From Crocinitomicaceae bacterium (GTDB lineage: Bacteria > Bacteroidota > Bacteroidia > Flavobacteriales_D > Crocinitomicaceae), in assembly GCA_021325675.1 (NCBI GenBank), contig JAJTCM010000010.1, positions 1 through 64,000 on the forward strand: 64,000 nt of DNA, written 5' to 3'. The position numbers and the translations under genes are program-made. The notes beneath the pieces were generated by a model. The model worked only from the letters and a program-made list of their open reading frames with translations. It had not been told where the DNA came from and did not search any database. This document shows positions 1 to 64,000 of this stretch, in pieces; the stretch's first letter is position 1; every line of letters starts with the position of its first letter.

Positions 1-2784
1 CTGAACCGAGATCCCCCACTCCGGGATAATCTGCTCGTTGGAGCTTGCGATCGTCCTGTCGGAGAAAACGGAGTCCAGAAGCGTTCCTCCTTTTTGATCA
101 TAGCGGTAAACTACCCATTCGGCAGTATCCGTACCACGGTCGATGAAGTTTTGGCCAGGGTTGGCGATATCGGCATATAAAAACTGGCACTCGAAGTAAC
201 CGGAAACCAGGTTTAGCGGGTCAACCACCTTGATGTTGATCGGGCCTTTGCCTTCCTCGTAAACCGGTTTTTCCATGAAGCCGTTGTTGACAATGAAGTC
301 AATGCTGGCCTGTGTCAAGTCAACCGCGCGGTTACCGTTTCCTGTTCCGTCAATACGGGTTACCTCAGGAGAGGTTCCGTAACCTGCGTCGAATCTTGTT
401 CCGCCCAATTCAGGGATCGGGTTATGCGGAATAGCAGGTACAGCAGTTACAGCACCACCATCATGTCCGTTACGGGAAGAAACATAAGGTCTCTTCTGAC
501 CGTCAAGCAACGTAGGATCATTCGGATTGTATGTCTTATAGTTATTGTAACCATAAGCAATTGCAATATAGTAATACGTTTTGTGGTTTACCAATCGGCG
601 CTCACCTTGAGCAAACTGGTCTTCCGTAACACTGAAAGTATGTCTGATACCTTTATTCTCACCGTCCACTTTTTCAACCGGAATAGAGAAACCAAGGTCT
701 TCATCGAATTCAAAGTTAATCAACCTTGAAATGTTGTTTTTAATGTCGCACTGAGCAACCAAACGTGCTTTTGTACCATCGCTGATATCAGCAACAGAAG
801 CTTCATCGTTGATCATCTGGAAAATCTGGTAACCTTCGAACTTGTAAACTTTGTCGAAAATCGTACCATCTCCCGGATCGATAATGTTGATGCGGTCTTC
901 TTCTGCGTAAGCCTCATTGTAGTTATTTGACCCAAGCGGGTTATCCAGCATCAGGATCAGCTCATTATCCAATTCCTGGATAGTTAACTTCGGTGCAGAT
1001 GGCGGATCGAAGATTTTGAAGCAGTTGTCAAACAAAGCCTGTGCTTTGGTATCCGCTCTTTTCAAAGATCTTACGGAAGCATACAAGTCACCTTCATAGC
1101 TGCGGGCGTAAACGATACCAACGGTAATGTTGTTAACCGCTCCCGGCTTGAGTGTAAACGGACCTGCAGCCTGAACGAAACGACGGTCACCTGCCTGGTT
1201 GTTGTTTGTTTCCTCGGACCAGTCGAAGCCCGGGTCATCACCGGCTGTACCCCAATGCAGGGTATCTGAATCATCCGGGAAGCAATATCTTGTTGGTGTG
1301 TTAGTAGAACCTGCACTACCGGAGAAACCTGTACCACCGTAAACAATCTGGTTACCGAATCTCCATGAACCTGTCATGTAGTTGTAGTACTGAGCAGCAG
1401 TCTGCGGATCGGATTGGTTGTCCGGTGCACCTGCTCCTGTAAAGTAGGTAAATCCTTTCATACCGAAACGCTCATTATCCACGATGCCGTCACCGTAACC
1501 GATACCAAGACCGCTGTAAACGATACCTGTATCTGCCAAAGCCTCTGCAACAGTTGGGATCACCAATTGGATCTCACCGTTGATTGTATCGTAATGCGGA
1601 CCTACGTTGTCTCTTCCATCGGCATCCTGGTAAGGGCCTTCAAAGAAGTCGACCCCGATAGCAGGTGGATTTTCACCATAACCTGGCTTACCTGTCTGTC
1701 CGTCATCGAAGTTATCCCCGTTAAGGCAGTAGCCCAAACCACGTGTTACATCACAACCTACGTAGTCATCATTGTAACCCCCAAGGTCGGTATCAACCCA
1801 CTGGGCAAAATAAGTATCCTCCAAAGTCTGTGTACCACGGTTGATCATTTCATAGTTATAGAAAGTCATGCGGTTCACTTCATCATCAGTTGTAAAGGTA
1901 AATGCCTGGGCACGGATTTCCATCCCAATCGGGTCACCACTTGTTTCCGTGTGGATATTTCCTTTATCGTTGAAAACCCACCAGTGCGTTTCATCACCAA
2001 AGAGGGAAATCCTTCTGTCGGAACCACAGCTGATATCATCTCTTCCGAGGATATCATCATACCATGGGTGGTCACCTGCAGCAACGTCATAAACACCATT
2101 CTGGTCACGGTCATAGAAAGGGGCAAGATAAAAATCCTGTCCGAGTGACTTATCTCCGTGCGCAGGCCAGTTTTGCAGCCTGTTCAGCAATTCATCCGAT
2201 GGCGCTTCGATATCTTCGTCAGGCTCAGCACCAGGCAAAGTAGACTCAAACCAGATATTGAACTTAATGATTTCAGATTTGCGGATTGTAAAGAACTTGT
2301 CATAAGCAATACATTCGTTCGGGCCGATGTTCGCTTCCCCAAAGTCTCTTCTTACGTTGTCCCCCACAGGGTTCAGCGGGTTATAATCGCCAGATCCCTG
2401 GGTAACCGTAAGCGGGCCTGTCCAGAAGTCGATACCCTGACGGAAGGTTTGGGCAGCCAGCTTTAACTGACCGTTAACGTCTGTTCCCCCCATCCATAAA
2501 GCACCGGAATAAATAGCAGTCAAGCCGCTACCTTTCGGTACTTCGTAAGCAGCAACCCCGTTCGCCCTGTCAAGGAAGAGGATACCACCTGCTTCCAATA
2601 ACGCGTTTACGTCATTGAACTGCATATTGAGTTTAGCGTTGGCCGGTGCACAATTAGCCTTATTTACAACTGCGCCGGAATTTGTTCCTTTTTTCTCTTT
2701 CCCCTGGTTGTGGTTATAAGCCCACAACGTATTAGCAAATGCAGCAAATGCTAAAAGGAAGATCAGTTTTCTTGAGTTTTTCAT
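1..2784 (-). CDS. Large secreted protein, 3' end beyond the window; conserved Bacteroidota-type exported protein of unknown function
   Basis: Not in ORF track. Frame from ATG at 2784 (MKNSRKLIFLLAFAAFANTLWAYNHNQGKEKK...) reads open for 928 codons to base 1 (...IIPEWGISVQ). Signal peptide; 20 bp downstream of the TonB receptor at 2805..6605. Confidence 0.85.
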   Translation of the reverse strand, partial: MKNSRKLIFLLAFAAFANTLWAYNHNQGKEKKGTNSGAVVNKANCAPANAKLNMQFNDVNALLEAGGILFLDRANGVAAYEVPKGSGLTAIYSGALWMGGTDVNGQLKLAAQTFRQGIDFWTGPLTVTQGSGDYNPLNPVGDNVRRDFGEANIGPNECIAYDKFFTIRKSEIIKFNIWFESTLPGAEPDEDIEAPSDELLNRLQNWPAHGDKSLGQDFYLAPFYDRDQNGVYDVAAGDHPWYDDILGRDDISCGSDRRISLFGDETHWWVFNDKGNIHTETSGDPIGMEIRAQAFTFTTDDEVNRMTFYNYEMINRGTQTLEDTYFAQWVDTDLGGYNDDYVGCDVTRGLGYCLNGDNFDDGQTGKPGYGENPPAIGVDFFEGPYQDADGRDNVGPHYDTINGEIQLVIPTVAEALADTGIVYSGLGIGYGDGIVDNERFGMKGFTYFTGAGAPDNQSDPQTAAQYYNYMTGSWRFGNQIVYGGTGFSGSAGSTNTPTRYCFPDDSDTLHWGTAGDDPGFDWSEETNNNQAGDRRFVQAAGPFTLKPGAVNNITVGIVYARSYEGDLYASVRSLKRADTKAQALFDNCFKIFDPPSAPKLTIQELDNELILMLDNPLGSNNYNEAYAEEDRINIIDPGDGTIFDKVYKFEGYQIFQMINDEASVADISDGTKARLVAQCDIKNNISRLINFEFDEDLGFSIPVEKVDGENKGIRHTFSVTEDQFAQGERRLVNHKTYYYIAIAYGYNNYKTYNPNDPTLLDGQKRPYVSSRNGHDGGAVTAVPAIPHNPIPELGGTRFDAGYGTSPEVTRIDGTGNGNRAVDLTQASIDFIVNNGFMEKPVYEEGKGPINIKVVDPLNLVSGYFECQFLYADIANPGQNFIDRGTDTAEWVVYRYDQKGGTLLDSVFSDRTIASSNEQIIPEWGISVQ

Positions 2785-2804
2785 TTTGTTAAATCTATTA
2801 CAAA

Positions 2805-5800
2805 TTAGAAATCAAATTTCACACCTAATCTAATTGTTCTTGGCGCACTAATATTAAACGCATTCTGTACTTTCATAGCATAGTAATCCCTGAAAGACTG
2901 CTCATCGATTTGGTTTTGAATAGCAGACTGGAATTGAGCAGCAGCGAGGTAACCATCATCATCCCAGTTTCCTGTAGCGCGGTAAACGCCCAGTACATTC
3001 AATTGGTTGAAGAGGTTCGTTACACGGAGGTAAACATTCAGGAAAGCCATTTTTTTCTTGTCATCTTCCTTACCGAATTCGAGGTTAAACGTTCTGTCTA
3101 ACTGCAAATCCAACCTGTATTGCCAAGGAAGGCGGGAACCGTTTGTTGTTCCGCTCAAACCAGCTCCCAGCGGGCTCATGGATGCATCGTTGGTGATGGC
3201 ATTCTGACGGGAGTAAGGTGAACCTGAATAAATGTTTGTTACGATATTTAAACCTGTGTTTTCAAAAACAGCGAAGTCTTTGATCATCGGACCGTTGTAG
3301 TCTTCGTCTTCACCGTAACGGTAGTCAGCAGTAATCGCGAAAGCGTGGCGCTGATCGTAATCGTAAGGGAAGATTGTTCTCAGGTTTGGCTGACCGGCGC
3401 TGATCAGGCTGAGCGCTGAAGCGGCATCGGAACCTGTACCTTCAGCAAACTGCAGGGTATAAGCTGCTGTCATACGGAAGTTACCTGTTCTACGTAAATC
3501 GTAGGAGATCGTCATACCTTTTACAGTACCGAAGTCACGGTTACCGAAAGTTTTGTAAGAGTTCGGGTAAGCTTCGAAAACGTTGATCAACTGTACGTTG
3601 TTTCTTTGCTCACGGTAGAAAGCAGAGATTTTAATGGAAGACGTTTTAGACAATACCTGCTGGAAACCTAATTCGTAATCGATTGTTGTTTCAGGCTTCA
3701 AATCAGGGTTGTTGATGATATCACTTCTGTTTTGGATAAACTGGTAGTCAACCGGGTCAAAACGGAAACCGGAAGTCGGACGTTTTGTCAGGATATCGTA
3801 GTGAGCGAAGAAAGATGCTTCATCCGAAATCGGGAAGGAGAAAGCAACCCTTGGCATAAAGTTGTATTGTGGCTTGTAGTCTGTGAAAGCATCGGAAGTC
3901 ACTTTAGTCAGTGAAGGATCATGCAGCCATGGAGCGATACCACCGGCACCTCTCAATACACGTGCATCTTCTACTTCAACACCTTCAGCGTTATACCAGA
4001 TATCACCTGAACGGAAACCGTTGATTGCAGTCGGGTTGTCAACGTCGTTTACATAAACTACGTAGTCGTCACCGATCACTTCAGGAATGTTAACCCATGA
4101 GTAAGTTCCCGGTTCGTCATTCTTTCTTGTGCGTGCCTCAGCTGCCGTTAAAGCAGTGTAAACAAGGTATTTGTCTTTCAATACCGGCTGGTTGGCGTCA
4201 AATACATCCAAACGTACACCTACGTTGAATACGATGTCGTTGAATGCGAATTTATCCATCAGGTAACCTGAAATGTAGATCGGCTGGAATGCACCGATGA
4301 ACCTGCGGTAGTTATTGTTTTCGTCAAAATCTGTAAAGTAATTGTCGATATCGGTTTTTCCTTTTACTTTTTTACCTGTGTGGTCGTAACCGTAGTAAGA
4401 AATGTAAGAGTTACCGCTGTTAAGCAATTCGTCCGGGGAGAACATATCCAACTGCATAATGTTCGGATCGTAGCTGTCAACATCGAGGAAATCGTTACCT
4501 GCAGGATCAAGCCCTAACTTGAGACGGAGATTGTAATCGAAGAAAGACTGGTTGTCAACGATTTGTTCGTCGCCAACAAATTTACCCCCCTGTCCTCCGT
4601 ACTCACCTGTACCGGATGTGTGGGCATAACCTGTATTCAGACGCTCATAGTCACGGTACTGACGCGTACCAGCGTAGAACATTCTGTAATCAGATCTGTC
4701 AAGCTCAGGCATGTGGAAGTTTGCCAGCTGACGGGCAATTGTCCAGATGCTGATCGGACCGTTTACACCTGAACCCCATGAGCGGTCAGTTCTTTTCTCA
4801 AACTCGAAACCGAGTGAAAGAGAGTGGTCACCGATGTTTACGGAACCTGAACCTGTTACACGGAACTGATCGTTTTCAGATTTACCGAAACCATTGTATG
4901 GTGTACCAATGTTAGACCATAAAGTATAAATTGAAGCCGGAACGTCACCGTTTCTCAAACCTCCGCCTAGCTGAACCTGGAATAAGTCTTCGTAGTGACC
5001 GATCGGGTTGCCTGCGTAAATAGAGAAATACTGTGAAGTAATGGCTGCAAGTGCAGAGTTTGTTTCAGAAGGAGTAAAAGACACTTCAACATCGTTGTAG
5101 TCATTTTGCTCGTAGAAATCAGGAACACCGTCACCGTTGGAATCTACCGGCTGGTAAGTTCTTTCCCGGCGGGTTTCGAATGTACCAACGTGACCGTAGT
5201 TAAAGATATTGAACTGGTGCTTGTCATCAAAAGATGCAGCTTTGGATTTGGAGTAATCCACCATTAAAGAGTAGAACGCACTTTTGATTTTAGAGCTTGA
5301 CCCTTCCTGGTTATTATTGAAACGCTGTGTCAAACGACCGTAAACCCGGTAGTCAAGTGCAGTTGTTGTTCCAAAGTTCGTAAAGTTCAGCAGGGAACCT
5401 GAGTAAGAATAAGCGCTTCCTCTATCGTAGTTGATAGACCCACCAAAAGTAAGGTTAACGGATGGCCCTGTATTTACATCAATTTTACCTGATCCGGAAA
5501 CAACCGTATTTCTTGCGTTCATTCTCCAGTCTACTTTTTCAAAGTCATCAGCGCGAAGGAAGTTGGCATTGTGGAAAGTACCCCCACCGGTTGCAGCCGG
5601 ACGGATCGGATTTTCGAGCAATTCATCGCGAACTTCTTTTTTAACACGCCAGTTACCACCATACAGCGGACGTCCGTCCAACTGGTCTGTAATGTTACCT
5701 GAAATCAGGAAGCCCAGTCTTGGCTTGATTTTTCTGCCCGTGGAATCTTTCTGCATCCAAAGCGGACCGGAAAGCATTCCCTCAAATAAGTTATAACCGT

Positions 5801-6605
5801 ATTTATCCAAACCGAACACTTTACCGTCGTAGCCGTTTTCATCTTTTCCTTTGAAGTAGAAACCTGATGAAACCACCTCGGCGCTACCGAAGAATTTCGC
5901 GGACGGCCCTCTCGTTGTAACCGAGATAATACCACCGGTTGCATCCCCGTAGTTTGCAGGCAAACCACCTGTAATTACGGAAACTTCTTCGATTGCCGAT
6001 TTCGGAAGGTTGGATGAACCACGCACCTTAATACCATCAATGTAGAAATAAGTACCATCTGAACGGGAACCACGAACGCTGATCTCGCCTGTACCTTCCT
6101 GGGCGTTTACACCACCCACTGTACTTGCTACACCGGCTGCGGAACGAACAGGTAAACGGGAGATATCCTCACGTGTAATGGTTGCACCGGAAGCACCACC
6201 ATCCCTGTCGATGAGCGGAACCTTATAGGCAACAATCCTAACCTCTTCCACTTCTTTAACAGATGCTGCCTTTACTAAGGGCACATTATCCATAAAGGTG
6301 ATTTTGTCGGCAGAAACAACCACACCGGTTGTCAAACTTGCCTGGTATCCTTCCCCTTCATTCCTAACTTCCAGGTCATATTCACCAGGGGTCAGGGAGT
6401 TGATCTGGAACTTACCGTCAAAGTCAGTGTTTGCACCTGCTTTGATAGCACCAGCCTGCTTTAAAAGCACTTTACATCCAAAGATGGGTTCATTGGATGT
6501 ACCGTCTACTACAGAGCCTTTTATGGTTCCTAAACCCGACTGGGAAAAACCATAAACAGCTGTCAGTAAGACGCTTAAAACTAATAAGTTGAGTTTTCTT
6601 AACAT
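2805..6605 (-). CDS. TonB-dependent receptor with N-terminal carboxypeptidase-regulatory-like domain
   Basis: Signal peptide, GTIKGSVVDGTSNEPIFGCKVLLKQAG (CarboxypepD_reg-like), plug region GGVNAQEGTGEISVRGSRSDGTYFYIDGIKVRG, C-terminal aromatic beta strand (RTIRLGVKFDF). Confidence 0.93.
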   Translation of the reverse strand: MLRKLNLLVLSVLLTAVYGFSQSGLGTIKGSVVDGTSNEPIFGCKVLLKQAGAIKAGANTDFDGKFQINSLTPGEYDLEVRNEGEGYQASLTTGVVVSADKITFMDNVPLVKAASVKEVEEVRIVAYKVPLIDRDGGASGATITREDISRLPVRSAAGVASTVGGVNAQEGTGEISVRGSRSDGTYFYIDGIKVRGSSNLPKSAIEEVSVITGGLPANYGDATGGIISVTTRGPSAKFFGSAEVVSSGFYFKGKDENGYDGKVFGLDKYGYNLFEGMLSGPLWMQKDSTGRKIKPRLGFLISGNITDQLDGRPLYGGNWRVKKEVRDELLENPIRPAATGGGTFHNANFLRADDFEKVDWRMNARNTVVSGSGKIDVNTGPSVNLTFGGSINYDRGSAYSYSGSLLNFTNFGTTTALDYRVYGRLTQRFNNNQEGSSSKIKSAFYSLMVDYSKSKAASFDDKHQFNIFNYGHVGTFETRRERTYQPVDSNGDGVPDFYEQNDYNDVEVSFTPSETNSALAAITSQYFSIYAGNPIGHYEDLFQVQLGGGLRNGDVPASIYTLWSNIGTPYNGFGKSENDQFRVTGSGSVNIGDHSLSLGFEFEKRTDRSWGSGVNGPISIWTIARQLANFHMPELDRSDYRMFYAGTRQYRDYERLNTGYAHTSGTGEYGGQGGKFVGDEQIVDNQSFFDYNLRLKLGLDPAGNDFLDVDSYDPNIMQLDMFSPDELLNSGNSYISYYGYDHTGKKVKGKTDIDNYFTDFDENNNYRRFIGAFQPIYISGYLMDKFAFNDIVFNVGVRLDVFDANQPVLKDKYLVYTALTAAEARTRKNDEPGTYSWVNIPEVIGDDYVVYVNDVDNPTAINGFRSGDIWYNAEGVEVEDARVLRGAGGIAPWLHDPSLTKVTSDAFTDYKPQYNFMPRVAFSFPISDEASFFAHYDILTKRPTSGFRFDPVDYQFIQNRSDIINNPDLKPETTIDYELGFQQVLSKTSSIKISAFYREQRNNVQLINVFEAYPNSYKTFGNRDFGTVKGMTISYDLRRTGNFRMTAAYTLQFAEGTGSDAASALSLISAGQPNLRTIFPYDYDQRHAFAITADYRYGEDEDYNGPMIKDFAVFENTGLNIVTNIYSGSPYSRQNAITNDASMSPLGAGLSGTTNGSRLPWQYRLDLQLDRTFNLEFGKEDDKKKMAFLNVYLRVTNLFNQLNVLGVYRATGNWDDDGYLAAAQFQSAIQNQIDEQSFRDYYAMKVQNAFNISAPRTIRLGVKFDF

Positions 6606-6805
6606 AAGTACAGTTTAATAATTATACTTTTTTCCTTAAATAAGCCCGTAAATATAGATAAATCATTTGTAATAAAATTAAATTGTTAATTTTTTTTAAA
6701 AAAATGTACCACTATTCACATTTAACAAAATTAGTAAGTCTGGAATGAATATATTGCGCGATTTTTCCGCAATTTGAGTTTAAAGTATACAGGTCTAAAT
6801 AAAAA

Positions 6806-6827
6806 ATCCCCCGAAAAAACGGGGGAT
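6806..6827 (-). terminator. Intrinsic terminator of 6855..7823
   Basis: ATCCCCCG-AAAAAA-CGGGGGAT perfect stem; U-run on the minus strand (TTTTTTATTT). Confidence 0.85.
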
Positions 6828-6854
6828 GAACCAAAAAACTAAACTATTTTACTC

Positions 6855-7823
6855 TTAGAACCCTATTCCGAATGCCATCATGATGTAACCGTTGTTAAGC
6901 AGCTTGCTCATTTTCTCGGCTTTGATCGGCGATTCGATGCCCGGTTTTTTCCCTAGCTCCATACGAACATAAAGTCCCGGCTTTCCTCTCAGCACATCAG
7001 CCGAAATACGGAAACCCATGTTTTTCTTGCTTATCTTTTCAATGGTATATGTATCGATTGTCCCGGCGGGGTTCTTCACGTAAGCCTCTTTACCGGTTTT
7101 GATTACCGGGGCAAAGAGAAACTCGATGTTTACGTTGCTCATACTTCTTACCCGGCGGGTTTTTGAGCCGGTAGTTACGGAAGAAAACCTTCCTTTGAAA
7201 TACGTGTATTCCCCTGCATGAAGCCCGACACCAAGAACGATATTGTCCTGGCCGGTATAAGCGCCGCTGATGAAACCCGGATCAACGCCGTTCATGTCCC
7301 TCAGCTCCATAATCCGCGTAGAATCGGTATTATTCTGTCCGTAGATCCTTGAATTCAGGTTAAAGGAAGCTGTAAAGCCTTGTGTGTTGCGTGTTTTAAC
7401 CGTGTAATTGGTTGAATATTCGTAACCACCGCCTGATCCCAATTCGATCTTGTGGTCCTTTTCAGACTCGTTGTCCCTGAAATGAAACACTCCGCGCAGC
7501 TCGACATTCTTGTAGGAAGGCAATTTATCGAACAAGGCTTCATCGTATTTAATCAAACCTCCCGACTTCATCTGGTTAGCCAGGTCGAGCTCCAGGTTTC
7601 CGGAAAACGTGGCAATTTTACCCAAAGTAAAACGTCCGGCAACGCCATACAGGATCCCGCCTGAGTTTTTGGACTGGATGTCAATCCCGGCAAAAACACC
7701 TACGTTCCAGATATTCTTGTACGGATCGTTATAATCCGTTTGAATGGTTACCTGCTCCTGCGCCTGGGCGGCAATTCCAAGGCCGAAGAAAAAAACGAAT
7801 AAACTGAGGGATTTCTTGTTCAT
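6855..7823 (-). CDS. Exported hypothetical protein (outer-membrane/beta-barrel-like)
   Basis: ORF track starts at 7973, but MNKKSLSLFVFFFGLGIAAQAQ at 7823 is a clean signal peptide and the promoter-like sequence (7844-7892) lies upstream of it. Confidence 0.75.
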   Translation of the reverse strand: MNKKSLSLFVFFFGLGIAAQAQEQVTIQTDYNDPYKNIWNVGVFAGIDIQSKNSGGILYGVAGRFTLGKIATFSGNLELDLANQMKSGGLIKYDEALFDKLPSYKNVELRGVFHFRDNESEKDHKIELGSGGGYEYSTNYTVKTRNTQGFTASFNLNSRIYGQNNTDSTRIMELRDMNGVDPGFISGAYTGQDNIVLGVGLHAGEYTYFKGRFSSVTTGSKTRRVRSMSNVNIEFLFAPVIKTGKEAYVKNPAGTIDTYTIEKISKKNMGFRISADVLRGKPGLYVRMELGKKPGIESPIKAEKMSKLLNNGYIMMAFGIGF

Positions 7824-7869
7824 AGCTCTGAGTGTATATGCTGCAAAGATCTGAACGAGCAGGCAACGG

Positions 7870-7892
7870 GGCAATAATGCAAATGCCTTATT
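7870..7892 (-). promoter_or_regulatory. Operator-like 23-mer (copy A) overlapping the -33 region; -7 box at 7844-7851
   Basis: GGCAATAATGCAAATGCCTTATT; 19/23 identical to 34649-34671. TTGC of TATTGCC is 23 nt upstream of GATCTTTG (7/8 of TAnnTTTG). Confidence 0.5.
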
Positions 7893-7975
7893 CGGAATGT
7901 TAAATTGATAGTGAGCTTCCGTTACAAACTTCACTTTGCGCTTTTGCTTAAACATAGCGCCTTTGTGATACAAAA

Positions 7976-8004
7976 AAAGGCCCCCCGAAATACGGGAAGC
8001 CTTT
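7976..8004 (-). terminator. Intrinsic terminator of the ribosomal operon after tsf
   Basis: Minus strand AAAGGCTTCCCG-TATTT-CGGGGGGCCTTT followed by TTTT. Confidence 0.85.
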
Positions 8005-8028
8005 AAAATATTGAGTTTCGAATTTTGA

Positions 8029-8859
8029 TTATCCTAAAGAGAATCTTTCGAAAGCTGTAACCGTTAAGTTTTTCTCAGCAGAAGCCAGGAATTGCTCTAC
8101 AGTCAATTTGTTATCCCTAACAAACGGCTGGCTCAGCAATGTGTTTTCCTGGAAGAATTTGTTCAGTCTTCCCTGGGAGATTTTCTCAGCCATATCAGCC
8201 GGTTTACCTTCCTGGATTGCAAGCTCTTTACCGATCTCAAGCTCACGCTCGATTGTTCTTTCGTCAACGCCTTCTTTGTTGAGGGCGATCGGGTTCATTG
8301 CAGCAATCTGCATAGCAACCTGCTTACCTGCATCGTCAGCAGCTTCTGAATTGGAGTTCAGGGCTACGAGGGTAGCTAAACGGTTGCCCGGGTGGTTGTA
8401 AGCAGCTACTTTAGGAGCAGACAATTTTGCATAAGCAGACAAATCGATTTTTTCACCGATAACACCTACCTGCTCTGTGATTTTTTCTTCAACAGACAAT
8501 TTTTCGTCAAAAGGAAGGCTTTTCAGCTCTTCGATAGACGAAGGCATGTTTGCGATAGCGATATCCATAATGGATTGTACGAAGTTGCGGTAGTTTTCGT
8601 TTTTAGCAACGAAATCTGTTTCGCAGTTCAGTGTCATGATCACCCCTTCGGAACCGTCTTCGGTCGTCTGGGCAAAAATAACCCCTTCTTTTGCTTCGTT
8701 ATCACCTCTTTTCGCAGCTACTTTTTGTCCTTTTTTACGCAGGATGTCGATTGCCGCTTCGAAATCACCGTTTGATTCAACGAGCGCGTTCTTGCAGTCC
8801 ATCATTCCCGCCCCTGTTTGCTGGCGTAATTTATTTACGTCTGAAGCTGTAATTGCCAT
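8029..8859 (-). CDS. tsf: Elongation factor Ts
   Basis: MAITASDVNKLRQQTGAGMMDCKNAL...NCETDFVAKNENY; next to rpsB. Confidence 0.99.
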   Translation of the reverse strand: MAITASDVNKLRQQTGAGMMDCKNALVESNGDFEAAIDILRKKGQKVAAKRGDNEAKEGVIFAQTTEDGSEGVIMTLNCETDFVAKNENYRNFVQSIMDIAIANMPSSIEELKSLPFDEKLSVEEKITEQVGVIGEKIDLSAYAKLSAPKVAAYNHPGNRLATLVALNSNSEAADDAGKQVAMQIAAMNPIALNKEGVDERTIERELEIGKELAIQEGKPADMAEKISQGRLNKFFQENTLLSQPFVRDNKLTVEQFLASAEKNLTVTAFERFSLG

Positions 8860-8880
8860 TTTTATAAAAATTTATGAGAC

Positions 8881-8945
8881 AATCGACTTAAGACTTGAAG
8901 ACATAAGACTTATCCGGCCTTATGTCTTCTGTCTAATATCTTTAG
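8881..8945. repeat. Intergenic word-repeat with dyad in the rpsB-tsf spacer
   Basis: GAAGACATAAG (8897-8907) and CTTATGTCTTC (8919-8929) are perfect 11-bp arms within AAGACTT/AAGACAT words. Confidence 0.75.
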
Positions 8946-8956
8946 TCTTGTTGTTA

Positions 8957-9721
8957 TTAATCGTTTGTTTGTTCTTCGCTTACTACTTTTTCAGCAGCAA
9001 CTTCTTCTTTGTCAGCAGCTTTGTCTTTGCTGTTTTTTCTTTCGTCGAGACCAACTTTGATAGCGCCGCAAATCTGGTCCAAAAGGATCGCAATTGATTT
9101 TGTAGCATCATCGTTCGCCGGGATCGGGAAATCAACCAAACGCGGGTTGGTGTTTGTATCAACGATAGCGAAAATTGGAATGTTCAATCTTTTTGCTTCG
9201 TGCAATGCGATGTTTTCTTTCAAGATGTCAACGAGGAAAATTGCAGAAGGCTGACGGGTCATATCAACGATCGAACCGAAGTTTTTCTCTAATTTCTCTC
9301 TCTGACGGGTTTTGAACAGACGCTCTCTTTTAGAAAGTGTTTCCCATGTTCCATCTGTCTTCATCTTATCGATAGAAGCCATTTTACGAATCGATTTACG
9401 AGTCGTCTGGAAGTTTGTCAACATACCACCGGTCCAACGTTCAGTAACGAAGGGCATGTTTACAGCTTTTACCCTGTCTGCAACAATCTCTTTCGCTTGT
9501 TTCTTAGTAGCAACAAACAAAACTTTTTTACCTGATTTTGCAATTTGGGTCATCGCTGCACACGCCTGGTCCAGGTGAGCAATTGTCTTATTAAGGTCAA
9601 TAACGTGGATACCTTTTTGCTCACCGAAGATGTACGGTGCCATGGCAGGGTTCCACTTTCTTTTTTGGTGTCCGAAATGAACACCTGCGTCTAATAATTC
9701 TTGAAAAGTTAATTTTGACAT
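8957..9721 (-). CDS. rpsB: 30S ribosomal protein S2
   Basis: MSKLTFQELLDAGVHFGHQKRKWNPAMAPYIFGE. Confidence 0.99.
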   Translation of the reverse strand: MSKLTFQELLDAGVHFGHQKRKWNPAMAPYIFGEQKGIHVIDLNKTIAHLDQACAAMTQIAKSGKKVLFVATKKQAKEIVADRVKAVNMPFVTERWTGGMLTNFQTTRKSIRKMASIDKMKTDGTWETLSKRERLFKTRQREKLEKNFGSIVDMTRQPSAIFLVDILKENIALHEAKRLNIPIFAIVDTNTNPRLVDFPIPANDDATKSIAILLDQICGAIKVGLDERKNSKDKAADKEEVAAEKVVSEEQTND

Positions 9722-9769
9722 TTTTTTAATTTTTTAAAGTTGTTTACGTTCCTTTAGTAATCAGCAGAA

Positions 9770-9801
9770 CGAGGGACCAGTCAGCAGACCGGCAGTGCTC
9801 G
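9770..9801 (-). promoter_or_regulatory. Candidate structured leader hairpin upstream of rpsB
   Basis: Minus strand CGAG-CACTG-CCGGTC-TGCT-GACTGG-TCC-CTCG: nested 4-bp and 6-bp stems in the 132-nt rpsI-rpsB spacer. Confidence 0.45.
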
Positions 9802-9853
9802 CAGCTTGGATACTAAACCTGTCAAATCCGGAATAAAACCCGGAGTAAAATTC

Positions 9854-10240
9854 TTAACGTTTGGAGAACTGGAATTTCTTACGAGCTTTCGGTTGTCCCG
9901 GTTTTTTACGCTCTACCATTCTCGGGTCACGTGTCATCAAACCGTCAGCCTTCAAAACCGGCTTCATGTCTTCTGAGATTTTCACGAGTGCCCTTGAGAT
10001 CCCTAAACGGATTGCTTCTGCCTGTCCGTTGATCCCGCCGCCCATTACGTTTACTTTAACATCGTACTGACCTACAGTTTCTGTTAAGTTGAAAGGCTGC
10101 TGAATTTTAGACTGAAGCATAGCTACCGGAAAGAACTCCTTGTAATCTTTGTTATTTACGGTCACGCTGCCTGAACCTTTCTGAAGGTATACACGGGCAA
10201 CTGAAGTTTTTCTTCTTCCTAATGTGTTGATAATTTCCAT
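9854..10240 (-). CDS. rpsI: 30S ribosomal protein S9
   Basis: MEIINTLGRRKTSVARVYL...KKPGQPKARKKFQFSKR; start at 10240 preferred over 10258. Confidence 0.98.
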   Translation of the reverse strand: MEIINTLGRRKTSVARVYLQKGSGSVTVNNKDYKEFFPVAMLQSKIQQPFNLTETVGQYDVKVNVMGGGINGQAEAIRLGISRALVKISEDMKPVLKADGLMTRDPRMVERKKPGQPKARKKFQFSKR

Positions 10241-10241
10241 A

Positions 10242-10697
10242 CTATTTGAATGAGTCAAGGTTCATAACTACCGGCTTTTGAGCCTCTTGTTTGTGTTCTG
10301 TACCAACATACACTTTCAGGTTCGTAAACAAGTGACGACCCAAAGTGTTCTTTGGCAACATTCCTTTCACCGCTTTCTCGATCAAACGCTGAGGATGTTT
10401 CTGCAACATTTCCTGAGCTGTTAACGAACGCTGACCACCCGGGTAGCCTGTGTAACGCACATACTCTTTGTTCTCAAGCTTCGTTCCTGAAAACGAAACC
10501 TTTTCTGCATTGATAATAATTACATTATCTCCGCAATCTGCATGGGGAGTGAAGTTCACTTTGTGTTTACCACGAATGATCTTCGCCACCTTGCTCGCTA
10601 AACGACCAACAGTCTGGCCTTCAGCATCCACTAACACCCACTTCTTTCCAGAAGTTTCTTTGTTACCGGAAACGGTTTTGTAACTTAATGTATCCAC
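10242..10697 (-). CDS. rplM: 50S ribosomal protein L13
   Basis: [40 protein letters not shown]. Confidence 0.99.
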
Positions 10698-10742
10698 AAT
10701 AAATTTTAATTAAAATAAGACAATATCCCTAATTTGGGGGTG

Positions 10743-10773
10743 CAAATGTACAAAATTTATTTTTATAAACAAA
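10743..10773 (-). promoter_or_regulatory. Bacteroidota-type promoter for rplM-rpsI-rpsB-tsf
   Basis: Minus strand TTTG (10770-10773), 19-nt spacer, TACATTTG (10743-10750), matching TTTG/TAnnTTTG. Confidence 0.75.
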
Positions 10774-10800
10774 TCTTTTTGCGGAAATGTTGAATATATG

Positions 10801-10870
10801 AGCAATGAATTATGAATGCCGGGGCTTGAATGTATTTCAATTCATTATTCAACGTTCATAATTCATCCCT
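10801..10870. repeat. Intergenic dyad/word-repeat (ATTCAT family)
   Basis: ATGAATTATGAA (10805-10816) and TTCATAATTCAT (10855-10866) are perfect 12-bp inverted arms; TTGAAT/ATTCAA words inside. Confidence 0.7.
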
Positions 10871-10874
10871 AAAG

Positions 10875-11648
10875 CTATGCTTTCTTAAACTGGTTGATGG
10901 CGTTTACCGTAAAATCGGATAAAACGAGCTTTCCGCTCATTCCTGCACGCTCAGCCAAAAGCTCGTCCCAGTGCTCGGTTCCCTGCCAGAATACGCTTTT
11001 CAGCATGCTCATCGCTTCGGGATTGGAGCTTGCCAGGCGTTTTACGAGCGCATCGATTTCTTCGTCCATTTCTTCCGTTTCATCAAACACCTCGGTATAC
11101 AAGCCTTTACGTTTGGCCCAGTCTGCGCTTTTCCATTCGCTTGCATTGATTGCCAGCTGGCTCATGGCTGAAAGTCCCATCTTGCGCTCAACAGCAGGCC
11201 CAACCACGAACGGGCCGATCCCAACTGCCAGCTCGGATAATTTTACGTCAGCGTTTTTTGTAGCAAAGCAATAATCAACAGCCGAAGCCATTCCTACCCC
11301 GCCGCCAACGGCTTTACCTTGTACACGGCCAATAATAAACTTCGGGCATTTGCGGCATGCGTTGATTACTTTGGCAAAACCTGAAAAGAAATTCTTCCCT
11401 GTTTCGAGGTCTTTGATGGAAATCAGCTCGTCGAAGCTTGCCCCGGCACAAAAGGCTTTTTCACCGGCCGATTTCAAGATAATCACTTTCACCTCTTCGT
11501 TTTTACCAAGAGCTGTAATCGTATCCGCCAGTTTCTGAAGGATTTTTCCCGGCAGGGAATTACTCATCGGATGACCGAATTCAACAGTGGCTATCCCTTT
11601 ATCATTGATTTCGTATTCAACGTGGCCCTGGTTAATTGCGTCAGACAT
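10875..11648 (-). CDS. Enoyl-CoA hydratase/isomerase family protein
   Basis: AFCAGASFDELI and GRVQGKAVGGGVGMASAVDYCFA crotonase motifs. Confidence 0.92.
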   Translation of the reverse strand: MSDAINQGHVEYEINDKGIATVEFGHPMSNSLPGKILQKLADTITALGKNEEVKVIILKSAGEKAFCAGASFDELISIKDLETGKNFFSGFAKVINACRKCPKFIIGRVQGKAVGGGVGMASAVDYCFATKNADVKLSELAVGIGPFVVGPAVERKMGLSAMSQLAINASEWKSADWAKRKGLYTEVFDETEEMDEEIDALVKRLASSNPEAMSMLKSVFWQGTEHWDELLAERAGMSGKLVLSDFTVNAINQFKKA

Positions 11649-11808
11649 ATTTTATTCGTTTTGTTTTATTAAAGCGGCATTATTTACTGGCCTGAGCACA
11701 GGAATTCCAGGCGCCTGATCCGGAAAACAGGGCAAAGATAATCATTTGGGCCAAAAAATAAACAGCGCGACACAAGCGGTTGAAAATTACCGCAAGAAAA
11801 AGACCGGT

Positions 11809-12447
11809 TTAGTTGTCCTTCTTGTAATCAGGGTTGTAAGGCTTTTTATCCGGGTCATACGGTTTTTTGTAGTCCGGGTTGTAAGGCTTCCTGTCAGGAT
11901 CGTAAGGCTTTTTGTAATTTGGATCGTACGGTTTTTTGTCAGGATCGTAAGGGCGCTTGTAATTCGGATCGTACGGTTTTTTGTAATCCGGGTTATAAGG
12001 TTTCTTGTCCGGGTCGTAAGGTCTCTTGTTGTTGGGGTCATACGGCTTTCTGTTCGGATCGTAAGGGCGTTTGTTTTCCGGGTTGTAAGGCTTCCTGTCC
12101 GGATCATACGGCTTTTTGTAGCCACCCTGTGCGCCGTCAGCTCTCTGGAACGGCTTTTTAATGAAAGGCTTTGCTTCCACCTCTTTTTTGGCCGGACGGT
12201 TGCTTTTCGGGGAAGCGATCTTAACATCCAGCTTTCTCCCGTTTACTTCCATGCCATTAAGCGCCTGGATCGCATTGATCGCTTCCTCGGCGCTTTCCAT
12301 CTCAACATAGCCGAAGCCCTTGGAACGTTTAGTTTGTGCATCATAGACCACGTGGGCCAAATGAACCTTCCCGAAGGAAGAAAAGGTGACGGATAAATCT
12401 TCAGAAGTTATATCCCAATCCAGGTTCGCGATAAAAATATTAGTCAT
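11809..12447 (-). CDS. RNA-binding protein: N-terminal RRM plus long repetitive KPYDPD-type tail
   Basis: RNP2 IFIANL, RNP1 KGFGYVEM; start MTNIFIANLDWD at 12447; tail of 13 (K/R)PY(D/N)P(D/N/E) units. Confidence 0.93.
   Translation of the reverse strand: MTNIFIANLDWDITSEDLSVTFSSFGKVHLAHVVYDAQTKRSKGFGYVEMESAEEAINAIQALNGMEVNGRKLDVKIASPKSNRPAKKEVEAKPFIKKPFQRADGAQGGYKKPYDPDRKPYNPENKRPYDPNRKPYDPNNKRPYDPDKKPYNPDYKKPYDPNYKRPYDPDKKPYDPNYKKPYDPDRKPYNPDYKKPYDPDKKPYNPDYKKDN
11815..12120 (-). repeat. In-frame tandem repeat (about 45-nt, 15-aa double unit) encoding the RRM protein tail
   Basis: KKPYDPDRKPYNPENKRPYDPNRKPYDPNNKRPYDPDKKPYNPDYKKPYDPNY...; alternating mostly 8- and 7-residue units. Confidence 0.9.
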
Positions 12448-12599
12448 GTACGATTTGTTTTCTAAGTCAGAGTCAGACAAATGTAAACAAAAAAATGGGA
12501 GCACAAAAATAACGGTTAAGAATTTTACGTTTTTTTTGACAAATGGCTAAAAAACGGCTATGAAGGAATTTTCTTGTTATTTTTGTTGAAAGTTTAAAC

Positions 12600-13592
12600 A
12601 TGCTCAAAGTACTGAAATCACTCCTTTTTACCTTGATTTTATCAGGTATTTCAGCCCAGGAAGAAACCTCTGTCCTCTTCATCGGGAACAGCTTCACATT
12701 CATGAATGCCATGCCCAGTATGTTCCGTGAAATTGCCAAAGCCAAAGGCAAAACCATTTTTGTGGACTCGATTGTGGAAGGCGGAAAAGACCTGAATTTC
12801 CACTCCGGAAGAGCGCTTACCTATGAAAAAATCCGTTCCCGGAAATGGGATTACATCATTTTACAGGCCCACAGCAATGAGCTTGCCCAGCCTGAATCCA
12901 AGATCGATAACCTTACTCTGCCTTATGCAAAACGTATCGTGGACAGCATCCGGGCAAACAGCAACTGCACGCAGCTGGTGCTTTACATGACCTGGGGTTA
13001 CAAAAACGGGAACCCGAAATGGGCGCCAATCGCCAGCTACGATTCCATGCAATACCGCATCAAAAACCAATACCTGCGGTTTGCCGACCTGCTTGACGCA
13101 CGCGTTTCACCGGTTGGGGAAGTCTGGAAAGCGATCCGCGCCAACTACAGCGGCATCAACCTTTATGACCCGGACAACCAGCATCCGAGCCTCGTTGGTT
13201 CGTATCTCTCGGCTTGTACACATTTCTCAACGATTTTCGGGGAAACGCCGCTGGGTAATCACGCCCCTATCCTGCTGGACGAAATGACCCGCCAGATTAT
13301 TGAGCTGAATGCTTCGCAGATTGTCCTGAACAACATGAACCAATGGCGCAACGTTCCCCGGAAAACTTCGCCGGAAGCAGGCTTCGACCTCGTGCTGAGC
13401 AACGATACTTTACAGGTTATAAACCGCGCCCGCAATTCCACGTGGATCGAATGGGATTTTGGCGACGGACATAAATCGGTAGAGGAAAGCCCAAGTCACT
13501 GCTACCTTTCCAAAGGGGCTTTTACGGTTACCCAAAAAGTGATGAATGCGTGTAAAACGATTGTTTATCCGAGGGAGATTTTGGTGAAATAA
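12600..13592 (+). CDS. Secreted SGNH/GDSL-like hydrolase (DUF4886-like) with C-terminal PKD-like domain
   Basis: SVLFIGNSFTFMNAMPSMF block I; WDYIILQAHSNE; DNQHPSLVGSYLSA block V; WIEWDFGDGHKSVEESPSHCY PKD-like. Confidence 0.8.
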   Translation: MLKVLKSLLFTLILSGISAQEETSVLFIGNSFTFMNAMPSMFREIAKAKGKTIFVDSIVEGGKDLNFHSGRALTYEKIRSRKWDYIILQAHSNELAQPESKIDNLTLPYAKRIVDSIRANSNCTQLVLYMTWGYKNGNPKWAPIASYDSMQYRIKNQYLRFADLLDARVSPVGEVWKAIRANYSGINLYDPDNQHPSLVGSYLSACTHFSTIFGETPLGNHAPILLDEMTRQIIELNASQIVLNNMNQWRNVPRKTSPEAGFDLVLSNDTLQVINRARNSTWIEWDFGDGHKSVEESPSHCYLSKGAFTVTQKVMNACKTIVYPREILVK

Positions 13593-13600
13593 CTTTTTTA

Positions 13601-13740
13601 CTTTTTGGCTTGATCCAAAAAGTAAACAAAAAGATCAAGAACGCTTTTCGAGACATTTTCTTCGAAACCCGGGTAAAAAAGCAAGCCCCGCAAGCAGGAG
13701 CCCCCACCTTGCTTTTTACCCGTATGCCGGAAAAGCGTTC
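13601..13740. repeat. Complex nested inverted-repeat element between convergent genes
   Basis: TTTTTGG/CCAAAAA and CTTGATC/GATCAAG dyads; GAACGCTTTTC (13639-13649) pairs GAAAAGCGTTC (13730-13740); GGGTAAAAAAGCAAG (13671-13685) pairs CTTGCTTTTTACCC (13708-13721). Confidence 0.8.
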
Positions 13741-13758
13741 GTTATCACCAAAACCACA

Positions 13759-16029
13759 TCATTCAGCAATAACCAGCTTCGTGCTGCCAAGGAGGTTTTG
13801 ATCTTCCCCGCGGAACAAAACGAAATAGATTCCAGGCGGTAAAGCGCCCACATCGAAAGTCAGCTGGCCGTTTCCGCTTTCCTGCTGTAAAACTGTTTGC
13901 CCAAGGGCAGAAACCAGCTCCAGGGAAATCCCTTCTTTGGAATTCAATTGAACATGAACGAGCTGCTGCGCCGGATTTGGATAAAGCCGGAAATCAAATT
14001 TTTCTTTCGCTATTTCCTTCACTTTCAGGCTTCCGTTCAGCGTATGCTCCAGGTGAAAAATACCTCCAAGATCGCCGCCTACGAATAAATCGAGGTTGCC
14101 GTCGCTGTCAATATCATTCACAAAACAAGAGCTCAGGTAATCGGTGTTAATCCCGAGGTAAGCGTTTGAGATAACATGAAAAACGGAGTCAGCGGCAAGA
14201 TTACCTTCGATCCCGTCGTAAAAACGCAGTTTCCCGTCGGCGCTCCCCAGCAAAAGCCGGACAGTATCATTGTACCTGAAGAAATGAGGCGCCGGGTAAC
14301 CGTCGGGGGTCAGCGTTGCCACGTCAATTCCTCCAAGCTTGCTGTTCTTTAATTCGAAAGACGGCTCTGAAGCCGTACCGATATTTTCATAATACACGAG
14401 CTCACCCGTTTTTTTACCGAGGATTAAATCCAACAAATTATCCCCGTTCAGATCGAAAACCTGTGGAAAACAATAATTCTGAACAGAAATCACATTCCCC
14501 ACGTTGTCGGTGTAATCCGCCACGGGAGCTGCAAAAGCAAGCGGATTGCCTGTCCCGGCCGTGTTTTCGCGGTAAATCAAGGTCCCGTCTTCCAATCCGA
14601 GGAACAAATCCTGGTCGCCATCGGTATCGATATCGCCGAAAGCCGGAACGATACGCAATCCCAGCCCGGAAGTGGATAAAGCGAGGTAATCCGACTCCAC
14701 GAAACTGAAAAAAGGCTCGCCCGGAGTGCCGGTATTGCGGTAATGATAAAACACGCTTTCTTTCGACAGCTGTTCTTTGTACCTGAAAAATTCAGCTACC
14801 AGCAAATCCTGCAGCCCATCGTCGTTTTGGTCAACAAAAACCGGGATTGAGCCTGTACCGGTTTCGATCATGTCTTCCTGGAAATAGCTTTTCGAGCGGA
14901 AAGAAAACACCGGCTGGGCGTTTGAGCCCGTATTTTCATAAAAATAAATACTTTTTTCGTTGTGGGAAATCCCTTTCGCGTTCGGACAAACCACGAGGTC
15001 TTTGATCCCGTCCAGGTTGGCATCGACATAAAACGCCGCCGGAAAAACAGAAACATTAGCAGGTGTCGTATTACTCGGGAAAGCTTCATCCATGGCGTTC
15101 ATCGCCGAATTGGTATTGGGTTCCGTTCCGCCGTTTGTCAGCAAAACAAGGTTTCCCAGGTTCACGTCGCCAATTATGAGATCGTAAACGCCTGAATTGT
15201 CGTAATCCAGCGCGAGCACCGTTGAACCGGCATGACGAAGCGGCGCATTTAATGCAAACTCCTTGACAGGCCCGTCATTTGGCTGCAACTGCGGATTGGG
15301 AACATTGCCGCTTCCGCAAGGGGTTTCTGTGGAATTCAAGACGATCTCGCTTGTGATTGCATCTTCCGTAAACTTGCCCCAGCAGCGGTTTTTCAATATA
15401 TAGATCAATGAATCGGAATGCCCGTAAAGCTCCTGGCTCTGGTTTTGGTGATATTCCATTCGTTCACCTGCAATGTCAAAGGTCAGAATGTCTATATCAC
15501 CGTCAAAATCAATATCTGCATACGCCGGGATATCGCTTGAGCTGACGTACAGATTATCGATATCGCCGTCATAGTCGGAATTCAGCACTTCCGAAGCGAG
15601 CTCCCAGCTTAAACCGGTTTGGAAAGAGCCCGTATTGCGGTACACTTTTACACCGCCAATCCCATAGGTAAAAATGTCTTTGCGGCCATCGTTGTCGTAA
15701 TCCACGAGGGCTACGCGGTTTTTCAGATCGGAAGGAAAATGGTTCTTCGCATTGTGCAGCTGTTTGTAGGCTGGCTGCCCGTTTTCCGTTACCTGGCGCA
15801 GTACCCTGATATTGTCGTGGCTGCGGTCAAAGAAAAACAAATCGGCATCACCGTCAAAATCGAAATCGAAATCGGATAACTGTACGTAGTTGAAACCGCC
15901 GCCCCAGGGATAAAGCAATGTATCCAGGCCTTTTCTGACGGGAATGGAATCATTGAAATCAAAATTAAACTGGGCAGACGCGCTGATCCAAAAGCACAAA
16001 AAACTGAAGGCAAGGTATGCTTTTTTCAT
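13759..16029 (-). CDS. FG-GAP/VCBS-repeat surface protein with T9SS sorting domain
   Basis: Repeated D-x-D-x-D-G-x-x-D (DYDNDGRKDIFTYG, DIDSDGNLDLFVGG); C-terminal YPNPAQQLVHVQL...LPPGIYFVLF. Confidence 0.9.
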   Translation of the reverse strand: MKKAYLAFSFLCFWISASAQFNFDFNDSIPVRKGLDTLLYPWGGGFNYVQLSDFDFDFDGDADLFFFDRSHDNIRVLRQVTENGQPAYKQLHNAKNHFPSDLKNRVALVDYDNDGRKDIFTYGIGGVKVYRNTGSFQTGLSWELASEVLNSDYDGDIDNLYVSSSDIPAYADIDFDGDIDILTFDIAGERMEYHQNQSQELYGHSDSLIYILKNRCWGKFTEDAITSEIVLNSTETPCGSGNVPNPQLQPNDGPVKEFALNAPLRHAGSTVLALDYDNSGVYDLIIGDVNLGNLVLLTNGGTEPNTNSAMNAMDEAFPSNTTPANVSVFPAAFYVDANLDGIKDLVVCPNAKGISHNEKSIYFYENTGSNAQPVFSFRSKSYFQEDMIETGTGSIPVFVDQNDDGLQDLLVAEFFRYKEQLSKESVFYHYRNTGTPGEPFFSFVESDYLALSTSGLGLRIVPAFGDIDTDGDQDLFLGLEDGTLIYRENTAGTGNPLAFAAPVADYTDNVGNVISVQNYCFPQVFDLNGDNLLDLILGKKTGELVYYENIGTASEPSFELKNSKLGGIDVATLTPDGYPAPHFFRYNDTVRLLLGSADGKLRFYDGIEGNLAADSVFHVISNAYLGINTDYLSSCFVNDIDSDGNLDLFVGGDLGGIFHLEHTLNGSLKVKEIAKEKFDFRLYPNPAQQLVHVQLNSKEGISLELVSALGQTVLQQESGNGQLTFDVGALPPGIYFVLFRGEDQNLLGSTKLVIAE

Positions 16030-16081
16030 TCCTGGTTAATTGATTTACTAATATAACGGATAAATCCGGAAAAAGTAAGCT

Positions 16082-16843
16082 TTAATTCAATTCGATACCA
16101 ACGGGGCAGTGATCCGAGCCCATAATTTCATTTAAAATAAAGGCATCTTTGATGTTCGGCAAAAAGGATTTAGAGCTTAAAAAATAATCGATCCTCCAGC
16201 CAACGTTCTTCTGTCTTGCGCCTGCGCGGTAGCTCCACCAGGAATATTTGATCACCTCGGGATAAAAATGACGGAAAGTATCGTATAATTCTTCGTTGTG
16301 GTAATTGTTCATACCATCAATTTCCTGCTGCATATAACCGGCGGATTTGTTGTAATTCGGCTTGGCATTTTTCAGGTCGATGTCCTTGTGGGCCACGTTG
16401 AAATCCCCGCAGACAAGCACCGGCTTTTTGCTTTCAAGCTTTTTGAGGTACATCAGGAAATCCGCATCCCAGGTTTGCCTGTATGCCAGACGTGCCAGCT
16501 CGCTCCCGGAATTCGGAACGTAAACGTTTACGAGGTAGAAATTTTCATATTCGGCACAGATAACACGGCCTTCGTTATCATGCTCGGCAACGCCCATATC
16601 AAACACCACGCTTATCGGCATAATTTTCGTGAGAATGGCCGTCCCGGAATAACCTTTGCGTTCCGCTTCGTTGGCGTACACATGATATTCCGTCAGCGGC
16701 TTCGCAATTTCCATTACCTGCTCCACGCTTGCCTTGGTTTCCTGCAGGCAAAGAATATCGGGGTTCATGATTTTCACATCATCATAAAAAGTCTTCTGCC
16801 CGATCGCCCGGATCCCGTTTACATTAAAAGAAATAAGCTTCAT
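16082..16843 (-). CDS. xth: Exodeoxyribonuclease III
   Basis: MKLISFNVNGIRAI..., LCLQETKA, VCGDFNVAHKDIDL, SDHCPVGIEL. Confidence 0.95.
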   Translation of the reverse strand: MKLISFNVNGIRAIGQKTFYDDVKIMNPDILCLQETKASVEQVMEIAKPLTEYHVYANEAERKGYSGTAILTKIMPISVVFDMGVAEHDNEGRVICAEYENFYLVNVYVPNSGSELARLAYRQTWDADFLMYLKKLESKKPVLVCGDFNVAHKDIDLKNAKPNYNKSAGYMQQEIDGMNNYHNEELYDTFRHFYPEVIKYSWWSYRAGARQKNVGWRIDYFLSSKSFLPNIKDAFILNEIMGSDHCPVGIELN

Positions 16844-16933
16844 TTCTGTTCCGAATTAATTTGAAAACAAAAATAGAAATTTATTTGATTCCGGATATTT
16901 TTTCTATATTTACCTGAAGACTAATTTCACGGC

Positions 16934-18988
16934 ATGATTAAAAACTTTCTACTTACGCTTTTCGTCTGTATTTCCGGGCTTATTCCTTTCACTTCCAGGG
17001 CACAGAAAATCCTGTTTTTTGCCTCCCATGAGCAAACCTATTATTCGGAGCTGATTGTTGCTGTAAAGGGCCTGGAAGCTGCCGGTTACACCGTTGATAT
17101 CGTAAGCGCCAACGCGCAGGATGTTTCAACGTATATGGTCCCAAATCCAACAACAATCGAAGAAACGGCAAATACCCTGTTCAACAGCTCTTATGGTGAA
17201 TTTACAACGCAATTCCCCACTCATTTCGGGGAAGGATGGCAGGCGGGACTGAACGCCACACCGGATTTTTATCCCGTAAGCGGAAGCATCCACGATATTG
17301 CCGATATGACCGAATACGACGCTTTGGTGCTCGCCGGCGGAACGGGCATTTTAGCCTATCGCGTTGACGGACAATATGAATCCCAGGGAAGCGGCGACCG
17401 GTTGCTAACAGCAGCACAAGTCCAGCTGACGGCGGAAAAACTGAACGAATTGGCGCTGGACGCCCTAAGCAATGGAAAACCCGTTTTGGCGCAATGTCAC
17501 GGGGCAAGCCTGCCGGTTTTCTGGCGGATTCCCGGAACTTCAGGTGCAGGATCCGAAATACTGGGATTCAGCCTTTTGAAAGACCAGGGCGCGGCCGGCT
17601 ACCCGGATGCACAAACGGAAACGGATTACCTGGACATGAACGTTGCTTACAATAACCTCGACCGCGTGAGGGTTTCCAGTCCGCATTCTTCTTTTGCAGG
17701 ATTTGAGAACGGGAAAGCAAAGATCATTACTTCCCGCGACTGGTATCCCCAGACGGTTGCACATGCCGCGCGGACGCTGCTCAATATCCTGGAATCTTAT
17801 CCCACTTCCGGAGAGCTCGAACAGGAAATATCCGTGCTGATTATGCATGGAGGCGCAGTTGACCCGGATAACTGCGGGGCTGCGAACCATTTGAACGATG
17901 TTCCCTGCAATTACGGTACGGGAAATAATCTTCCTGCGGATTACAGCGACATCGAAAACCTGCTGAATGCTTCTTCAACCTTCGATCACTATCAGTTCAA
18001 TGTCAGCAACCTGAACCTGGCTTCAGGTATTATGCCTTTCGATGCCAACGACGTGAATTCCGTTCTTTCCTACCTTGAGCAGTTCCAGGGAGTTGTTTTT
18101 TTCAAGCATTGGTCCACCGGGATTACCGACGAAATCCAGCAGGCTTTGAAAACTTATGCGGACAACGGCGGGGGAATTGTTGGCCTGCACCACGCTTTAT
18201 ACAACGATATTGACAATGAACAGAACAAAAACATCCTGGTGAATGAAGTTTTTGGTATGGAATCCGCAATGAGCACGTGGTCGGCGAGCCTGGTGAATTA
18301 CCAGGTTTACAGCACGAATTACGGCCATTTTGTGAGTACCTACGGCGTCAATTATTTCAACGCGCAGGAACCGCCGCTGGAATGGGAAAATACGGCGATG
18401 CCGAACGCAGGCTCAAACCTGTCGCACAGTACTTACCAGCGTTTTCCGGTGTTTGACGAGATTTACAATAACATGGTATTTGTGAACAACCCGAGCTTTG
18501 GTCATGGTGTGAATCAAATCTGCCCGCTTTTCTCGAACGATCAATCTCCGCTCGCGCAAATGCACACAACAGGCTTTGTGAAGCTCTTTAACCCGGAAAT
18601 GGACGAAAGCGAAGGCCGGATTGCTTACTTCGAGATCGGTGAACGCAAGGAAAGCATCAACATCAGCCACGTTTTCGGGCAAGTGGTTCGCAACGCCGTT
18701 TTCTGGACAGCTATGGACCCGCTTGCCGTAAGCGGAATTACCCATTACGAAGCGGAAGGAATCAGCATTTATCCGAACCCGACCGAAGGACTGGTCCATA
18801 TTAAAAACCCGGGAAATAAAGAATTGCTATTAACGGTTGTTGACCCTTCGGGACGCCGCTTAAATTCCTGTAAAATAGCTGCGCAAACGGGAACCGACTT
18901 TTCTCTTTCGGGGAAATCACCGGGAATTTACCTCATCGAAATGGAGCAAGAAGGTATCAAACATGTTCAGAAGATAATTCTCCGCTAA
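16934..18988 (+). CDS. Secreted DJ-1/PfpI-like plus ThuA-like fusion protein with T9SS sorting domain
   Basis: N-term KILFFASHEQTYYSELIVAVKGLEAAGYTVDIVSA...LVLAGGTG...PVLAQCHGAS; C-term half VLIMHGG...GGIVGLHHALYND (ThuA-like); YPNPTEGLVHIKNPG...GIYLIEM. Confidence 0.8.
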   Translation: MIKNFLLTLFVCISGLIPFTSRAQKILFFASHEQTYYSELIVAVKGLEAAGYTVDIVSANAQDVSTYMVPNPTTIEETANTLFNSSYGEFTTQFPTHFGEGWQAGLNATPDFYPVSGSIHDIADMTEYDALVLAGGTGILAYRVDGQYESQGSGDRLLTAAQVQLTAEKLNELALDALSNGKPVLAQCHGASLPVFWRIPGTSGAGSEILGFSLLKDQGAAGYPDAQTETDYLDMNVAYNNLDRVRVSSPHSSFAGFENGKAKIITSRDWYPQTVAHAARTLLNILESYPTSGELEQEISVLIMHGGAVDPDNCGAANHLNDVPCNYGTGNNLPADYSDIENLLNASSTFDHYQFNVSNLNLASGIMPFDANDVNSVLSYLEQFQGVVFFKHWSTGITDEIQQALKTYADNGGGIVGLHHALYNDIDNEQNKNILVNEVFGMESAMSTWSASLVNYQVYSTNYGHFVSTYGVNYFNAQEPPLEWENTAMPNAGSNLSHSTYQRFPVFDEIYNNMVFVNNPSFGHGVNQICPLFSNDQSPLAQMHTTGFVKLFNPEMDESEGRIAYFEIGERKESINISHVFGQVVRNAVFWTAMDPLAVSGITHYEAEGISIYPNPTEGLVHIKNPGNKELLLTVVDPSGRRLNSCKIAAQTGTDFSLSGKSPGIYLIEMEQEGIKHVQKIILR

Positions 18989-20941
18989 ATGAGAAAAATC
19001 CTGGGTCTTACGCTTCTTTTTTTATTTGCTTCCCGGAATGGGCTTACCCAGCACGGCAACCCTGCACTCGACTCTTTGTACCGGCTCTACGACAAAGCAA
19101 AAACCGGGAAAGAAAAAACAAAGCAGCTTTACGAAATCGGTAGCCTGGAAATGACTTTCCGGCTTTCTTTCTGGGACAGCCTGCGAAACGACGCCCGGAA
19201 ATACGGCCTGAAAGAACATGAAGCGCATATCCTGAACAACATGGGCTTCATCCATAACAACAAGGGCGATATCCAGAAAGCTTTGTATTATTTCCAGCAA
19301 AGCCTAAAGATCCGGGAACAGATTAAAGATACGGCCGGAATTGCCAATTCATTAAACAATATTGCGTTTATTTACGAAACCACCGGGGAAAAGCAAAAAG
19401 CACTGGAGCAGCACCTGCGCAGTCTCAAAATGCGGCGTAAGATCAACGATCTGCATGGGATAGCTATTTCGGCCAACAATATCGGGACAATTTACCATGA
19501 GCTGAAGCAACTGGACAAAGCCCTGAAGTATCACCTGGAAAGCCTGGAAATCCGGCAAAAAATCGATGATCCGGCAGGCCTCGCCTATGTTCTGAATAAC
19601 CTGGCTGGGATTTACAGTGCGCAGGGCGATCACGAAAAAGCCTTGAAATATTACCGCCAAAGCCTTGAAATCCGGGAAAATCTGGACGATCCGAATGGAA
19701 TTGCTCTCTCCCTGAATAACATGGGCGGGGTTTACCTCGAGCTCGGGCAGCTGGACAAGGCTTTCAGCTATTCCAACAAAGCGTACCTGATTGCTAAAGA
19801 CCTGGGATACCCTGAAACCATTGAAGAAATCAGCGATAATCTCTACAAAATTTACAGCAAAAGAGAACAGTGGAAGGAAGCGTTTACAATGCTGGAGCTG
19901 CACAAAAAAATGCGTGACAGTCTCAACAATGACGGGATCAAAAACGCTTTGTTGGAAAATGAGCTCCGTTATAAATTTGAGAAAACGCGGGCACTGGAAC
20001 AAGCCAAACAGGAAAAAAAGAACGCGGTTTACCAGGAGCAGCTTAAGCGCCAGACTTTGATGAACATTTCGTTTGGGATTGGGTTTTTGATGCTGGTTCT
20101 CATCGCCGTCGTGATTTATCGTTCTTTACGCAATACCCGCAAGCAAAAGCTGATCATTGAAAAGCAAAAGCACCTCGTGGAGGAGAAAAACAACGAAATC
20201 CTGGATTCGATTACGTATGCGAAACGGATCCAATCGGCTATTTTACCGCAGGAAAAGCTGATCAAAAGCGTTTTCCCGGATTCTTTTATCCTGTATAAGC
20301 CCAAAGATATTGTTGCCGGTGATTTTTACTGGTTTGAAGTGATCGATGACCTCGTTTTCCTGGCCGCAGCGGATTGCACGGGACATGGTGTGCCGGGAGC
20401 AATGGTTTCGGTGGTTTGCAACAATGCCCTAAACAGGAGTGTGAAAGAGTTTGGCCTGAAACTGCCGGGAGAAATCCTGGACAAAACCCGGGAAATCGTT
20501 ATTTCAGAATTCAGCAAATCGGATGAAGACGTGAAAGACGGCATGGATATTTCGCTGTGCGCCCTGCATCTGAAGGAAAGAAAATTGTATTGGACGGGCG
20601 CCCACAATCCATTGTGGATCATACGAAAAGGCGAAATTATTGAAGTAAAAGCCGATAAGCAGCCCGTTGGAAAATTTTCTGCAGCAAAGGAATTTACTAC
20701 CCATGAAATTGCCCTCGAAAACGGCGATGAAATTTACGCTTTTACAGATGGTTTCCAGGACCAGTTTGGAGGGGAAAAAGGCAAGAAATTCAAAATTTCC
20801 CAAATGCGGGAGCTTTTCCTCAGCCTGGCCGATTTATCCATGGAAATGAAAAAGGAGCTCATCGAAGCCGCTTTCGAATCCTGGAGGGGCGAATTGGAAC
20901 AAGTGGATGATGTGTGTGTACTTGGCGCACGGATTAATTAA
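18989..20941 (+). CDS. TPR-repeat protein with C-terminal SpoIIE/PP2C-type serine phosphatase
   Basis: Tandem TPRs; TM segment; KDIVAGDFYWFEVIDDLVFLAAADCTGHGVPGAMVS; EIYAFTDGFQDQFGG. Start codon abuts the upstream stop (TAAATG). Confidence 0.92.
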   Translation: MRKILGLTLLFLFASRNGLTQHGNPALDSLYRLYDKAKTGKEKTKQLYEIGSLEMTFRLSFWDSLRNDARKYGLKEHEAHILNNMGFIHNNKGDIQKALYYFQQSLKIREQIKDTAGIANSLNNIAFIYETTGEKQKALEQHLRSLKMRRKINDLHGIAISANNIGTIYHELKQLDKALKYHLESLEIRQKIDDPAGLAYVLNNLAGIYSAQGDHEKALKYYRQSLEIRENLDDPNGIALSLNNMGGVYLELGQLDKAFSYSNKAYLIAKDLGYPETIEEISDNLYKIYSKREQWKEAFTMLELHKKMRDSLNNDGIKNALLENELRYKFEKTRALEQAKQEKKNAVYQEQLKRQTLMNISFGIGFLMLVLIAVVIYRSLRNTRKQKLIIEKQKHLVEEKNNEILDSITYAKRIQSAILPQEKLIKSVFPDSFILYKPKDIVAGDFYWFEVIDDLVFLAAADCTGHGVPGAMVSVVCNNALNRSVKEFGLKLPGEILDKTREIVISEFSKSDEDVKDGMDISLCALHLKERKLYWTGAHNPLWIIRKGEIIEVKADKQPVGKFSAAKEFTTHEIALENGDEIYAFTDGFQDQFGGEKGKKFKISQMRELFLSLADLSMEMKKELIEAAFESWRGELEQVDDVCVLGARIN

Positions 20942-20975
20942 TGTGCTGATTGTAGAAGAATCAATTAGCACATTA
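20939..20975 (+). repeat. Hairpin/word-repeat (TTAGCACATTA family) overlapping the stop codon of 18989..20941
   Basis: TAATGTGCTGATTG / CAATTAGCACATTA, 14-bp stem with one G-U pair, 9-nt loop. Confidence 0.75.
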
Positions 20976-20978
20976 AAA

Positions 20979-21010
20979 TAAGGCCGCTCATCCTGCGACA
21001 AACGGCCTTA
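20979..21010. terminator. Hairpin in 3' region, possible terminator
   Basis: TAAGGCCG ... CGGCCTTA 8-bp perfect arms; no U-run. Confidence 0.4.
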
Positions 21011-21108
21011 CCTGACTCTAACCTAATTAATCCATGTGGATTTAGTTATATTTTAAAGGCCTGTTCAATTTTTGTGCCTTTTTCGGCAGGTTATGTTAAC
21101 AGACGCGG

Positions 21109-23781
21109 TCATTCCTGTGATTTAATGAATTTTATTTTTTTGTTGTCGCTTTCGTTAGCCAGCTCCAGGAAATAAATTCCCGGGTTAAAGCCTGTAGTAT
21201 TGAAGGTATACTCATTCGCTCCTTCGTTGACCTCAATGCTTTCGTGCCATACTATTTTTCCGGAGAGATCGCGGATAAATACCTGGTCCATCTCTTTTTT
21301 ACCGGCAGTAAATGTTACCGAGGAAACCGTGTTTACGGGATTTGGGATAACTGCAATATCCTGTACCTGCAATGGCGTAATTAAGGCTAAGATTTTTGTC
21401 TCGCTTTTATTTCCGTCCACATCATACTGCCTGATTTTGTAGTAGGTAATCCTATTGGACGGGTTCAGATCGTAGGAAGTATAATCCTTTCTGAAAGAAC
21501 TGTTTCCGGCGGCTTTCACGGTTTCAATTTTTTCAAAAAATGTTCCGTCATTCGATTTGTAAACCTCAAAATAACTGCTGTTATGCTCACTGAGGGTTGC
21601 CCAGTTTATTTTAACGATCCTTCCTGTAAAATCCGCATTGAAATTGAGCATTTCAACCGGGAGCACAGACGGACAGCGTAAGGTATAAGAAAATGAATTC
21701 GCGCCGAAGGATGTTTCCCGTCCGCAGTCGATGGTTGTCCACGAACCGCTGTAAGAATCGCCTGTTGTCTGGAAATTGATGAAAGCGTTTACATCCCCGT
21801 CCAGGCCATCGCAGCTGACAACTGTTTCGAAACAGAAAGGCCCGAAAGTCGTTCCTGCCCCATCCGGCCAGCCGAGATTGTCGCCCGGGTTATTGTCAGC
21901 AGCCCCGGTAACAACATACCAGCCATCCTGGGTCATACTGTTACCGCTCGTATTTCCTGTGAAATTATTCGACAGGTTCCGCCAGCGGTATGTCGTACCG
22001 ATTGAGCTGTAATTTGGCTCCGGAACAGCGCCAACACCTTGCGATGAAACAAAGCCTGTTGATGCCGTATTGATAAATACTCCATGGAGCCAGTTTGTTC
22101 CACGGTTGGAATACGTAACATTTACACAGGTTGAAATCGTTTGGTCGCTGACAGTTGCATCAACGATCCCACCGCTTGAAACTGCTGCCGGGCTGGCCGT
22201 AGCGCCACTGAAAGTTGAACAAGGCGTTCCGCACGGGGCACAGATCAAGCCGCCGCAATCCACACCAACTTCGTCCTGGTCCTGGATAGAGTTGGTACAG
22301 GAAGGCACACCAGCACATGGAGTACCGCAGGGACCGCCGCAATCCACGCCTTGCTCCGTACAATCCTGGATCCCGTTGGAGCAGTTTGGCGTACAGCAGG
22401 AAATATTGAGGGTATAGTCTTCTATTTCACCATAGGTCAAATTTGTTGCACATGCAGTTGCTTGCGTCGTATTTGCACTGTAATTCCATATAATTCTCAT
22501 TCTTACAGCTGCATCACAGGTTGCACCGGCAGGAACCGCAATACTGCTGTTAAAAGTTCCGGGGTTTACGCCATTTCCAACCAGGATAAATTCTCCGGCG
22601 TCGGCAAAGTCACCGTCAGCATTCCAGTCAATATGGATACTGAGATCATACGTTCCCGAACCTACAGTAGATATCGTTATTGCATTTGTCTGTCCCGGGG
22701 TAACAACCGTTGAAGACCCGGGCTCGCTGCACCCGGTACCTGAATTACTGATTGTTCTATAAACAACGCTTGTTATGGCTTCCGAAAAACTTGAGCAATT
22801 CATGTCTGCATCCTGTGAACAATAAGTAGGACATAAGGCGCCCGTTAAGGTATTGATTACAACATCATCGCTTGTTGATGTACAGCCTGCCCCTCCCGCA
22901 ACACCGGGATCATCAGTTACTGTCCATCGGAAGGTTGTTGAGCCAGGAACTGTTAAGCCTGAAAATGCTGATGTCGGAGAAGTTGGGGTTGCAATACTGA
23001 CACCTCCGCAGTTTGTAACACAGGTCCAGGTGCCGATACTTCCCGCAGGAACGGCTGTAGCATTTAAAGTACCGCTTGTTAAACAAGCTGCCAGGTTCTG
23101 ATCGTTTCCAGCCGTTATAAAGTCATACGAAACCGTGATTCTGCCGGCTCCTCCACTTCCTGAAGCTTTCGAGATAGTTACAATAACAACATTGGCATCT
23201 CCGGCACCACCTCCGGCACCGCCGGGAGCAGCACCACCGCTTCCAGCTGCAGCATCGGCCCCTGCGGCACCACCGGCACCGCCACCACCAGGAGCAGCGC
23301 CACCGGCACCACCAGCACCACCAACCCTGTTCGCACCGGCTGCACCATTCGTATTGGTAGTACCTCCACTTGCTGTACCTCCGGCGCCACCAGTCGGACC
23401 ATTTCCTCCTGCGCCGCCGCCGGCAGTTAAACCGCCAAAGGTTGAAGCACCTCCATTTTGAGTCACACTAAAAGTGGAAGTTGAATTTCCGGCACCTCCC
23501 GCACCCACGCTATATGCAATAGATTGACCGGGGGTAACGGCAATCACCGAAGAGCAAAACGCACCGGAACCACCGCCACCGCCACCGATGGTGTTATTTG
23601 TATTATCACCCTGGCCGGCACCTCCGCCGCCCCAGCAGCTGACTGTTATGGACGATACACTGCATGGAACAATAAAATTACCGGCTCCGGCAAGGGTTTC
23701 CGTCATGGTTTGTGCATAGCAGGCCATGCTAAAAAAACTTGCTATTGTGAAAGTTATTAATCGTGTAGAAAAATGTTTCAT
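21109..23781 (-). CDS. Glycine-rich, GEVED-domain cell-surface protein with T9SS sorting domain
   Basis: GGGGGG/GGAGGAGG-rich N-terminal domain; DWNADGDFADAGEFILVG...GEIEDYTLNI (GEVED); two GVDCGG Cys repeats; C-terminal IPNPVNTVSSVTF...GIYFLELANE. Confidence 0.9.
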   Translation of the reverse strand: MKHFSTRLITFTIASFFSMACYAQTMTETLAGAGNFIVPCSVSSITVSCWGGGGAGQGDNTNNTIGGGGGGSGAFCSSVIAVTPGQSIAYSVGAGGAGNSTSTFSVTQNGGASTFGGLTAGGGAGGNGPTGGAGGTASGGTTNTNGAAGANRVGGAGGAGGAAPGGGGAGGAAGADAAAGSGGAAPGGAGGGAGDANVVIVTISKASGSGGAGRITVSYDFITAGNDQNLAACLTSGTLNATAVPAGSIGTWTCVTNCGGVSIATPTSPTSAFSGLTVPGSTTFRWTVTDDPGVAGGAGCTSTSDDVVINTLTGALCPTYCSQDADMNCSSFSEAITSVVYRTISNSGTGCSEPGSSTVVTPGQTNAITISTVGSGTYDLSIHIDWNADGDFADAGEFILVGNGVNPGTFNSSIAVPAGATCDAAVRMRIIWNYSANTTQATACATNLTYGEIEDYTLNISCCTPNCSNGIQDCTEQGVDCGGPCGTPCAGVPSCTNSIQDQDEVGVDCGGLICAPCGTPCSTFSGATASPAAVSSGGIVDATVSDQTISTCVNVTYSNRGTNWLHGVFINTASTGFVSSQGVGAVPEPNYSSIGTTYRWRNLSNNFTGNTSGNSMTQDGWYVVTGAADNNPGDNLGWPDGAGTTFGPFCFETVVSCDGLDGDVNAFINFQTTGDSYSGSWTTIDCGRETSFGANSFSYTLRCPSVLPVEMLNFNADFTGRIVKINWATLSEHNSSYFEVYKSNDGTFFEKIETVKAAGNSSFRKDYTSYDLNPSNRITYYKIRQYDVDGNKSETKILALITPLQVQDIAVIPNPVNTVSSVTFTAGKKEMDQVFIRDLSGKIVWHESIEVNEGANEYTFNTTGFNPGIYFLELANESDNKKIKFIKSQE

Positions 23782-23791
23782 CGCAGTAGTA

Positions 23792-24166
23792 TTAATAGTT
23801 GGTTAAATCTTCAACCTTGCTACCTTCTTGTACATTCCATGTAAAAGTTCTGGGTTGATTAGCTGCCGCTCCTGACATGACCGCCCCTTTTTCAACGAGA
23901 CCTTCATTGTAGCGACGGCCTTGTGCCCGCATTTTATTAGCAGATAACAGCAGGATTTGCATTTCCTGGCCGTCAACCGTTACAATTATCGTGTTATCTA
24001 CATCCTGTGAGCGATACAGATCAAAATACATGGGATCAATGTTATCCAAAAGGTATTCACCGGTAAAATCAGTGCTTTTGGCAAGCACTTCGTAAGGCTT
24101 GGTTTCTTCCTGGGCAAACAGGCAAAAAGAAGAAAACATGAATAAATAAAATAGTGTTAGTTTCAT
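23792..24166 (-). CDS. Small secreted hypothetical protein
   Basis: MKLTLFYLFMFSSFCLFAQEETKPYEV signal peptide; 10 bp upstream of 21109..23781. Confidence 0.75.
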   Translation of the reverse strand: MKLTLFYLFMFSSFCLFAQEETKPYEVLAKSTDFTGEYLLDNIDPMYFDLYRSQDVDNTIIVTVDGQEMQILLLSANKMRAQGRRYNEGLVEKGAVMSGAAANQPRTFTWNVQEGSKVEDLTNY

Positions 24167-24473
24167 AGTTAATGGGGGTTATAAATCTTCGCTAAGTTCG
24201 TTATGCGATGAATTATTTTCCCAACTTATTCGATAGGATGCATAAATCAGAAGTCAATTAACTCCTTTTTACGGATGCTTATTTAATATCAATTGCATCA
24301 GACGGGTTATTAACACAAATAATAACTTCATAATAAGCTAATTACCAACTAATTAAACAACTAAATACTTAATTACAATAACTAAATGAGTGATTTTGAG
24401 TTAATTAACTAATCAAAAACTAAATCGATTTAAATGCTTATTGTTGAAAAAAACCATCGTTAAAAAAAGAAAA

Positions 24474-24498
24474 GGAGCTGAACAAAAGTCCAGCCCCC
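24474..24498 (-). terminator. Intrinsic terminator about 240 nt downstream of 24736..26763
   Basis: Minus strand GGGGGCTGGAC-TTTT-GTTCAGCTCC then TTTTCTTTTTTT. Confidence 0.75.
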
Positions 24499-24735
24499 TT
24501 CAGTAACTTTCTACTTTGAATACTTAAGGCTAACATAAAAAGTATCTGTAGAATAAAGCTAACAAAAACTAGAAAACTTAGTTCTCATTTAATTACGGGT
24601 TAGATAATTTATGAGAAAATTAAATATACTTATCACTAGTAAATTTAGGGTAAAATAAACAGGATTTATTCCATTTTCGATATTCGGCAGGAATCACCCG
24701 ATAATCGGTATAAATCAACTATTTGATTGGGTTGC

Positions 24736-26763
24736 CTATCTCAGGAATTTCTTCATGCTTGTTCCATCTGAATATACTTCGATAACCAAGCCGCCCTGGG
24801 TTTCGTTCACTTCCTGTCCCATCAGGTTAATCCGGCGGACAAGCTGCTTGCCTTCTTCGGAAAGCTGGACATACCTGATATTGGAATAAGACACCTCTCC
24901 GTCCAGGTCGACCTGTTTGATCCGGTAGTAAGCATAGGATGAATTTTTTCTAAAGCTTATATCCCGGTATTCATAGTGATTGAGCTCACTGGCATTTCCG
25001 CTGCCGTCTACGATGCCGAGATCTTCATAGTAAAAGCCATCTTCCGTCCGCTGCACAACAAAATAATCGTTGGACTTTTCAGAGAGCGTTTCCCAGCTGA
25101 GCAGGACTTCACCGCCCTCAAGCTTGATGGCATCAAAATTGTCAAATTCAACACTAAGCAGGATTGAACCGCAATCAACGGAACTGCACCCGATGCCTGA
25201 ATAATTGATAGATAAATTGAGATCGTAACCAACCAGCTGACCATCCTGACCGTCAACAACAATATAATACTGCCCGTTCGGCAAGGTACCGCCAACCGGT
25301 CTCATTTCAAGGCAAGGCTGATTCGTAACCCCCGTCATAATGGCCGAAACACCACCCACACAAGTTCCGTTCATCACCTGGATCTGTGCTACATTCCCTT
25401 CTGTTCCACCGTAATCAATATCTTTAAATTCCAGCACGACATTGGCATTGCACGGAGCAGAAGCGTTTACCGTAAACTGGTAAATAGCGCTGTTGTTCAT
25501 GACGTTATTCGCATAACCAACCTGGGTTACCCAAGGGCCGGCACATCCGTCGCGGATCTGACCCGCAGCCCCCGCCGCAAGCTGTGGCTCAAGAACCGCC
25601 GTATTGCAGGCATTTCCCAGGCAGGCATTGTTTGCCAAATTAGAATAGCTTGCGCTGACATTGGAATTCGCAATAAGGCCATCACATCCCACCGTATTTT
25701 GCGTCGGGCAGGGATCAGAGGTAATTCCCGCAGGAACAGCGTGTTCGGCACACAGGTTGATAATTCCGTCCGTTGGTGCACCGCCAAAAGTTTCCCACAC
25801 CCGGAAATAATATGTTCCGGGCGCCAGGCTGCTGATATCGATCCTTGGATGTAAGGGCGTTGTACAAACTCCCATATCCCGCGTTGAACCCTGGGTGTTA
25901 TCCGTTGGCAAAACTTCAATGAAATCCCCGGTTGAACAATCTATATACGTCAGGCCGGTAATGCTTCCGCCCGCACCGCAGCTTCCGGCAGGCGTTCCGC
26001 TGTAGAGCGCAGCCGAATAAGAAGGCGTTGTTCCCGTTTGCTGGTAAACACTGAGCCAGGCCGGTGGCGTGCTGCCATCAACGGTGAAGGTAAACCAGAT
26101 ATCCCGGTGATCAGGGATCGGTGCTGTAAGAATGTCGGCACCGTTGCACTGGTTGGCATCGCCCGCAAGATCATCCCGCGTAGGCTCGCCGCCCGGCCCG
26201 GGAAGGTTGTAAGTATAAGTAGCGCAATCAAAGAGGTTGCTCGTTGTGATCCCGTTAATCTGGGCGGTGATATCCGTTGCTGCAAGCACACAATCATTAG
26301 CCGGCGGATTGGCCTGGGCAACATTAATACAAAATGTTCCCGTTGTTGCCCCGTAAACGTCAACCTGGACGAAATAAGTTGTTGCAGCCGCCAGGTTTGC
26401 GCTGGCAATAGCTGCAAAAGTATTCGCCGAACCATTGTCTTCGCTGCAGGCTACGGTCGTTTGAACCGCGCAGGAGCCACTGATGATTTTTATCTGGGTG
26501 TCAGTCGTACCGCCATTATCAGTTCCGACGTTGTAAACGCCGGCTGCGCCTGTGGTAAACCTGTACCAAACCGTATTGCTGGTTGCTGTTCCCCAGCAGC
26601 CCTGACCGGTTTCTCCCAGCTGGGTTGTCGCTGCAACGTTGGTCCCGCTCGTGCAGGCGCCATTTACAGTCAGGACGGTCGCACTTGCACAATTATCGTT
26701 TGCGGGCTGGGCTGCCACACTTAAGGCAGCAAGGCTAAAAAGCAAAAATAAAGTAGTTTTCAT
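24736..26763 (-). CDS. Secreted PPC-like/beta-sandwich protein with probable T9SS sorting domain
   Basis: AQPANDNCASATVLTVNGACTSGTNVAATTQLGETGQGCWGTATSNTVWYRFTTGAAG; C-terminal YYRIKQVDLDGEVSYSNIRYV. Confidence 0.85.
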   Translation of the reverse strand: MKTTLFLLFSLAALSVAAQPANDNCASATVLTVNGACTSGTNVAATTQLGETGQGCWGTATSNTVWYRFTTGAAGVYNVGTDNGGTTDTQIKIISGSCAVQTTVACSEDNGSANTFAAIASANLAAATTYFVQVDVYGATTGTFCINVAQANPPANDCVLAATDITAQINGITTSNLFDCATYTYNLPGPGGEPTRDDLAGDANQCNGADILTAPIPDHRDIWFTFTVDGSTPPAWLSVYQQTGTTPSYSAALYSGTPAGSCGAGGSITGLTYIDCSTGDFIEVLPTDNTQGSTRDMGVCTTPLHPRIDISSLAPGTYYFRVWETFGGAPTDGIINLCAEHAVPAGITSDPCPTQNTVGCDGLIANSNVSASYSNLANNACLGNACNTAVLEPQLAAGAAGQIRDGCAGPWVTQVGYANNVMNNSAIYQFTVNASAPCNANVVLEFKDIDYGGTEGNVAQIQVMNGTCVGGVSAIMTGVTNQPCLEMRPVGGTLPNGQYYIVVDGQDGQLVGYDLNLSINYSGIGCSSVDCGSILLSVEFDNFDAIKLEGGEVLLSWETLSEKSNDYFVVQRTEDGFYYEDLGIVDGSGNASELNHYEYRDISFRKNSSYAYYRIKQVDLDGEVSYSNIRYVQLSEEGKQLVRRINLMGQEVNETQGGLVIEVYSDGTSMKKFLR

Positions 26764-26790
26764 AGTGTAGTAGTTTAATTTAGCAGTATC

Positions 26791-28143
26791 TTATAATTTG
26801 AGCAGCTTTTCGGGAATACGGTATGTTTTTCCTTCCGAAAGCGTTTCCAGGAAATAAACCCCGGGCTGCAAAGCAGAGAGCTCAATGATTTCTTCTTTTT
26901 CAAATGCGGTAATTTCTTTGCCGGTATAATCATAAATCATCAGGCGTTCGTAGTCCAATCCCTGCAATTGAATAACATGTGATGCCGGGTTAGGAAAAAT
27001 AAGCGTTTGACCAGCTTCAATTTCCGGGATGGAAGTTGTGCTTTGTGCATCGGTTTTGATCTTTCTGACCTTAAAATTTCCCTGGTCAGCTACATAGAGA
27101 TTTTGACCGTCAGGAGAAATGGCTGAGCCTGTCGGGTAAAAGAACTTCGCCAGCAAACCGTTGGTATTGTTGGAAAAGGTAGACTGGGGCGGCACACTGC
27201 CGTCACCCGCTATAGTAACAACGGTGTTCGCTGACATATCGATTTTGCGGAGCCGGTGATTGTAAGTGTCTGTAACGTAAATAATATCGTCATTTGTCGG
27301 ATCAACCGATATGCCTTGCGGAGCATAAAATTGAGACAGCAGCACGCTGGCATCTGAGAAACCTTGTGCTCCATCGCCCGCAAGCACAGTCACGCTGTAA
27401 TCTGCGAGCGCAATTTTACGGATCCGGTTATTGCCGTTGTCCGCGAGGAACAAAAACTGGCCGTCGCTGGAAATCGCCAGGCTCGCCGGGCTCCAAACCG
27501 CAGCACCTGTTCCAAGGCCGTCGAGGAAACCGCCAACGCCAACATACCCGACAACTGTTGTAACAGCTGTAGTTTCCAGGCTGATCCTGCGGATGACATG
27601 ATTTTCAGTATCGGAAACAAACAAAACGCTGTCGCCCTGGATTTCGACATCGCCAGGCTGGTTAAAAGAAGCCATCAACCCGTCTGTGTTGTCAGCATGA
27701 TCAAAGTTTCCGTCACCGGCAAGCGTTGTAACCATATTGGCGTTCAGATCGATTTTCCGGATCATGCTGTTGCCGTTGTCGGCTACGTACAGGATATTTC
27801 CATCGGCTGAAATGGCGAGCCCGCTCGGATAGCTGAATTGGGCAGCAGAAACGTTTCCGTTGGCAAAACCGGATGTTCCTGTGCCTGCAACCGTAGTTAC
27901 CTGGTTTGTCGATGTGTTGATTCTCCTGATCCTATTGCCGGAATAATCGGCTACATACACGTAAAGTCCGTCGGGTGAAACGCACAGCCCTGTAGGGGCG
28001 TGAAACTTTGCATTGAGCGCAGCCCCGTCAGCGTAACCCTGTGAGCTTCCGGCTAAAGTTGTAACCTGGTGTTGGCTAAAAGCAGGTAAAAAGGTCAAAG
28101 AGGTGAAAAATAATAACAGGTTCTTCGTAAAGGATTTTTTCAT
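26791..28143 (-). CDS. NHL-repeat (beta-propeller) secreted protein with T9SS sorting domain
   Basis: Repeated LYVADYSGNRIRRI / VTTLAGDG units; C-terminal FPNPASHVIQLQ...LQPGVYFLETL. Confidence 0.92.
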   Translation of the reverse strand: MKKSFTKNLLLFFTSLTFLPAFSQHQVTTLAGSSQGYADGAALNAKFHAPTGLCVSPDGLYVYVADYSGNRIRRINTSTNQVTTVAGTGTSGFANGNVSAAQFSYPSGLAISADGNILYVADNGNSMIRKIDLNANMVTTLAGDGNFDHADNTDGLMASFNQPGDVEIQGDSVLFVSDTENHVIRRISLETTAVTTVVGYVGVGGFLDGLGTGAAVWSPASLAISSDGQFLFLADNGNNRIRKIALADYSVTVLAGDGAQGFSDASVLLSQFYAPQGISVDPTNDDIIYVTDTYNHRLRKIDMSANTVVTIAGDGSVPPQSTFSNNTNGLLAKFFYPTGSAISPDGQNLYVADQGNFKVRKIKTDAQSTTSIPEIEAGQTLIFPNPASHVIQLQGLDYERLMIYDYTGKEITAFEKEEIIELSALQPGVYFLETLSEGKTYRIPEKLLKL

Positions 28144-28293
28144 AATTAAACGGTTTATTTAATTACAAAATAAGACAGCCTTACACTTACTAAATTGATT
28201 TTTTCGATACCTTGTTAAAAATAATCGATCACTTGTTGTTTTTTTAACTTTTTGGTATTATTTCTTTTCAAAAAACGCTCTGCAAAAATAAAA

Positions 28294-28323
28294 AAAGGCC
28301 TAACATTATACCGTTAAACCTTT
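28294..28323 (-). terminator. Terminator of the phosphorelay operon
   Basis: Minus strand AAAGGTTTAAC-GGTATAAT-GTTAGGCCTTT followed by TTTT; 11-bp stem with G-U pairs. Confidence 0.8.
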
Positions 28324-28356
28324 ATAATCAATTTGTTATATAATTATTTGTAAAAC

Positions 28357-29046
28357 TTACAAAATATTAAGCTTTTGGTTCAGCAGCATTTTGTGTGACC
28401 GGCTAACCGGGATCAAAGCTTTCCGGATCGTAATAAAATTATCCTCGTACTTTTCGATTTTATCCAGGCGCACAATGAAAGAATTATGTACGCGTAAGAA
28501 GTCACGCTCGGGCAATTTCTGCTCGATTTTCTTCAGTGTGGAATGCACCGTTATCTTCCGGTCTTCCAACACGACGGAAATATAGTCCCCCAGGCTTTCT
28601 ACATAAAGTATCTTATCGAAAAAAACAGATTGATACGACGAATTGACTTTGATGTAAAAATTTTCGGAGCTTTCCCGTGTAATCGTGTGGTTATTCCCGT
28701 TCTGGCGCGCCCTTCCGAGTGCTTTGAGCAAACGGTTCCGGTCGATCGGTTTCAGCAGGTAGTCAATGACATTGTATTCAAAGGCGTCAAATGCATATTC
28801 TTTGTGAGAGGAAACAATAATGACGGGAACCGAATTGCGGGCAAAGATCTGCAAGAATTCAATCCCGTTGATTTCGGGCATTTCAATATCAAGGAAAATC
28901 AGGTCGACATCGTGGTTGTGCAAAAAGCTGATGGCCTCTTTTGCGTTGTTGGCTGTACCTGCCAGCTCAACAAAATCGACTTCGGATAAAAGCTCTTCCA
29001 GGATATGTACCATCAGTACATCATCATCGATTATGAGACATTTCAT
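28357..29046 (-). CDS. LytTR-family response regulator
   Basis: Receiver CLIIDDDVLMVHIL...DLIFLDIEMPEINGIEFL...VIDYLLKPID; LytTR YVESLGDYISVVLEDRKITVHSTLKKIEQKLPERDFLRVHNSFIV. Confidence 0.96.
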   Translation of the reverse strand: MKCLIIDDDVLMVHILEELLSEVDFVELAGTANNAKEAISFLHNHDVDLIFLDIEMPEINGIEFLQIFARNSVPVIIVSSHKEYAFDAFEYNVIDYLLKPIDRNRLLKALGRARQNGNNHTITRESSENFYIKVNSSYQSVFFDKILYVESLGDYISVVLEDRKITVHSTLKKIEQKLPERDFLRVHNSFIVRLDKIEKYEDNFITIRKALIPVSRSHKMLLNQKLNIL

Positions 29047-29393
29047 TGGTTAAGTTTTAAATAAGTATTTAGCTCGTCTAGTATTTTCGAAGTAAATATA
29101 TTGATTTTTTCTATTATTACTTCAAAACTTTGATAATCGGTAAAATTTTCATCCAGGCCGTAAATGGTGTCCAATGCTTCCCAATATTCTTCCGGAAATT
29201 GGAACAGCTCAACGCTGGGTTTGATTTTATGAATTACCTGCCTGATCCCTTTCAGGTTACGCTGTGGCCATTCCCGGCGGATGTTTTCATCAAACTGGAT
29301 CAGCTCATCCCGGAGCAGCTCAATTGACCGGATCAGAAAAGCTTTATTTCCCGGTGAGTAAAGCTCCAGCCTGGAAAGATTAAATAATTCCAT
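29043..29393 (-). CDS. Putative HPt (histidine phosphotransfer) domain protein
   Basis: 116 aa, helical; QVIHKIKPSVELFQFPEE resembles the HPt H-K-(L/I)-K-(G/P) motif; between hybrid kinase and response regulator; ATGA overlap with 28357..29046. Confidence 0.7.
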   Translation of the reverse strand: MELFNLSRLELYSPGNKAFLIRSIELLRDELIQFDENIRREWPQRNLKGIRQVIHKIKPSVELFQFPEEYWEALDTIYGLDENFTDYQSFEVIIEKINIFTSKILDELNTYLKLNQ

Positions 29394-29394
29394 A

Positions 29395-31086
29395 TCACAT
29401 CAATTTATGTATGATTTCCAACAACTCGGCTTCTTCGAAAGGCTTTTTGATATAGCCGTTAAAAAGCTCATCAAAACCGGGCTGCGATTTTGTTTTGATA
29501 TCAGCCGTGAGCGCCACAACGGGGATTGTCAACCTCATCTCGTCACGCAGGATCAGTGTACAGGAAATTCCGTCCCTGACCGGCATCATGATATCCATTA
29601 ACACCAGGCCGTAATCCTGGCGGGTAACTTCTTCAAGCACCTCATCGCCGTTTTCCACCAGCGTAAAATCGAAGCCGTTTTTTTCTAAGATCGTGCTGAT
29701 CAAAAACTGGTTCATCGGGTTGTCCTCGGCCACGAGGATCTTTTTCACCTGCGTATTGGCAACCCGATTAAGCGGTTTGGGGGAAGAAGCGGGCTCAATC
29801 TCCTTTTTTTCACTTGTCTTTAGTGGAACCGACACCCGGAAAACCGTTTGTTCACCGGAACTGACAGAAATCGTTCCTTCCATCATATCAACCAGGCTTT
29901 TCACAATCGTCAGGCCAAGGCCCGTTCCGCCGTATTTGCGGCTCATATCATTGCTCACCTGGACATACGGATGAAAAATCTCCTGTAAATGTTCCTCCGG
30001 TATGCGGATCCCGTAATTGGAGATGCTGAAATTTAATTCCATTATAGCGCCCGAAAGCTCCCTGGTGGAAATGTCTATGCCGATCTCCTTGTTTTCATCA
30101 CTGAACTTAATAGCATTGGAAAGCAGGTTAAGGATAATCTGGCTGATCCGCAGGCTGTCGCCCATCAACACTTTATTTGGAGGTAATTCGGCCAAACCGG
30201 AGCGGAACTCAAGCCTGATGTTTTTACGTCCGGCCAGGTCTTCAAAATTGCCTGCGACGTTCCTGAATAATTCACTGATGTTCAGCTCTTCTTCTTCCAG
30301 CTGGATTTTGCCGGCTTCGATCTTGGAATTGTCGAGAATATCGTCGATCAGGGTTTTAAGAAGGCTGCTGGAAAATTTGATATTCTCCACATATTGCAGT
30401 TGTTCCGGGCTTAATTTTTCTTTCAGCAGCAGGTTTGAAAAGCCATGGATCCCGTTGAGCGGCGTCCGGATTTCGTGGCTCATTTTAGAAATAAATTCCG
30501 ATCTGGCTAGCGAGATTTTTTCCGCCAGTTCTTTTTCCTGGAGCCTTGTTTTCATTTCCCCCAGCTCCTGTGCATAATCGAGGAGCTTTTGCTGGTTCAT
30601 TATTTTGATGTAATAAATAAAGGACAGGAAAAAAGTAATGGTGAAGATCGCGCTGACATAGAACAGCAGCTTGGAGGAATAAAAATGCTGTTCAATGGCA
30701 AAAATCAATATAATGAGCAGGAGCCCGGAAAACGAGTAAGCCAGGATTTGCAGCATCGTTTTGAAATAGGAGATCAGGGAAACAATGATTACGATGTAAC
30801 CGATAAAATATTCGTAGGAAAGGTCATTGTTGTGGATCAGGAGGGCTTGCTTGACCGTGACGATATAGATAATGGAATAATTGAGGTTATCGATCAGCCG
30901 CCGCCTTTCCGGAAAAAGAAACGTGATGCAGAAAACCGCAAAGATATAGCCTGAAATAATATACCGGTGCCAGAAAGGATCATGAAAATCCGGGTTGAGC
31001 ACATCGTAAATATATCCCCAGAACGGGTATATCAGGGTCCCGAAAAACAAGAGGATCCGATCGGTTTTGATTTCCGAATCAATCAT
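29395..31086 (-). CDS. Membrane hybrid histidine kinase with C-terminal receiver
   Basis: Multi-TM N-term; [54 protein letters not shown]...[13 protein letters not shown]...[12 protein letters not shown] opens at 31122; internal Met at 31086 is a plausible start. Confidence 0.95.
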
Positions 31087-33184
31087 TGATTTTATTTTGT
31101 TCAGCTCTCTGGTTAAAAGCATAAATATAAAGCATCAGCTCGGCCTCATCAAAGGGTTTTTTGATATAACCGTCAAACAATTCATCAATTTCCGGGTTTA
31201 CGGAAGCCTTTACGTCCGCAGTGAGGGCGATAATTTTCACATCGGCTCCCAGGTCTTTCCTGATGAAGCGGGCACAGCTGATCCCGTCCATTTCAGGCAT
31301 CATGAGGTCCATCAGAATAATGTCATACGAATCATTTTCCAACTGTAATAACGCCTGCTTTCCATTCTCAACAATATCGTGCTTGATCCCTTTTTTTTCA
31401 AGAATGGTTTTTATCAGGAACTGGTTCATGAGATTATCCTCCACAACCATGATTTTCAAATCTTTATTCAGATCATAATCCACGATTTCAACCGACGGGA
31501 TGTTGTCTTTATGAACCGCTTTTTGCAATGGGATACGGAAAGAGAATACCGTTTTCCCGTTGGAGGCTGCACTCACTTCCCCGTCCATTTTATCGATCAG
31601 GTGTTTCACAATGCTCAGCCCGAGACCGTTTCCGCCATATTTTTTGGAAATTTCACTGCTTACCTGCACAAAAGGCTGGAAAATGTCCCGTAGCTTTTCT
31701 TCCGGAATGCCGATTCCGTAATCTGTGATCGCATACGAAAACTGCAGTTTGGTATCAGATAATTCAGTGAGAGAAGTGTCAATTTCAATTTTCCCGCCTT
31801 CGTAACTGAACTTGATCGCGTTGGACAGCAGATTCATAATGATCTGGCTGATGCGCAGAAAATCGCCCACGGCCACAATTTCGTTGTTCGGGATCGTTTC
31901 CGAATAATTGATCTCCGTTCTGATGTTTTTGTCGGCGAGGCGCGTGCGGAAGCTTTCCAGTACATTTTCGGTCAGCCTGCGGATATCAATTTCGTTGTTC
32001 TCCAGCGTAATATTCCCCGTTTCGAGGTTCGTATTGTCGAGGATATCGTTGATCAGAACATTCAGCAATTCACTGGAAAACTTGATGTTCTCAATGAATT
32101 TTTTATGCTCCGGCGCAATGTCTTCTTTCAGCAGGATGTTTGTGAATCCATAAATCCCGTTAAGCGGTGTGCGGATTTCGTGGCTCATCTTGGAAATAAA
32201 CTCCGACTTGGCAATCGATACTTTTTCGGCCAATTCTTTTTCCTGGAGCTTGAGCTTGATTTCGTTCAGCTCCTTTTCTGCCTGCAAACGCTTGCTGATA
32301 TCGCGTATGATCGCAATCACAGTTTTGTTTTCGCTGTCGATCACGGGGCTGAGACTGATTTCAACCGGAAATTCCTCGCCGTTTTTGTTGATCGCATACA
32401 GCTCGCGGTCAGCGCCCATTTCCCGGGTTTTGGGGTTTTCCTTGTATGATCCGCGGTTCGATACATGCTCATGCCGGAACCGTTTCGGGATCAGTATTTC
32501 AATCTTTTTGCCAATCAATTCCTGCTCGGTATATAAAAATAATTCGGTGCCGCGCTTGTTCATCCCGGTGATATTTCCTTCACTGTCCACGGAAATAATG
32601 GCATCCGGCGCCGATTCAAGCAGGTTCCGGTACTGGCGTTCCTTGTTTACGAGCTGCTTGGAATACTGCATGATCCTGAAATCCTTGTTGAGGATATAGA
32701 CTTTGAGCATGGTAAACAGCAGGTTGGTGATCCCCATACTGATGATGGCGCTGTATTTCATCGGGTATTTGCCGCCCTGTGATAAAAAATACATGCCGAT
32801 GAGCATAACCCAGGTGAGCACCGAATAAATGAGAACCTGCCTGTAGCCGCGGATATAGAGAATCACCAGCATCGCCAGCAGGATATAGCCGCCAATGAAG
32901 GAACCGTGGTATTGGTTAACAACGGAAAGGTAAATCTGGAAAAAAGTCAGGAAATACGCAAAACAGATGGTAATCACCCGGGAATTCGCTTTGATGAAGT
33001 TTACGTAAAGGCTCCCGAAAAAATAAAGCATATACAAACCCGAAATCACGAAGCGCATCCACATGGGATTGTAAAGCTCCTTCGAATTCGTGGAAGTAGA
33101 TAACGCAGAAAGGGGACCTAAAATCGCAAATATCACCAGGATGATCCTGAGATTTCTCAATTCGTTTTTCTCCAATTTTTCCAA
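31079..33184 (-). CDS. Membrane PAS-domain hybrid histidine kinase with C-terminal receiver
   Basis: Multi-[87 protein letters not shown]...[10 protein letters not shown]. Confidence 0.96.
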
Positions 33185-33209
33185 GACAGGTAACGTAACA
33201 GTTTCTGAA

Positions 33210-33240
33210 CAAATATAAAAATTTATTCCACAAAAACAAG
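33210..33240 (-). promoter_or_regulatory. Candidate promoter of the phosphorelay operon
   Basis: Minus strand CTTG (33237-33240), 19-nt spacer, TATATTTG (33210-33217). Confidence 0.55.
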
Positions 33241-33395
33241 TATGGATGTTTTTTTAACCCTTTTAGATTATTGGAGGCGCTTAGGTTATTTGAACCAAAT
33301 AAGCCATATAAGATTTTGGGAAGAGTAAAGTCTGTTTAAGAGCTAATATGGTTCAAAAATATGATCTTATGAATTGTACATGCAGCTCACGCTGC

Positions 33396-34601
33396 TTAAT
33401 CGCAGATCGAATTGATGTAGCCATTCGGGTCATCGTAACCCATGCTTCTCGCTTTTTTCCAGTCGGCACAAGCGCCTTCCTTGTCCATGCTTTCACCTTT
33501 TGCCGTTCCGCGGTCGTAGTAGGCTTGTCCGTCTTTCGGGTTGAGGTTGATTGCCATGTTGAAATCGGCAATCGCGTTGTTCAACTGCTTTGCCCCGAAA
33601 AAGGCATTTCCGCGCTTTTTATAGTAATCGCCCACCTTGTCGTTGATTTTGATGGCTTTTGTGGTGTAAATGATCGCTTCCTGGTCTTCGCCTTTGCCAT
33701 AATAATATGTTCCGAGCAGATACCAGTTGAAATCATCGTTGTAATAGCTGTCAAGCTGGGTCTTCAAATCAGTGGCAACAGCCGGATCAAGCTGGTTCAG
33801 GCCGAAGCGCACGAGGGCACGGTCAGCGTAGACCATGTTTTCAGGATCAAGCTCGATCGCTTTGTTGAAATCCGCCAGCGCTTTTTCGTAGTTGCGCATT
33901 TGGTTGTACACATAAGCGCGATCACTGTAATACGTCGTTTTATCCGGCTTCAGACTGATGGCCTGGTTCATATCATTCAAAGCTTTATCACTATTTCCCT
34001 GGCGGAAATGAATGATTGCCCGGAGCGCATACGCCTGGTGGCCTTTTGGATCCAGCGCAATTGCTTTGTTGAGCAAGCTCAGCGCGCCTTCAAAATCGTT
34101 ATTTTGTGAAAGCGCGTTCACCTGGCTGATCATCGTTTCGTATTCCGAATACCAGTTTTTGGAAACCAGCTCCTGCCAGCGCGGGTCACTGTGTAAGCTG
34201 CTCAGCTCCGCATCATTCTGGATCACACTCAATTGTGCTTTTCCTTCGGCAGCTTTCAGGGAAGCCTCGATCCATTTGAAAGCCTCGTCTTTTTTCCCCT
34301 GCAATGCATACGGATTCGCCATCAGGTAGCCGTTTACATTCGGTGTCAGCTTTTCAGCGGCGAGGTAATCGCTGATCGCTTTGTCGTATTCTTTCAATTG
34401 GTTGTAAAAATACCCGCGATAGGAAAGCGCATTCGCATAATCCGGCTTCAAGGCAATAGCTTTGTTCATATTTTCCATTGCAGCAGCGGAATTACCGTAA
34501 TTAAACTCGGCAACGCCCCTGTTAAAATACTCGAGCGCCGTTTGAGAAAAAACCAAACCGGTAAATAGTATAAATGCAGTAAGCAAGCTGTTTCTTTTCA
34601 T
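33396..34601 (-). CDS. TPR-repeat protein
   Basis: Signal peptide; repeated ALKPDYANALSYRGYFYNQLKEYDKAISDY-type TPR units. Confidence 0.93.
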   Translation of the reverse strand: MKRNSLLTAFILFTGLVFSQTALEYFNRGVAEFNYGNSAAAMENMNKAIALKPDYANALSYRGYFYNQLKEYDKAISDYLAAEKLTPNVNGYLMANPYALQGKKDEAFKWIEASLKAAEGKAQLSVIQNDAELSSLHSDPRWQELVSKNWYSEYETMISQVNALSQNNDFEGALSLLNKAIALDPKGHQAYALRAIIHFRQGNSDKALNDMNQAISLKPDKTTYYSDRAYVYNQMRNYEKALADFNKAIELDPENMVYADRALVRFGLNQLDPAVATDLKTQLDSYYNDDFNWYLLGTYYYGKGEDQEAIIYTTKAIKINDKVGDYYKKRGNAFFGAKQLNNAIADFNMAINLNPKDGQAYYDRGTAKGESMDKEGACADWKKARSMGYDDPNGYINSICD

Positions 34602-34648
34602 AATTCTTGTGATTTATAAGTCCAAAAGTATCAATAAAAGCAGGGCGC

Positions 34649-34671
34649 GGCAATACAGCATTTGCCTTATT
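34649..34671 (-). promoter_or_regulatory. Operator-like 23-mer (copy B); -7 box TACTTTTG at 34623-34630
   Basis: GGCAATACAGCATTTGCCTTATT; TTGC 23 nt upstream of a perfect TAnnTTTG. Confidence 0.55.
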
Positions 34672-34672
34672 C

Positions 34673-34742
34673 ATTTCCGCTGACTACGACAAAGCCCCTC
34701 AATTATCTTCTGCGAATTTCAGCGAAAATCTGCTGGTAAAAG
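34673..34742. repeat. Intergenic dyad/word-repeat (TTCAGCGAAAATCTGC family)
   Basis: ATTTCCGCTGA (34673-34683) versus TCAGCGAAAAT (34719-34729), 10/11 complementary; repeated CTGCGAA/TCAGCG/ATCTGC words. Confidence 0.5.
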
Positions 34743-34743
34743 A

Positions 34744-35139
34744 TCAGCTGGCAGGCTCAATAACGTCCCACAAATTGCCGTATAAATCCGCAAAAACAAA
34801 GACCTTTCCGAATTCTTCCGAGCTGATCTCACGGACAATCTGAACACCGGCCTCCTTGAAATTACGGTATTCGCGATTGAGGTCATCGGTGTACATGAAC
34901 ATAAAAACGCGGCCGCCGGTTTGGTTCCCGACAGCTTTTTCCTGTTCCGGGTTTGCAGCCTGCGCGAGTAAGAGCGTAAAATCTGCATCTTTTGACGGTG
35001 CAATGCGTACCCAGCGTTTGGTTTCGCTCAGGCGTGTATCCTCAATCAAATGAAAATTGAGCTTTTCAGTATAAAACGTGATTGCTTCGTCGTAGTTGCT
35101 CACAACGAGCGCGATCTGGAAAATGCGTCTGTTTTTCAT
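34744..35139 (-). CDS. VOC family (glyoxalase/bleomycin-resistance-like) protein
   Basis: RRIFQIALVVSNYDEAITFYTEKLNFHLIEDTRL...VFVFADLYGNLWDVIEPA. Confidence 0.9.
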   Translation of the reverse strand: MKNRRIFQIALVVSNYDEAITFYTEKLNFHLIEDTRLSETKRWVRIAPSKDADFTLLLAQAANPEQEKAVGNQTGGRVFMFMYTDDLNREYRNFKEAGVQIVREISSEEFGKVFVFADLYGNLWDVIEPAS

Positions 35140-35140
35140 C

Positions 35141-36682
35141 TTACTTAACAGAAATAATCCGGAATTCCACCCTGCGGTTCACAGCCCTGCCTTCTGCCGT
35201 ATCGTTTGTTGTTGCCGGGGATTTTTCACCGAAACCCTTCGAGCTTAAGCGCGCGGCTGCAATTCCTTTTGACTGGAGGTAAGTTACCACGGCTTTTGCC
35301 CGGTTTTCGGATAAGCCCTGGTTAAATTCGACGCCGCCCTGGTTGTCTGTATGCCCGCGGATTTCGATGACCATTTTCGGGTTTTCTTCCAGGATTTTTA
35401 CCAGCCTGTCCAGTTCCGTCTGTGAAGTCGGGAGCAGGGTCGCTTTCGCCGTTTCGAAGAAAATATTGTTCAGGCGGATCACTGATTCAGCCTTGATCGG
35501 GCGCAGGTAAATGTCTTTTTTCACAACACCGAACTCTCCGATAGTTGACAGATCGAGGTTCACGTCTTCCGAGTAATAGCCTTCCAGCTTTGCCCCGATC
35601 CCGTAATTGGAACCGTAAGGCAAAATCACTTTGTAGCTTCCGTCAATTACCGAAGACCGACCGATCCCCTCGAGGTGGTTATTCGCAAGATTGGTATATG
35701 AAAGGCTGGCCCCCAGTATTTTCTGTGTTTCAGCATCATACACAATCCCTTCCACAATGATCACCGGATCGGGTTTCGCTACGATTACTTCCTTCGGATC
35801 TTCTGCCTGCGGAAGCTTCAAACGGAAAATATCACTTGATGTTTTAAAGGAATAGCTATCCATAAAAGCATATTTACCACTTGGAGAAATCGTAAAATTG
35901 CTTTCCGTTTTTTTGGTATTGATCATTGGTCCCGCATTTTCCGGCTCCGACCAGTTCAGCCAGGTATCGTCCAGTCTTTTGCTGACATAAATATCCTCTT
36001 TCCCAAAGCCCTTGCGTTTGAGCGATGTAAAATACAGGGTTTTGTTGTCGGCCGCCATGAATGGTCCATAATCTCCCTTTTTTGTAATCGCGAGTCTCTG
36101 TGGACGTGTCCAATGTTCATCATCGATGCGTTTGGTGACATACAACATGGAATGTGGCGAGCCTGGCTCTTCTGAAAAGGAAAGGAGCATCACATTCCCG
36201 GAAGGCGCTACGCACATGGCCGCAAATTTCCCCAAACACATGTCGTCATAACCTTCGATGAGGACTTCCTTACGCCGCGACCAGCCATTTGTACCTAAAA
36301 TGCTATAGGAATAACCGCTTTTTATATAATTGTCATTTGCATCGTATACACCTCGTATAATCACAAGATTTCCATCGGCGCTTTGATAATCAACCGAATT
36401 ACTCGACCCGATATTAAACGGCCAGCCCAGTAATTTTGCTTCACTCACAACGCTATCGTTCTGCATATCGCACACCCAATTATACTGATCAAAATTCACA
36501 GTCGGGTTTTGGGGATGCATATCCCGTATAAAATACATTTTGCTTCCGTCCGGGGTCATATAAGCCGAAAAATCAGCTGTGGGCGAATTGATCAGCGGGC
36601 CCAGGTTTTCGCGGTTCAGAGCTTGTGTAAACGCTGAAATACAAATCAGTGAAAAAAGTGTGAAGAAAATGAATTTGTTCAT
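35141..36682 (-). CDS. OmpA-family protein with PD40-like propeller and carboxypeptidase-regulatory-like domain
   Basis: KTLYFTSLKRKGFGKEDIYVSKR; IVYDAETQKILGASLSY; C-term VIEIRGHTDNQGGVEFNQGLSENRAKAVVTYLQSKGIAAARLSSKGFGE. Start MNKFIFFTLFSLICISAFTQ at 36682 preferred over 36742. Confidence 0.94.
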   Translation of the reverse strand: MNKFIFFTLFSLICISAFTQALNRENLGPLINSPTADFSAYMTPDGSKMYFIRDMHPQNPTVNFDQYNWVCDMQNDSVVSEAKLLGWPFNIGSSNSVDYQSADGNLVIIRGVYDANDNYIKSGYSYSILGTNGWSRRKEVLIEGYDDMCLGKFAAMCVAPSGNVMLLSFSEEPGSPHSMLYVTKRIDDEHWTRPQRLAITKKGDYGPFMAADNKTLYFTSLKRKGFGKEDIYVSKRLDDTWLNWSEPENAGPMINTKKTESNFTISPSGKYAFMDSYSFKTSSDIFRLKLPQAEDPKEVIVAKPDPVIIVEGIVYDAETQKILGASLSYTNLANNHLEGIGRSSVIDGSYKVILPYGSNYGIGAKLEGYYSEDVNLDLSTIGEFGVVKKDIYLRPIKAESVIRLNNIFFETAKATLLPTSQTELDRLVKILEENPKMVIEIRGHTDNQGGVEFNQGLSENRAKAVVTYLQSKGIAAARLSSKGFGEKSPATTNDTAEGRAVNRRVEFRIISVK

Positions 36683-36750
36683 CGTGTTAAATTTAAGCGG
36701 GAAGCAGGTAAAGCAGAACCCACAGCAAAAATAGAAATTCATTTTTTACG

Positions 36751-36774
36751 GGCAACTACGGCGAATGGCTTATT
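36751..36774 (-). promoter_or_regulatory. Diverged operator-like element (copy C); -7 box TATTTTTG about 22 nt downstream
   Basis: GGCAACTACGGCGAATGGCTTATT; fits GGCAA-N4/5-GC-...ATG(C/G)CTTATT. Confidence 0.35.
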
Positions 36775-36797
36775 TTCATTTCTAAAAAATCCCAACA

Positions 36798-36827
36798 AAA
36801 AAATCCCGGATCGCTCCGGGATTTTTT
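36798..36827 (-). terminator. Intrinsic terminator after the ELWxxDGT gene
   Basis: AAAAAATCCCGGA-TCGC-TCCGGGATTTTTT perfect inverted repeat. Confidence 0.9.
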
Positions 36828-36850
36828 ACTTTAATACAAAAATAATGTTC

Positions 36851-38380
36851 TTATTGCAGAATAATTTTTTGTGTGTACGCGATTCCTTTCGCTATAATAT
36901 CCAGGAAATAGATTCCTTTAGGCAATGCAGAAAGATCGATACTTTCACCGCCCTGCTGCTCGTGTACCGTTTCGCCGATCGTATTGTGTACGTTAAACGA
37001 AGCGTTTGTATCACCTGTTTTTACGTTAAAAATACCGCCGGAAGGATTTGGGTACACGGAAATCTGCTGGTGCTCCGTTTCTGTGATTGCTGCCTGGGAA
37101 CCATCCAAAGTCCACAATTCATACCCGTTATCGTTATCATGATTCGTAAAGAAAACCGTGTTGTTGAACACAAAAGGGTTCCCCACATAGCCGGTGATTA
37201 GTCCCGTTGTTCCAGCATCTGTTCCGTCCGACTCCCAAAGGGTTGCAGTAAAAGTTCCCTGGTTCAGCACCGAAGTGTACATATTGTTGTCTAAAACTAC
37301 AAACGAAGCATGGGACAAAAGAGCAGCTGATACGTCTTCCAATGCAGTTGTTCCGTCAGTTCTCTGGCTACTGGTGAATAAATAATCCGAATTAGCGCCC
37401 TTGAAGGAATACCCTGAACCGGCGCTTATGAGTGTTGTACCGGCAACCGTTCCGTCGGTAGACCATAGCTCAGCAGATCCCATGATGAAATGTACTTTAT
37501 TATCAAAAACAACCAGGTCATGAACCCCAATTGGAGAAGTTGTTAATTGCAAAGCTGTCGTTCCGTCTGTTTTCCACAAATTATCCTGGTTTCCATCAGA
37601 AGCGATAAAAAACAGCGTGTTGTTATGAACCAGCCATTTGTGCGGTTCCATACTGTTAGGACCGGCAATTTCATGAACGAGCGTCGTTCCGGCGGCAGTT
37701 CCGTCACTGGAATAAAGCTCCGGGTCCATTCCTGTTGCCGTTCCTGAAAAGTAAACTTTCCCGTTAAATGCCACCATCGGTTCATCCTGTAAACCATTAT
37801 AATCAACTCCCGGAACAATTTCTCCCGGAGCAAGATCAGTAACCTCCACTGTTCCCGCCGCTGTTCCGTCACTCACCCACAATTCACGTCCGTTGGATTG
37901 CCCCATATTGAAAAAAAGCTTGTCGCCAACAGCCACGAAGTTTCTCGGTGAACCGCCGCCCCCCGTTCCATATTGATGAGAAAGCGTGGTGACAAGCACT
38001 GGCGTGCCGCCGTCCGTTTTCCATAATTCGGTCGAAGTGGTCGCGCTGAAAGACGCCGTATGACTGACGATATAATACAATGTTCCGTTTATGTTGGCGC
38101 AGAACTTCATACCGCCAGTTGCAGTTACAGCGACGCTGTCTTTGACAAGCACTGTATTTTCAGCTGTGCCGTCGGATTTCCAGAGCTTGTGGATACCTGC
38201 GCTACTTCCCGCAATCATTGTTTTTCCGCGCATAAAGAGCGTACCGTTAACGTTCATAAATTCTTCGATACTGGAAGACATAGGATGGGCGCCGGGTACA
38301 AGGTCCTTAAATAAGGATTGCGCATTTAAAGCGCTCAGGCAGGTCAATGCTGCCACAGATGTGAGTATATTTTTTTTCAT
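36851..38380 (-). CDS. ELWxxDGT-repeat secreted protein with T9SS sorting domain
   Basis: LWKSDGTAENT, ELWVSDGTAAGT, LYSSDGTAAGT repeats; C-term YPNPSGGIFNVKTGD...LPKGIYFLDI. Confidence 0.95.
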   Translation of the reverse strand: MKKNILTSVAALTCLSALNAQSLFKDLVPGAHPMSSSIEEFMNVNGTLFMRGKTMIAGSSAGIHKLWKSDGTAENTVLVKDSVAVTATGGMKFCANINGTLYYIVSHTASFSATTSTELWKTDGGTPVLVTTLSHQYGTGGGGSPRNFVAVGDKLFFNMGQSNGRELWVSDGTAAGTVEVTDLAPGEIVPGVDYNGLQDEPMVAFNGKVYFSGTATGMDPELYSSDGTAAGTTLVHEIAGPNSMEPHKWLVHNNTLFFIASDGNQDNLWKTDGTTALQLTTSPIGVHDLVVFDNKVHFIMGSAELWSTDGTVAGTTLISAGSGYSFKGANSDYLFTSSQRTDGTTALEDVSAALLSHASFVVLDNNMYTSVLNQGTFTATLWESDGTDAGTTGLITGYVGNPFVFNNTVFFTNHDNDNGYELWTLDGSQAAITETEHQQISVYPNPSGGIFNVKTGDTNASFNVHNTIGETVHEQQGGESIDLSALPKGIYFLDIIAKGIAYTQKIILQ

Positions 38381-38435
38381 AGAGTGTGTTTGAATGTTAT
38401 GAAGAACAAAATTACATACCTGTTTACCTGTATTT

Positions 38436-38477
38436 TTAGGGTAAAATCCCTAATCTGTCTACGGTAAATCCCCTAAT
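38436..38477. promoter_or_regulatory. Operator-like dyad plus imperfect direct repeat upstream of the ELWxxDGT gene
   Basis: TTAGGG-TAAAAT-CCCTAA (38436-38453) perfect 6-bp arms; GGTAAAATCCCTAAT repeated as GGTAAATCCCCTAAT (38463-38477). Confidence 0.5.
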
Positions 38478-39114
38478 TTACAATTCCGTTGCTGTAAGCG
38501 AAGCGGATCAAACCGGCAATATTCTTGACATCCAGCTTACGCATCAGGTTGGTGCGGTGCGAATCCACTGTCCTGTGGCTGATAAAAAGCTTTTCGCCGA
38601 TTTCTATGTTAGTCAGTCCTTCCGCAATAAGCCCAAGGATTTCCACTTCTCTTTTCGTGAGCTCCACCGGAACGCTTGAGCCTTCGACGCGGTAATTTCC
38701 TGAGCCTGTTTCCCCGGGCTGGATTTCACTGCTGATGTATTCTTTGCCTTTCAGGATTTGCTGAATAGCGAAAAAAAGCTCTTCCTTGTCACAGTTTTTA
38801 TGAATGTAGCCATGCGCACCGGACGCTTTAAGCTTCAGGTACATGCTTTTTTCATGGTGCATCGTCAGAACCAGTATTTTGAGCCCGGGAAATTCTTTGT
38901 GCAGGATTTTCACGGCTTCATTTCCATCCATCACCGGCATATCTATATCGGTAATCACCAGGTCGGGCTGTAAAATACGTGTTTTCGCCACGAGCTCCCG
39001 GCCGTTATCCACCGCAGCAAGGAGACTGTACTCCGGAACTTTTTCCAGCATGGATTTGATCCCATCCAGGATTAATGTGTGATCATCTGCAATAATAATT
39101 TTTGTTCCTGTCAT
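38473..39114 (-). CDS. NarL/FixJ-family response regulator (LuxR-type HTH)
   Basis: KIIIADDHTLILDGIKSML...DLVITDIDMPVMDG; LTKREVEILGLIAEGLTNIEIGEKLFISHRTVDSHRTNLMRKLDVKN. Confidence 0.97.
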   Translation of the reverse strand: MTGTKIIIADDHTLILDGIKSMLEKVPEYSLLAAVDNGRELVAKTRILQPDLVITDIDMPVMDGNEAVKILHKEFPGLKILVLTMHHEKSMYLKLKASGAHGYIHKNCDKEELFFAIQQILKGKEYISSEIQPGETGSGNYRVEGSSVPVELTKREVEILGLIAEGLTNIEIGEKLFISHRTVDSHRTNLMRKLDVKNIAGLIRFAYSNGIVN

Positions 39115-40859
39115 AGTTCATGTTCTTTCAACGGCAATTTCAAGCTTGCCAGCGTCCCTCTTCCTGCCGGCTGCTCCATGTGAAAACGCGCCTTAATAAT
39201 TTCCGCGCGTAAGCTTATATTTCCAAGTCCCATCCCCTTTTTATTGCTTTCAGTCAAACCGATCCCGTCATCTTCCACCAGCAGCATGAGCTGTTTCTCT
39301 GAAAAGATCAGCTGCACGGAAACCTGGCTGGCCTTTGAATGCCTGATTACGTTTGAAAACAGTTCCTGTGTGGCCCTGTACAGCTGGATTTCCTCCTGCT
39401 GGCTTAAATCCCGGATTTTTCCGAACACTTCGAACGAATAATCCATCACATGGTTAAACATCGTATGGGCCAGCTGTCTTAAAGCTTCCGTAAATCCAAG
39501 CTCATCCAGGTCGGGAGGCATGATTTCATGGGAAATATTCCGCAGCTCGTTCGTCGCTTCATCAAGCAAGGCAATACAAGCTTTATAATTCCCCGAAATT
39601 TCCGGGCCGCTTTCATCCAGGCTTTCACCTACAAAAGCAAATTTCATGCGTGCGGCAACGAATTTCTGACAAATACCGTCATGCAAATCGCGGGCGATCC
39701 GTTCTTTTTCCTTTTCCTGGGCTTCAAGCACCGCTTCGAAATATTCCTGCTGCAAAGCCATTTCCGCTTTTTTGCGTTTGGACTGCGAACGAAGATTGAC
39801 CGCCAGGAAAACAATGATCAGCAATAAGGTCAAGCCGATAAAAACAACGATATACAAGCTGTTTTTTCGTTTTTCGGCAACCGCTTTAGATTCCGCCAGC
39901 TCTTTTTGCCGCCTGATTTCGCCGGTTTTATATTTGACTTCCGTTTCTGCAATCGCTACTTTCAGGTCATCCCGGAACAGTACTTTCCGGAGTGCGAGCG
40001 TTTTTCTCAGGTATTTGATGGATTCTTTTAAATGTCCGGTCCGTTCAAGAATTTGCGCGTGACCGGAAAGACTGGTTTCTATTGTATTTTTATTCCCTTG
40101 GATCCGGGCAAGCTTCAAAGCTTCTTCACTGCATGCAAGTGCTTTTTTAAACTCCTTGCTTTCGACCAGCAGGCGGGAAAAATACATCCGGGAAAAACAC
40201 ATCATACTCGTGTCTTTAATCTCGTCCGAAACGGAAATAATTTCCTCGTAAAGCGGCCTGGCGAGATTCCCACGGCCGGTCTGTGTATACAATGTTGCGA
40301 GCAGCCTGGTCGGAAGGAGCACCAAAGAAGGGTCTCTGGCGTATTTTTTGCACAGGGCAATGGATTCTTTCAGGTTCTTTTCAGCAAGGCCATACTTTTC
40401 CTGCTCAACATACATTGCACCGATATTACTGAGCATCCTCGCTTTCACCGACCAGATTTTATTCCTGTCCGCGATATCTAGCGCCTTTTTAAAATAAGCG
40501 AGGGCGGTTGAACGGTCCTTGATGTAGTAATACGTTGATCCGGTCAGCTTCAGGTAATTTGCCAGCAGGGAATCATTGTTTATCTCCCGGGCAAACTTCA
40601 TCGACTCAAAGTTGTATTTTAAAGCCAGGTCGTATTCTGAGATTTTGAAGGCAAGTGGAAATACCCGCTCGTAAAACGCAATTTTTTCAGTAGGATTGAG
40701 CTTGTTTTTACGTTTGAACCCTTCCAGTTTTTTCAAGCTTACAGCTGCATCATTTATAGAATCGATTTCAGTAAAAAAAGCTGTATAACGATTTTTCTGA
40801 CCCCAACAAATGGCTGGTAAACAAGCGAAAAGAACGAGAAATAACAGCTTTTGTGGCAT
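39111..40859 (-). CDS. TPR-containing HisKA_3/NarX-type sensor histidine kinase
   Basis: TPRs, TM, EKERIARDLHDGICQKFVAARMK, ATQELFSNVIRHSKAS; 4-bp overlap with the regulator gene. Confidence 0.95.
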   Translation of the reverse strand: MPQKLLFLVLFACLPAICWGQKNRYTAFFTEIDSINDAAVSLKKLEGFKRKNKLNPTEKIAFYERVFPLAFKISEYDLALKYNFESMKFAREINNDSLLANYLKLTGSTYYYIKDRSTALAYFKKALDIADRNKIWSVKARMLSNIGAMYVEQEKYGLAEKNLKESIALCKKYARDPSLVLLPTRLLATLYTQTGRGNLARPLYEEIISVSDEIKDTSMMCFSRMYFSRLLVESKEFKKALACSEEALKLARIQGNKNTIETSLSGHAQILERTGHLKESIKYLRKTLALRKVLFRDDLKVAIAETEVKYKTGEIRRQKELAESKAVAEKRKNSLYIVVFIGLTLLLIIVFLAVNLRSQSKRKKAEMALQQEYFEAVLEAQEKEKERIARDLHDGICQKFVAARMKFAFVGESLDESGPEISGNYKACIALLDEATNELRNISHEIMPPDLDELGFTEALRQLAHTMFNHVMDYSFEVFGKIRDLSQQEEIQLYRATQELFSNVIRHSKASQVSVQLIFSEKQLMLLVEDDGIGLTESNKKGMGLGNISLRAEIIKARFHMEQPAGRGTLASLKLPLKEHEL

Positions 40860-40940
40860 GAAGTGTTCTATTTTCTGCTAAACTACACTTTTTTCAGTTA
40901 TTTATTACAATTCTCCGGGTCTTATGGGTAATACAAAGGG

Positions 40941-41050
40941 TACAAAGTTCTGCGGAGGACGCTAAGTTTTTTTGAGGATGCAGGGGAATCAAAGGCATGC
41001 TTATAGAATTTAAAAAGAGCTGTGCTTATTTTGTCTCTGCGGGCTTTGCG
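40941..41050. repeat. Long imperfect inverted repeat (ACAAAG/GCAAAG word family) in an intergenic region
   Basis: TACAAAGTTCTGCGGAGGAC (40941-40960) versus GTCTCTGCGGGCTTTGCG (41033-41050, reverse complement CGCAAAGCCCGCAGAGAC). Confidence 0.5.
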
Positions 41051-41065
41051 ATCCAAACACCAACA

Positions 41066-41596
41066 TCAAAACAGCTCCATTTGAGCGTGTTGGCCTGGAT
41101 TTTCGAGCTCCAGTAATTTCTTCTTTGCCGTCAAACCTCCCGCGTAGCCGGTCAGCTCACCGGAAGTCCCGATGATGCGGTGACAGGGAACTACAATGGA
41201 AATCGCATTGGCGCCATTGGCCGAAGCAACAGCCCGGATCGCTTTTTCGTTGCCGAGCTGACGTGACAAAGCAAGATAAGAAAGCGTTTTCCCGAACGGG
41301 ACTTTTATCAATTCTTCCCAAACCTGTTTCTGAAAATCAGTTCCCACAAGGTGAAGCGGCAAATCGAATTCCGTCAAACCGCCCGCAAAATAAGCTTCAA
41401 ACTGTTTTTTAGCAGTCTTAATCAGCTTCGTTTCTTTCTCAACGAATTCAGCGTTCAGACCTGATTTAATCCGCTGGTCGACCTGGTCGCGCATCTTGCG
41501 GTAACGCCAGTCACAGAGCGCGAGCTTTCCCTGGTAATCCCCGAGGATCAATTCCCCGAAAGGCGTTTTCCAATAGCTTATAAAAATTGTTTCCAT
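41066..41596 (-). CDS. ogt: Methylated-DNA--[protein]-cysteine S-methyltransferase
   Basis: ANGANAISIVVPCHRIIGTSGELTGYAGGLTAKKKLLELE; PCHR active site. Confidence 0.96.
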   Translation of the reverse strand: METIFISYWKTPFGELILGDYQGKLALCDWRYRKMRDQVDQRIKSGLNAEFVEKETKLIKTAKKQFEAYFAGGLTEFDLPLHLVGTDFQKQVWEELIKVPFGKTLSYLALSRQLGNEKAIRAVASANGANAISIVVPCHRIIGTSGELTGYAGGLTAKKKLLELENPGQHAQMELF

Positions 41597-41598
41597 CG

Positions 41599-44500
41599 TT
41601 ACGCCAGGCTGTATTCGAGCTCAAAACGCTCCAGTTTTTTGATGAAATCGGTGTTGACATCCACACGGATATTTTTCGACGGCATGTTCACTTCGATCCC
41701 GTCAAGCGGGTCGAATACCGTAAATTTCACCTGGCATTTTCCTTCATTCTCAAGGAAAAGGTTGTGAAGATCGGAAATGAAAATCTGGTTGATGTTTTTA
41801 GTCGCCACTTTGAGATTGAGGACATTGGCGCGCTTTTCTTTCAAATCGTGCAGCAATTCCATCTGGTGGATAATAAATTCCGTCTCTTTCCGGAAACCAT
41901 TGGTATCAAACTTTCCTTTGATGCAAACAAAATTCGGGGCGAGGAAAAAATGCTTGAATTTCAGGTAGCTTTCCTGGAACAAAAACAGCTTGTATGAATC
42001 CGTATAATCTTCAATCGTCAGTGTTCCGAAAGGCTGGTTTTTCTTCGTCATCCGGTGCTCAAACTCAGTAATGATCCCTGCAACCAGCACTTCTTTGCCT
42101 TTGTGGGATTCCGGATCAGCCAGCATGGAAATCCTTCCGTTGCAGAAAGATTCGATCTCGAGACGAAAATCATCCAGCGGGTGACCTGAAATGAAGATGC
42201 CTACCACCTCTTTTTCGCGGTTGAGCTTGTACATCGAAGACCATTCTTCGGCCTGCGGGATTTCCGGTTCCAGGACGGCAGTCCCGGTAGCTTCGCCAAA
42301 GAGGGAAACCTGTGCAGAATTTTCGCTGTCCTGGAAAGCAGCGCCGAATTTCATGGCGTTTTCGAGGAACATTCGCCCGGAGCTGTCTTCCTTAAAATAT
42401 TGGGCGCGGTGAACGCCTTTGAAGGAATCAAACCCACCGGCCAAAGCCAGGCTTTCAAATGCCTTTTTGTTACATACACGCAGGTTGATGCGTTTCGCCA
42501 GGTCAAAAATGGAAGTGAACGGCCCGTTTTCCTGGCGTTCTTTCATGATCGCTTCTACCGGCGCACTTCCCAAACCTTTGATGGCACCCAATCCGAAACG
42601 GACCGCGCCTTCTTTATTCACCGTAAACAAATACTGTGATTCGTTGATATCCGGCCCAAGCACAGGAACGCCCATCCGTTTGCATTCCTCCATGAAAAAG
42701 GAAACCTGCTTAATGTCGTTCATGTTGTTGCTCAATACCGAAGCCATGTATTCAGCCGGATAATTCGCTTTGAGGTAAGCCGTTTGATAGGCAATCCACG
42801 CGTAACAGGTAGAGTGGGATTTGTTGAAGGCGTAGGATGCAAAAGCTTCCCAGTCCTTCCATATTTTTTCCAGCTTTACCGGGTCATGGCCTTTTTTGCC
42901 CCCGTTTTCAATAAACAGCGGCTTCATTTTATCCAGTACGGCTTTCTGCTTCTTACCCATCGCTTTTCGCAGGGTATCCGCCTCACCTTTGGTAAAACCG
43001 GCCAGTTTTTGTGACAAAAGCATTACCTGCTCCTGGTAAACGGTAATCCCGTAAGTTTCTTTCAGGTATTCTTCGCAATCGGCTACGTCGTACACAATCG
43101 GCTCATCGCCGTGCTTCCGCTTAATGAACGAAGGAATGTATTCCAGCGGGCCCGGGCGGTACAAGGCATTCATGGCGATCAGATCCGCAAAAACAGTTGG
43201 TTTCAGCTCACGCATGTACTTTTGCATCCCGGGGGATTCATACTGGAAAATCCCGACCGTTTCACCGCGCTGGAAAAGCTCGTAAGTAGGAACATCGTCA
43301 ACCGGGAAATTGTCCGGATCGAGCTCTATTCCTTTAGTTTCTTTGATGTTTTTTACAGCGTATTTGATCAGCGTGAGCGTTTTCAGCCCGAGAAAGTCCA
43401 TTTTGAGCAATCCCGCTTCTTCCGCCACGGAGTTATCAAACTGCGTACACCACATTTCAGAATCCTTGGCTGTGGCAACCGGAACGAATTTCGTAATGTC
43501 ATCCGGCGTAATGATCACCCCACAGGCATGAATCCCGGTGTTTCGAACCGATCCTTCAATTTTTTGCGCCTGCTGGATTACCTGCGCCGGTAAATCATTT
43601 CCCTGCGCGATCGCTTTCAGCTCTTTGGCCTGCTGAAAGTCTTCCTGGCGGTTTTTCAGCTTGTCGATCAGCGCGGCATCATCCAGCGTAAACATTTTGT
43701 GCAGCGAGATATCCGGCACCAGCTTCGCTAAACGGTCGGCCTCAAACAAAGGCAAATCCAGCGCCCTGGCTGTATCCCGGATGGAAGACTTCGCCGCCAT
43801 CGTACCGTAGGTAATGATTTGCGCCACCTGGTTGGAGCCATATTTGTCAATCACCCATTTGATAACATCTCCGCGGCCTTCATCGTCGAAGTCGATATCG
43901 ATATCGGGCATGGAAACCCTGTCCGGGTTGAGGAAACGCTCAAAGAGGAGATCGTACTTGATCGGGTCGACATTTGTAATCTGGATGCAATAGGCAACGG
44001 CCGACCCAGCCGCCGATCCACGTCCGGGACCAACGGAAACACCCATATCGCGGGCTGCATGACAAAAATCCTGCACAATGAGGAAGTAGCCCGGGTAACC
44101 CGTACGCTCAATCGTTGCGAGCTCAAAATCAAGCCGCTCGCGGATTTCATCGGTAATTTCCGGGTAGCGCTTTTTGGCCCCTTCGTAAGTGAGGTAGCGC
44201 AAATAATTATTTTCCCCGCGTTTTCCGCCGTCGATCTCATCCTGCGCATCGCGAAACTCTTCCGGAATATCGAAAGCCGGGAGCAAAACCTCGCGCGCCA
44301 GGGTGTAGGGCTCAATTTTAGCCAAAATCTCCGAAATGGATTCAATGGCTTGCGGCATATCGGCAAAGAGGGCTTTCATTTCCTCCGCCGTTTTGTAATA
44401 ATATTCTTCGTTGTCGAGCCCGTAACGGAAACCGCGGCCACGCCCTTTCGGCGTTGAAATCAGCTCTCCATCCTTCACACAAAGCAAAATATCATGCGAT

Positions 44501-46149
44501 TTCGCGTCTTCCTTATCGAGGTAAAACGTATTGTTGGTCGCAACGAGCTTCACGCCGTGCTTCATCGAAAAACGGAGCAAAGTTTCGTTAACGCGGTTCT
44601 CATTTTCCTGTCCGTGACGGATCACTTCGAGGTACAGGTCATCGCCGAACATCTCTTTCCACCAAAGCAGGGCGCTTTCTGCCTGGTTTTCACCGACATT
44701 CAGGATCAGGCTTGGAATTTCACCGTAAATCCCGCCCGTAAGCACGATCAGGTCTTCTTTGTATTCCTCGATCAGCTTTTTATCGATGCGCGGAACGTAG
44801 TACATTCCCTTGGTAAAGGCGATGGACGATAATTTGATCAGGTTCTGGTAACCGTTTTTATTTTTAGCAAGCAGGACAACCTGTGAACCGTTGTCTTTGC
44901 TCGTTTTATCTTCGTGGTTCTGGCAAACGTTGAACTCACAGCCAATGATCGGCAGGATTTCGGTATTGTCGTAGGGCTCACCGGCTTCTTCCGCCGCAGC
45001 GCGTTCTTCCTTTACTTTTTTGTTGTAGTAGCTCACCGCTTTTTCGAAGTGGAAAGCCGCCATCATATTTCCTGTATCCGTGAGCGCAACAGCCGGCAAT
45101 TTGAGTGCGGCCGTCTTTTTCACGAGTGCATCAATACTGGTTGTCGATTGAAGGATTGAAAACTGGCTGTGGTTGTGCAAATGCGCAAAAACCAGGTTAT
45201 CCAGGTCAATGGAGGAAGTATCAACCCCACTCTGCGCGGCAAATTCCTGCTGGGCTTTTTTCTTCAGCTTCGCACTCTCTTCCTTCAGGTTGAGGTGTTT
45301 GAGACCGATCAGCGCAATCGGGTTCGGGTTGATTTCCTTGAACTTGTGGAAAAATTCCAGCTCTTTTTTGAGTTCTTCCTTTGTAAAAACTTCCGTCCGG
45401 ATCATTTCCAGGAAACAGCGTGTCGTGGCTTCAACGTCAGCCGTGGCGTTGTGTGCTTCGGAAAAAGGCGCATCAAACAAAGCCTTGTGCAGCTCGGAAA
45501 GCGTCGGGAACTTTTGCTTTTTCATGTCACCCAGCACTTTTTCAATCTGGGCTTTTGGCAATTCATACCAGTTGGCAGCCGTTTTGCGGAGCTGTTCGCG
45601 TTCCATCGCGTTTTCGTCATTCTTGAAGTAAGCGCTTTCACGTACTTCCTGACCGTTTTCGAGAATGGGGTCGCCGAAACGGTTTTTCTTTATTTCACGC
45701 TTGTCACCGTTTTTGAAAAAATCGATGAAGGAAGTAATTTTCGCAGAAGTTTCGGTACAGGTATCAAGTACCGGAAGCGTTTGCAGCTGGTTTTCGATCC
45801 CCAGCCTGTGAAATTCGGCCCCCATGATGTTTTTATCAAAGCCGATGTTCTGGCCCACTACAAAATCCGCTTTGTTCAGCGCTTCATTGAAAATGCGGGC
45901 AACGCTTTCGAGGTCCTCCCCCATTTCCTGTGCGAGCTGTGTGGAAATTCCGTGTACTTTCTCGGCATCAAAGGGAATATCGAAATTATCCGGGCGAATG
46001 ATAAAATCTTTCGCCTCCACCAAAGCACCGAATTCGTCATGCAGCTGCCAGGCAATCTGTACCGCCCGCGGCCAGTTATCGGTGTGGGTATAATCTAAAT
46101 TCCAATCCTTGGGAAGACCGGTTGTTTCCGTATCGAAAATGATATACAT
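41599..46149 (-). CDS. dnaE: DNA polymerase III alpha subunit with fused N-terminal DEDD (DnaQ-like) exonuclease domain
   Basis: N-term MYIIFDTETTGLPKDWN...VVGQNIGFDKNIMG exonuclease motifs; PHP FAHLHNHSQFSILQST; polymerase DIDIDFDDEGR, GPGRGSAAGS; OB-like VLVAGIITEFEHRMTKKNQPFGTLTIEDYT. Confidence 0.97.
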   Translation of the reverse strand: MYIIFDTETTGLPKDWNLDYTHTDNWPRAVQIAWQLHDEFGALVEAKDFIIRPDNFDIPFDAEKVHGISTQLAQEMGEDLESVARIFNEALNKADFVVGQNIGFDKNIMGAEFHRLGIENQLQTLPVLDTCTETSAKITSFIDFFKNGDKREIKKNRFGDPILENGQEVRESAYFKNDENAMEREQLRKTAANWYELPKAQIEKVLGDMKKQKFPTLSELHKALFDAPFSEAHNATADVEATTRCFLEMIRTEVFTKEELKKELEFFHKFKEINPNPIALIGLKHLNLKEESAKLKKKAQQEFAAQSGVDTSSIDLDNLVFAHLHNHSQFSILQSTTSIDALVKKTAALKLPAVALTDTGNMMAAFHFEKAVSYYNKKVKEERAAAEEAGEPYDNTEILPIIGCEFNVCQNHEDKTSKDNGSQVVLLAKNKNGYQNLIKLSSIAFTKGMYYVPRIDKKLIEEYKEDLIVLTGGIYGEIPSLILNVGENQAESALLWWKEMFGDDLYLEVIRHGQENENRVNETLLRFSMKHGVKLVATNNTFYLDKEDAKSHDILLCVKDGELISTPKGRGRGFRYGLDNEEYYYKTAEEMKALFADMPQAIESISEILAKIEPYTLAREVLLPAFDIPEEFRDAQDEIDGGKRGENNYLRYLTYEGAKKRYPEITDEIRERLDFELATIERTGYPGYFLIVQDFCHAARDMGVSVGPGRGSAAGSAVAYCIQITNVDPIKYDLLFERFLNPDRVSMPDIDIDFDDEGRGDVIKWVIDKYGSNQVAQIITYGTMAAKSSIRDTARALDLPLFEADRLAKLVPDISLHKMFTLDDAALIDKLKNRQEDFQQAKELKAIAQGNDLPAQVIQQAQKIEGSVRNTGIHACGVIITPDDITKFVPVATAKDSEMWCTQFDNSVAEEAGLLKMDFLGLKTLTLIKYAVKNIKETKGIELDPDNFPVDDVPTYELFQRGETVGIFQYESPGMQKYMRELKPTVFADLIAMNALYRPGPLEYIPSFIKRKHGDEPIVYDVADCEEYLKETYGITVYQEQVMLLSQKLAGFTKGEADTLRKAMGKKQKAVLDKMKPLFIENGGKKGHDPVKLEKIWKDWEAFASYAFNKSHSTCYAWIAYQTAYLKANYPAEYMASVLSNNMNDIKQVSFFMEECKRMGVPVLGPDINESQYLFTVNKEGAVRFGLGAIKGLGSAPVEAIMKERQENGPFTSIFDLAKRINLRVCNKKAFESLALAGGFDSFKGVHRAQYFKEDSSGRMFLENAMKFGAAFQDSENSAQVSLFGEATGTAVLEPEIPQAEEWSSMYKLNREKEVVGIFISGHPLDDFRLEIESFCNGRISMLADPESHKGKEVLVAGIITEFEHRMTKKNQPFGTLTIEDYTDSYKLFLFQESYLKFKHFFLAPNFVCIKGKFDTNGFRKETEFIIHQMELLHDLKEKRANVLNLKVATKNINQIFISDLHNLFLENEGKCQVKFTVFDPLDGIEVNMPSKNIRVDVNTDFIKKLERFELEYSLA

Positions 46150-46321
46150 GCTGAGAAATTTGCTCCTGAATACAGGGATAGCAAAAATACAAAAAAAGAA
46201 CGTTTTCCGGGCAGCTAGTTTTCAGCATTTTTCAACAAAAACACCTTGCCGAAGCCCCGGATTCCTTGCTGATCATTATCTTTGAAAAAAAGAAAAGCGC
46301 TTTTCTTCAAAAACAGGCACT

Positions 46322-47461
46322 ATGAACAAGTTGATCCTCTTCTTAATTTTTGGCATTTTTTCCGCCATTTGCTTTAGCCAGGACAAAACACTGACGGAGA
46401 TTAAAAAATGGTCTGACGCAAACCAGCACCAAAAAATTATTGACAAATATACACCAAAAGCAGCCGGTCTATCTGCCAAATCCCTTTATTTCCTCGGGTT
46501 GGCTTATTACATGACTCAGGACGACAATCATTGCATCAAGTACATGGATATGTCGATAGAAAAAGACCCCAACGATCCGGGCCCGCATTTCATCAAGGCT
46601 TCCACGCTGAATTTCCTGAAGCAATACGAAGCGGCAGTAGCTGAATTCCTGATCTCAGTGCGCTTAAACCCCGAGCATTCCAAATCGTACAGCGGGCTTG
46701 GTGATGCTTATTACGCATTAAAAAAAACAGACCTGGCGCTTGAAGCATATCAAAATGCCGTTAAAAAACCGGAACCGCAGGAAAGGGCGTATGCGATGAT
46801 CGCCCAGATTTATTGGGACAAAAAGGATTATGAAAAAGCCCTGCCGGCTTACCAGCTTGTTAAAACCCACGCCAGCAAAGAAAGCTCCAGCTACCTCAAC
46901 GCTTTATTCAATATCGGGGTAATTGAATTCACAAAAGGAAACTACGACGCTTCCGAAAGCTCTTTCCTGGAACTGCTTAAGCTCAGTCCTAACGATTATA
47001 CGACCTTCGCCAAACTGGTACAGCTTTATAACCGGAAGAAAAATGTTAACCAGGCCAAAATTTACCGGGACAAATTATATGATGCCCATCAAAAGGATTT
47101 ACTGAAAAACAGCCGCCTGCAGGATATGTTCTGCTTCGACCAGTTCAACTGGCAGGACAAGCAGATCCAGGCTTACGAGCGTTATGAGACCGGGGACAAA
47201 ACCGATACGTACTCTAAACACCTGTTTTATGTAATCAATCCCGACCAAACACTCGACTGTATTATTCAAACCGAATATTCACCGGTTTCTGTTGAGCTTG
47301 GCCAGATGAAATACCTCTTCGGCCGGCAAAAAGAAAAGGAACATGCTACATTCGGCATAGGCTTCAATGACACTATGCCCGACGAAGAGCTCCGGGAAAC
47401 GGTAATTGCTATCCTGGAAGGAACAATCCAACCGTCCGTCACTTCAGAATTCAAAGATTAG
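46322..47461 (+). CDS. TPR-repeat secreted protein
   Basis: Signal peptide; TPR units such as AAVAEFLISVRLNPEHSKSYSGLGDAYYALKKTDLALEAYQNAV. Confidence 0.85.
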   Translation: MNKLILFLIFGIFSAICFSQDKTLTEIKKWSDANQHQKIIDKYTPKAAGLSAKSLYFLGLAYYMTQDDNHCIKYMDMSIEKDPNDPGPHFIKASTLNFLKQYEAAVAEFLISVRLNPEHSKSYSGLGDAYYALKKTDLALEAYQNAVKKPEPQERAYAMIAQIYWDKKDYEKALPAYQLVKTHASKESSSYLNALFNIGVIEFTKGNYDASESSFLELLKLSPNDYTTFAKLVQLYNRKKNVNQAKIYRDKLYDAHQKDLLKNSRLQDMFCFDQFNWQDKQIQAYERYETGDKTDTYSKHLFYVINPDQTLDCIIQTEYSPVSVELGQMKYLFGRQKEKEHATFGIGFNDTMPDEELRETVIAILEGTIQPSVTSEFKD

Positions 47462-47521
47462 CCCGGCGATTTTAACATCGTGATTTTTTTTGGAACGCAG
47501 GGCATCACTATACAATTATCC

Positions 47522-48290
47522 TTAAAACAACTTGTACCCGTCCCAGGCGCGGCTGTTCACATTGTAGAGGAACACACGCTTGTTCGCATATGAAATTTTA
47601 AAGCGGTCCATTTCCGGGTAATCCGTATCAAAGGTAATATCAATCATCGCTGCTGTTTTCCCGTTGGATTCATTAATCAGGTAAAGCTTCCCGTCAGCAA
47701 AGTTCAACACGCCGATTTCATAGCCTTTCACGCCTGTGTGGAAAAAACCGTTCATGTTGAAGCTTTCACTTCCCTGAGCACCAAATACTTCAGGATAAAT
47801 GTTTTTCACAGCTTTGGTTTTTCCCTGCTTGAACACTGTCAGGCCGTTTCCGTTCAGGAAATAGATTTTTTTGTTGTGATAGCAGGCAATATCGTTGAAA
47901 TCCATGCCGTAAGCAATGTTGGTAATTGCCGGTGAAGAAATTGTATTCCCGTCCAGGTCCATCGTATAAAGGCCTTCGTTTCCTACCAAAATTCCCTGGA
48001 TCTGGTCTTTTTTAGGATTATACCACATCCCGCGGATATCAGCGCCAATTTCCCGGGTGTAAATGGAAGCCCCGGTGCTGGCGTTGTGGATCTCTAAAGG
48101 AAAAGATGCGTTTCCTGCAAAAACACTGTAATATACATTCTGCTTTGGGTTGTATGCAACAGCAAGTCCATTGTATCCGGCATCAGACTGAACGGTAAGC
48201 TGAATATCTTTTTTGATGTTTTGTAACGGTGCCTGCGCAAAGCTCAACTGAGCTCCAAGTGCAACAAATAAAGTGAGGATCGTTTTCATT
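47522..48290 (-). CDS. Exported beta-propeller-like hypothetical protein
   Basis: Start MKTILTLFVALGAQLSFAQ at 48290 (ORF opens at 48352). Confidence 0.7.
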
Positions 48291-48484
48291 GTCATTGTTT
48301 TAATTTTTCTAAAATTAGCCTTTTTTTGTTTCCCCTGCAAATCACTTTTCAAAAATAAGGCATCTGTCTTATACCGGAAGGCCTGTAAACAAAAGCCTGT
48401 TTATGAGGGTGAAAATTTCTGGTTTCCGGCGTTCTTTTTATTCAGCTTTTTTTACTTACCTTCGCAGTCGATTAAAATTGGAAT

Positions 48485-49876
48485 ATGAATTACGACATTA
48501 TAGTTATCGGCAGTGGTCCCGGCGGTTACGTGACTGCTATCCGTGCCTCGCAGCTGGGTTTAAAAACAGCCATCGTTGAAAAGGAATCTTTAGGCGGAAT
48601 CTGCCTCAACTGGGGATGTATCCCAACCAAAGCGCTGTTGAAAAGCGCGCAGGTATACGAGTATTTAACCCACTCCAAGGATTACGGGATTACCGTAAAA
48701 GACGGCAGCGCGGATTTTAACGCCATCATTGAGCGCAGCCGCGGTGTTGCAAACGGTATGTCTTCGGGGATCCAGTTCCTGATGAAGAAAAACAAAATCG
48801 ATGTGATCAAAGGTTTCGGCGCTGTGAAAGCAGGCAAAAAAGTAGTTGTTACTGCTGAAGACGGATCTACGGGCGAATATACAGCCGGAAAAGGAATTAT
48901 CCTTGCTACCGGGGCACGTTCCCGTGCTTTGCCGAACTTACCGCAGGACGGTAAAAAAGTAATCGGTTACCGCGAAGCCATGAGCCTTCCTTCCCAGCCG
49001 AAAAAGATGATCGTTGTCGGTTCCGGTGCGATTGGCGTTGAGTTTGCTTATTTCTACAACGCGATCGGCACGGATGTGACTATCGTTGAATACATGCCGA
49101 ACATCGTTCCGGTTGAAGACGAAGAAGTATCCAAGCAACTGGAAAAATCCCTCAAAAAAGCGGGGATCAATATCATCACGGGAGCTTCCGTTGAAAAAGT
49201 AGACACCTCCGGTAAAGGCTGTGTTGCTACGGTAAAAACGGCTAAGGGCGAAGAAAAAATGGAAGCCGACATCGTGCTTTCCGCTGTAGGGATCGAAACG
49301 AACCTCGAAGGACTTGGCCTGGAAGAAGTTGGTATCGCGACAGACAAAGGACGCGTGCTTGTAAATGAATATTACCAGACGAATATCCCGGGCTACTATG
49401 CTATCGGCGATATCGTTCCCGGCCCGGCTTTGGCTCACGTTGCTTCGGCTGAAGGAATTATCTGCGTGGAGAAAATCGCAGGCCACCACCCTGAACCGTT
49501 GGATTACGGAAATATCCCGGGCTGCACTTATTGCTCCCCTGAAGTTGCTTCCGTTGGCCTGACTGAAAAAGCGGCCAAAGAAAAAGGATTGGATATCAAG
49601 ATCGGTAAATTTCCGTTCTCTGCTTCCGGGAAAGCAAGCGCTGCCGGTGCAAAAGACGGTTTCGTCAAGCTGATCTTCGATGCGAAATACGGTGAGTTGC
49701 TTGGTGCACACATGATTGGCGCCAATGTGACTGAAATGATTGCTGAAATCGTGGCTGTCCGCAAGCTGGAAGTTACCGGTGAAGCGCTTATCAAAACCGT
49801 TCACCCGCACCCGACCATGTCGGAGGCTATTATGGAGGCTGCAGCAGCGGCTTACGGTGAGGTGATCCACTTGTAA
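48485..49876 (+). CDS. lpdA: Dihydrolipoyl dehydrogenase
   Basis: GSGPGGYVTAIRASQLG, GGICLNWGCIPTKALL redox CxxxxC, C-term VHPHPTMSEAIMEA. Confidence 0.98.
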   Translation: MNYDIIVIGSGPGGYVTAIRASQLGLKTAIVEKESLGGICLNWGCIPTKALLKSAQVYEYLTHSKDYGITVKDGSADFNAIIERSRGVANGMSSGIQFLMKKNKIDVIKGFGAVKAGKKVVVTAEDGSTGEYTAGKGIILATGARSRALPNLPQDGKKVIGYREAMSLPSQPKKMIVVGSGAIGVEFAYFYNAIGTDVTIVEYMPNIVPVEDEEVSKQLEKSLKKAGINIITGASVEKVDTSGKGCVATVKTAKGEEKMEADIVLSAVGIETNLEGLGLEEVGIATDKGRVLVNEYYQTNIPGYYAIGDIVPGPALAHVASAEGIICVEKIAGHHPEPLDYGNIPGCTYCSPEVASVGLTEKAAKEKGLDIKIGKFPFSASGKASAAGAKDGFVKLIFDAKYGELLGAHMIGANVTEMIAEIVAVRKLEVTGEALIKTVHPHPTMSEAIMEAAAAAYGEVIHL

Positions 49877-49890
49877 AATACAAAACAACT

Positions 49891-49938
49891 TATAAACAAA
49901 AAAGAGCCGCAGGATACTGCGGCTCTTTTTTGTTTATA
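49891..49938. terminator. Perfect bidirectional intrinsic terminator between convergent genes
   Basis: TATAAACAAAAAAGAGCCGCAG-GATA-CTGCGGCTCTTTTTTGTTTATA: 22-bp perfect arms, 4-nt loop, U-runs both ways. Confidence 0.95.
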
Positions 49939-49940
49939 AT

Positions 49941-50345
49941 TTAGTCTTTTTTAAGCACTGCGGTTGCCACAGCCGTTTCTGAGTAAGACAAGAGAAAAAA
50001 CGAAGCTGTTGCCTGCGAATCGGAAATACGGTCAATACGGATTTCAACTCCCTGATCACATTTATCAGAGCCCTTTTTGAGAGTTTCCTTCAGGTAAATA
50101 TAATTGTCAGACACTTCGATTACGCTCCAGGATCCACCACAACCAAGGCCGGGATAATTAATTTTCATTTTAGAAGCCGATTTTACCGTCAGGTCAATGT
50201 CCCATTTTTGCCCGTCAACCTGGTTTCCGGTTCCCGTCCAGTGGCCTTTAAACCATTCCGGGATCGATTTTCCGGGGCCATTATTAAGTGTGAAAGAAAA
50301 GCAGGCAAGTAATACCAGCATTTTCAACGTGTTTTTCAGTCTCAT
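49941..50345 (-). CDS. Exported hypothetical protein
   Basis: MRLKNTLKMLVLLACFSFTLNN signal sequence; no recognised domain. Confidence 0.7.
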   Translation of the reverse strand: MRLKNTLKMLVLLACFSFTLNNGPGKSIPEWFKGHWTGTGNQVDGQKWDIDLTVKSASKMKINYPGLGCGGSWSVIEVSDNYIYLKETLKKGSDKCDQGVEIRIDRISDSQATASFFLLSYSETAVATAVLKKD

Positions 50346-50549
50346 ATCTATGCGTTTTTTAATTTATCAGCAAAGATAAGTTTCCACGTTTAACATACAA
50401 TACGCCAAATTACTTAAAATCAGATAGACTGCATTTTCTTGCATTCCTATTAAAGCTCATTTGTTAAATTTTGAAGGAATCGTTACATTTTTTACTAAAT
50501 CGATTTTTTAAATACTGTAATTTTATATATTTGATCAAATTTACTGCTT

Positions 50550-51311
50550 ATGAAAAAAACACTTTACTTATCAGCTTTCCTGTTTTCGGCAGGATTTTCT
50601 TTCAGCCAGCTATGCGCCCCAACCTTTGCAAACGGGTGCTTTACCTGGAATACCAAATCGGTTGAACTCGCTACCTTAAACTGGACATTTGACGAAGTTG
50701 ACTGTTTGATTTCCGATTACACGTCGATGAATACGGTAATCACAGCCGGAACCGAAACTCCGATGCTTATCAGCGCCGGAAACTGGTGCGGCGTTTCTGT
50801 TTGGGTGGATTTCAACAAGGATTACCAGTTTGACGACAGCGAAAATTTGTTCCACGAGGGGAACGGGAGCACGGAAGTGAACATTTTTGATTTCAATATC
50901 AATATCCCGGAAACGACAATCAACGGCAATTACACGATGCGGGTCATTTCTTCCTGGGGATCCGATGGTTTTACACCCGGGGCGAATGGCTCAGGCGGCT
51001 GCGGCGATTACCAGTACGGGAATTATGTCGATTTCTCAATCCAGGTAACCGGCGGCCAGTTTCCTTTGTCCCTGGAGGAAAAACAACCCGGCCTGAGCTT
51101 GCACCCCAATCCTGCAAACGACAAGCTGACCATTGATAACAACGGCTTAACGGGATCGGTTTATGAAATTTACTCTTTGGATGGAACGAAGGTTTCTTCA
51201 GGAAAAATTGCATCGGATAAACACGAAGTTACCGTTGCAAGCCTGGAAGCGGGAGTTTATTTCCTGAAACTGGAAAATGGCATGGAAAGCCGGAAATTTG
51301 TAAAGCTTTAA
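50550..51311 (+). CDS. GEVED-domain secreted protein with T9SS sorting domain
   Basis: SVWVDFNKDYQFDDSENLFHEGNG...GDYQYGNYVDFSIQV; LHPNPANDKLTIDNNG...LEAGVYFLKLENG. Confidence 0.92.
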   Translation: MKKTLYLSAFLFSAGFSFSQLCAPTFANGCFTWNTKSVELATLNWTFDEVDCLISDYTSMNTVITAGTETPMLISAGNWCGVSVWVDFNKDYQFDDSENLFHEGNGSTEVNIFDFNINIPETTINGNYTMRVISSWGSDGFTPGANGSGGCGDYQYGNYVDFSIQVTGGQFPLSLEEKQPGLSLHPNPANDKLTIDNNGLTGSVYEIYSLDGTKVSSGKIASDKHEVTVASLEAGVYFLKLENGMESRKFVKL

Positions 51312-51748
51312 CCCTTTTTTTGCTGGATTTCAATATCCGGGTTTAAGCTGAGCAATGTATCAATGAAGTCCTGTTCTTTCTCCGGAGAGATCAGGACTTC
51401 TTCGTATTTGCCATAATGGATAATCATTCCTTTCGTGGAAAGGGCAAATTTCCAGCCAACAAACCACGGATGGTTACCACGCGTGATTTTTGTTATTTCT
51501 CCGATCGGCAGGCGTTTCCGGAAAAACGAGGTGCGCAGGATTAATCCCGTATTGTCCCGGATAGTATATGAGGTCTTCAAAATACTGAGCAGAAAAATGT
51601 ACAAGGGCACGAAAATCCAGAATACAAACAGCAATTCATCCGGGTTTTCCCGCGCAATAAACAGGAAAACGAAAGAAAAAATAAAGGGAAAAAGCGCCAG
51701 TGGAAAGTAAATGATCCAGCCCCTTTTTGATAAAAAACGTGTTTCCAT
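51308..51748 (-). CDS. PH-domain-like membrane protein
   Basis: Two TM segments; MIIHYGKYEEVLISPEKEQDFIDTLLSLNPDI. Confidence 0.7.
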   Translation of the reverse strand: METRFLSKRGWIIYFPLALFPFIFSFVFLFIARENPDELLFVFWIFVPLYIFLLSILKTSYTIRDNTGLILRTSFFRKRLPIGEITKITRGNHPWFVGWKFALSTKGMIIHYGKYEEVLISPEKEQDFIDTLLSLNPDIEIQQKKG

Positions 51749-51819
51749 ATGTATTTATTTTGATCATTAGTTTTATGACAATCAACTCATCTCTAATGAC
51801 TATTGACAAAGCCCTGATC

Positions 51820-52722
51820 TTACTTGATTTCAATTACCTCTTTCTTCGTAAAATACTTCTTCTCAACATCAAAATCAATGCGCCCGAGGTTTAACCCTGC
51901 CCAGCCCACCTGGTTGATGAGCGTAATTTTGCCGTCGAGGTTCAGCTCTTGTGTTGGCTTTTCCAGGAAGGTATGCGTATGCCCGCCTATAATGAGATCA
52001 ATCCCTTTCGTTTTTTTCGCCAGGACGCGGTCGGAAATTTTATCGCTTTGATATTCATAGCCGAGATGCGAAAGACAGATTATGAGGTCGCAATTTGCGT
52101 CCTCAAGTTTGGCAACCATGTCCTGCGCCCTTTCAATCGGGTCGAGGTATTTTGTTTCGCCGAAAAGCTTATCCGGGACAAGCCCTTTTAATTCAACGCC
52201 GACGCCGAAAACGCCTATTTTCAGTCCGCCTTTTCTAAAAATCGTACTTTCCTGTGTTTGTCCGTCGAGCAGGGTGTTTTTAAAATCGTAGTTCGCGCAT
52301 AAAAACGGGAATTCCGCATGTTGCTTTGCTTTCAGGAAACCATCCATCCCACCGTCAAAATCGTGGTTGCCCATCGTGGCGGCATCGTACTTCATTTTAG
52401 TCATGACCTTCATTTCCAGCTCACCGCCAAAACGGTTGAAATACGGCGTTCCCTGGAAAATATCGCCGGCGTCAAGCAGCAAAACGTGCTCTTCTTCCTG
52501 CCGGATCTGCCGGATCATATCATACCGCCTGGAAACCCCGCCCTGCCCCGGAAATTTGGCGTGGTTCACCGGGAAAGGGTCAATGTTGGAATGCGTATCG
52601 TTCGTATGCAGGATCGTCAGCCGCTGTTTTTTGGAAGCTTCCTGTGCCAGCAGCGAAGGCGCGAGACTAACAGCCGCCGTTCCCAAAATGGTTTTGTGTA
52701 TAAATTCCCTGCGCTTCATCAT
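51820..52722 (-). CDS. 5'-nucleotidase-type metallophosphoesterase, catalytic half
   Basis: RREF-containing Tat-like signal; LTILHTNDTHSNIDPF, LLDAGDIFQGTPYFN, TMGNHDFDGGMDGF, IGGHTHTFLEKP. Confidence 0.93.
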   Translation of the reverse strand: MMKRREFIHKTILGTAAVSLAPSLLAQEASKKQRLTILHTNDTHSNIDPFPVNHAKFPGQGGVSRRYDMIRQIRQEEEHVLLLDAGDIFQGTPYFNRFGGELEMKVMTKMKYDAATMGNHDFDGGMDGFLKAKQHAEFPFLCANYDFKNTLLDGQTQESTIFRKGGLKIGVFGVGVELKGLVPDKLFGETKYLDPIERAQDMVAKLEDANCDLIICLSHLGYEYQSDKISDRVLAKKTKGIDLIIGGHTHTFLEKPTQELNLDGKITLINQVGWAGLNLGRIDFDVEKKYFTKKEVIEIK

Positions 52723-53423
52723 TCTAAAATTAAACGTTGTTCGCGGTTATCCAAAAGGGTTTTACCTTGGATCCGTTCCAGGAAAACGTCCCGGATCAGC
52801 AGGTTGGTCTGGATCACCTCGAGCTTATCCCTGAAAAAATTGGCATTGTCCCCGCCATTCAACAGGTAATCATTCGTTAAAAGCCAAAAATCGCCCTCAG
52901 GCCACGCTTTTTTGTCCCGGTCGAGCAGTTTTCCTTTTTCAATGTAAAAGCCGCTGAAAGGGTGCCCTCCGGCTTTCAGGATCCAATTCTTCATTTCTTC
53001 CGCTGTTTCAGCTTTCAGTTTCACGTAAACCAGGTAATTATCGAAGGGCAAAAGCTTATAAACATCTCCCAGCGAAATATCTCCTTTATTGAGCGTTGAG
53101 CGCAAGCCTCCCCAATTCAGCAGGCAAACGGCATTGGAAGGCCCGCCGGCAATGGGTTGTGAAACGAGATAGTCCGTCACCAGGTTTCCCAGGTTTCCGT
53201 TCACGCGGTCGTTGATGAAATTCACTTCTGCAACAGCAACTTTTTGGCTCATTTCCACATCCAGCTGCAGCTTGTAAGGTGAAACCACCGAATCAACGGC
53301 GTTCGCGCTTCTCTGCTCCGTTTTTACCGGAATGCTTTTGGCCGTTACCGACCGGTTTAATACAAAAGAGCAGGCCGTTAGACCTGCTCCAATGAAAAGA
53401 AATATGCTATTTCTAAAAAACAT
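52719..53423 (-). CDS. 5'-nucleotidase C-terminal-domain lipoprotein (substrate-specificity half)
   Basis: Lipobox LTAC; NLVTDYLVSQPIAGGPSNAVCLLNWGGLRSTLNKGDISLGDVYKLLPFDNYLVYVKLKAETAEEMKNW; 4-bp overlap with 51820..52722. Confidence 0.9.
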   Translation of the reverse strand: MFFRNSIFLFIGAGLTACSFVLNRSVTAKSIPVKTEQRSANAVDSVVSPYKLQLDVEMSQKVAVAEVNFINDRVNGNLGNLVTDYLVSQPIAGGPSNAVCLLNWGGLRSTLNKGDISLGDVYKLLPFDNYLVYVKLKAETAEEMKNWILKAGGHPFSGFYIEKGKLLDRDKKAWPEGDFWLLTNDYLLNGGDNANFFRDKLEVIQTNLLIRDVFLERIQGKTLLDNREQRLILE

Positions 53424-53425
53424 CT

Positions 53426-55699
53426 TTATTCAACAACAAATTTTGTTTGTACGGAACCGAGCGGTGTGTTCACCGTTACGATATAAGTTCCGGCTTTGAA
53501 TTCACTTGTGTTCAATGTTTCGTATTTGCTGTTCAATCCTTTCTTGCGAACGATTTCACGTCCCTGCAAATCGAGGATTGTAAAGTCTTTGATTTCTGTT
53601 CCGTTTACCTGGAGGTAGATCACGTCTTTAGCAGGGTTCGGGAAAACAACTACACTTTTTTCGTCCAGTTTCAATGTTTTCTCACCCAAAGTACAGGCGT
53701 CAACATTGTAAGTCATAGTTGCGAAATCGATGAAGCATACGAAATCTGCACTATCAATGAACGGGTTACGGTTGTTCTGGTTGTTGAACATCAGCTCGTG
53801 ACGTGCAATTTCATAATTATCCGGCGTGTCGGCAAAATGCCATTCTTTCAAAATCATCTGGTCCTGGCCGCTCGGCAAAACCCAGCTCTCTCCGCCGATA
53901 CCGTTGTATGCTACACACATGTAGAACATAGCACGGGCAGCATTTCCTTTCTGCTTAGCTCTCGGCTCGTAGCACATTTGACCGTCATCATCCAAACCAA
54001 CTGTACCTTCCAGGTAGTTGAACAAAACTGTTCCGGTAACTTCATCCATCGGCAGGTTGCTGCGCGGTGTGTTTGCCTGCTGCAGGTTTGTAGGGTACAG
54101 GTTATGCTGGTCAGCATATTCCGGCAAAGTAGAAGCATCGAAAGTCGGCATCCAGGAATGCGCAAAGCTGTGCTCGCGGCTGTAACCGATAGTCGACCAG
54201 TCGAACGGGTCCGTAAACACCTTGTTCTCACCGGAGTAAGCACACGTAACGTAAGATTGTCCGTCAGTTGTATCTTTCACTTCAAAATTTTGCATTACTG
54301 TGGATTTGTAAGCCGCGTAAGTTACAACTGTGTGCGGGTTAACTTTAGCTGTCAGCTCAGTAATCAATGTAGGCTCAGCAGATGTGATCCCTGCATAATA
54401 TGAACCAACGTTTGAACCTGCGGAAGTAACGTTGCCTGTCAAAGGAGCCGTTGTCAGGTAATTTTCAAAACCGGCAGGGCCATTGTAAGGATAAATAGCA
54501 AAGTAATAGGTTTGGTTAGCGATTACGCCACGCGGAACAATTGCTGTTGCAACGCCTGAAGCAGCTACTTTGGAAGTACCGATGTAATCACCGCGCATGT
54601 AGTTCGTTCCGTCAACCGGAAGATCTGTTGGCGCTGATCCGTTTTTCCACAATACGAGGTATTTTTCAGCAGATGGGACACCGTCAAAGTTGAGGGTAAA
54701 AGTCCACGCTTTCTCGTTGGAGAAATCAAGGTTTGTTGCACTTGCCATTGGCTCATCCGCCAGGCCGTCAACTCCCACAGCGCTCAGGTTGATCATGTAT
54801 GGGTTTTCATCCGCATCATCGGAAGCGATTTCAATCACTGCTGAGCGGGAACCGTTTCCGTTTGGTGTATACAAAATATTGAAAGTAGCTGAAGAACCAC
54901 CGGCGATAGACAAAGTTGTCAGGTCAGTTCCGAAATCAGCTGCATCCGTACCGCTGAAAACAGCGCCTGTAACGCTCAATGTCCCTACTCCGTAGTTTTG
55001 TACGGTAACAGTTGTGCTCGTCGCATTTCCAACAACGTAAGTTCCGTTTGTCAGGATCGTATTCCCGCCAATGGTTACGTTGATCTCCTGCTGCGGTGCA
55101 ACATAAGTAACAACGTCGTTCAGGTCACGCGGCAAGATCTGGTAATTTGTCTGAAACTGTCCTACCAAACCGGTAACACTTACCGGACCGGTCGGGATCG
55201 CTGTTCCAACGAGGTTTGTACCTGTTGTGACACGCAGCTGAAGCGTATTTGTCCCGTCAGTAAGGTTGTAGTTTGTATTCGCAACAAAAGACCCTGTTTC
55301 AACGAAAGTTACGTTTTCAATCTTGATCAGGCGTGCTTCAATTGATTCGTTCACCAAAGTGATCGGAACAGCCGGTGCAACCGGGATCCCAACGTTTTGA
55401 ATGTTCTGGTGCGAGTTTACCGGGGAAATTTCCAGCAAGCCGTTAAAATCCATCAAAACACCCGTTACGCTGATAGAGTCACCCCTTCCAACGCCGGACA
55501 AAGAGCTTCCGTAAGCAGCAATAGCGCCGGTAGCATCTTGTAAATAACGGATCGAGCCAAGCTCAGACCCATTGGTAGCAACCCCTCTAACTGTCACTGT
55601 CTGTCCGATAGCGAAGTTATTTCTTGCATCGAGGATATCGTCCTGCGCATAAAAACAGGAAGACAGCAATGCAAATCCGATTAAAATTTTATTTTTCAT
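53426..55699 (-). CDS. Secreted endonuclease I-family nuclease with OB-like and Ig-like domains and T9SS sorting domain
   Basis: NFAIGQTVTVRGVATNG OB-like; SREHSFAHSWMPTF...EYADQHNLYPTNLQQANTPRSNLPM nuclease motif; VFPNPAKDVIYLQVNG...FKAGTYIVTV. Confidence 0.92.
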   Translation of the reverse strand: MKNKILIGFALLSSCFYAQDDILDARNNFAIGQTVTVRGVATNGSELGSIRYLQDATGAIAAYGSSLSGVGRGDSISVTGVLMDFNGLLEISPVNSHQNIQNVGIPVAPAVPITLVNESIEARLIKIENVTFVETGSFVANTNYNLTDGTNTLQLRVTTGTNLVGTAIPTGPVSVTGLVGQFQTNYQILPRDLNDVVTYVAPQQEINVTIGGNTILTNGTYVVGNATSTTVTVQNYGVGTLSVTGAVFSGTDAADFGTDLTTLSIAGGSSATFNILYTPNGNGSRSAVIEIASDDADENPYMINLSAVGVDGLADEPMASATNLDFSNEKAWTFTLNFDGVPSAEKYLVLWKNGSAPTDLPVDGTNYMRGDYIGTSKVAASGVATAIVPRGVIANQTYYFAIYPYNGPAGFENYLTTAPLTGNVTSAGSNVGSYYAGITSAEPTLITELTAKVNPHTVVTYAAYKSTVMQNFEVKDTTDGQSYVTCAYSGENKVFTDPFDWSTIGYSREHSFAHSWMPTFDASTLPEYADQHNLYPTNLQQANTPRSNLPMDEVTGTVLFNYLEGTVGLDDDGQMCYEPRAKQKGNAARAMFYMCVAYNGIGGESWVLPSGQDQMILKEWHFADTPDNYEIARHELMFNNQNNRNPFIDSADFVCFIDFATMTYNVDACTLGEKTLKLDEKSVVVFPNPAKDVIYLQVNGTEIKDFTILDLQGREIVRKKGLNSKYETLNTSEFKAGTYIVTVNTPLGSVQTKFVVE

Positions 55700-55716
55700 G
55701 TCTGTTTTATAATTTA

Positions 55717-58455
55717 TTAAAATTGAAAGGCAATCGACGCATTGTAGCGGATTCCCTGGCCCACCATTACAGAAGCGGACTGCGCATCAAAATTCTTTGG
55801 TAAATAAAAGTTATCTGTAGCATCTGTCAGGGTGAAGGAATTCAAAGCATTTGTAACACCACCGCTGAAGAATAATTCTGATTTTTCCATTTTGTACCTG
55901 TAGCCCGCAAAGAGGTTAAGCAAACCGTATCCCGGGAGCTTCCACGCATCATGGCCGGCATTTACACCGCTTAAGCTGAACGGGTCAAACTGGGCATAAT
56001 ACCTGTCGAAGTACATGTACTGCGCTTTCAGGTAGAAATTCTTGAATGCTTCGTAACGTACGGAAGCACTGTAAACAGATTGAGCGGCATCACCTACGTG
56101 AACTCCTTTCGCGTCGAAAGAAACCGTATCCTGGATATCCGGCACAAACACATCTTTAGCTGAGTTCCATCTCCAGTCACCGTAAGAGATCATGATGTCC
56201 CCCGAAAGCTTTTTACCGGCTTTCCAGGCAAAATCTACTTCCGCGCCGAGGTGGATTGCGTCCATACCGTTGATGTTGATCCGGATCGTAGAAGTTGGAT
56301 CTGTCGGGTCAGGAATAGCTAAACCGAATGGGAAAGGCTTGTTCACCCAGTTGGTAGCGTAACCGTTCACATTCATTCCGAAATTTTTGAAAGCAAAGGA
56401 ATAGCCGGCTTCAACTGCCATGATTTTTTCGTTCACTAATTCCTGGAAAAATTTGTTTTCATTGTTATCAACTACGTTGCTGAACATCGGTGTACGGGAA
56501 AGGTAACCCAGGTTCAAAAACACGTTGGAAGCTTCGTTGATCGTATAGCTCGCCCCTGTTTTGAACGTAAAGCCCGGAACCCATCTCCACTCCGTCTGGA
56601 AATACTCCAGTCCTTCGGAATTGCGGTCGTAAGTCTGTCCGTTGTAAGTAACCGTATCATTGTAACCGATCCGCAAAGTAGTATCTCCTAAATCCAGCAT
56701 TTTTTTCTGGAAATAATCAATCCCTTTGTAGCCGTTGTAAATTCCTGAAACGTTTACAAAAGTCGTCCAGCGCGTATTGGAATACTCTACTTGTCCGAAC
56801 ACTCCCGCCCATTGAACCAATCCGTCGCGGTGGTTTTCATAAGGTTTTGTAGCATCCGCCAGTTTGTCGCCCACACGCAGTATCGGTGAAGCCTGGTTTT
56901 GGTTGCTGGAGTTTACGTAATAGTCACCGCCAAGCAGGTTGTTGATTTCGCGGTAGTGTGTCCCTTTGTAGTTCCTGTAATCCAAACCTCCGGAGATATT
57001 CAGGTTTTTGGAATATTCATAGTTGAACTGGCCAAGATAACCTACCCAGAAGTGGTTGTTCACTGCTGAAGTAATAATCTGGTTGGACTTGTAATCAGTC
57101 GGGTGGTAAAAAACATCTACCGTCGACACCGTTTGTCCGAAAACAACCTGGCTTTGGTTATTCTGCTTGATCTGGTCCCAGTTGATAGTCCCATCTGCAT
57201 TACGCACAGCTGCACCGTAGTTGGAAAGTCGTGTTCCCCCACCGCGGCCGATAGAAGCGTAAGCAATATTTGAAATGGATAATTTTTTATTGACCTGCCA
57301 GAAATCTTTCAGTGTAATCTGTGGTTTCTGGTAGTAATTGGTGCGTTCGTTCAGGATGCGCTTTTTGCCGTCGTGCCCCGTAACATAGCCCCAATGCTCA
57401 TTGAAACGCATACCGCGGTCCATGATTGCCGCCGTATCAATTGTTACACCAAGCTCCTGCGCCCTTTCGCTGCTCCAGTACTGGATCGGCTGGTTGAATG
57501 AGCGCTGGCCGTGCTCCTGCGGTGCGGTAAATGCACTTAAGGACAGGAGGTGGTTTTTCATTTTCTTCTGAACTTTCGCATAGAGGAAGAAGCCTTCCGT
57601 TGGCGTACCGTCAACCCATCCGTTACCGCGCTTGTATGAACCTGATAATGTAACCCCAAAACCATTTTTCATCAAGCCGGAATTGTAAGATAAGGACGTA
57701 CGTGTAAACATGCCGGAAGCCAGTTCCTGCTTGAAGTTGAAACCTTTTTTACCGCCGATCCCCGCTGTGATAATATTCATCGTACCACCGATAGAAGGCA
57801 TCGCAATTTTGGTTGCGCCCAAACCACGCTGCAGCTGAACGTTAGCCGTGATCGCATCGAGACCGAACCAGTTGGACCAGTAAACCGCTCCGTTTTCCAT
57901 GTCGTTCACAGGAACCCCGTCGATCATCACCCCGATGTTGCGCTGGTCGAAACCACGCACCGTGATGCGGGAATCCCCGTCACCACCACCGGTCTGCGTT
58001 GCGTATACCCCGGGAGTGGAGTTGAGCAACATCGGCAAATCCCGGGAGCCGAGCTCTTCCTGGATACGCTTCGGATCGATTTTGGTTACTGCGATCGGTG
58101 TTTTACGATCAGTTACAATGTTACCGATTACTTTGATCTCTTCCAGCTCAAGGCTTCCTCCAAGGGTAATCTCTACCGTCAGGTTGGCGCCTTTCACGTC
58201 TACTTCTTTCACGATCGTGTCGAAGGAGATCATCGTTACCGTCAGCTGGTATTTTCCTTTTGGAACTTCCTGGAAAACCGCCAGACCGTCGATATCGGAC
58301 ATGGCTTTAAATTTATCGGACAAAATCACTTTTGCCCCGGAAACAGGCTGTTTCGTTCCGTAATCAGTTACTTTTACTGTCACCTGGCTATTTTGACCAA
58401 AGGAGAAAAAAGGCAAAAGGAACAGTAAAAAGACAAGATGCTTGCTCATATTCAT
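55717..58455 (-). CDS. TonB-dependent receptor with carboxypeptidase-regulatory-like domain
   Basis: TVKVTDYGTKQPVSGAKVILSDKFKAMSDIDG; plug LNSTPGVYATQTGGGDGDSRITVRGFDQRNIGVMIDGVPVNDMENG; C-term YNASIAFQF. Confidence 0.95.
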   Translation of the reverse strand: MNMSKHLVFLLFLLPFFSFGQNSQVTVKVTDYGTKQPVSGAKVILSDKFKAMSDIDGLAVFQEVPKGKYQLTVTMISFDTIVKEVDVKGANLTVEITLGGSLELEEIKVIGNIVTDRKTPIAVTKIDPKRIQEELGSRDLPMLLNSTPGVYATQTGGGDGDSRITVRGFDQRNIGVMIDGVPVNDMENGAVYWSNWFGLDAITANVQLQRGLGATKIAMPSIGGTMNIITAGIGGKKGFNFKQELASGMFTRTSLSYNSGLMKNGFGVTLSGSYKRGNGWVDGTPTEGFFLYAKVQKKMKNHLLSLSAFTAPQEHGQRSFNQPIQYWSSERAQELGVTIDTAAIMDRGMRFNEHWGYVTGHDGKKRILNERTNYYQKPQITLKDFWQVNKKLSISNIAYASIGRGGGTRLSNYGAAVRNADGTINWDQIKQNNQSQVVFGQTVSTVDVFYHPTDYKSNQIITSAVNNHFWVGYLGQFNYEYSKNLNISGGLDYRNYKGTHYREINNLLGGDYYVNSSNQNQASPILRVGDKLADATKPYENHRDGLVQWAGVFGQVEYSNTRWTTFVNVSGIYNGYKGIDYFQKKMLDLGDTTLRIGYNDTVTYNGQTYDRNSEGLEYFQTEWRWVPGFTFKTGASYTINEASNVFLNLGYLSRTPMFSNVVDNNENKFFQELVNEKIMAVEAGYSFAFKNFGMNVNGYATNWVNKPFPFGLAIPDPTDPTSTIRININGMDAIHLGAEVDFAWKAGKKLSGDIMISYGDWRWNSAKDVFVPDIQDTVSFDAKGVHVGDAAQSVYSASVRYEAFKNFYLKAQYMYFDRYYAQFDPFSLSGVNAGHDAWKLPGYGLLNLFAGYRYKMEKSELFFSGGVTNALNSFTLTDATDNFYLPKNFDAQSASVMVGQGIRYNASIAFQF

Positions 58456-58462
58456 CGTGCAT

Positions 58463-58486
58463 AAAAAAGGTCGGATGAAACCGACC
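58463..58486 (-). terminator. Intrinsic terminator/attenuator immediately upstream of the TonB receptor start
   Basis: Minus strand GGTCGG-TTTCAT-CCGACC-TTTTTT ending 8 nt before the ATG at 58455. Confidence 0.8.
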
Positions 58487-58508
58487 TGATTAAACAGAAA
58501 TATCTGAT

Positions 58509-59555
58509 TTATTTAACAATAACTCTTTTCGAAACGATACCGTCGCCCGTTTGTACTTTCATGATGTACACACCAGGAAGGTCGGTAATTCTCACGTTCG
58601 CTTCGGTAGCGTTGAACTTTTGGTTTTTCACCACTTGTCCAAGGCTGTTGAAAATTGTAATAGCTTCCACTCCTGAAGCAGCTTCAACTGTAAACACACC
58701 ATTTGTGGATGGGTTCGGGTAAACAGCAAATGCAGCTTTTACTTCTTTCGCAATCTCGTTAACCGCAGCATCGCCGCACTCGCAAGCATGACCTCCTAAA
58801 GTAAACCAGTTTCCGAAAAGGATAGCGTTACCGTTACCGGAAACCAGCGTATCGCCGTTTTCGTCAAACAGGTAAGTTACCGCAGGGATTGTATCATACT
58901 CAAGCATTGGGTCGAAGAAAGAAATGTTCAGGTTAGTCACCCCTTTTTTCACGGTAGACTTTCTGATCATAGAGTGGTCAATTGTTACAACAGTACCCAT
59001 ATTGTTATTGTATGGGAAAGATGTTGACCATCCTGTGCCAGGGCCCGGGTCTTCACCTACTTTACCGAAAATATCAACGATTGTCAAAGCCGGTGTAATG
59101 GAAGTCAGGGTTGTTGTCCCTGCTTGTCCGGCGATGCTTCCCTGGAACAGGATAACGGCATCGTTACCATTCCAGTAGAAAGAGTTGCTTGTGTTATAGT
59201 TTGGTGCAAAGAAACCGTCAGCTCTTACCTGCAGTGAATCCCAAATCGGGGCTTCCTGTCCGGTACCATTCGGGTCTCTTTTATCCAGAACAGCTACAAA
59301 TACGCTGTGCGGGGCAACAGTTCCGGACAATTGAACGGCGTTTGCAACCGTTACAGCACCGATTGAGCTACCGTTAGATGCACGTGCAACAACATAAGCG
59401 CTCAGGTCAACTGTCGCGTTTGTCGGGTTGTAAATTTCAAGCGCCTTGTTGTTTGACCAGCCTTCTACGTACTCCGAGATAAAAATCTTGGAGCAGTCCT
59501 GTGCGAAACCGGCGCCAAATGTGAATAAACTAACAAAAAGTAATACTTTTTTCAT
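58509..59555 (-). CDS. Lamin-tail-domain secreted protein with T9SS sorting domain
   Basis: CSKIFISEYVEGWSNNKALEIYNPTNATVDLSAYVVARASNG (LTD); YPNPSTNGVFTVEAASG...LPGVYIMKVQTG. Confidence 0.93.
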   Translation of the reverse strand: MKKVLLFVSLFTFGAGFAQDCSKIFISEYVEGWSNNKALEIYNPTNATVDLSAYVVARASNGSSIGAVTVANAVQLSGTVAPHSVFVAVLDKRDPNGTGQEAPIWDSLQVRADGFFAPNYNTSNSFYWNGNDAVILFQGSIAGQAGTTTLTSITPALTIVDIFGKVGEDPGPGTGWSTSFPYNNNMGTVVTIDHSMIRKSTVKKGVTNLNISFFDPMLEYDTIPAVTYLFDENGDTLVSGNGNAILFGNWFTLGGHACECGDAAVNEIAKEVKAAFAVYPNPSTNGVFTVEAASGVEAITIFNSLGQVVKNQKFNATEANVRITDLPGVYIMKVQTGDGIVSKRVIVK

Positions 59556-59606
59556 ACAAAAATAATTATGGGGTTAAATATTATACTTAATTAAAATCCA
59601 ATAACG

Positions 59607-59628
59607 AAAAAACCTCCCGAAGGGTTTG
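59607..59628 (-). promoter_or_regulatory. Terminator-like hairpin in the 5' leader of the lamin-tail gene
   Basis: Minus strand AAACCCTTCGGGAGGTTTTTTCG, weak 5-bp stem plus U6, downstream of a possible -7 box TAAATTTG (59714-59721). Confidence 0.4.
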
Positions 59629-59837
59629 TAAGATTATCAATTTAGTTAGACTACTTTTTTGATGGTTTCAAATTGAGGATCCAATTATCAAGGAGATCAC
59701 CAAAAAGCTTGAGCAAATTTACAAATAAAAATTTAAAGCATATGATTTTTATGTTAACAATTTGTAATCTTTTTACACAAGCGGTAAATCCGGTATAATT
59801 TTAATTGCATAATTTTAGCACAAAATTCAAATTCACC

Positions 59838-62024
59838 ATGTTAACACAAAGAATCTTATGGACAGCCCTTATTTTGGTGTCCTTTTTTTCCTTCGGACAG
59901 GAAAACCCAACCGATCTGAGCGTCGAAAAAATCTGGAAGAAATACGAGTTCTATCCAAAAAGCTTTCCCGGCTTCTACAGCATGAACGACGGCGAGCATT
60001 TTACCCGCATCAGCCAGGACGAAAAAAGCTTCAGCATAACGAAACATGCTTTCACCAATTACAATGGCGGCGGCGAAGTAATCGTTAAGCGTGAAGACCT
60101 GCTTTACAAGGGCCAGTTTATCGGTGTGGAGGAATATTCCTTCAACGGGGACGAAAGCAAAATGCTCATTACCACCAATATGGAAGGAATTTACCGCCGC
60201 AGCTATGTCGCGGATTTCTTTATCCTGGATTTGAAGACCAAAAAACTAACGATCCTCGACGATAAGCACGAGCGTAAAACCCTGGCGTCTTTCTCGCCGG
60301 ACGGTACCAAAATCGCTTATGTTTCTGAAAACAACCTTTTTGTAAAGGACCTCGCTACAGAAAAAATCACACAAATAACCACTGACGGCAAGCAAAACGA
60401 AATCATCAATGGAACAACCGACTGGGTTTACGAAGAGGAATTTGCTATCACGAAAGGCTTCGACTGGTCACCTGACAGCAAGCAGATTGCTTACCTGAAA
60501 TTTGATGAACGGTTTGTAAAAGAATTCCAGATGGCTTTTTACGGAGAGCTCTACCCGATGCAGTATAAATTCAAATACCCGAAAGCGGGCGAGGACAATT
60601 CCAAAGTAACAGCTTACATTTATAGCATCAGCGGCAAAAAGTCCAATGCGATCCCGCTCGGTGAATACGAATACATTCCACGGCTCAAATGGGCGCCGGT
60701 ACAAAACCACCTCGTCATCCAGACACTCAACCGTCACCAGAACCATGTGAAGTACCACCTGGTTGATGCAACAGCTAAAGCAGTGACCTCCAAAGTGATT
60801 TTCGAGGAAAAATCGGACGCTTACGTAGAGATTGATGATAACTTATTGATCCTGAAAGACGGAAAATCCCTGCTCCGCACCAGTGAATCCTCGGGCTACA
60901 ACCAGGTCCAGCAGGTGTTTTTCAACGGAGAAAGCAAGGCCGTTACTTCCGGAAATTTCGACATCATCGAGTTCCTCGGGATCGACGAGAGCACTAATAC
61001 TATTTTTTACACTGCCGCCGAAAAAGGCCCGATCTACAAAGGGATTTACAAAATCAAGCTCGACGGAAGCGGAAAACAGGCTATCAGCAAGGAAACCGGC
61101 TACAACAACGCCGAGTTTTCAGAAGGTATGAAATATTTCATGAAAACTTCTTCCGATGCGAACACACCGGCAAGATATAGCCTGTGCAACAGCAACGGGG
61201 ATGAGCTTGCAGTACTTGAAAGCAATGAAAAGCTGATCAAAAGAATGAAGGAATATCCTTTGGCCCAGAAAGAATTTATGGAAATCCAGGGCGCTGACGG
61301 GAAACTGAACGCCTGGATGATTAAGCCGGCCAACTTCGACCCGAAGAAAAAATACCCGGTTTACATCAATATTTACGGAGGCCCGGGATCAAACACCGTA
61401 ACCGATGATTTTGACGGAAACGATTACTTCTATCACCAATTGCTGGCACAAAAAGGCTATATTGTATTCAGCGTTGACCCGCGCGGAACGATGTACCGTG
61501 GTGCGAAATTCAAAAAATCGACCTACCTCCAGCTCGGGAAGCTCGAAACGGAAGATTTCATTGCCGTAGCCAAAGAATTACAGAAGCTTCCTTATGTTGA
61601 CGGTTCCCGCATAGGAATCCAAGGATGGAGCTACGGGGGGTACATGACTTCTCTTGCGATGACAAAAGGAGCGGATATTTTCAAGATGGGAATTGCCGTT
61701 GCACCGGTTACCAACTGGAGATACTACGACAACATCTACACGGAACGCTTCATGCGCACACCGCAGGAAAATGCTTCAGGATACGATGAAAATTCACCAA
61801 TTAATTTCGTAAAGAACATGAAAGGAAAATACTTTATCATTCATGGTTCAGGCGACGATAACGTACACTACCAGAACACAATGGAGATGATCAATACGCT
61901 TACGGAGGCCAACGTTCAGTTCGACATGTTCATTTACCCGAACAAAAACCACGGAATTTACGGCGGAAACACACGCAACCATTTGTTTAATATGATGTTA
62001 AAATACACCCTGGAAAATTTATAA
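59838..62024 (+). CDS. S9 family peptidase (dipeptidyl peptidase IV-like)
   Basis: DPP-IV propeller; IGIQGWSYGGYMTSLAMTKG nucleophile elbow; HGSGDDNVHYQN; KNHGIYGGNTRNHLF. Start MLTQRILWTALILVSFFSFGQ at 59838 preferred over 59805. Confidence 0.96.
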   Translation: MLTQRILWTALILVSFFSFGQENPTDLSVEKIWKKYEFYPKSFPGFYSMNDGEHFTRISQDEKSFSITKHAFTNYNGGGEVIVKREDLLYKGQFIGVEEYSFNGDESKMLITTNMEGIYRRSYVADFFILDLKTKKLTILDDKHERKTLASFSPDGTKIAYVSENNLFVKDLATEKITQITTDGKQNEIINGTTDWVYEEEFAITKGFDWSPDSKQIAYLKFDERFVKEFQMAFYGELYPMQYKFKYPKAGEDNSKVTAYIYSISGKKSNAIPLGEYEYIPRLKWAPVQNHLVIQTLNRHQNHVKYHLVDATAKAVTSKVIFEEKSDAYVEIDDNLLILKDGKSLLRTSESSGYNQVQQVFFNGESKAVTSGNFDIIEFLGIDESTNTIFYTAAEKGPIYKGIYKIKLDGSGKQAISKETGYNNAEFSEGMKYFMKTSSDANTPARYSLCNSNGDELAVLESNEKLIKRMKEYPLAQKEFMEIQGADGKLNAWMIKPANFDPKKKYPVYINIYGGPGSNTVTDDFDGNDYFYHQLLAQKGYIVFSVDPRGTMYRGAKFKKSTYLQLGKLETEDFIAVAKELQKLPYVDGSRIGIQGWSYGGYMTSLAMTKGADIFKMGIAVAPVTNWRYYDNIYTERFMRTPQENASGYDENSPINFVKNMKGKYFIIHGSGDDNVHYQNTMEMINTLTEANVQFDMFIYPNKNHGIYGGNTRNHLFNMMLKYTLENL

Positions 62025-62080
62025 TTAACAGGGCTGGCATTAGCTGTTTAAGAACGAACAAAATATTTTAACAAAAATGT

Positions 62081-62110
62081 TTTGAATCTAATTTTCTTTC
62101 ATTACTTTTA
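62081..62110 (+). promoter_or_regulatory. Bacteroidota-type promoter for gltA
   Basis: TTTG (62081-62084), 18-nt spacer, TACTTTTA (7/8 of TAnnTTTG). Confidence 0.6.
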
Positions 62111-62141
62111 ATGCCGTTAAATAAAATGTAATTGTGTTAAA

Positions 62142-63428
62142 ATGAGTGAAACTGCAAAAATTGAGCTGGACGGAAAGGTTTACGAGTTCCCGGTAATTGA
62201 AGGGACTGAGAAGGAAAAAGCAATAGATATCAGCAACTTACGATCAAAAACGGGGTATATCACCCTGGATACGGGCTATAAGAACACCGGTGCTACGACA
62301 AGTAACATCACTTTCCTGGACGGGGAAGAAGGCATCCTGAAGTACCGTGGCTACCCGATCGAACAGCTGGCTGAAAAAGCTACTTTCCTTGAAGTTGCCT
62401 ACCTGCTCATTTACGGTGACCTTCCTACTAAAACACAATTGGACAATTTTAACCGCGACATCACGAACCATACCCTGGTACACGAGGATGTGAAGCAGTT
62501 TTTTGAAGCTTATCCTGCGAAAGCTCACCCAATGGGGGTTTTATCTTCCATTATCTGCTCGCTTTCGACTTTTTACCCGGAATCGCTTGACCCGAACCGC
62601 AGCACAGAGGCGAAAAACCTCACAATCCTGCGCCTGATGGGTAAAGTACCGACACTGGCTGCCTGGGCATACAAAAATGCAATGCGCCACCCGTTCATGT
62701 ACCCGAGAAACGATTTCGATTACTGCAAGAACTTCCTGCACATGATGTTCGCGCTGCCTACGCAAGACCAGGAAATCGATCCGGTTGTTGTTGACGCACT
62801 GAACAAATTATTGATTTTACATGCTGACCACGAGCAGAACTGTTCCACTTCAACCGTGAGGATCGTTGGTTCGTCCCAGGCAAACTTATATGCTACGATC
62901 GCTTCCGGTATCGCTGCACTTTGGGGCCCGCTTCACGGCGGAGCTAACCAGGCTGTAATCGAAATGCTGGAAAAAATCCACCTGGATGGCGGCGACGTAG
63001 ACAAATGGGTACTGAAAGCTAAGGACAAGGATGATTCCTTCCGTTTGATGGGCTTCGGTCACCGCGTTTACAAAAACTTCGACCCGCGTGCAACAATCAT
63101 CAAAAAAGCCTGCGACGATGTACTTGAAAAACTGCAGATCAACGACCCGTTGCTTGACATCGCCAAAAAACTGGAGAAAGTTGCTTTGGAAGACGATTAC
63201 TTCAAGTCCCGCAACCTGTACCCGAACGTAGATTTCTACTCCGGCATCATTTACAAAGCGCTCGGGATCCCAACTGAAATGTTCACTGTAATGTTCGCTT
63301 TGGGCCGTCTCCCGGGATGGATCGCACAGTGGAAAGAAATGACTGAAAACAATGAGCCGATTGGCCGTCCGAGACAAATTTACACAGGTCATGTGCTGCG
63401 TAACTACGTTCCGATCGAACAACGCTAA
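62142..63428 (+). CDS. gltA: Citrate synthase
   Basis: GILKYRGYPIEQLAEKATFLEVAYLLIYG; LHADHEQNCSTSTVR; LWGPLHGGANQAVIEML; MGFGHRVYKNFDPRA. Confidence 0.99.
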   Translation: MSETAKIELDGKVYEFPVIEGTEKEKAIDISNLRSKTGYITLDTGYKNTGATTSNITFLDGEEGILKYRGYPIEQLAEKATFLEVAYLLIYGDLPTKTQLDNFNRDITNHTLVHEDVKQFFEAYPAKAHPMGVLSSIICSLSTFYPESLDPNRSTEAKNLTILRLMGKVPTLAAWAYKNAMRHPFMYPRNDFDYCKNFLHMMFALPTQDQEIDPVVVDALNKLLILHADHEQNCSTSTVRIVGSSQANLYATIASGIAALWGPLHGGANQAVIEMLEKIHLDGGDVDKWVLKAKDKDDSFRLMGFGHRVYKNFDPRATIIKKACDDVLEKLQINDPLLDIAKKLEKVALEDDYFKSRNLYPNVDFYSGIIYKALGIPTEMFTVMFALGRLPGWIAQWKEMTENNEPIGRPRQIYTGHVLRNYVPIEQR

Positions 63429-63453
63429 TTTCAATATTAAATTATCATTAAGA

Positions 63454-63480
63454 AAGCTATCCTTCGGGGTAGCTTTTTTT
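63454..63480 (+). terminator. Intrinsic terminator of gltA
   Basis: AAGCTATCC-TTCG-GGGTAGCTT + U-run; 9-bp stem with one G-U. Confidence 0.9.
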
Positions 63481-63565
63481 TGTTCGCTATTTAACGGTAA
63501 ATATTCATTTCCAATCGATTTAGTGCAAAACTTCATCGATTTTTTGATAAATAGTGCTTCCGCGT

Positions 63566-63598
63566 TTTGTTTTAATCGATTTTTTTTTTATATTTTTG
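63566..63598 (+). promoter_or_regulatory. Bacteroidota-type promoter upstream of the right-edge gene
   Basis: TTTG (63566-63569), 21-nt spacer, TATTTTTG (63591-63598). Confidence 0.7.
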
Positions 63599-63641
63599 TG
63601 AACGATTTTGTTCCCGGATTTACGGGAGCTAAATAAACCGT

Positions 63642-64000
63642 GTGATTTTGAAACAAAATTCGACACATCAATTTAATCTTACTCTTGATTCAGTCATTAG
63701 ACTTTGCGTGAATTTAAATTTGGTAAACCGATTTAGTTTCACATGCGTTCTGTTTGTCCTTTCATTTGTTTCATTTTCCCAAATTTCAATTCCGAGCACA
63801 GCAGCCGTTACAGAGAATTTTGATGCCATGGCCGCTTCGGGCACAGCCGCTTTGCCTGCAAACTGGAAAATCAGTGTAGCGGGAGCAGCAGCCCCAACCT
63901 GGTCGGCGGGAGGAAATTTTACAGCCGTAAACTTCCAGGCAAGCTCAGGGGCACCGGCAACAGGCGGACGCTATAACTGGGGAACAACAGCTGCTACAGA
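63642..64000 (+). CDS. Secreted protein, truncated at window edge; probable surface/T9SS-type protein
   Basis: Not in ORF track. Open frame from 63633 to the end; FTCVLFVLSFVSFSQISIPSTAAVTENFDAMAASGTAALPANWKISVAG. Start uncertain: GTG 63642, GTG 63708 or TTG 63717. Confidence 0.7.
   Translation, partial: MILKQNSTHQFNLTLDSVIRLCVNLNLVNRFSFTCVLFVLSFVSFSQISIPSTAAVTENFDAMAASGTAALPANWKISVAGAAAPTWSAGGNFTAVNFQASSGAPATGGRYNWGTTAAT

Follow-up and report, generated by a model that had tools for sequence, protein, structure and literature searches.

Why a TonB-dependent receptor should be encoded between a lamin-tail (LTD) protein and a secreted nuclease is the question raised by a gene cluster of a Crocinitomicaceae-type Flavobacteriales bacterium, found within a window that is the whole analysed stretch of 64,000 nucleotides. 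As argued below, the locus is probably a module for the capture, cutting and import of DNA at the outer membrane and cell surface. The cluster comprises five consecutive minus-strand genes, from 59555 to 51820, whose open reading frames are separated by 53, 17, 2 and −4 bp. In order of transcription, and with two domains of the nuclease given separately, its features are:

58509..59555, minus strand: LTD protein with a signal peptide, a lamin-tail domain and a T9SS type A tail (Pfam LTD and Por_Secre_tail)
55717..58455, minus strand: TonB-dependent receptor of 912 aa (Pfam CarboxypepD_reg and Plug), without a SusD partner
53426..55699, minus strand: T9SS nuclease with DUF5689, Ig-like (ASH) and Endonuclease I domains and a sorting tail (Por_Secre_tail)
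55085..55648, minus strand: DUF5689 domain of the nuclease, a predicted tandem OB fold (AF2)
53747..54367, minus strand: Endonuclease I catalytic domain (motifs REH, DxHNL, NxxRSN and NRNPFID)
52719..53423, minus strand: lipoprotein with the 5'-nucleotidase C-terminal domain (Pfam 5_nucleotid_C)
51820..52722, minus strand: Tat-type metallophosphoesterase, the 5'-nucleotidase N-domain (Pfam Metallophos; motifs DTH, GDIFQ, GNHD and GGHTH)

These five frames and their gaps agree exactly with those of a previous sequence-only reading, and each domain named there was supported by Pfam. That reading had overlooked DUF5689, the N-terminal domain of the nuclease and the most informative domain of the locus. 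Por_Secre_tail reached 45 bits in both the LTD protein and the nuclease, as corresponds to T9SS cargo, and the tail of the LTD protein (AF2 model, pLDDT 91.8) found NucA and other T9SS substrate tails as its PDB matches. The Endonuclease I domain scored 70.1 bits against PF04231 (cut-off 25), and among 124 homologues the REH motif is kept in 107 and NxxRSN in 111; the ASH-type match lies under the Pfam cut-off. Both nucleotidase domains, carried by adjacent genes, are above their cut-offs, with the lipobox LTAC (C18) of the first protein and the Tat-type start KRREFI of the second read from the sequence. A Pfam scan of nine proteins around the locus gave no SusD family match, and a PDB sequence search with the receptor gave no match.

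Other features deserve mention in their own right. In the LTD protein C21, H256 and C260 are invariant and C258 nearly so, an HxCxC motif suggestive of a metal site or a disulfide. The same genome has a second endonuclease I gene (G000 C1:205804-206478, L001), with a Pfam score of 245 bits versus about 71 for the window gene. The window also encodes, at 41599-46149, a 1516-aa DNA polymerase III alpha whose N-terminus holds an RNase_T-type exonuclease domain.

Conservation of the LTD, receptor and nuclease genes

At E≤1e-30 the receptor was found in 60 of the 99 relatives searched, and at E≤1e-60 in 140 of 395 genomes of the class, a count that takes in weaker outgroup receptors. It occurs in 80 named contigs, many of them labelled Crocinitomicaceae, Fluviicola, Brumimicrobium or Flavobacteriales. 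Gene neighbourhoods were read for 180 loci, of which 167 have a strong receptor (>850 bits), about seven of these being duplicates of one genome counted twice. An LTD/T9SS gene adjoins the receptor in 159 of the 167, across many Bacteroidia families; four of the eight exceptions are flagged contig ends and two keep just a tail fragment. The nuclease is intact beside the receptor in 148 loci and truncated in nine more, and five of the ten loci lacking it are contig ends. L218, L222, L225, L229 and L230 are triad members without a nuclease, and one genome (G047) has kept the nuclease and lacks the receptor. None of the 13 weaker receptors has an LTD partner. One of them (L226, from another family) has an endonuclease I lipoprotein nearby: at L226:3552-6888, a receptor, a 554-aa lipoprotein of unknown type and this nuclease form a parallel receptor-nuclease arrangement.

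The large majority of loci repeat the order, strand and short gaps of the window genes, with median gaps of 43 bp between LTD and receptor genes and 17 bp between receptor and nuclease genes, and therefore the arrangement is not due to chance. The LTD, receptor and nuclease genes are a real module, and many Bacteroidia families have retained its core. The co-conservation of receptor and nuclease, on which the sequence-only reading had made its proposal depend, was thus found. In several families (L204, L205, L207, L215, L220 and L223) receptor and nuclease are separated by a gene whose product has about 150 aa, that of L205 with a weak lipocalin-like match. As judged by eye, the neighbours examined outside the module resemble housekeeping genes, with no competence gene recurring among them, and a search of the open-access literature found no description of the module itself.

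The nucleotidase pair and the possible use of phosphate

The last two genes of the cluster share the metallophosphoesterase motifs and the C-terminal domain with the 5'-nucleotidase family of UshA and CD73, but in the window the enzyme is formed by two genes, C-domain first. Its interpretation as something new was rejected, since this two-gene form is common in relatives. One copy of the pair is carried by 67 of the 99 relatives, whether or not they also have the triad, and in 72 loci it lies behind the nuclease. Elsewhere it is found in or beside modules of a second receptor, described below, or apart from the module (G007 and G028), and in family f71 (L231 and L232) beside the LTD gene on the opposite strand. 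The two nucleotidase genes form a unit of their own, a recurrent add-on outside the core module that usually follows the triad or another receptor module.

The sequence-only reading had also proposed specific phosphate scavenging. One Pho-like pattern was tried upstream of 14 orthologues, the Pho site of Bacteroidota being not well defined, and no repeat was seen; the same scan gave no conserved Bacteroidetes −33/−7 site. With the nucleotidase being a separate unit, this part of the proposal is not supported, and phosphate control of the locus appears unsupported from its upstream regions, whereas a surface locus for DNA use stands in that receptor and nuclease go together. Use of phosphorus by the locus is still plausible by analogy, because the related F. 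johnsoniae nucleases EndA1 and EndA2 (Fjoh_4721/4723) rise under Pi depletion (PMC8115612). These surface nucleases, listed there as orphans, have the same LTD and endonuclease I domains; they unite both in one protein, whereas in the window the two are separate and flank the receptor, and the upstream scan gave no Pho-like site. The leader of the LTD gene contains a terminator-like hairpin with a T run (window 59607-59628, minus strand AAACCCTTCGGGAGGTTTTTT), a possible attenuator; it has no clear counterpart in aligned relatives.

A credible alternative, which we rate a little short of even, is that the module serves nutrition only: DNA would be digested outside and the receptor would import nucleotides or short oligonucleotides as sources of P, N and nucleosides, as in a PUL-like locus. 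The succession of nuclease and nucleotidase in those 72 loci and the Pi response of EndA1/EndA2 agree with such a role, but the Pho-like site was not found, most loci outside family f1 lack an adjacent nucleotidase, and mononucleotides do not obviously need a receptor. As in SusCD/PusCD loci, a TonB receptor with CarboxypepD_reg stands beside surface hydrolases; unlike them, the window locus is without SusD, the partners being the LTD protein and the nuclease. The DNA-degradation loci of Ca. Izemoplasmatales (PMC8289736) also co-locate nuclease, lamin-tail and nucleotide genes, but are not a TonB/T9SS system.

Nuclease exchange and a second receptor module

In 23 loci the partner of the receptor is a DUF5689 protein with phospholipase-D-like (PLD, HKD) domains in place of endonuclease I. 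A receptor tree built from 109 rows requires nine changes of nuclease type, at least seven of which are forced by well-supported branches. Endonuclease I and the PLD-type enzyme are non-homologous replacements in one slot; from the nine changes it follows that nuclease activity is what is kept, and the use of two unrelated folds argues that the ligand of the receptor is the substrate or the product of the nuclease. The AF2 model of DUF5689 (pLDDT 96.5) has two beta barrels, and HIN-200 domains (IFI16, p204, AIM2-type dsDNA sensors) and RPA70 came first among its PDB matches. With TM-scores of about 0.4 for the entire domain, and 0.70 (target-normalised) where one OB fold is matched (ygiW), the tandem OB fold class of the model is secure and the predicted relation to HIN-200 and RPA70 is not close; on this structural basis the domain may bind DNA. 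The window genome has just one DUF5689, that of the window nuclease.

Two genomes of the same genus that lack the triad (G002 and G004) encode another receptor together with a T9SS protein and a lipoprotein of DUF5689+DUF5017 architecture. The nucleotidase pair sits behind these genes, and a divergent nuclease gene of the Exo_endo_phos_3 type adjoins the receptor. In 37 of 38 genomes of the class, DUF5689 lies directly downstream of the second receptor. Of the 99 relatives, the triad receptor occurs in 50, the second receptor in 29 and both in none (14.6 expected; P=3e-12), and within the 60 genomes of family f1 the counts are 32, 14 and 0 (P=2e-6). These P values ignore phylogeny, yet the two receptor types alternate among members of a single genus and also within several families. 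For the 395 class genomes, with 100 triad receptors (≥600 bits) and 88 second receptors (≥400 bits), the sole overlap is G404, where the first-type match has no LTD partner. The exclusion applies to the triad clade only, since outgroup receptors near DUF5689 proteins occur in some of the genomes that have the second receptor (e.g., G295 and G410). Among the 99 relatives, the triad replaces the second receptor module rather than joining it, and no second receptor was found in the window genome. At L257:6200-9734, a T9SS PLD nuclease is followed directly by the split nucleotidase pair, adjoining a second receptor module.

Both receptor families are collinear over 697 columns at 23% identity, and share an LLGGD motif that is rare elsewhere. 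The best match of the second family in the window genome is the window receptor (124.7 versus 47 bits). They form separate clades (support 99* and 100*) in a tree that does not resolve them as sisters.

The DUF5689+DUF5017 architecture of the second module's partner is also that of RA0C_RS04920 of Riemerella anatipestifer, which is essential for natural transformation, as is RA0C_RS04915 (PMC8459023); TonB is required as well (PMC8383284). Transformation of Riemerella falls when phosphate is removed. From this domain pair and synteny, we infer that the second module is the counterpart of the Riemerella system, though the second receptors tested gave Plug only, whereas RA0C_RS04915 is described with CarboxypepD_reg. 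The window locus resembles that system in having a TonB-type receptor adjoining a DUF5689 surface protein and, through the proposed counterpart, in belonging to a distantly collinear receptor family. On the other hand, its DUF5689 forms part of a T9SS nuclease, in which DUF5017 is not matched; the locus also has an LTD protein, and its receptor forms a clade of its own.

In this regard, the module could act mainly in natural transformation, importing DNA in the role of RA0C_RS04915/04920 with the nuclease making DNA ends. The mutual exclusion with a module resembling a transformation-essential system, the ComEC encoded in the window genome and the scarcity of secretins (17 of 99 relatives) speak for this, but it is rather unlikely: ComEC, present in 93 of 99 relatives, was rejected as a non-diagnostic competence marker, the window genome does have a secretin (G000 C9:21952-22452), no competence gene was noticed next to the module, and the nucleotidase genes that accompany either type of module speak for nutrition. 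Another ligand for the receptor, such as a metal or a vitamin, with the nuclease as a surface enzyme that is linked to it and would serve defence or clearing of the matrix, is improbable: the plug region has a weak NCBIfam similarity to BtuB and the receptor is not in itself required for nuclease secretion, but the repeated fold swapping and the link with nucleotidases and the DUF5689 receptor module would be left unexplained.

A candidate route for DNA across the outer membrane

In the preferred reading of capture, cutting and import, T9SS would export the LTD protein and the OB-fold/endonuclease I protein to the cell surface, beside the TonB receptor. Surface DNA would be bound by DUF5689, perhaps also by the LTD protein, and then cut; its fragments would enter through the receptor with TonB energy. 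The two-piece lipoprotein/Tat 5'-nucleotidase, located inside the outer membrane, would strip phosphate from nucleotides as an added periplasmic phosphate/nucleoside step, and such a location would imply that phosphorylated products cross the receptor. We infer DNA as the cargo, together with its size, its fate and every step after surface exposure. The module may serve nutrition, transformation or both. A wider proposal can be made tentatively, namely that it represents a widespread and previously undescribed class of TonB-driven DNA importers of Bacteroidota, where a surface nuclease and a HIN-200-like tandem OB domain are coupled to an outer-membrane pore, replacing the Riemerella-type receptor as the DNA entry route for both transformation and nutrition.

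For Bacteroidota, where secretins were found in so few of the relatives, a single Riemerella screen was the only genetic lead found on the passage of DNA across the outer membrane. The window locus offers a second candidate, which is abundant and has a definite nuclease partner, and would tie DUF5689 to a fold of DNA-binding type. Altogether, the prediction is that DNA entry would be performed by one of two exchangeable receptor modules.
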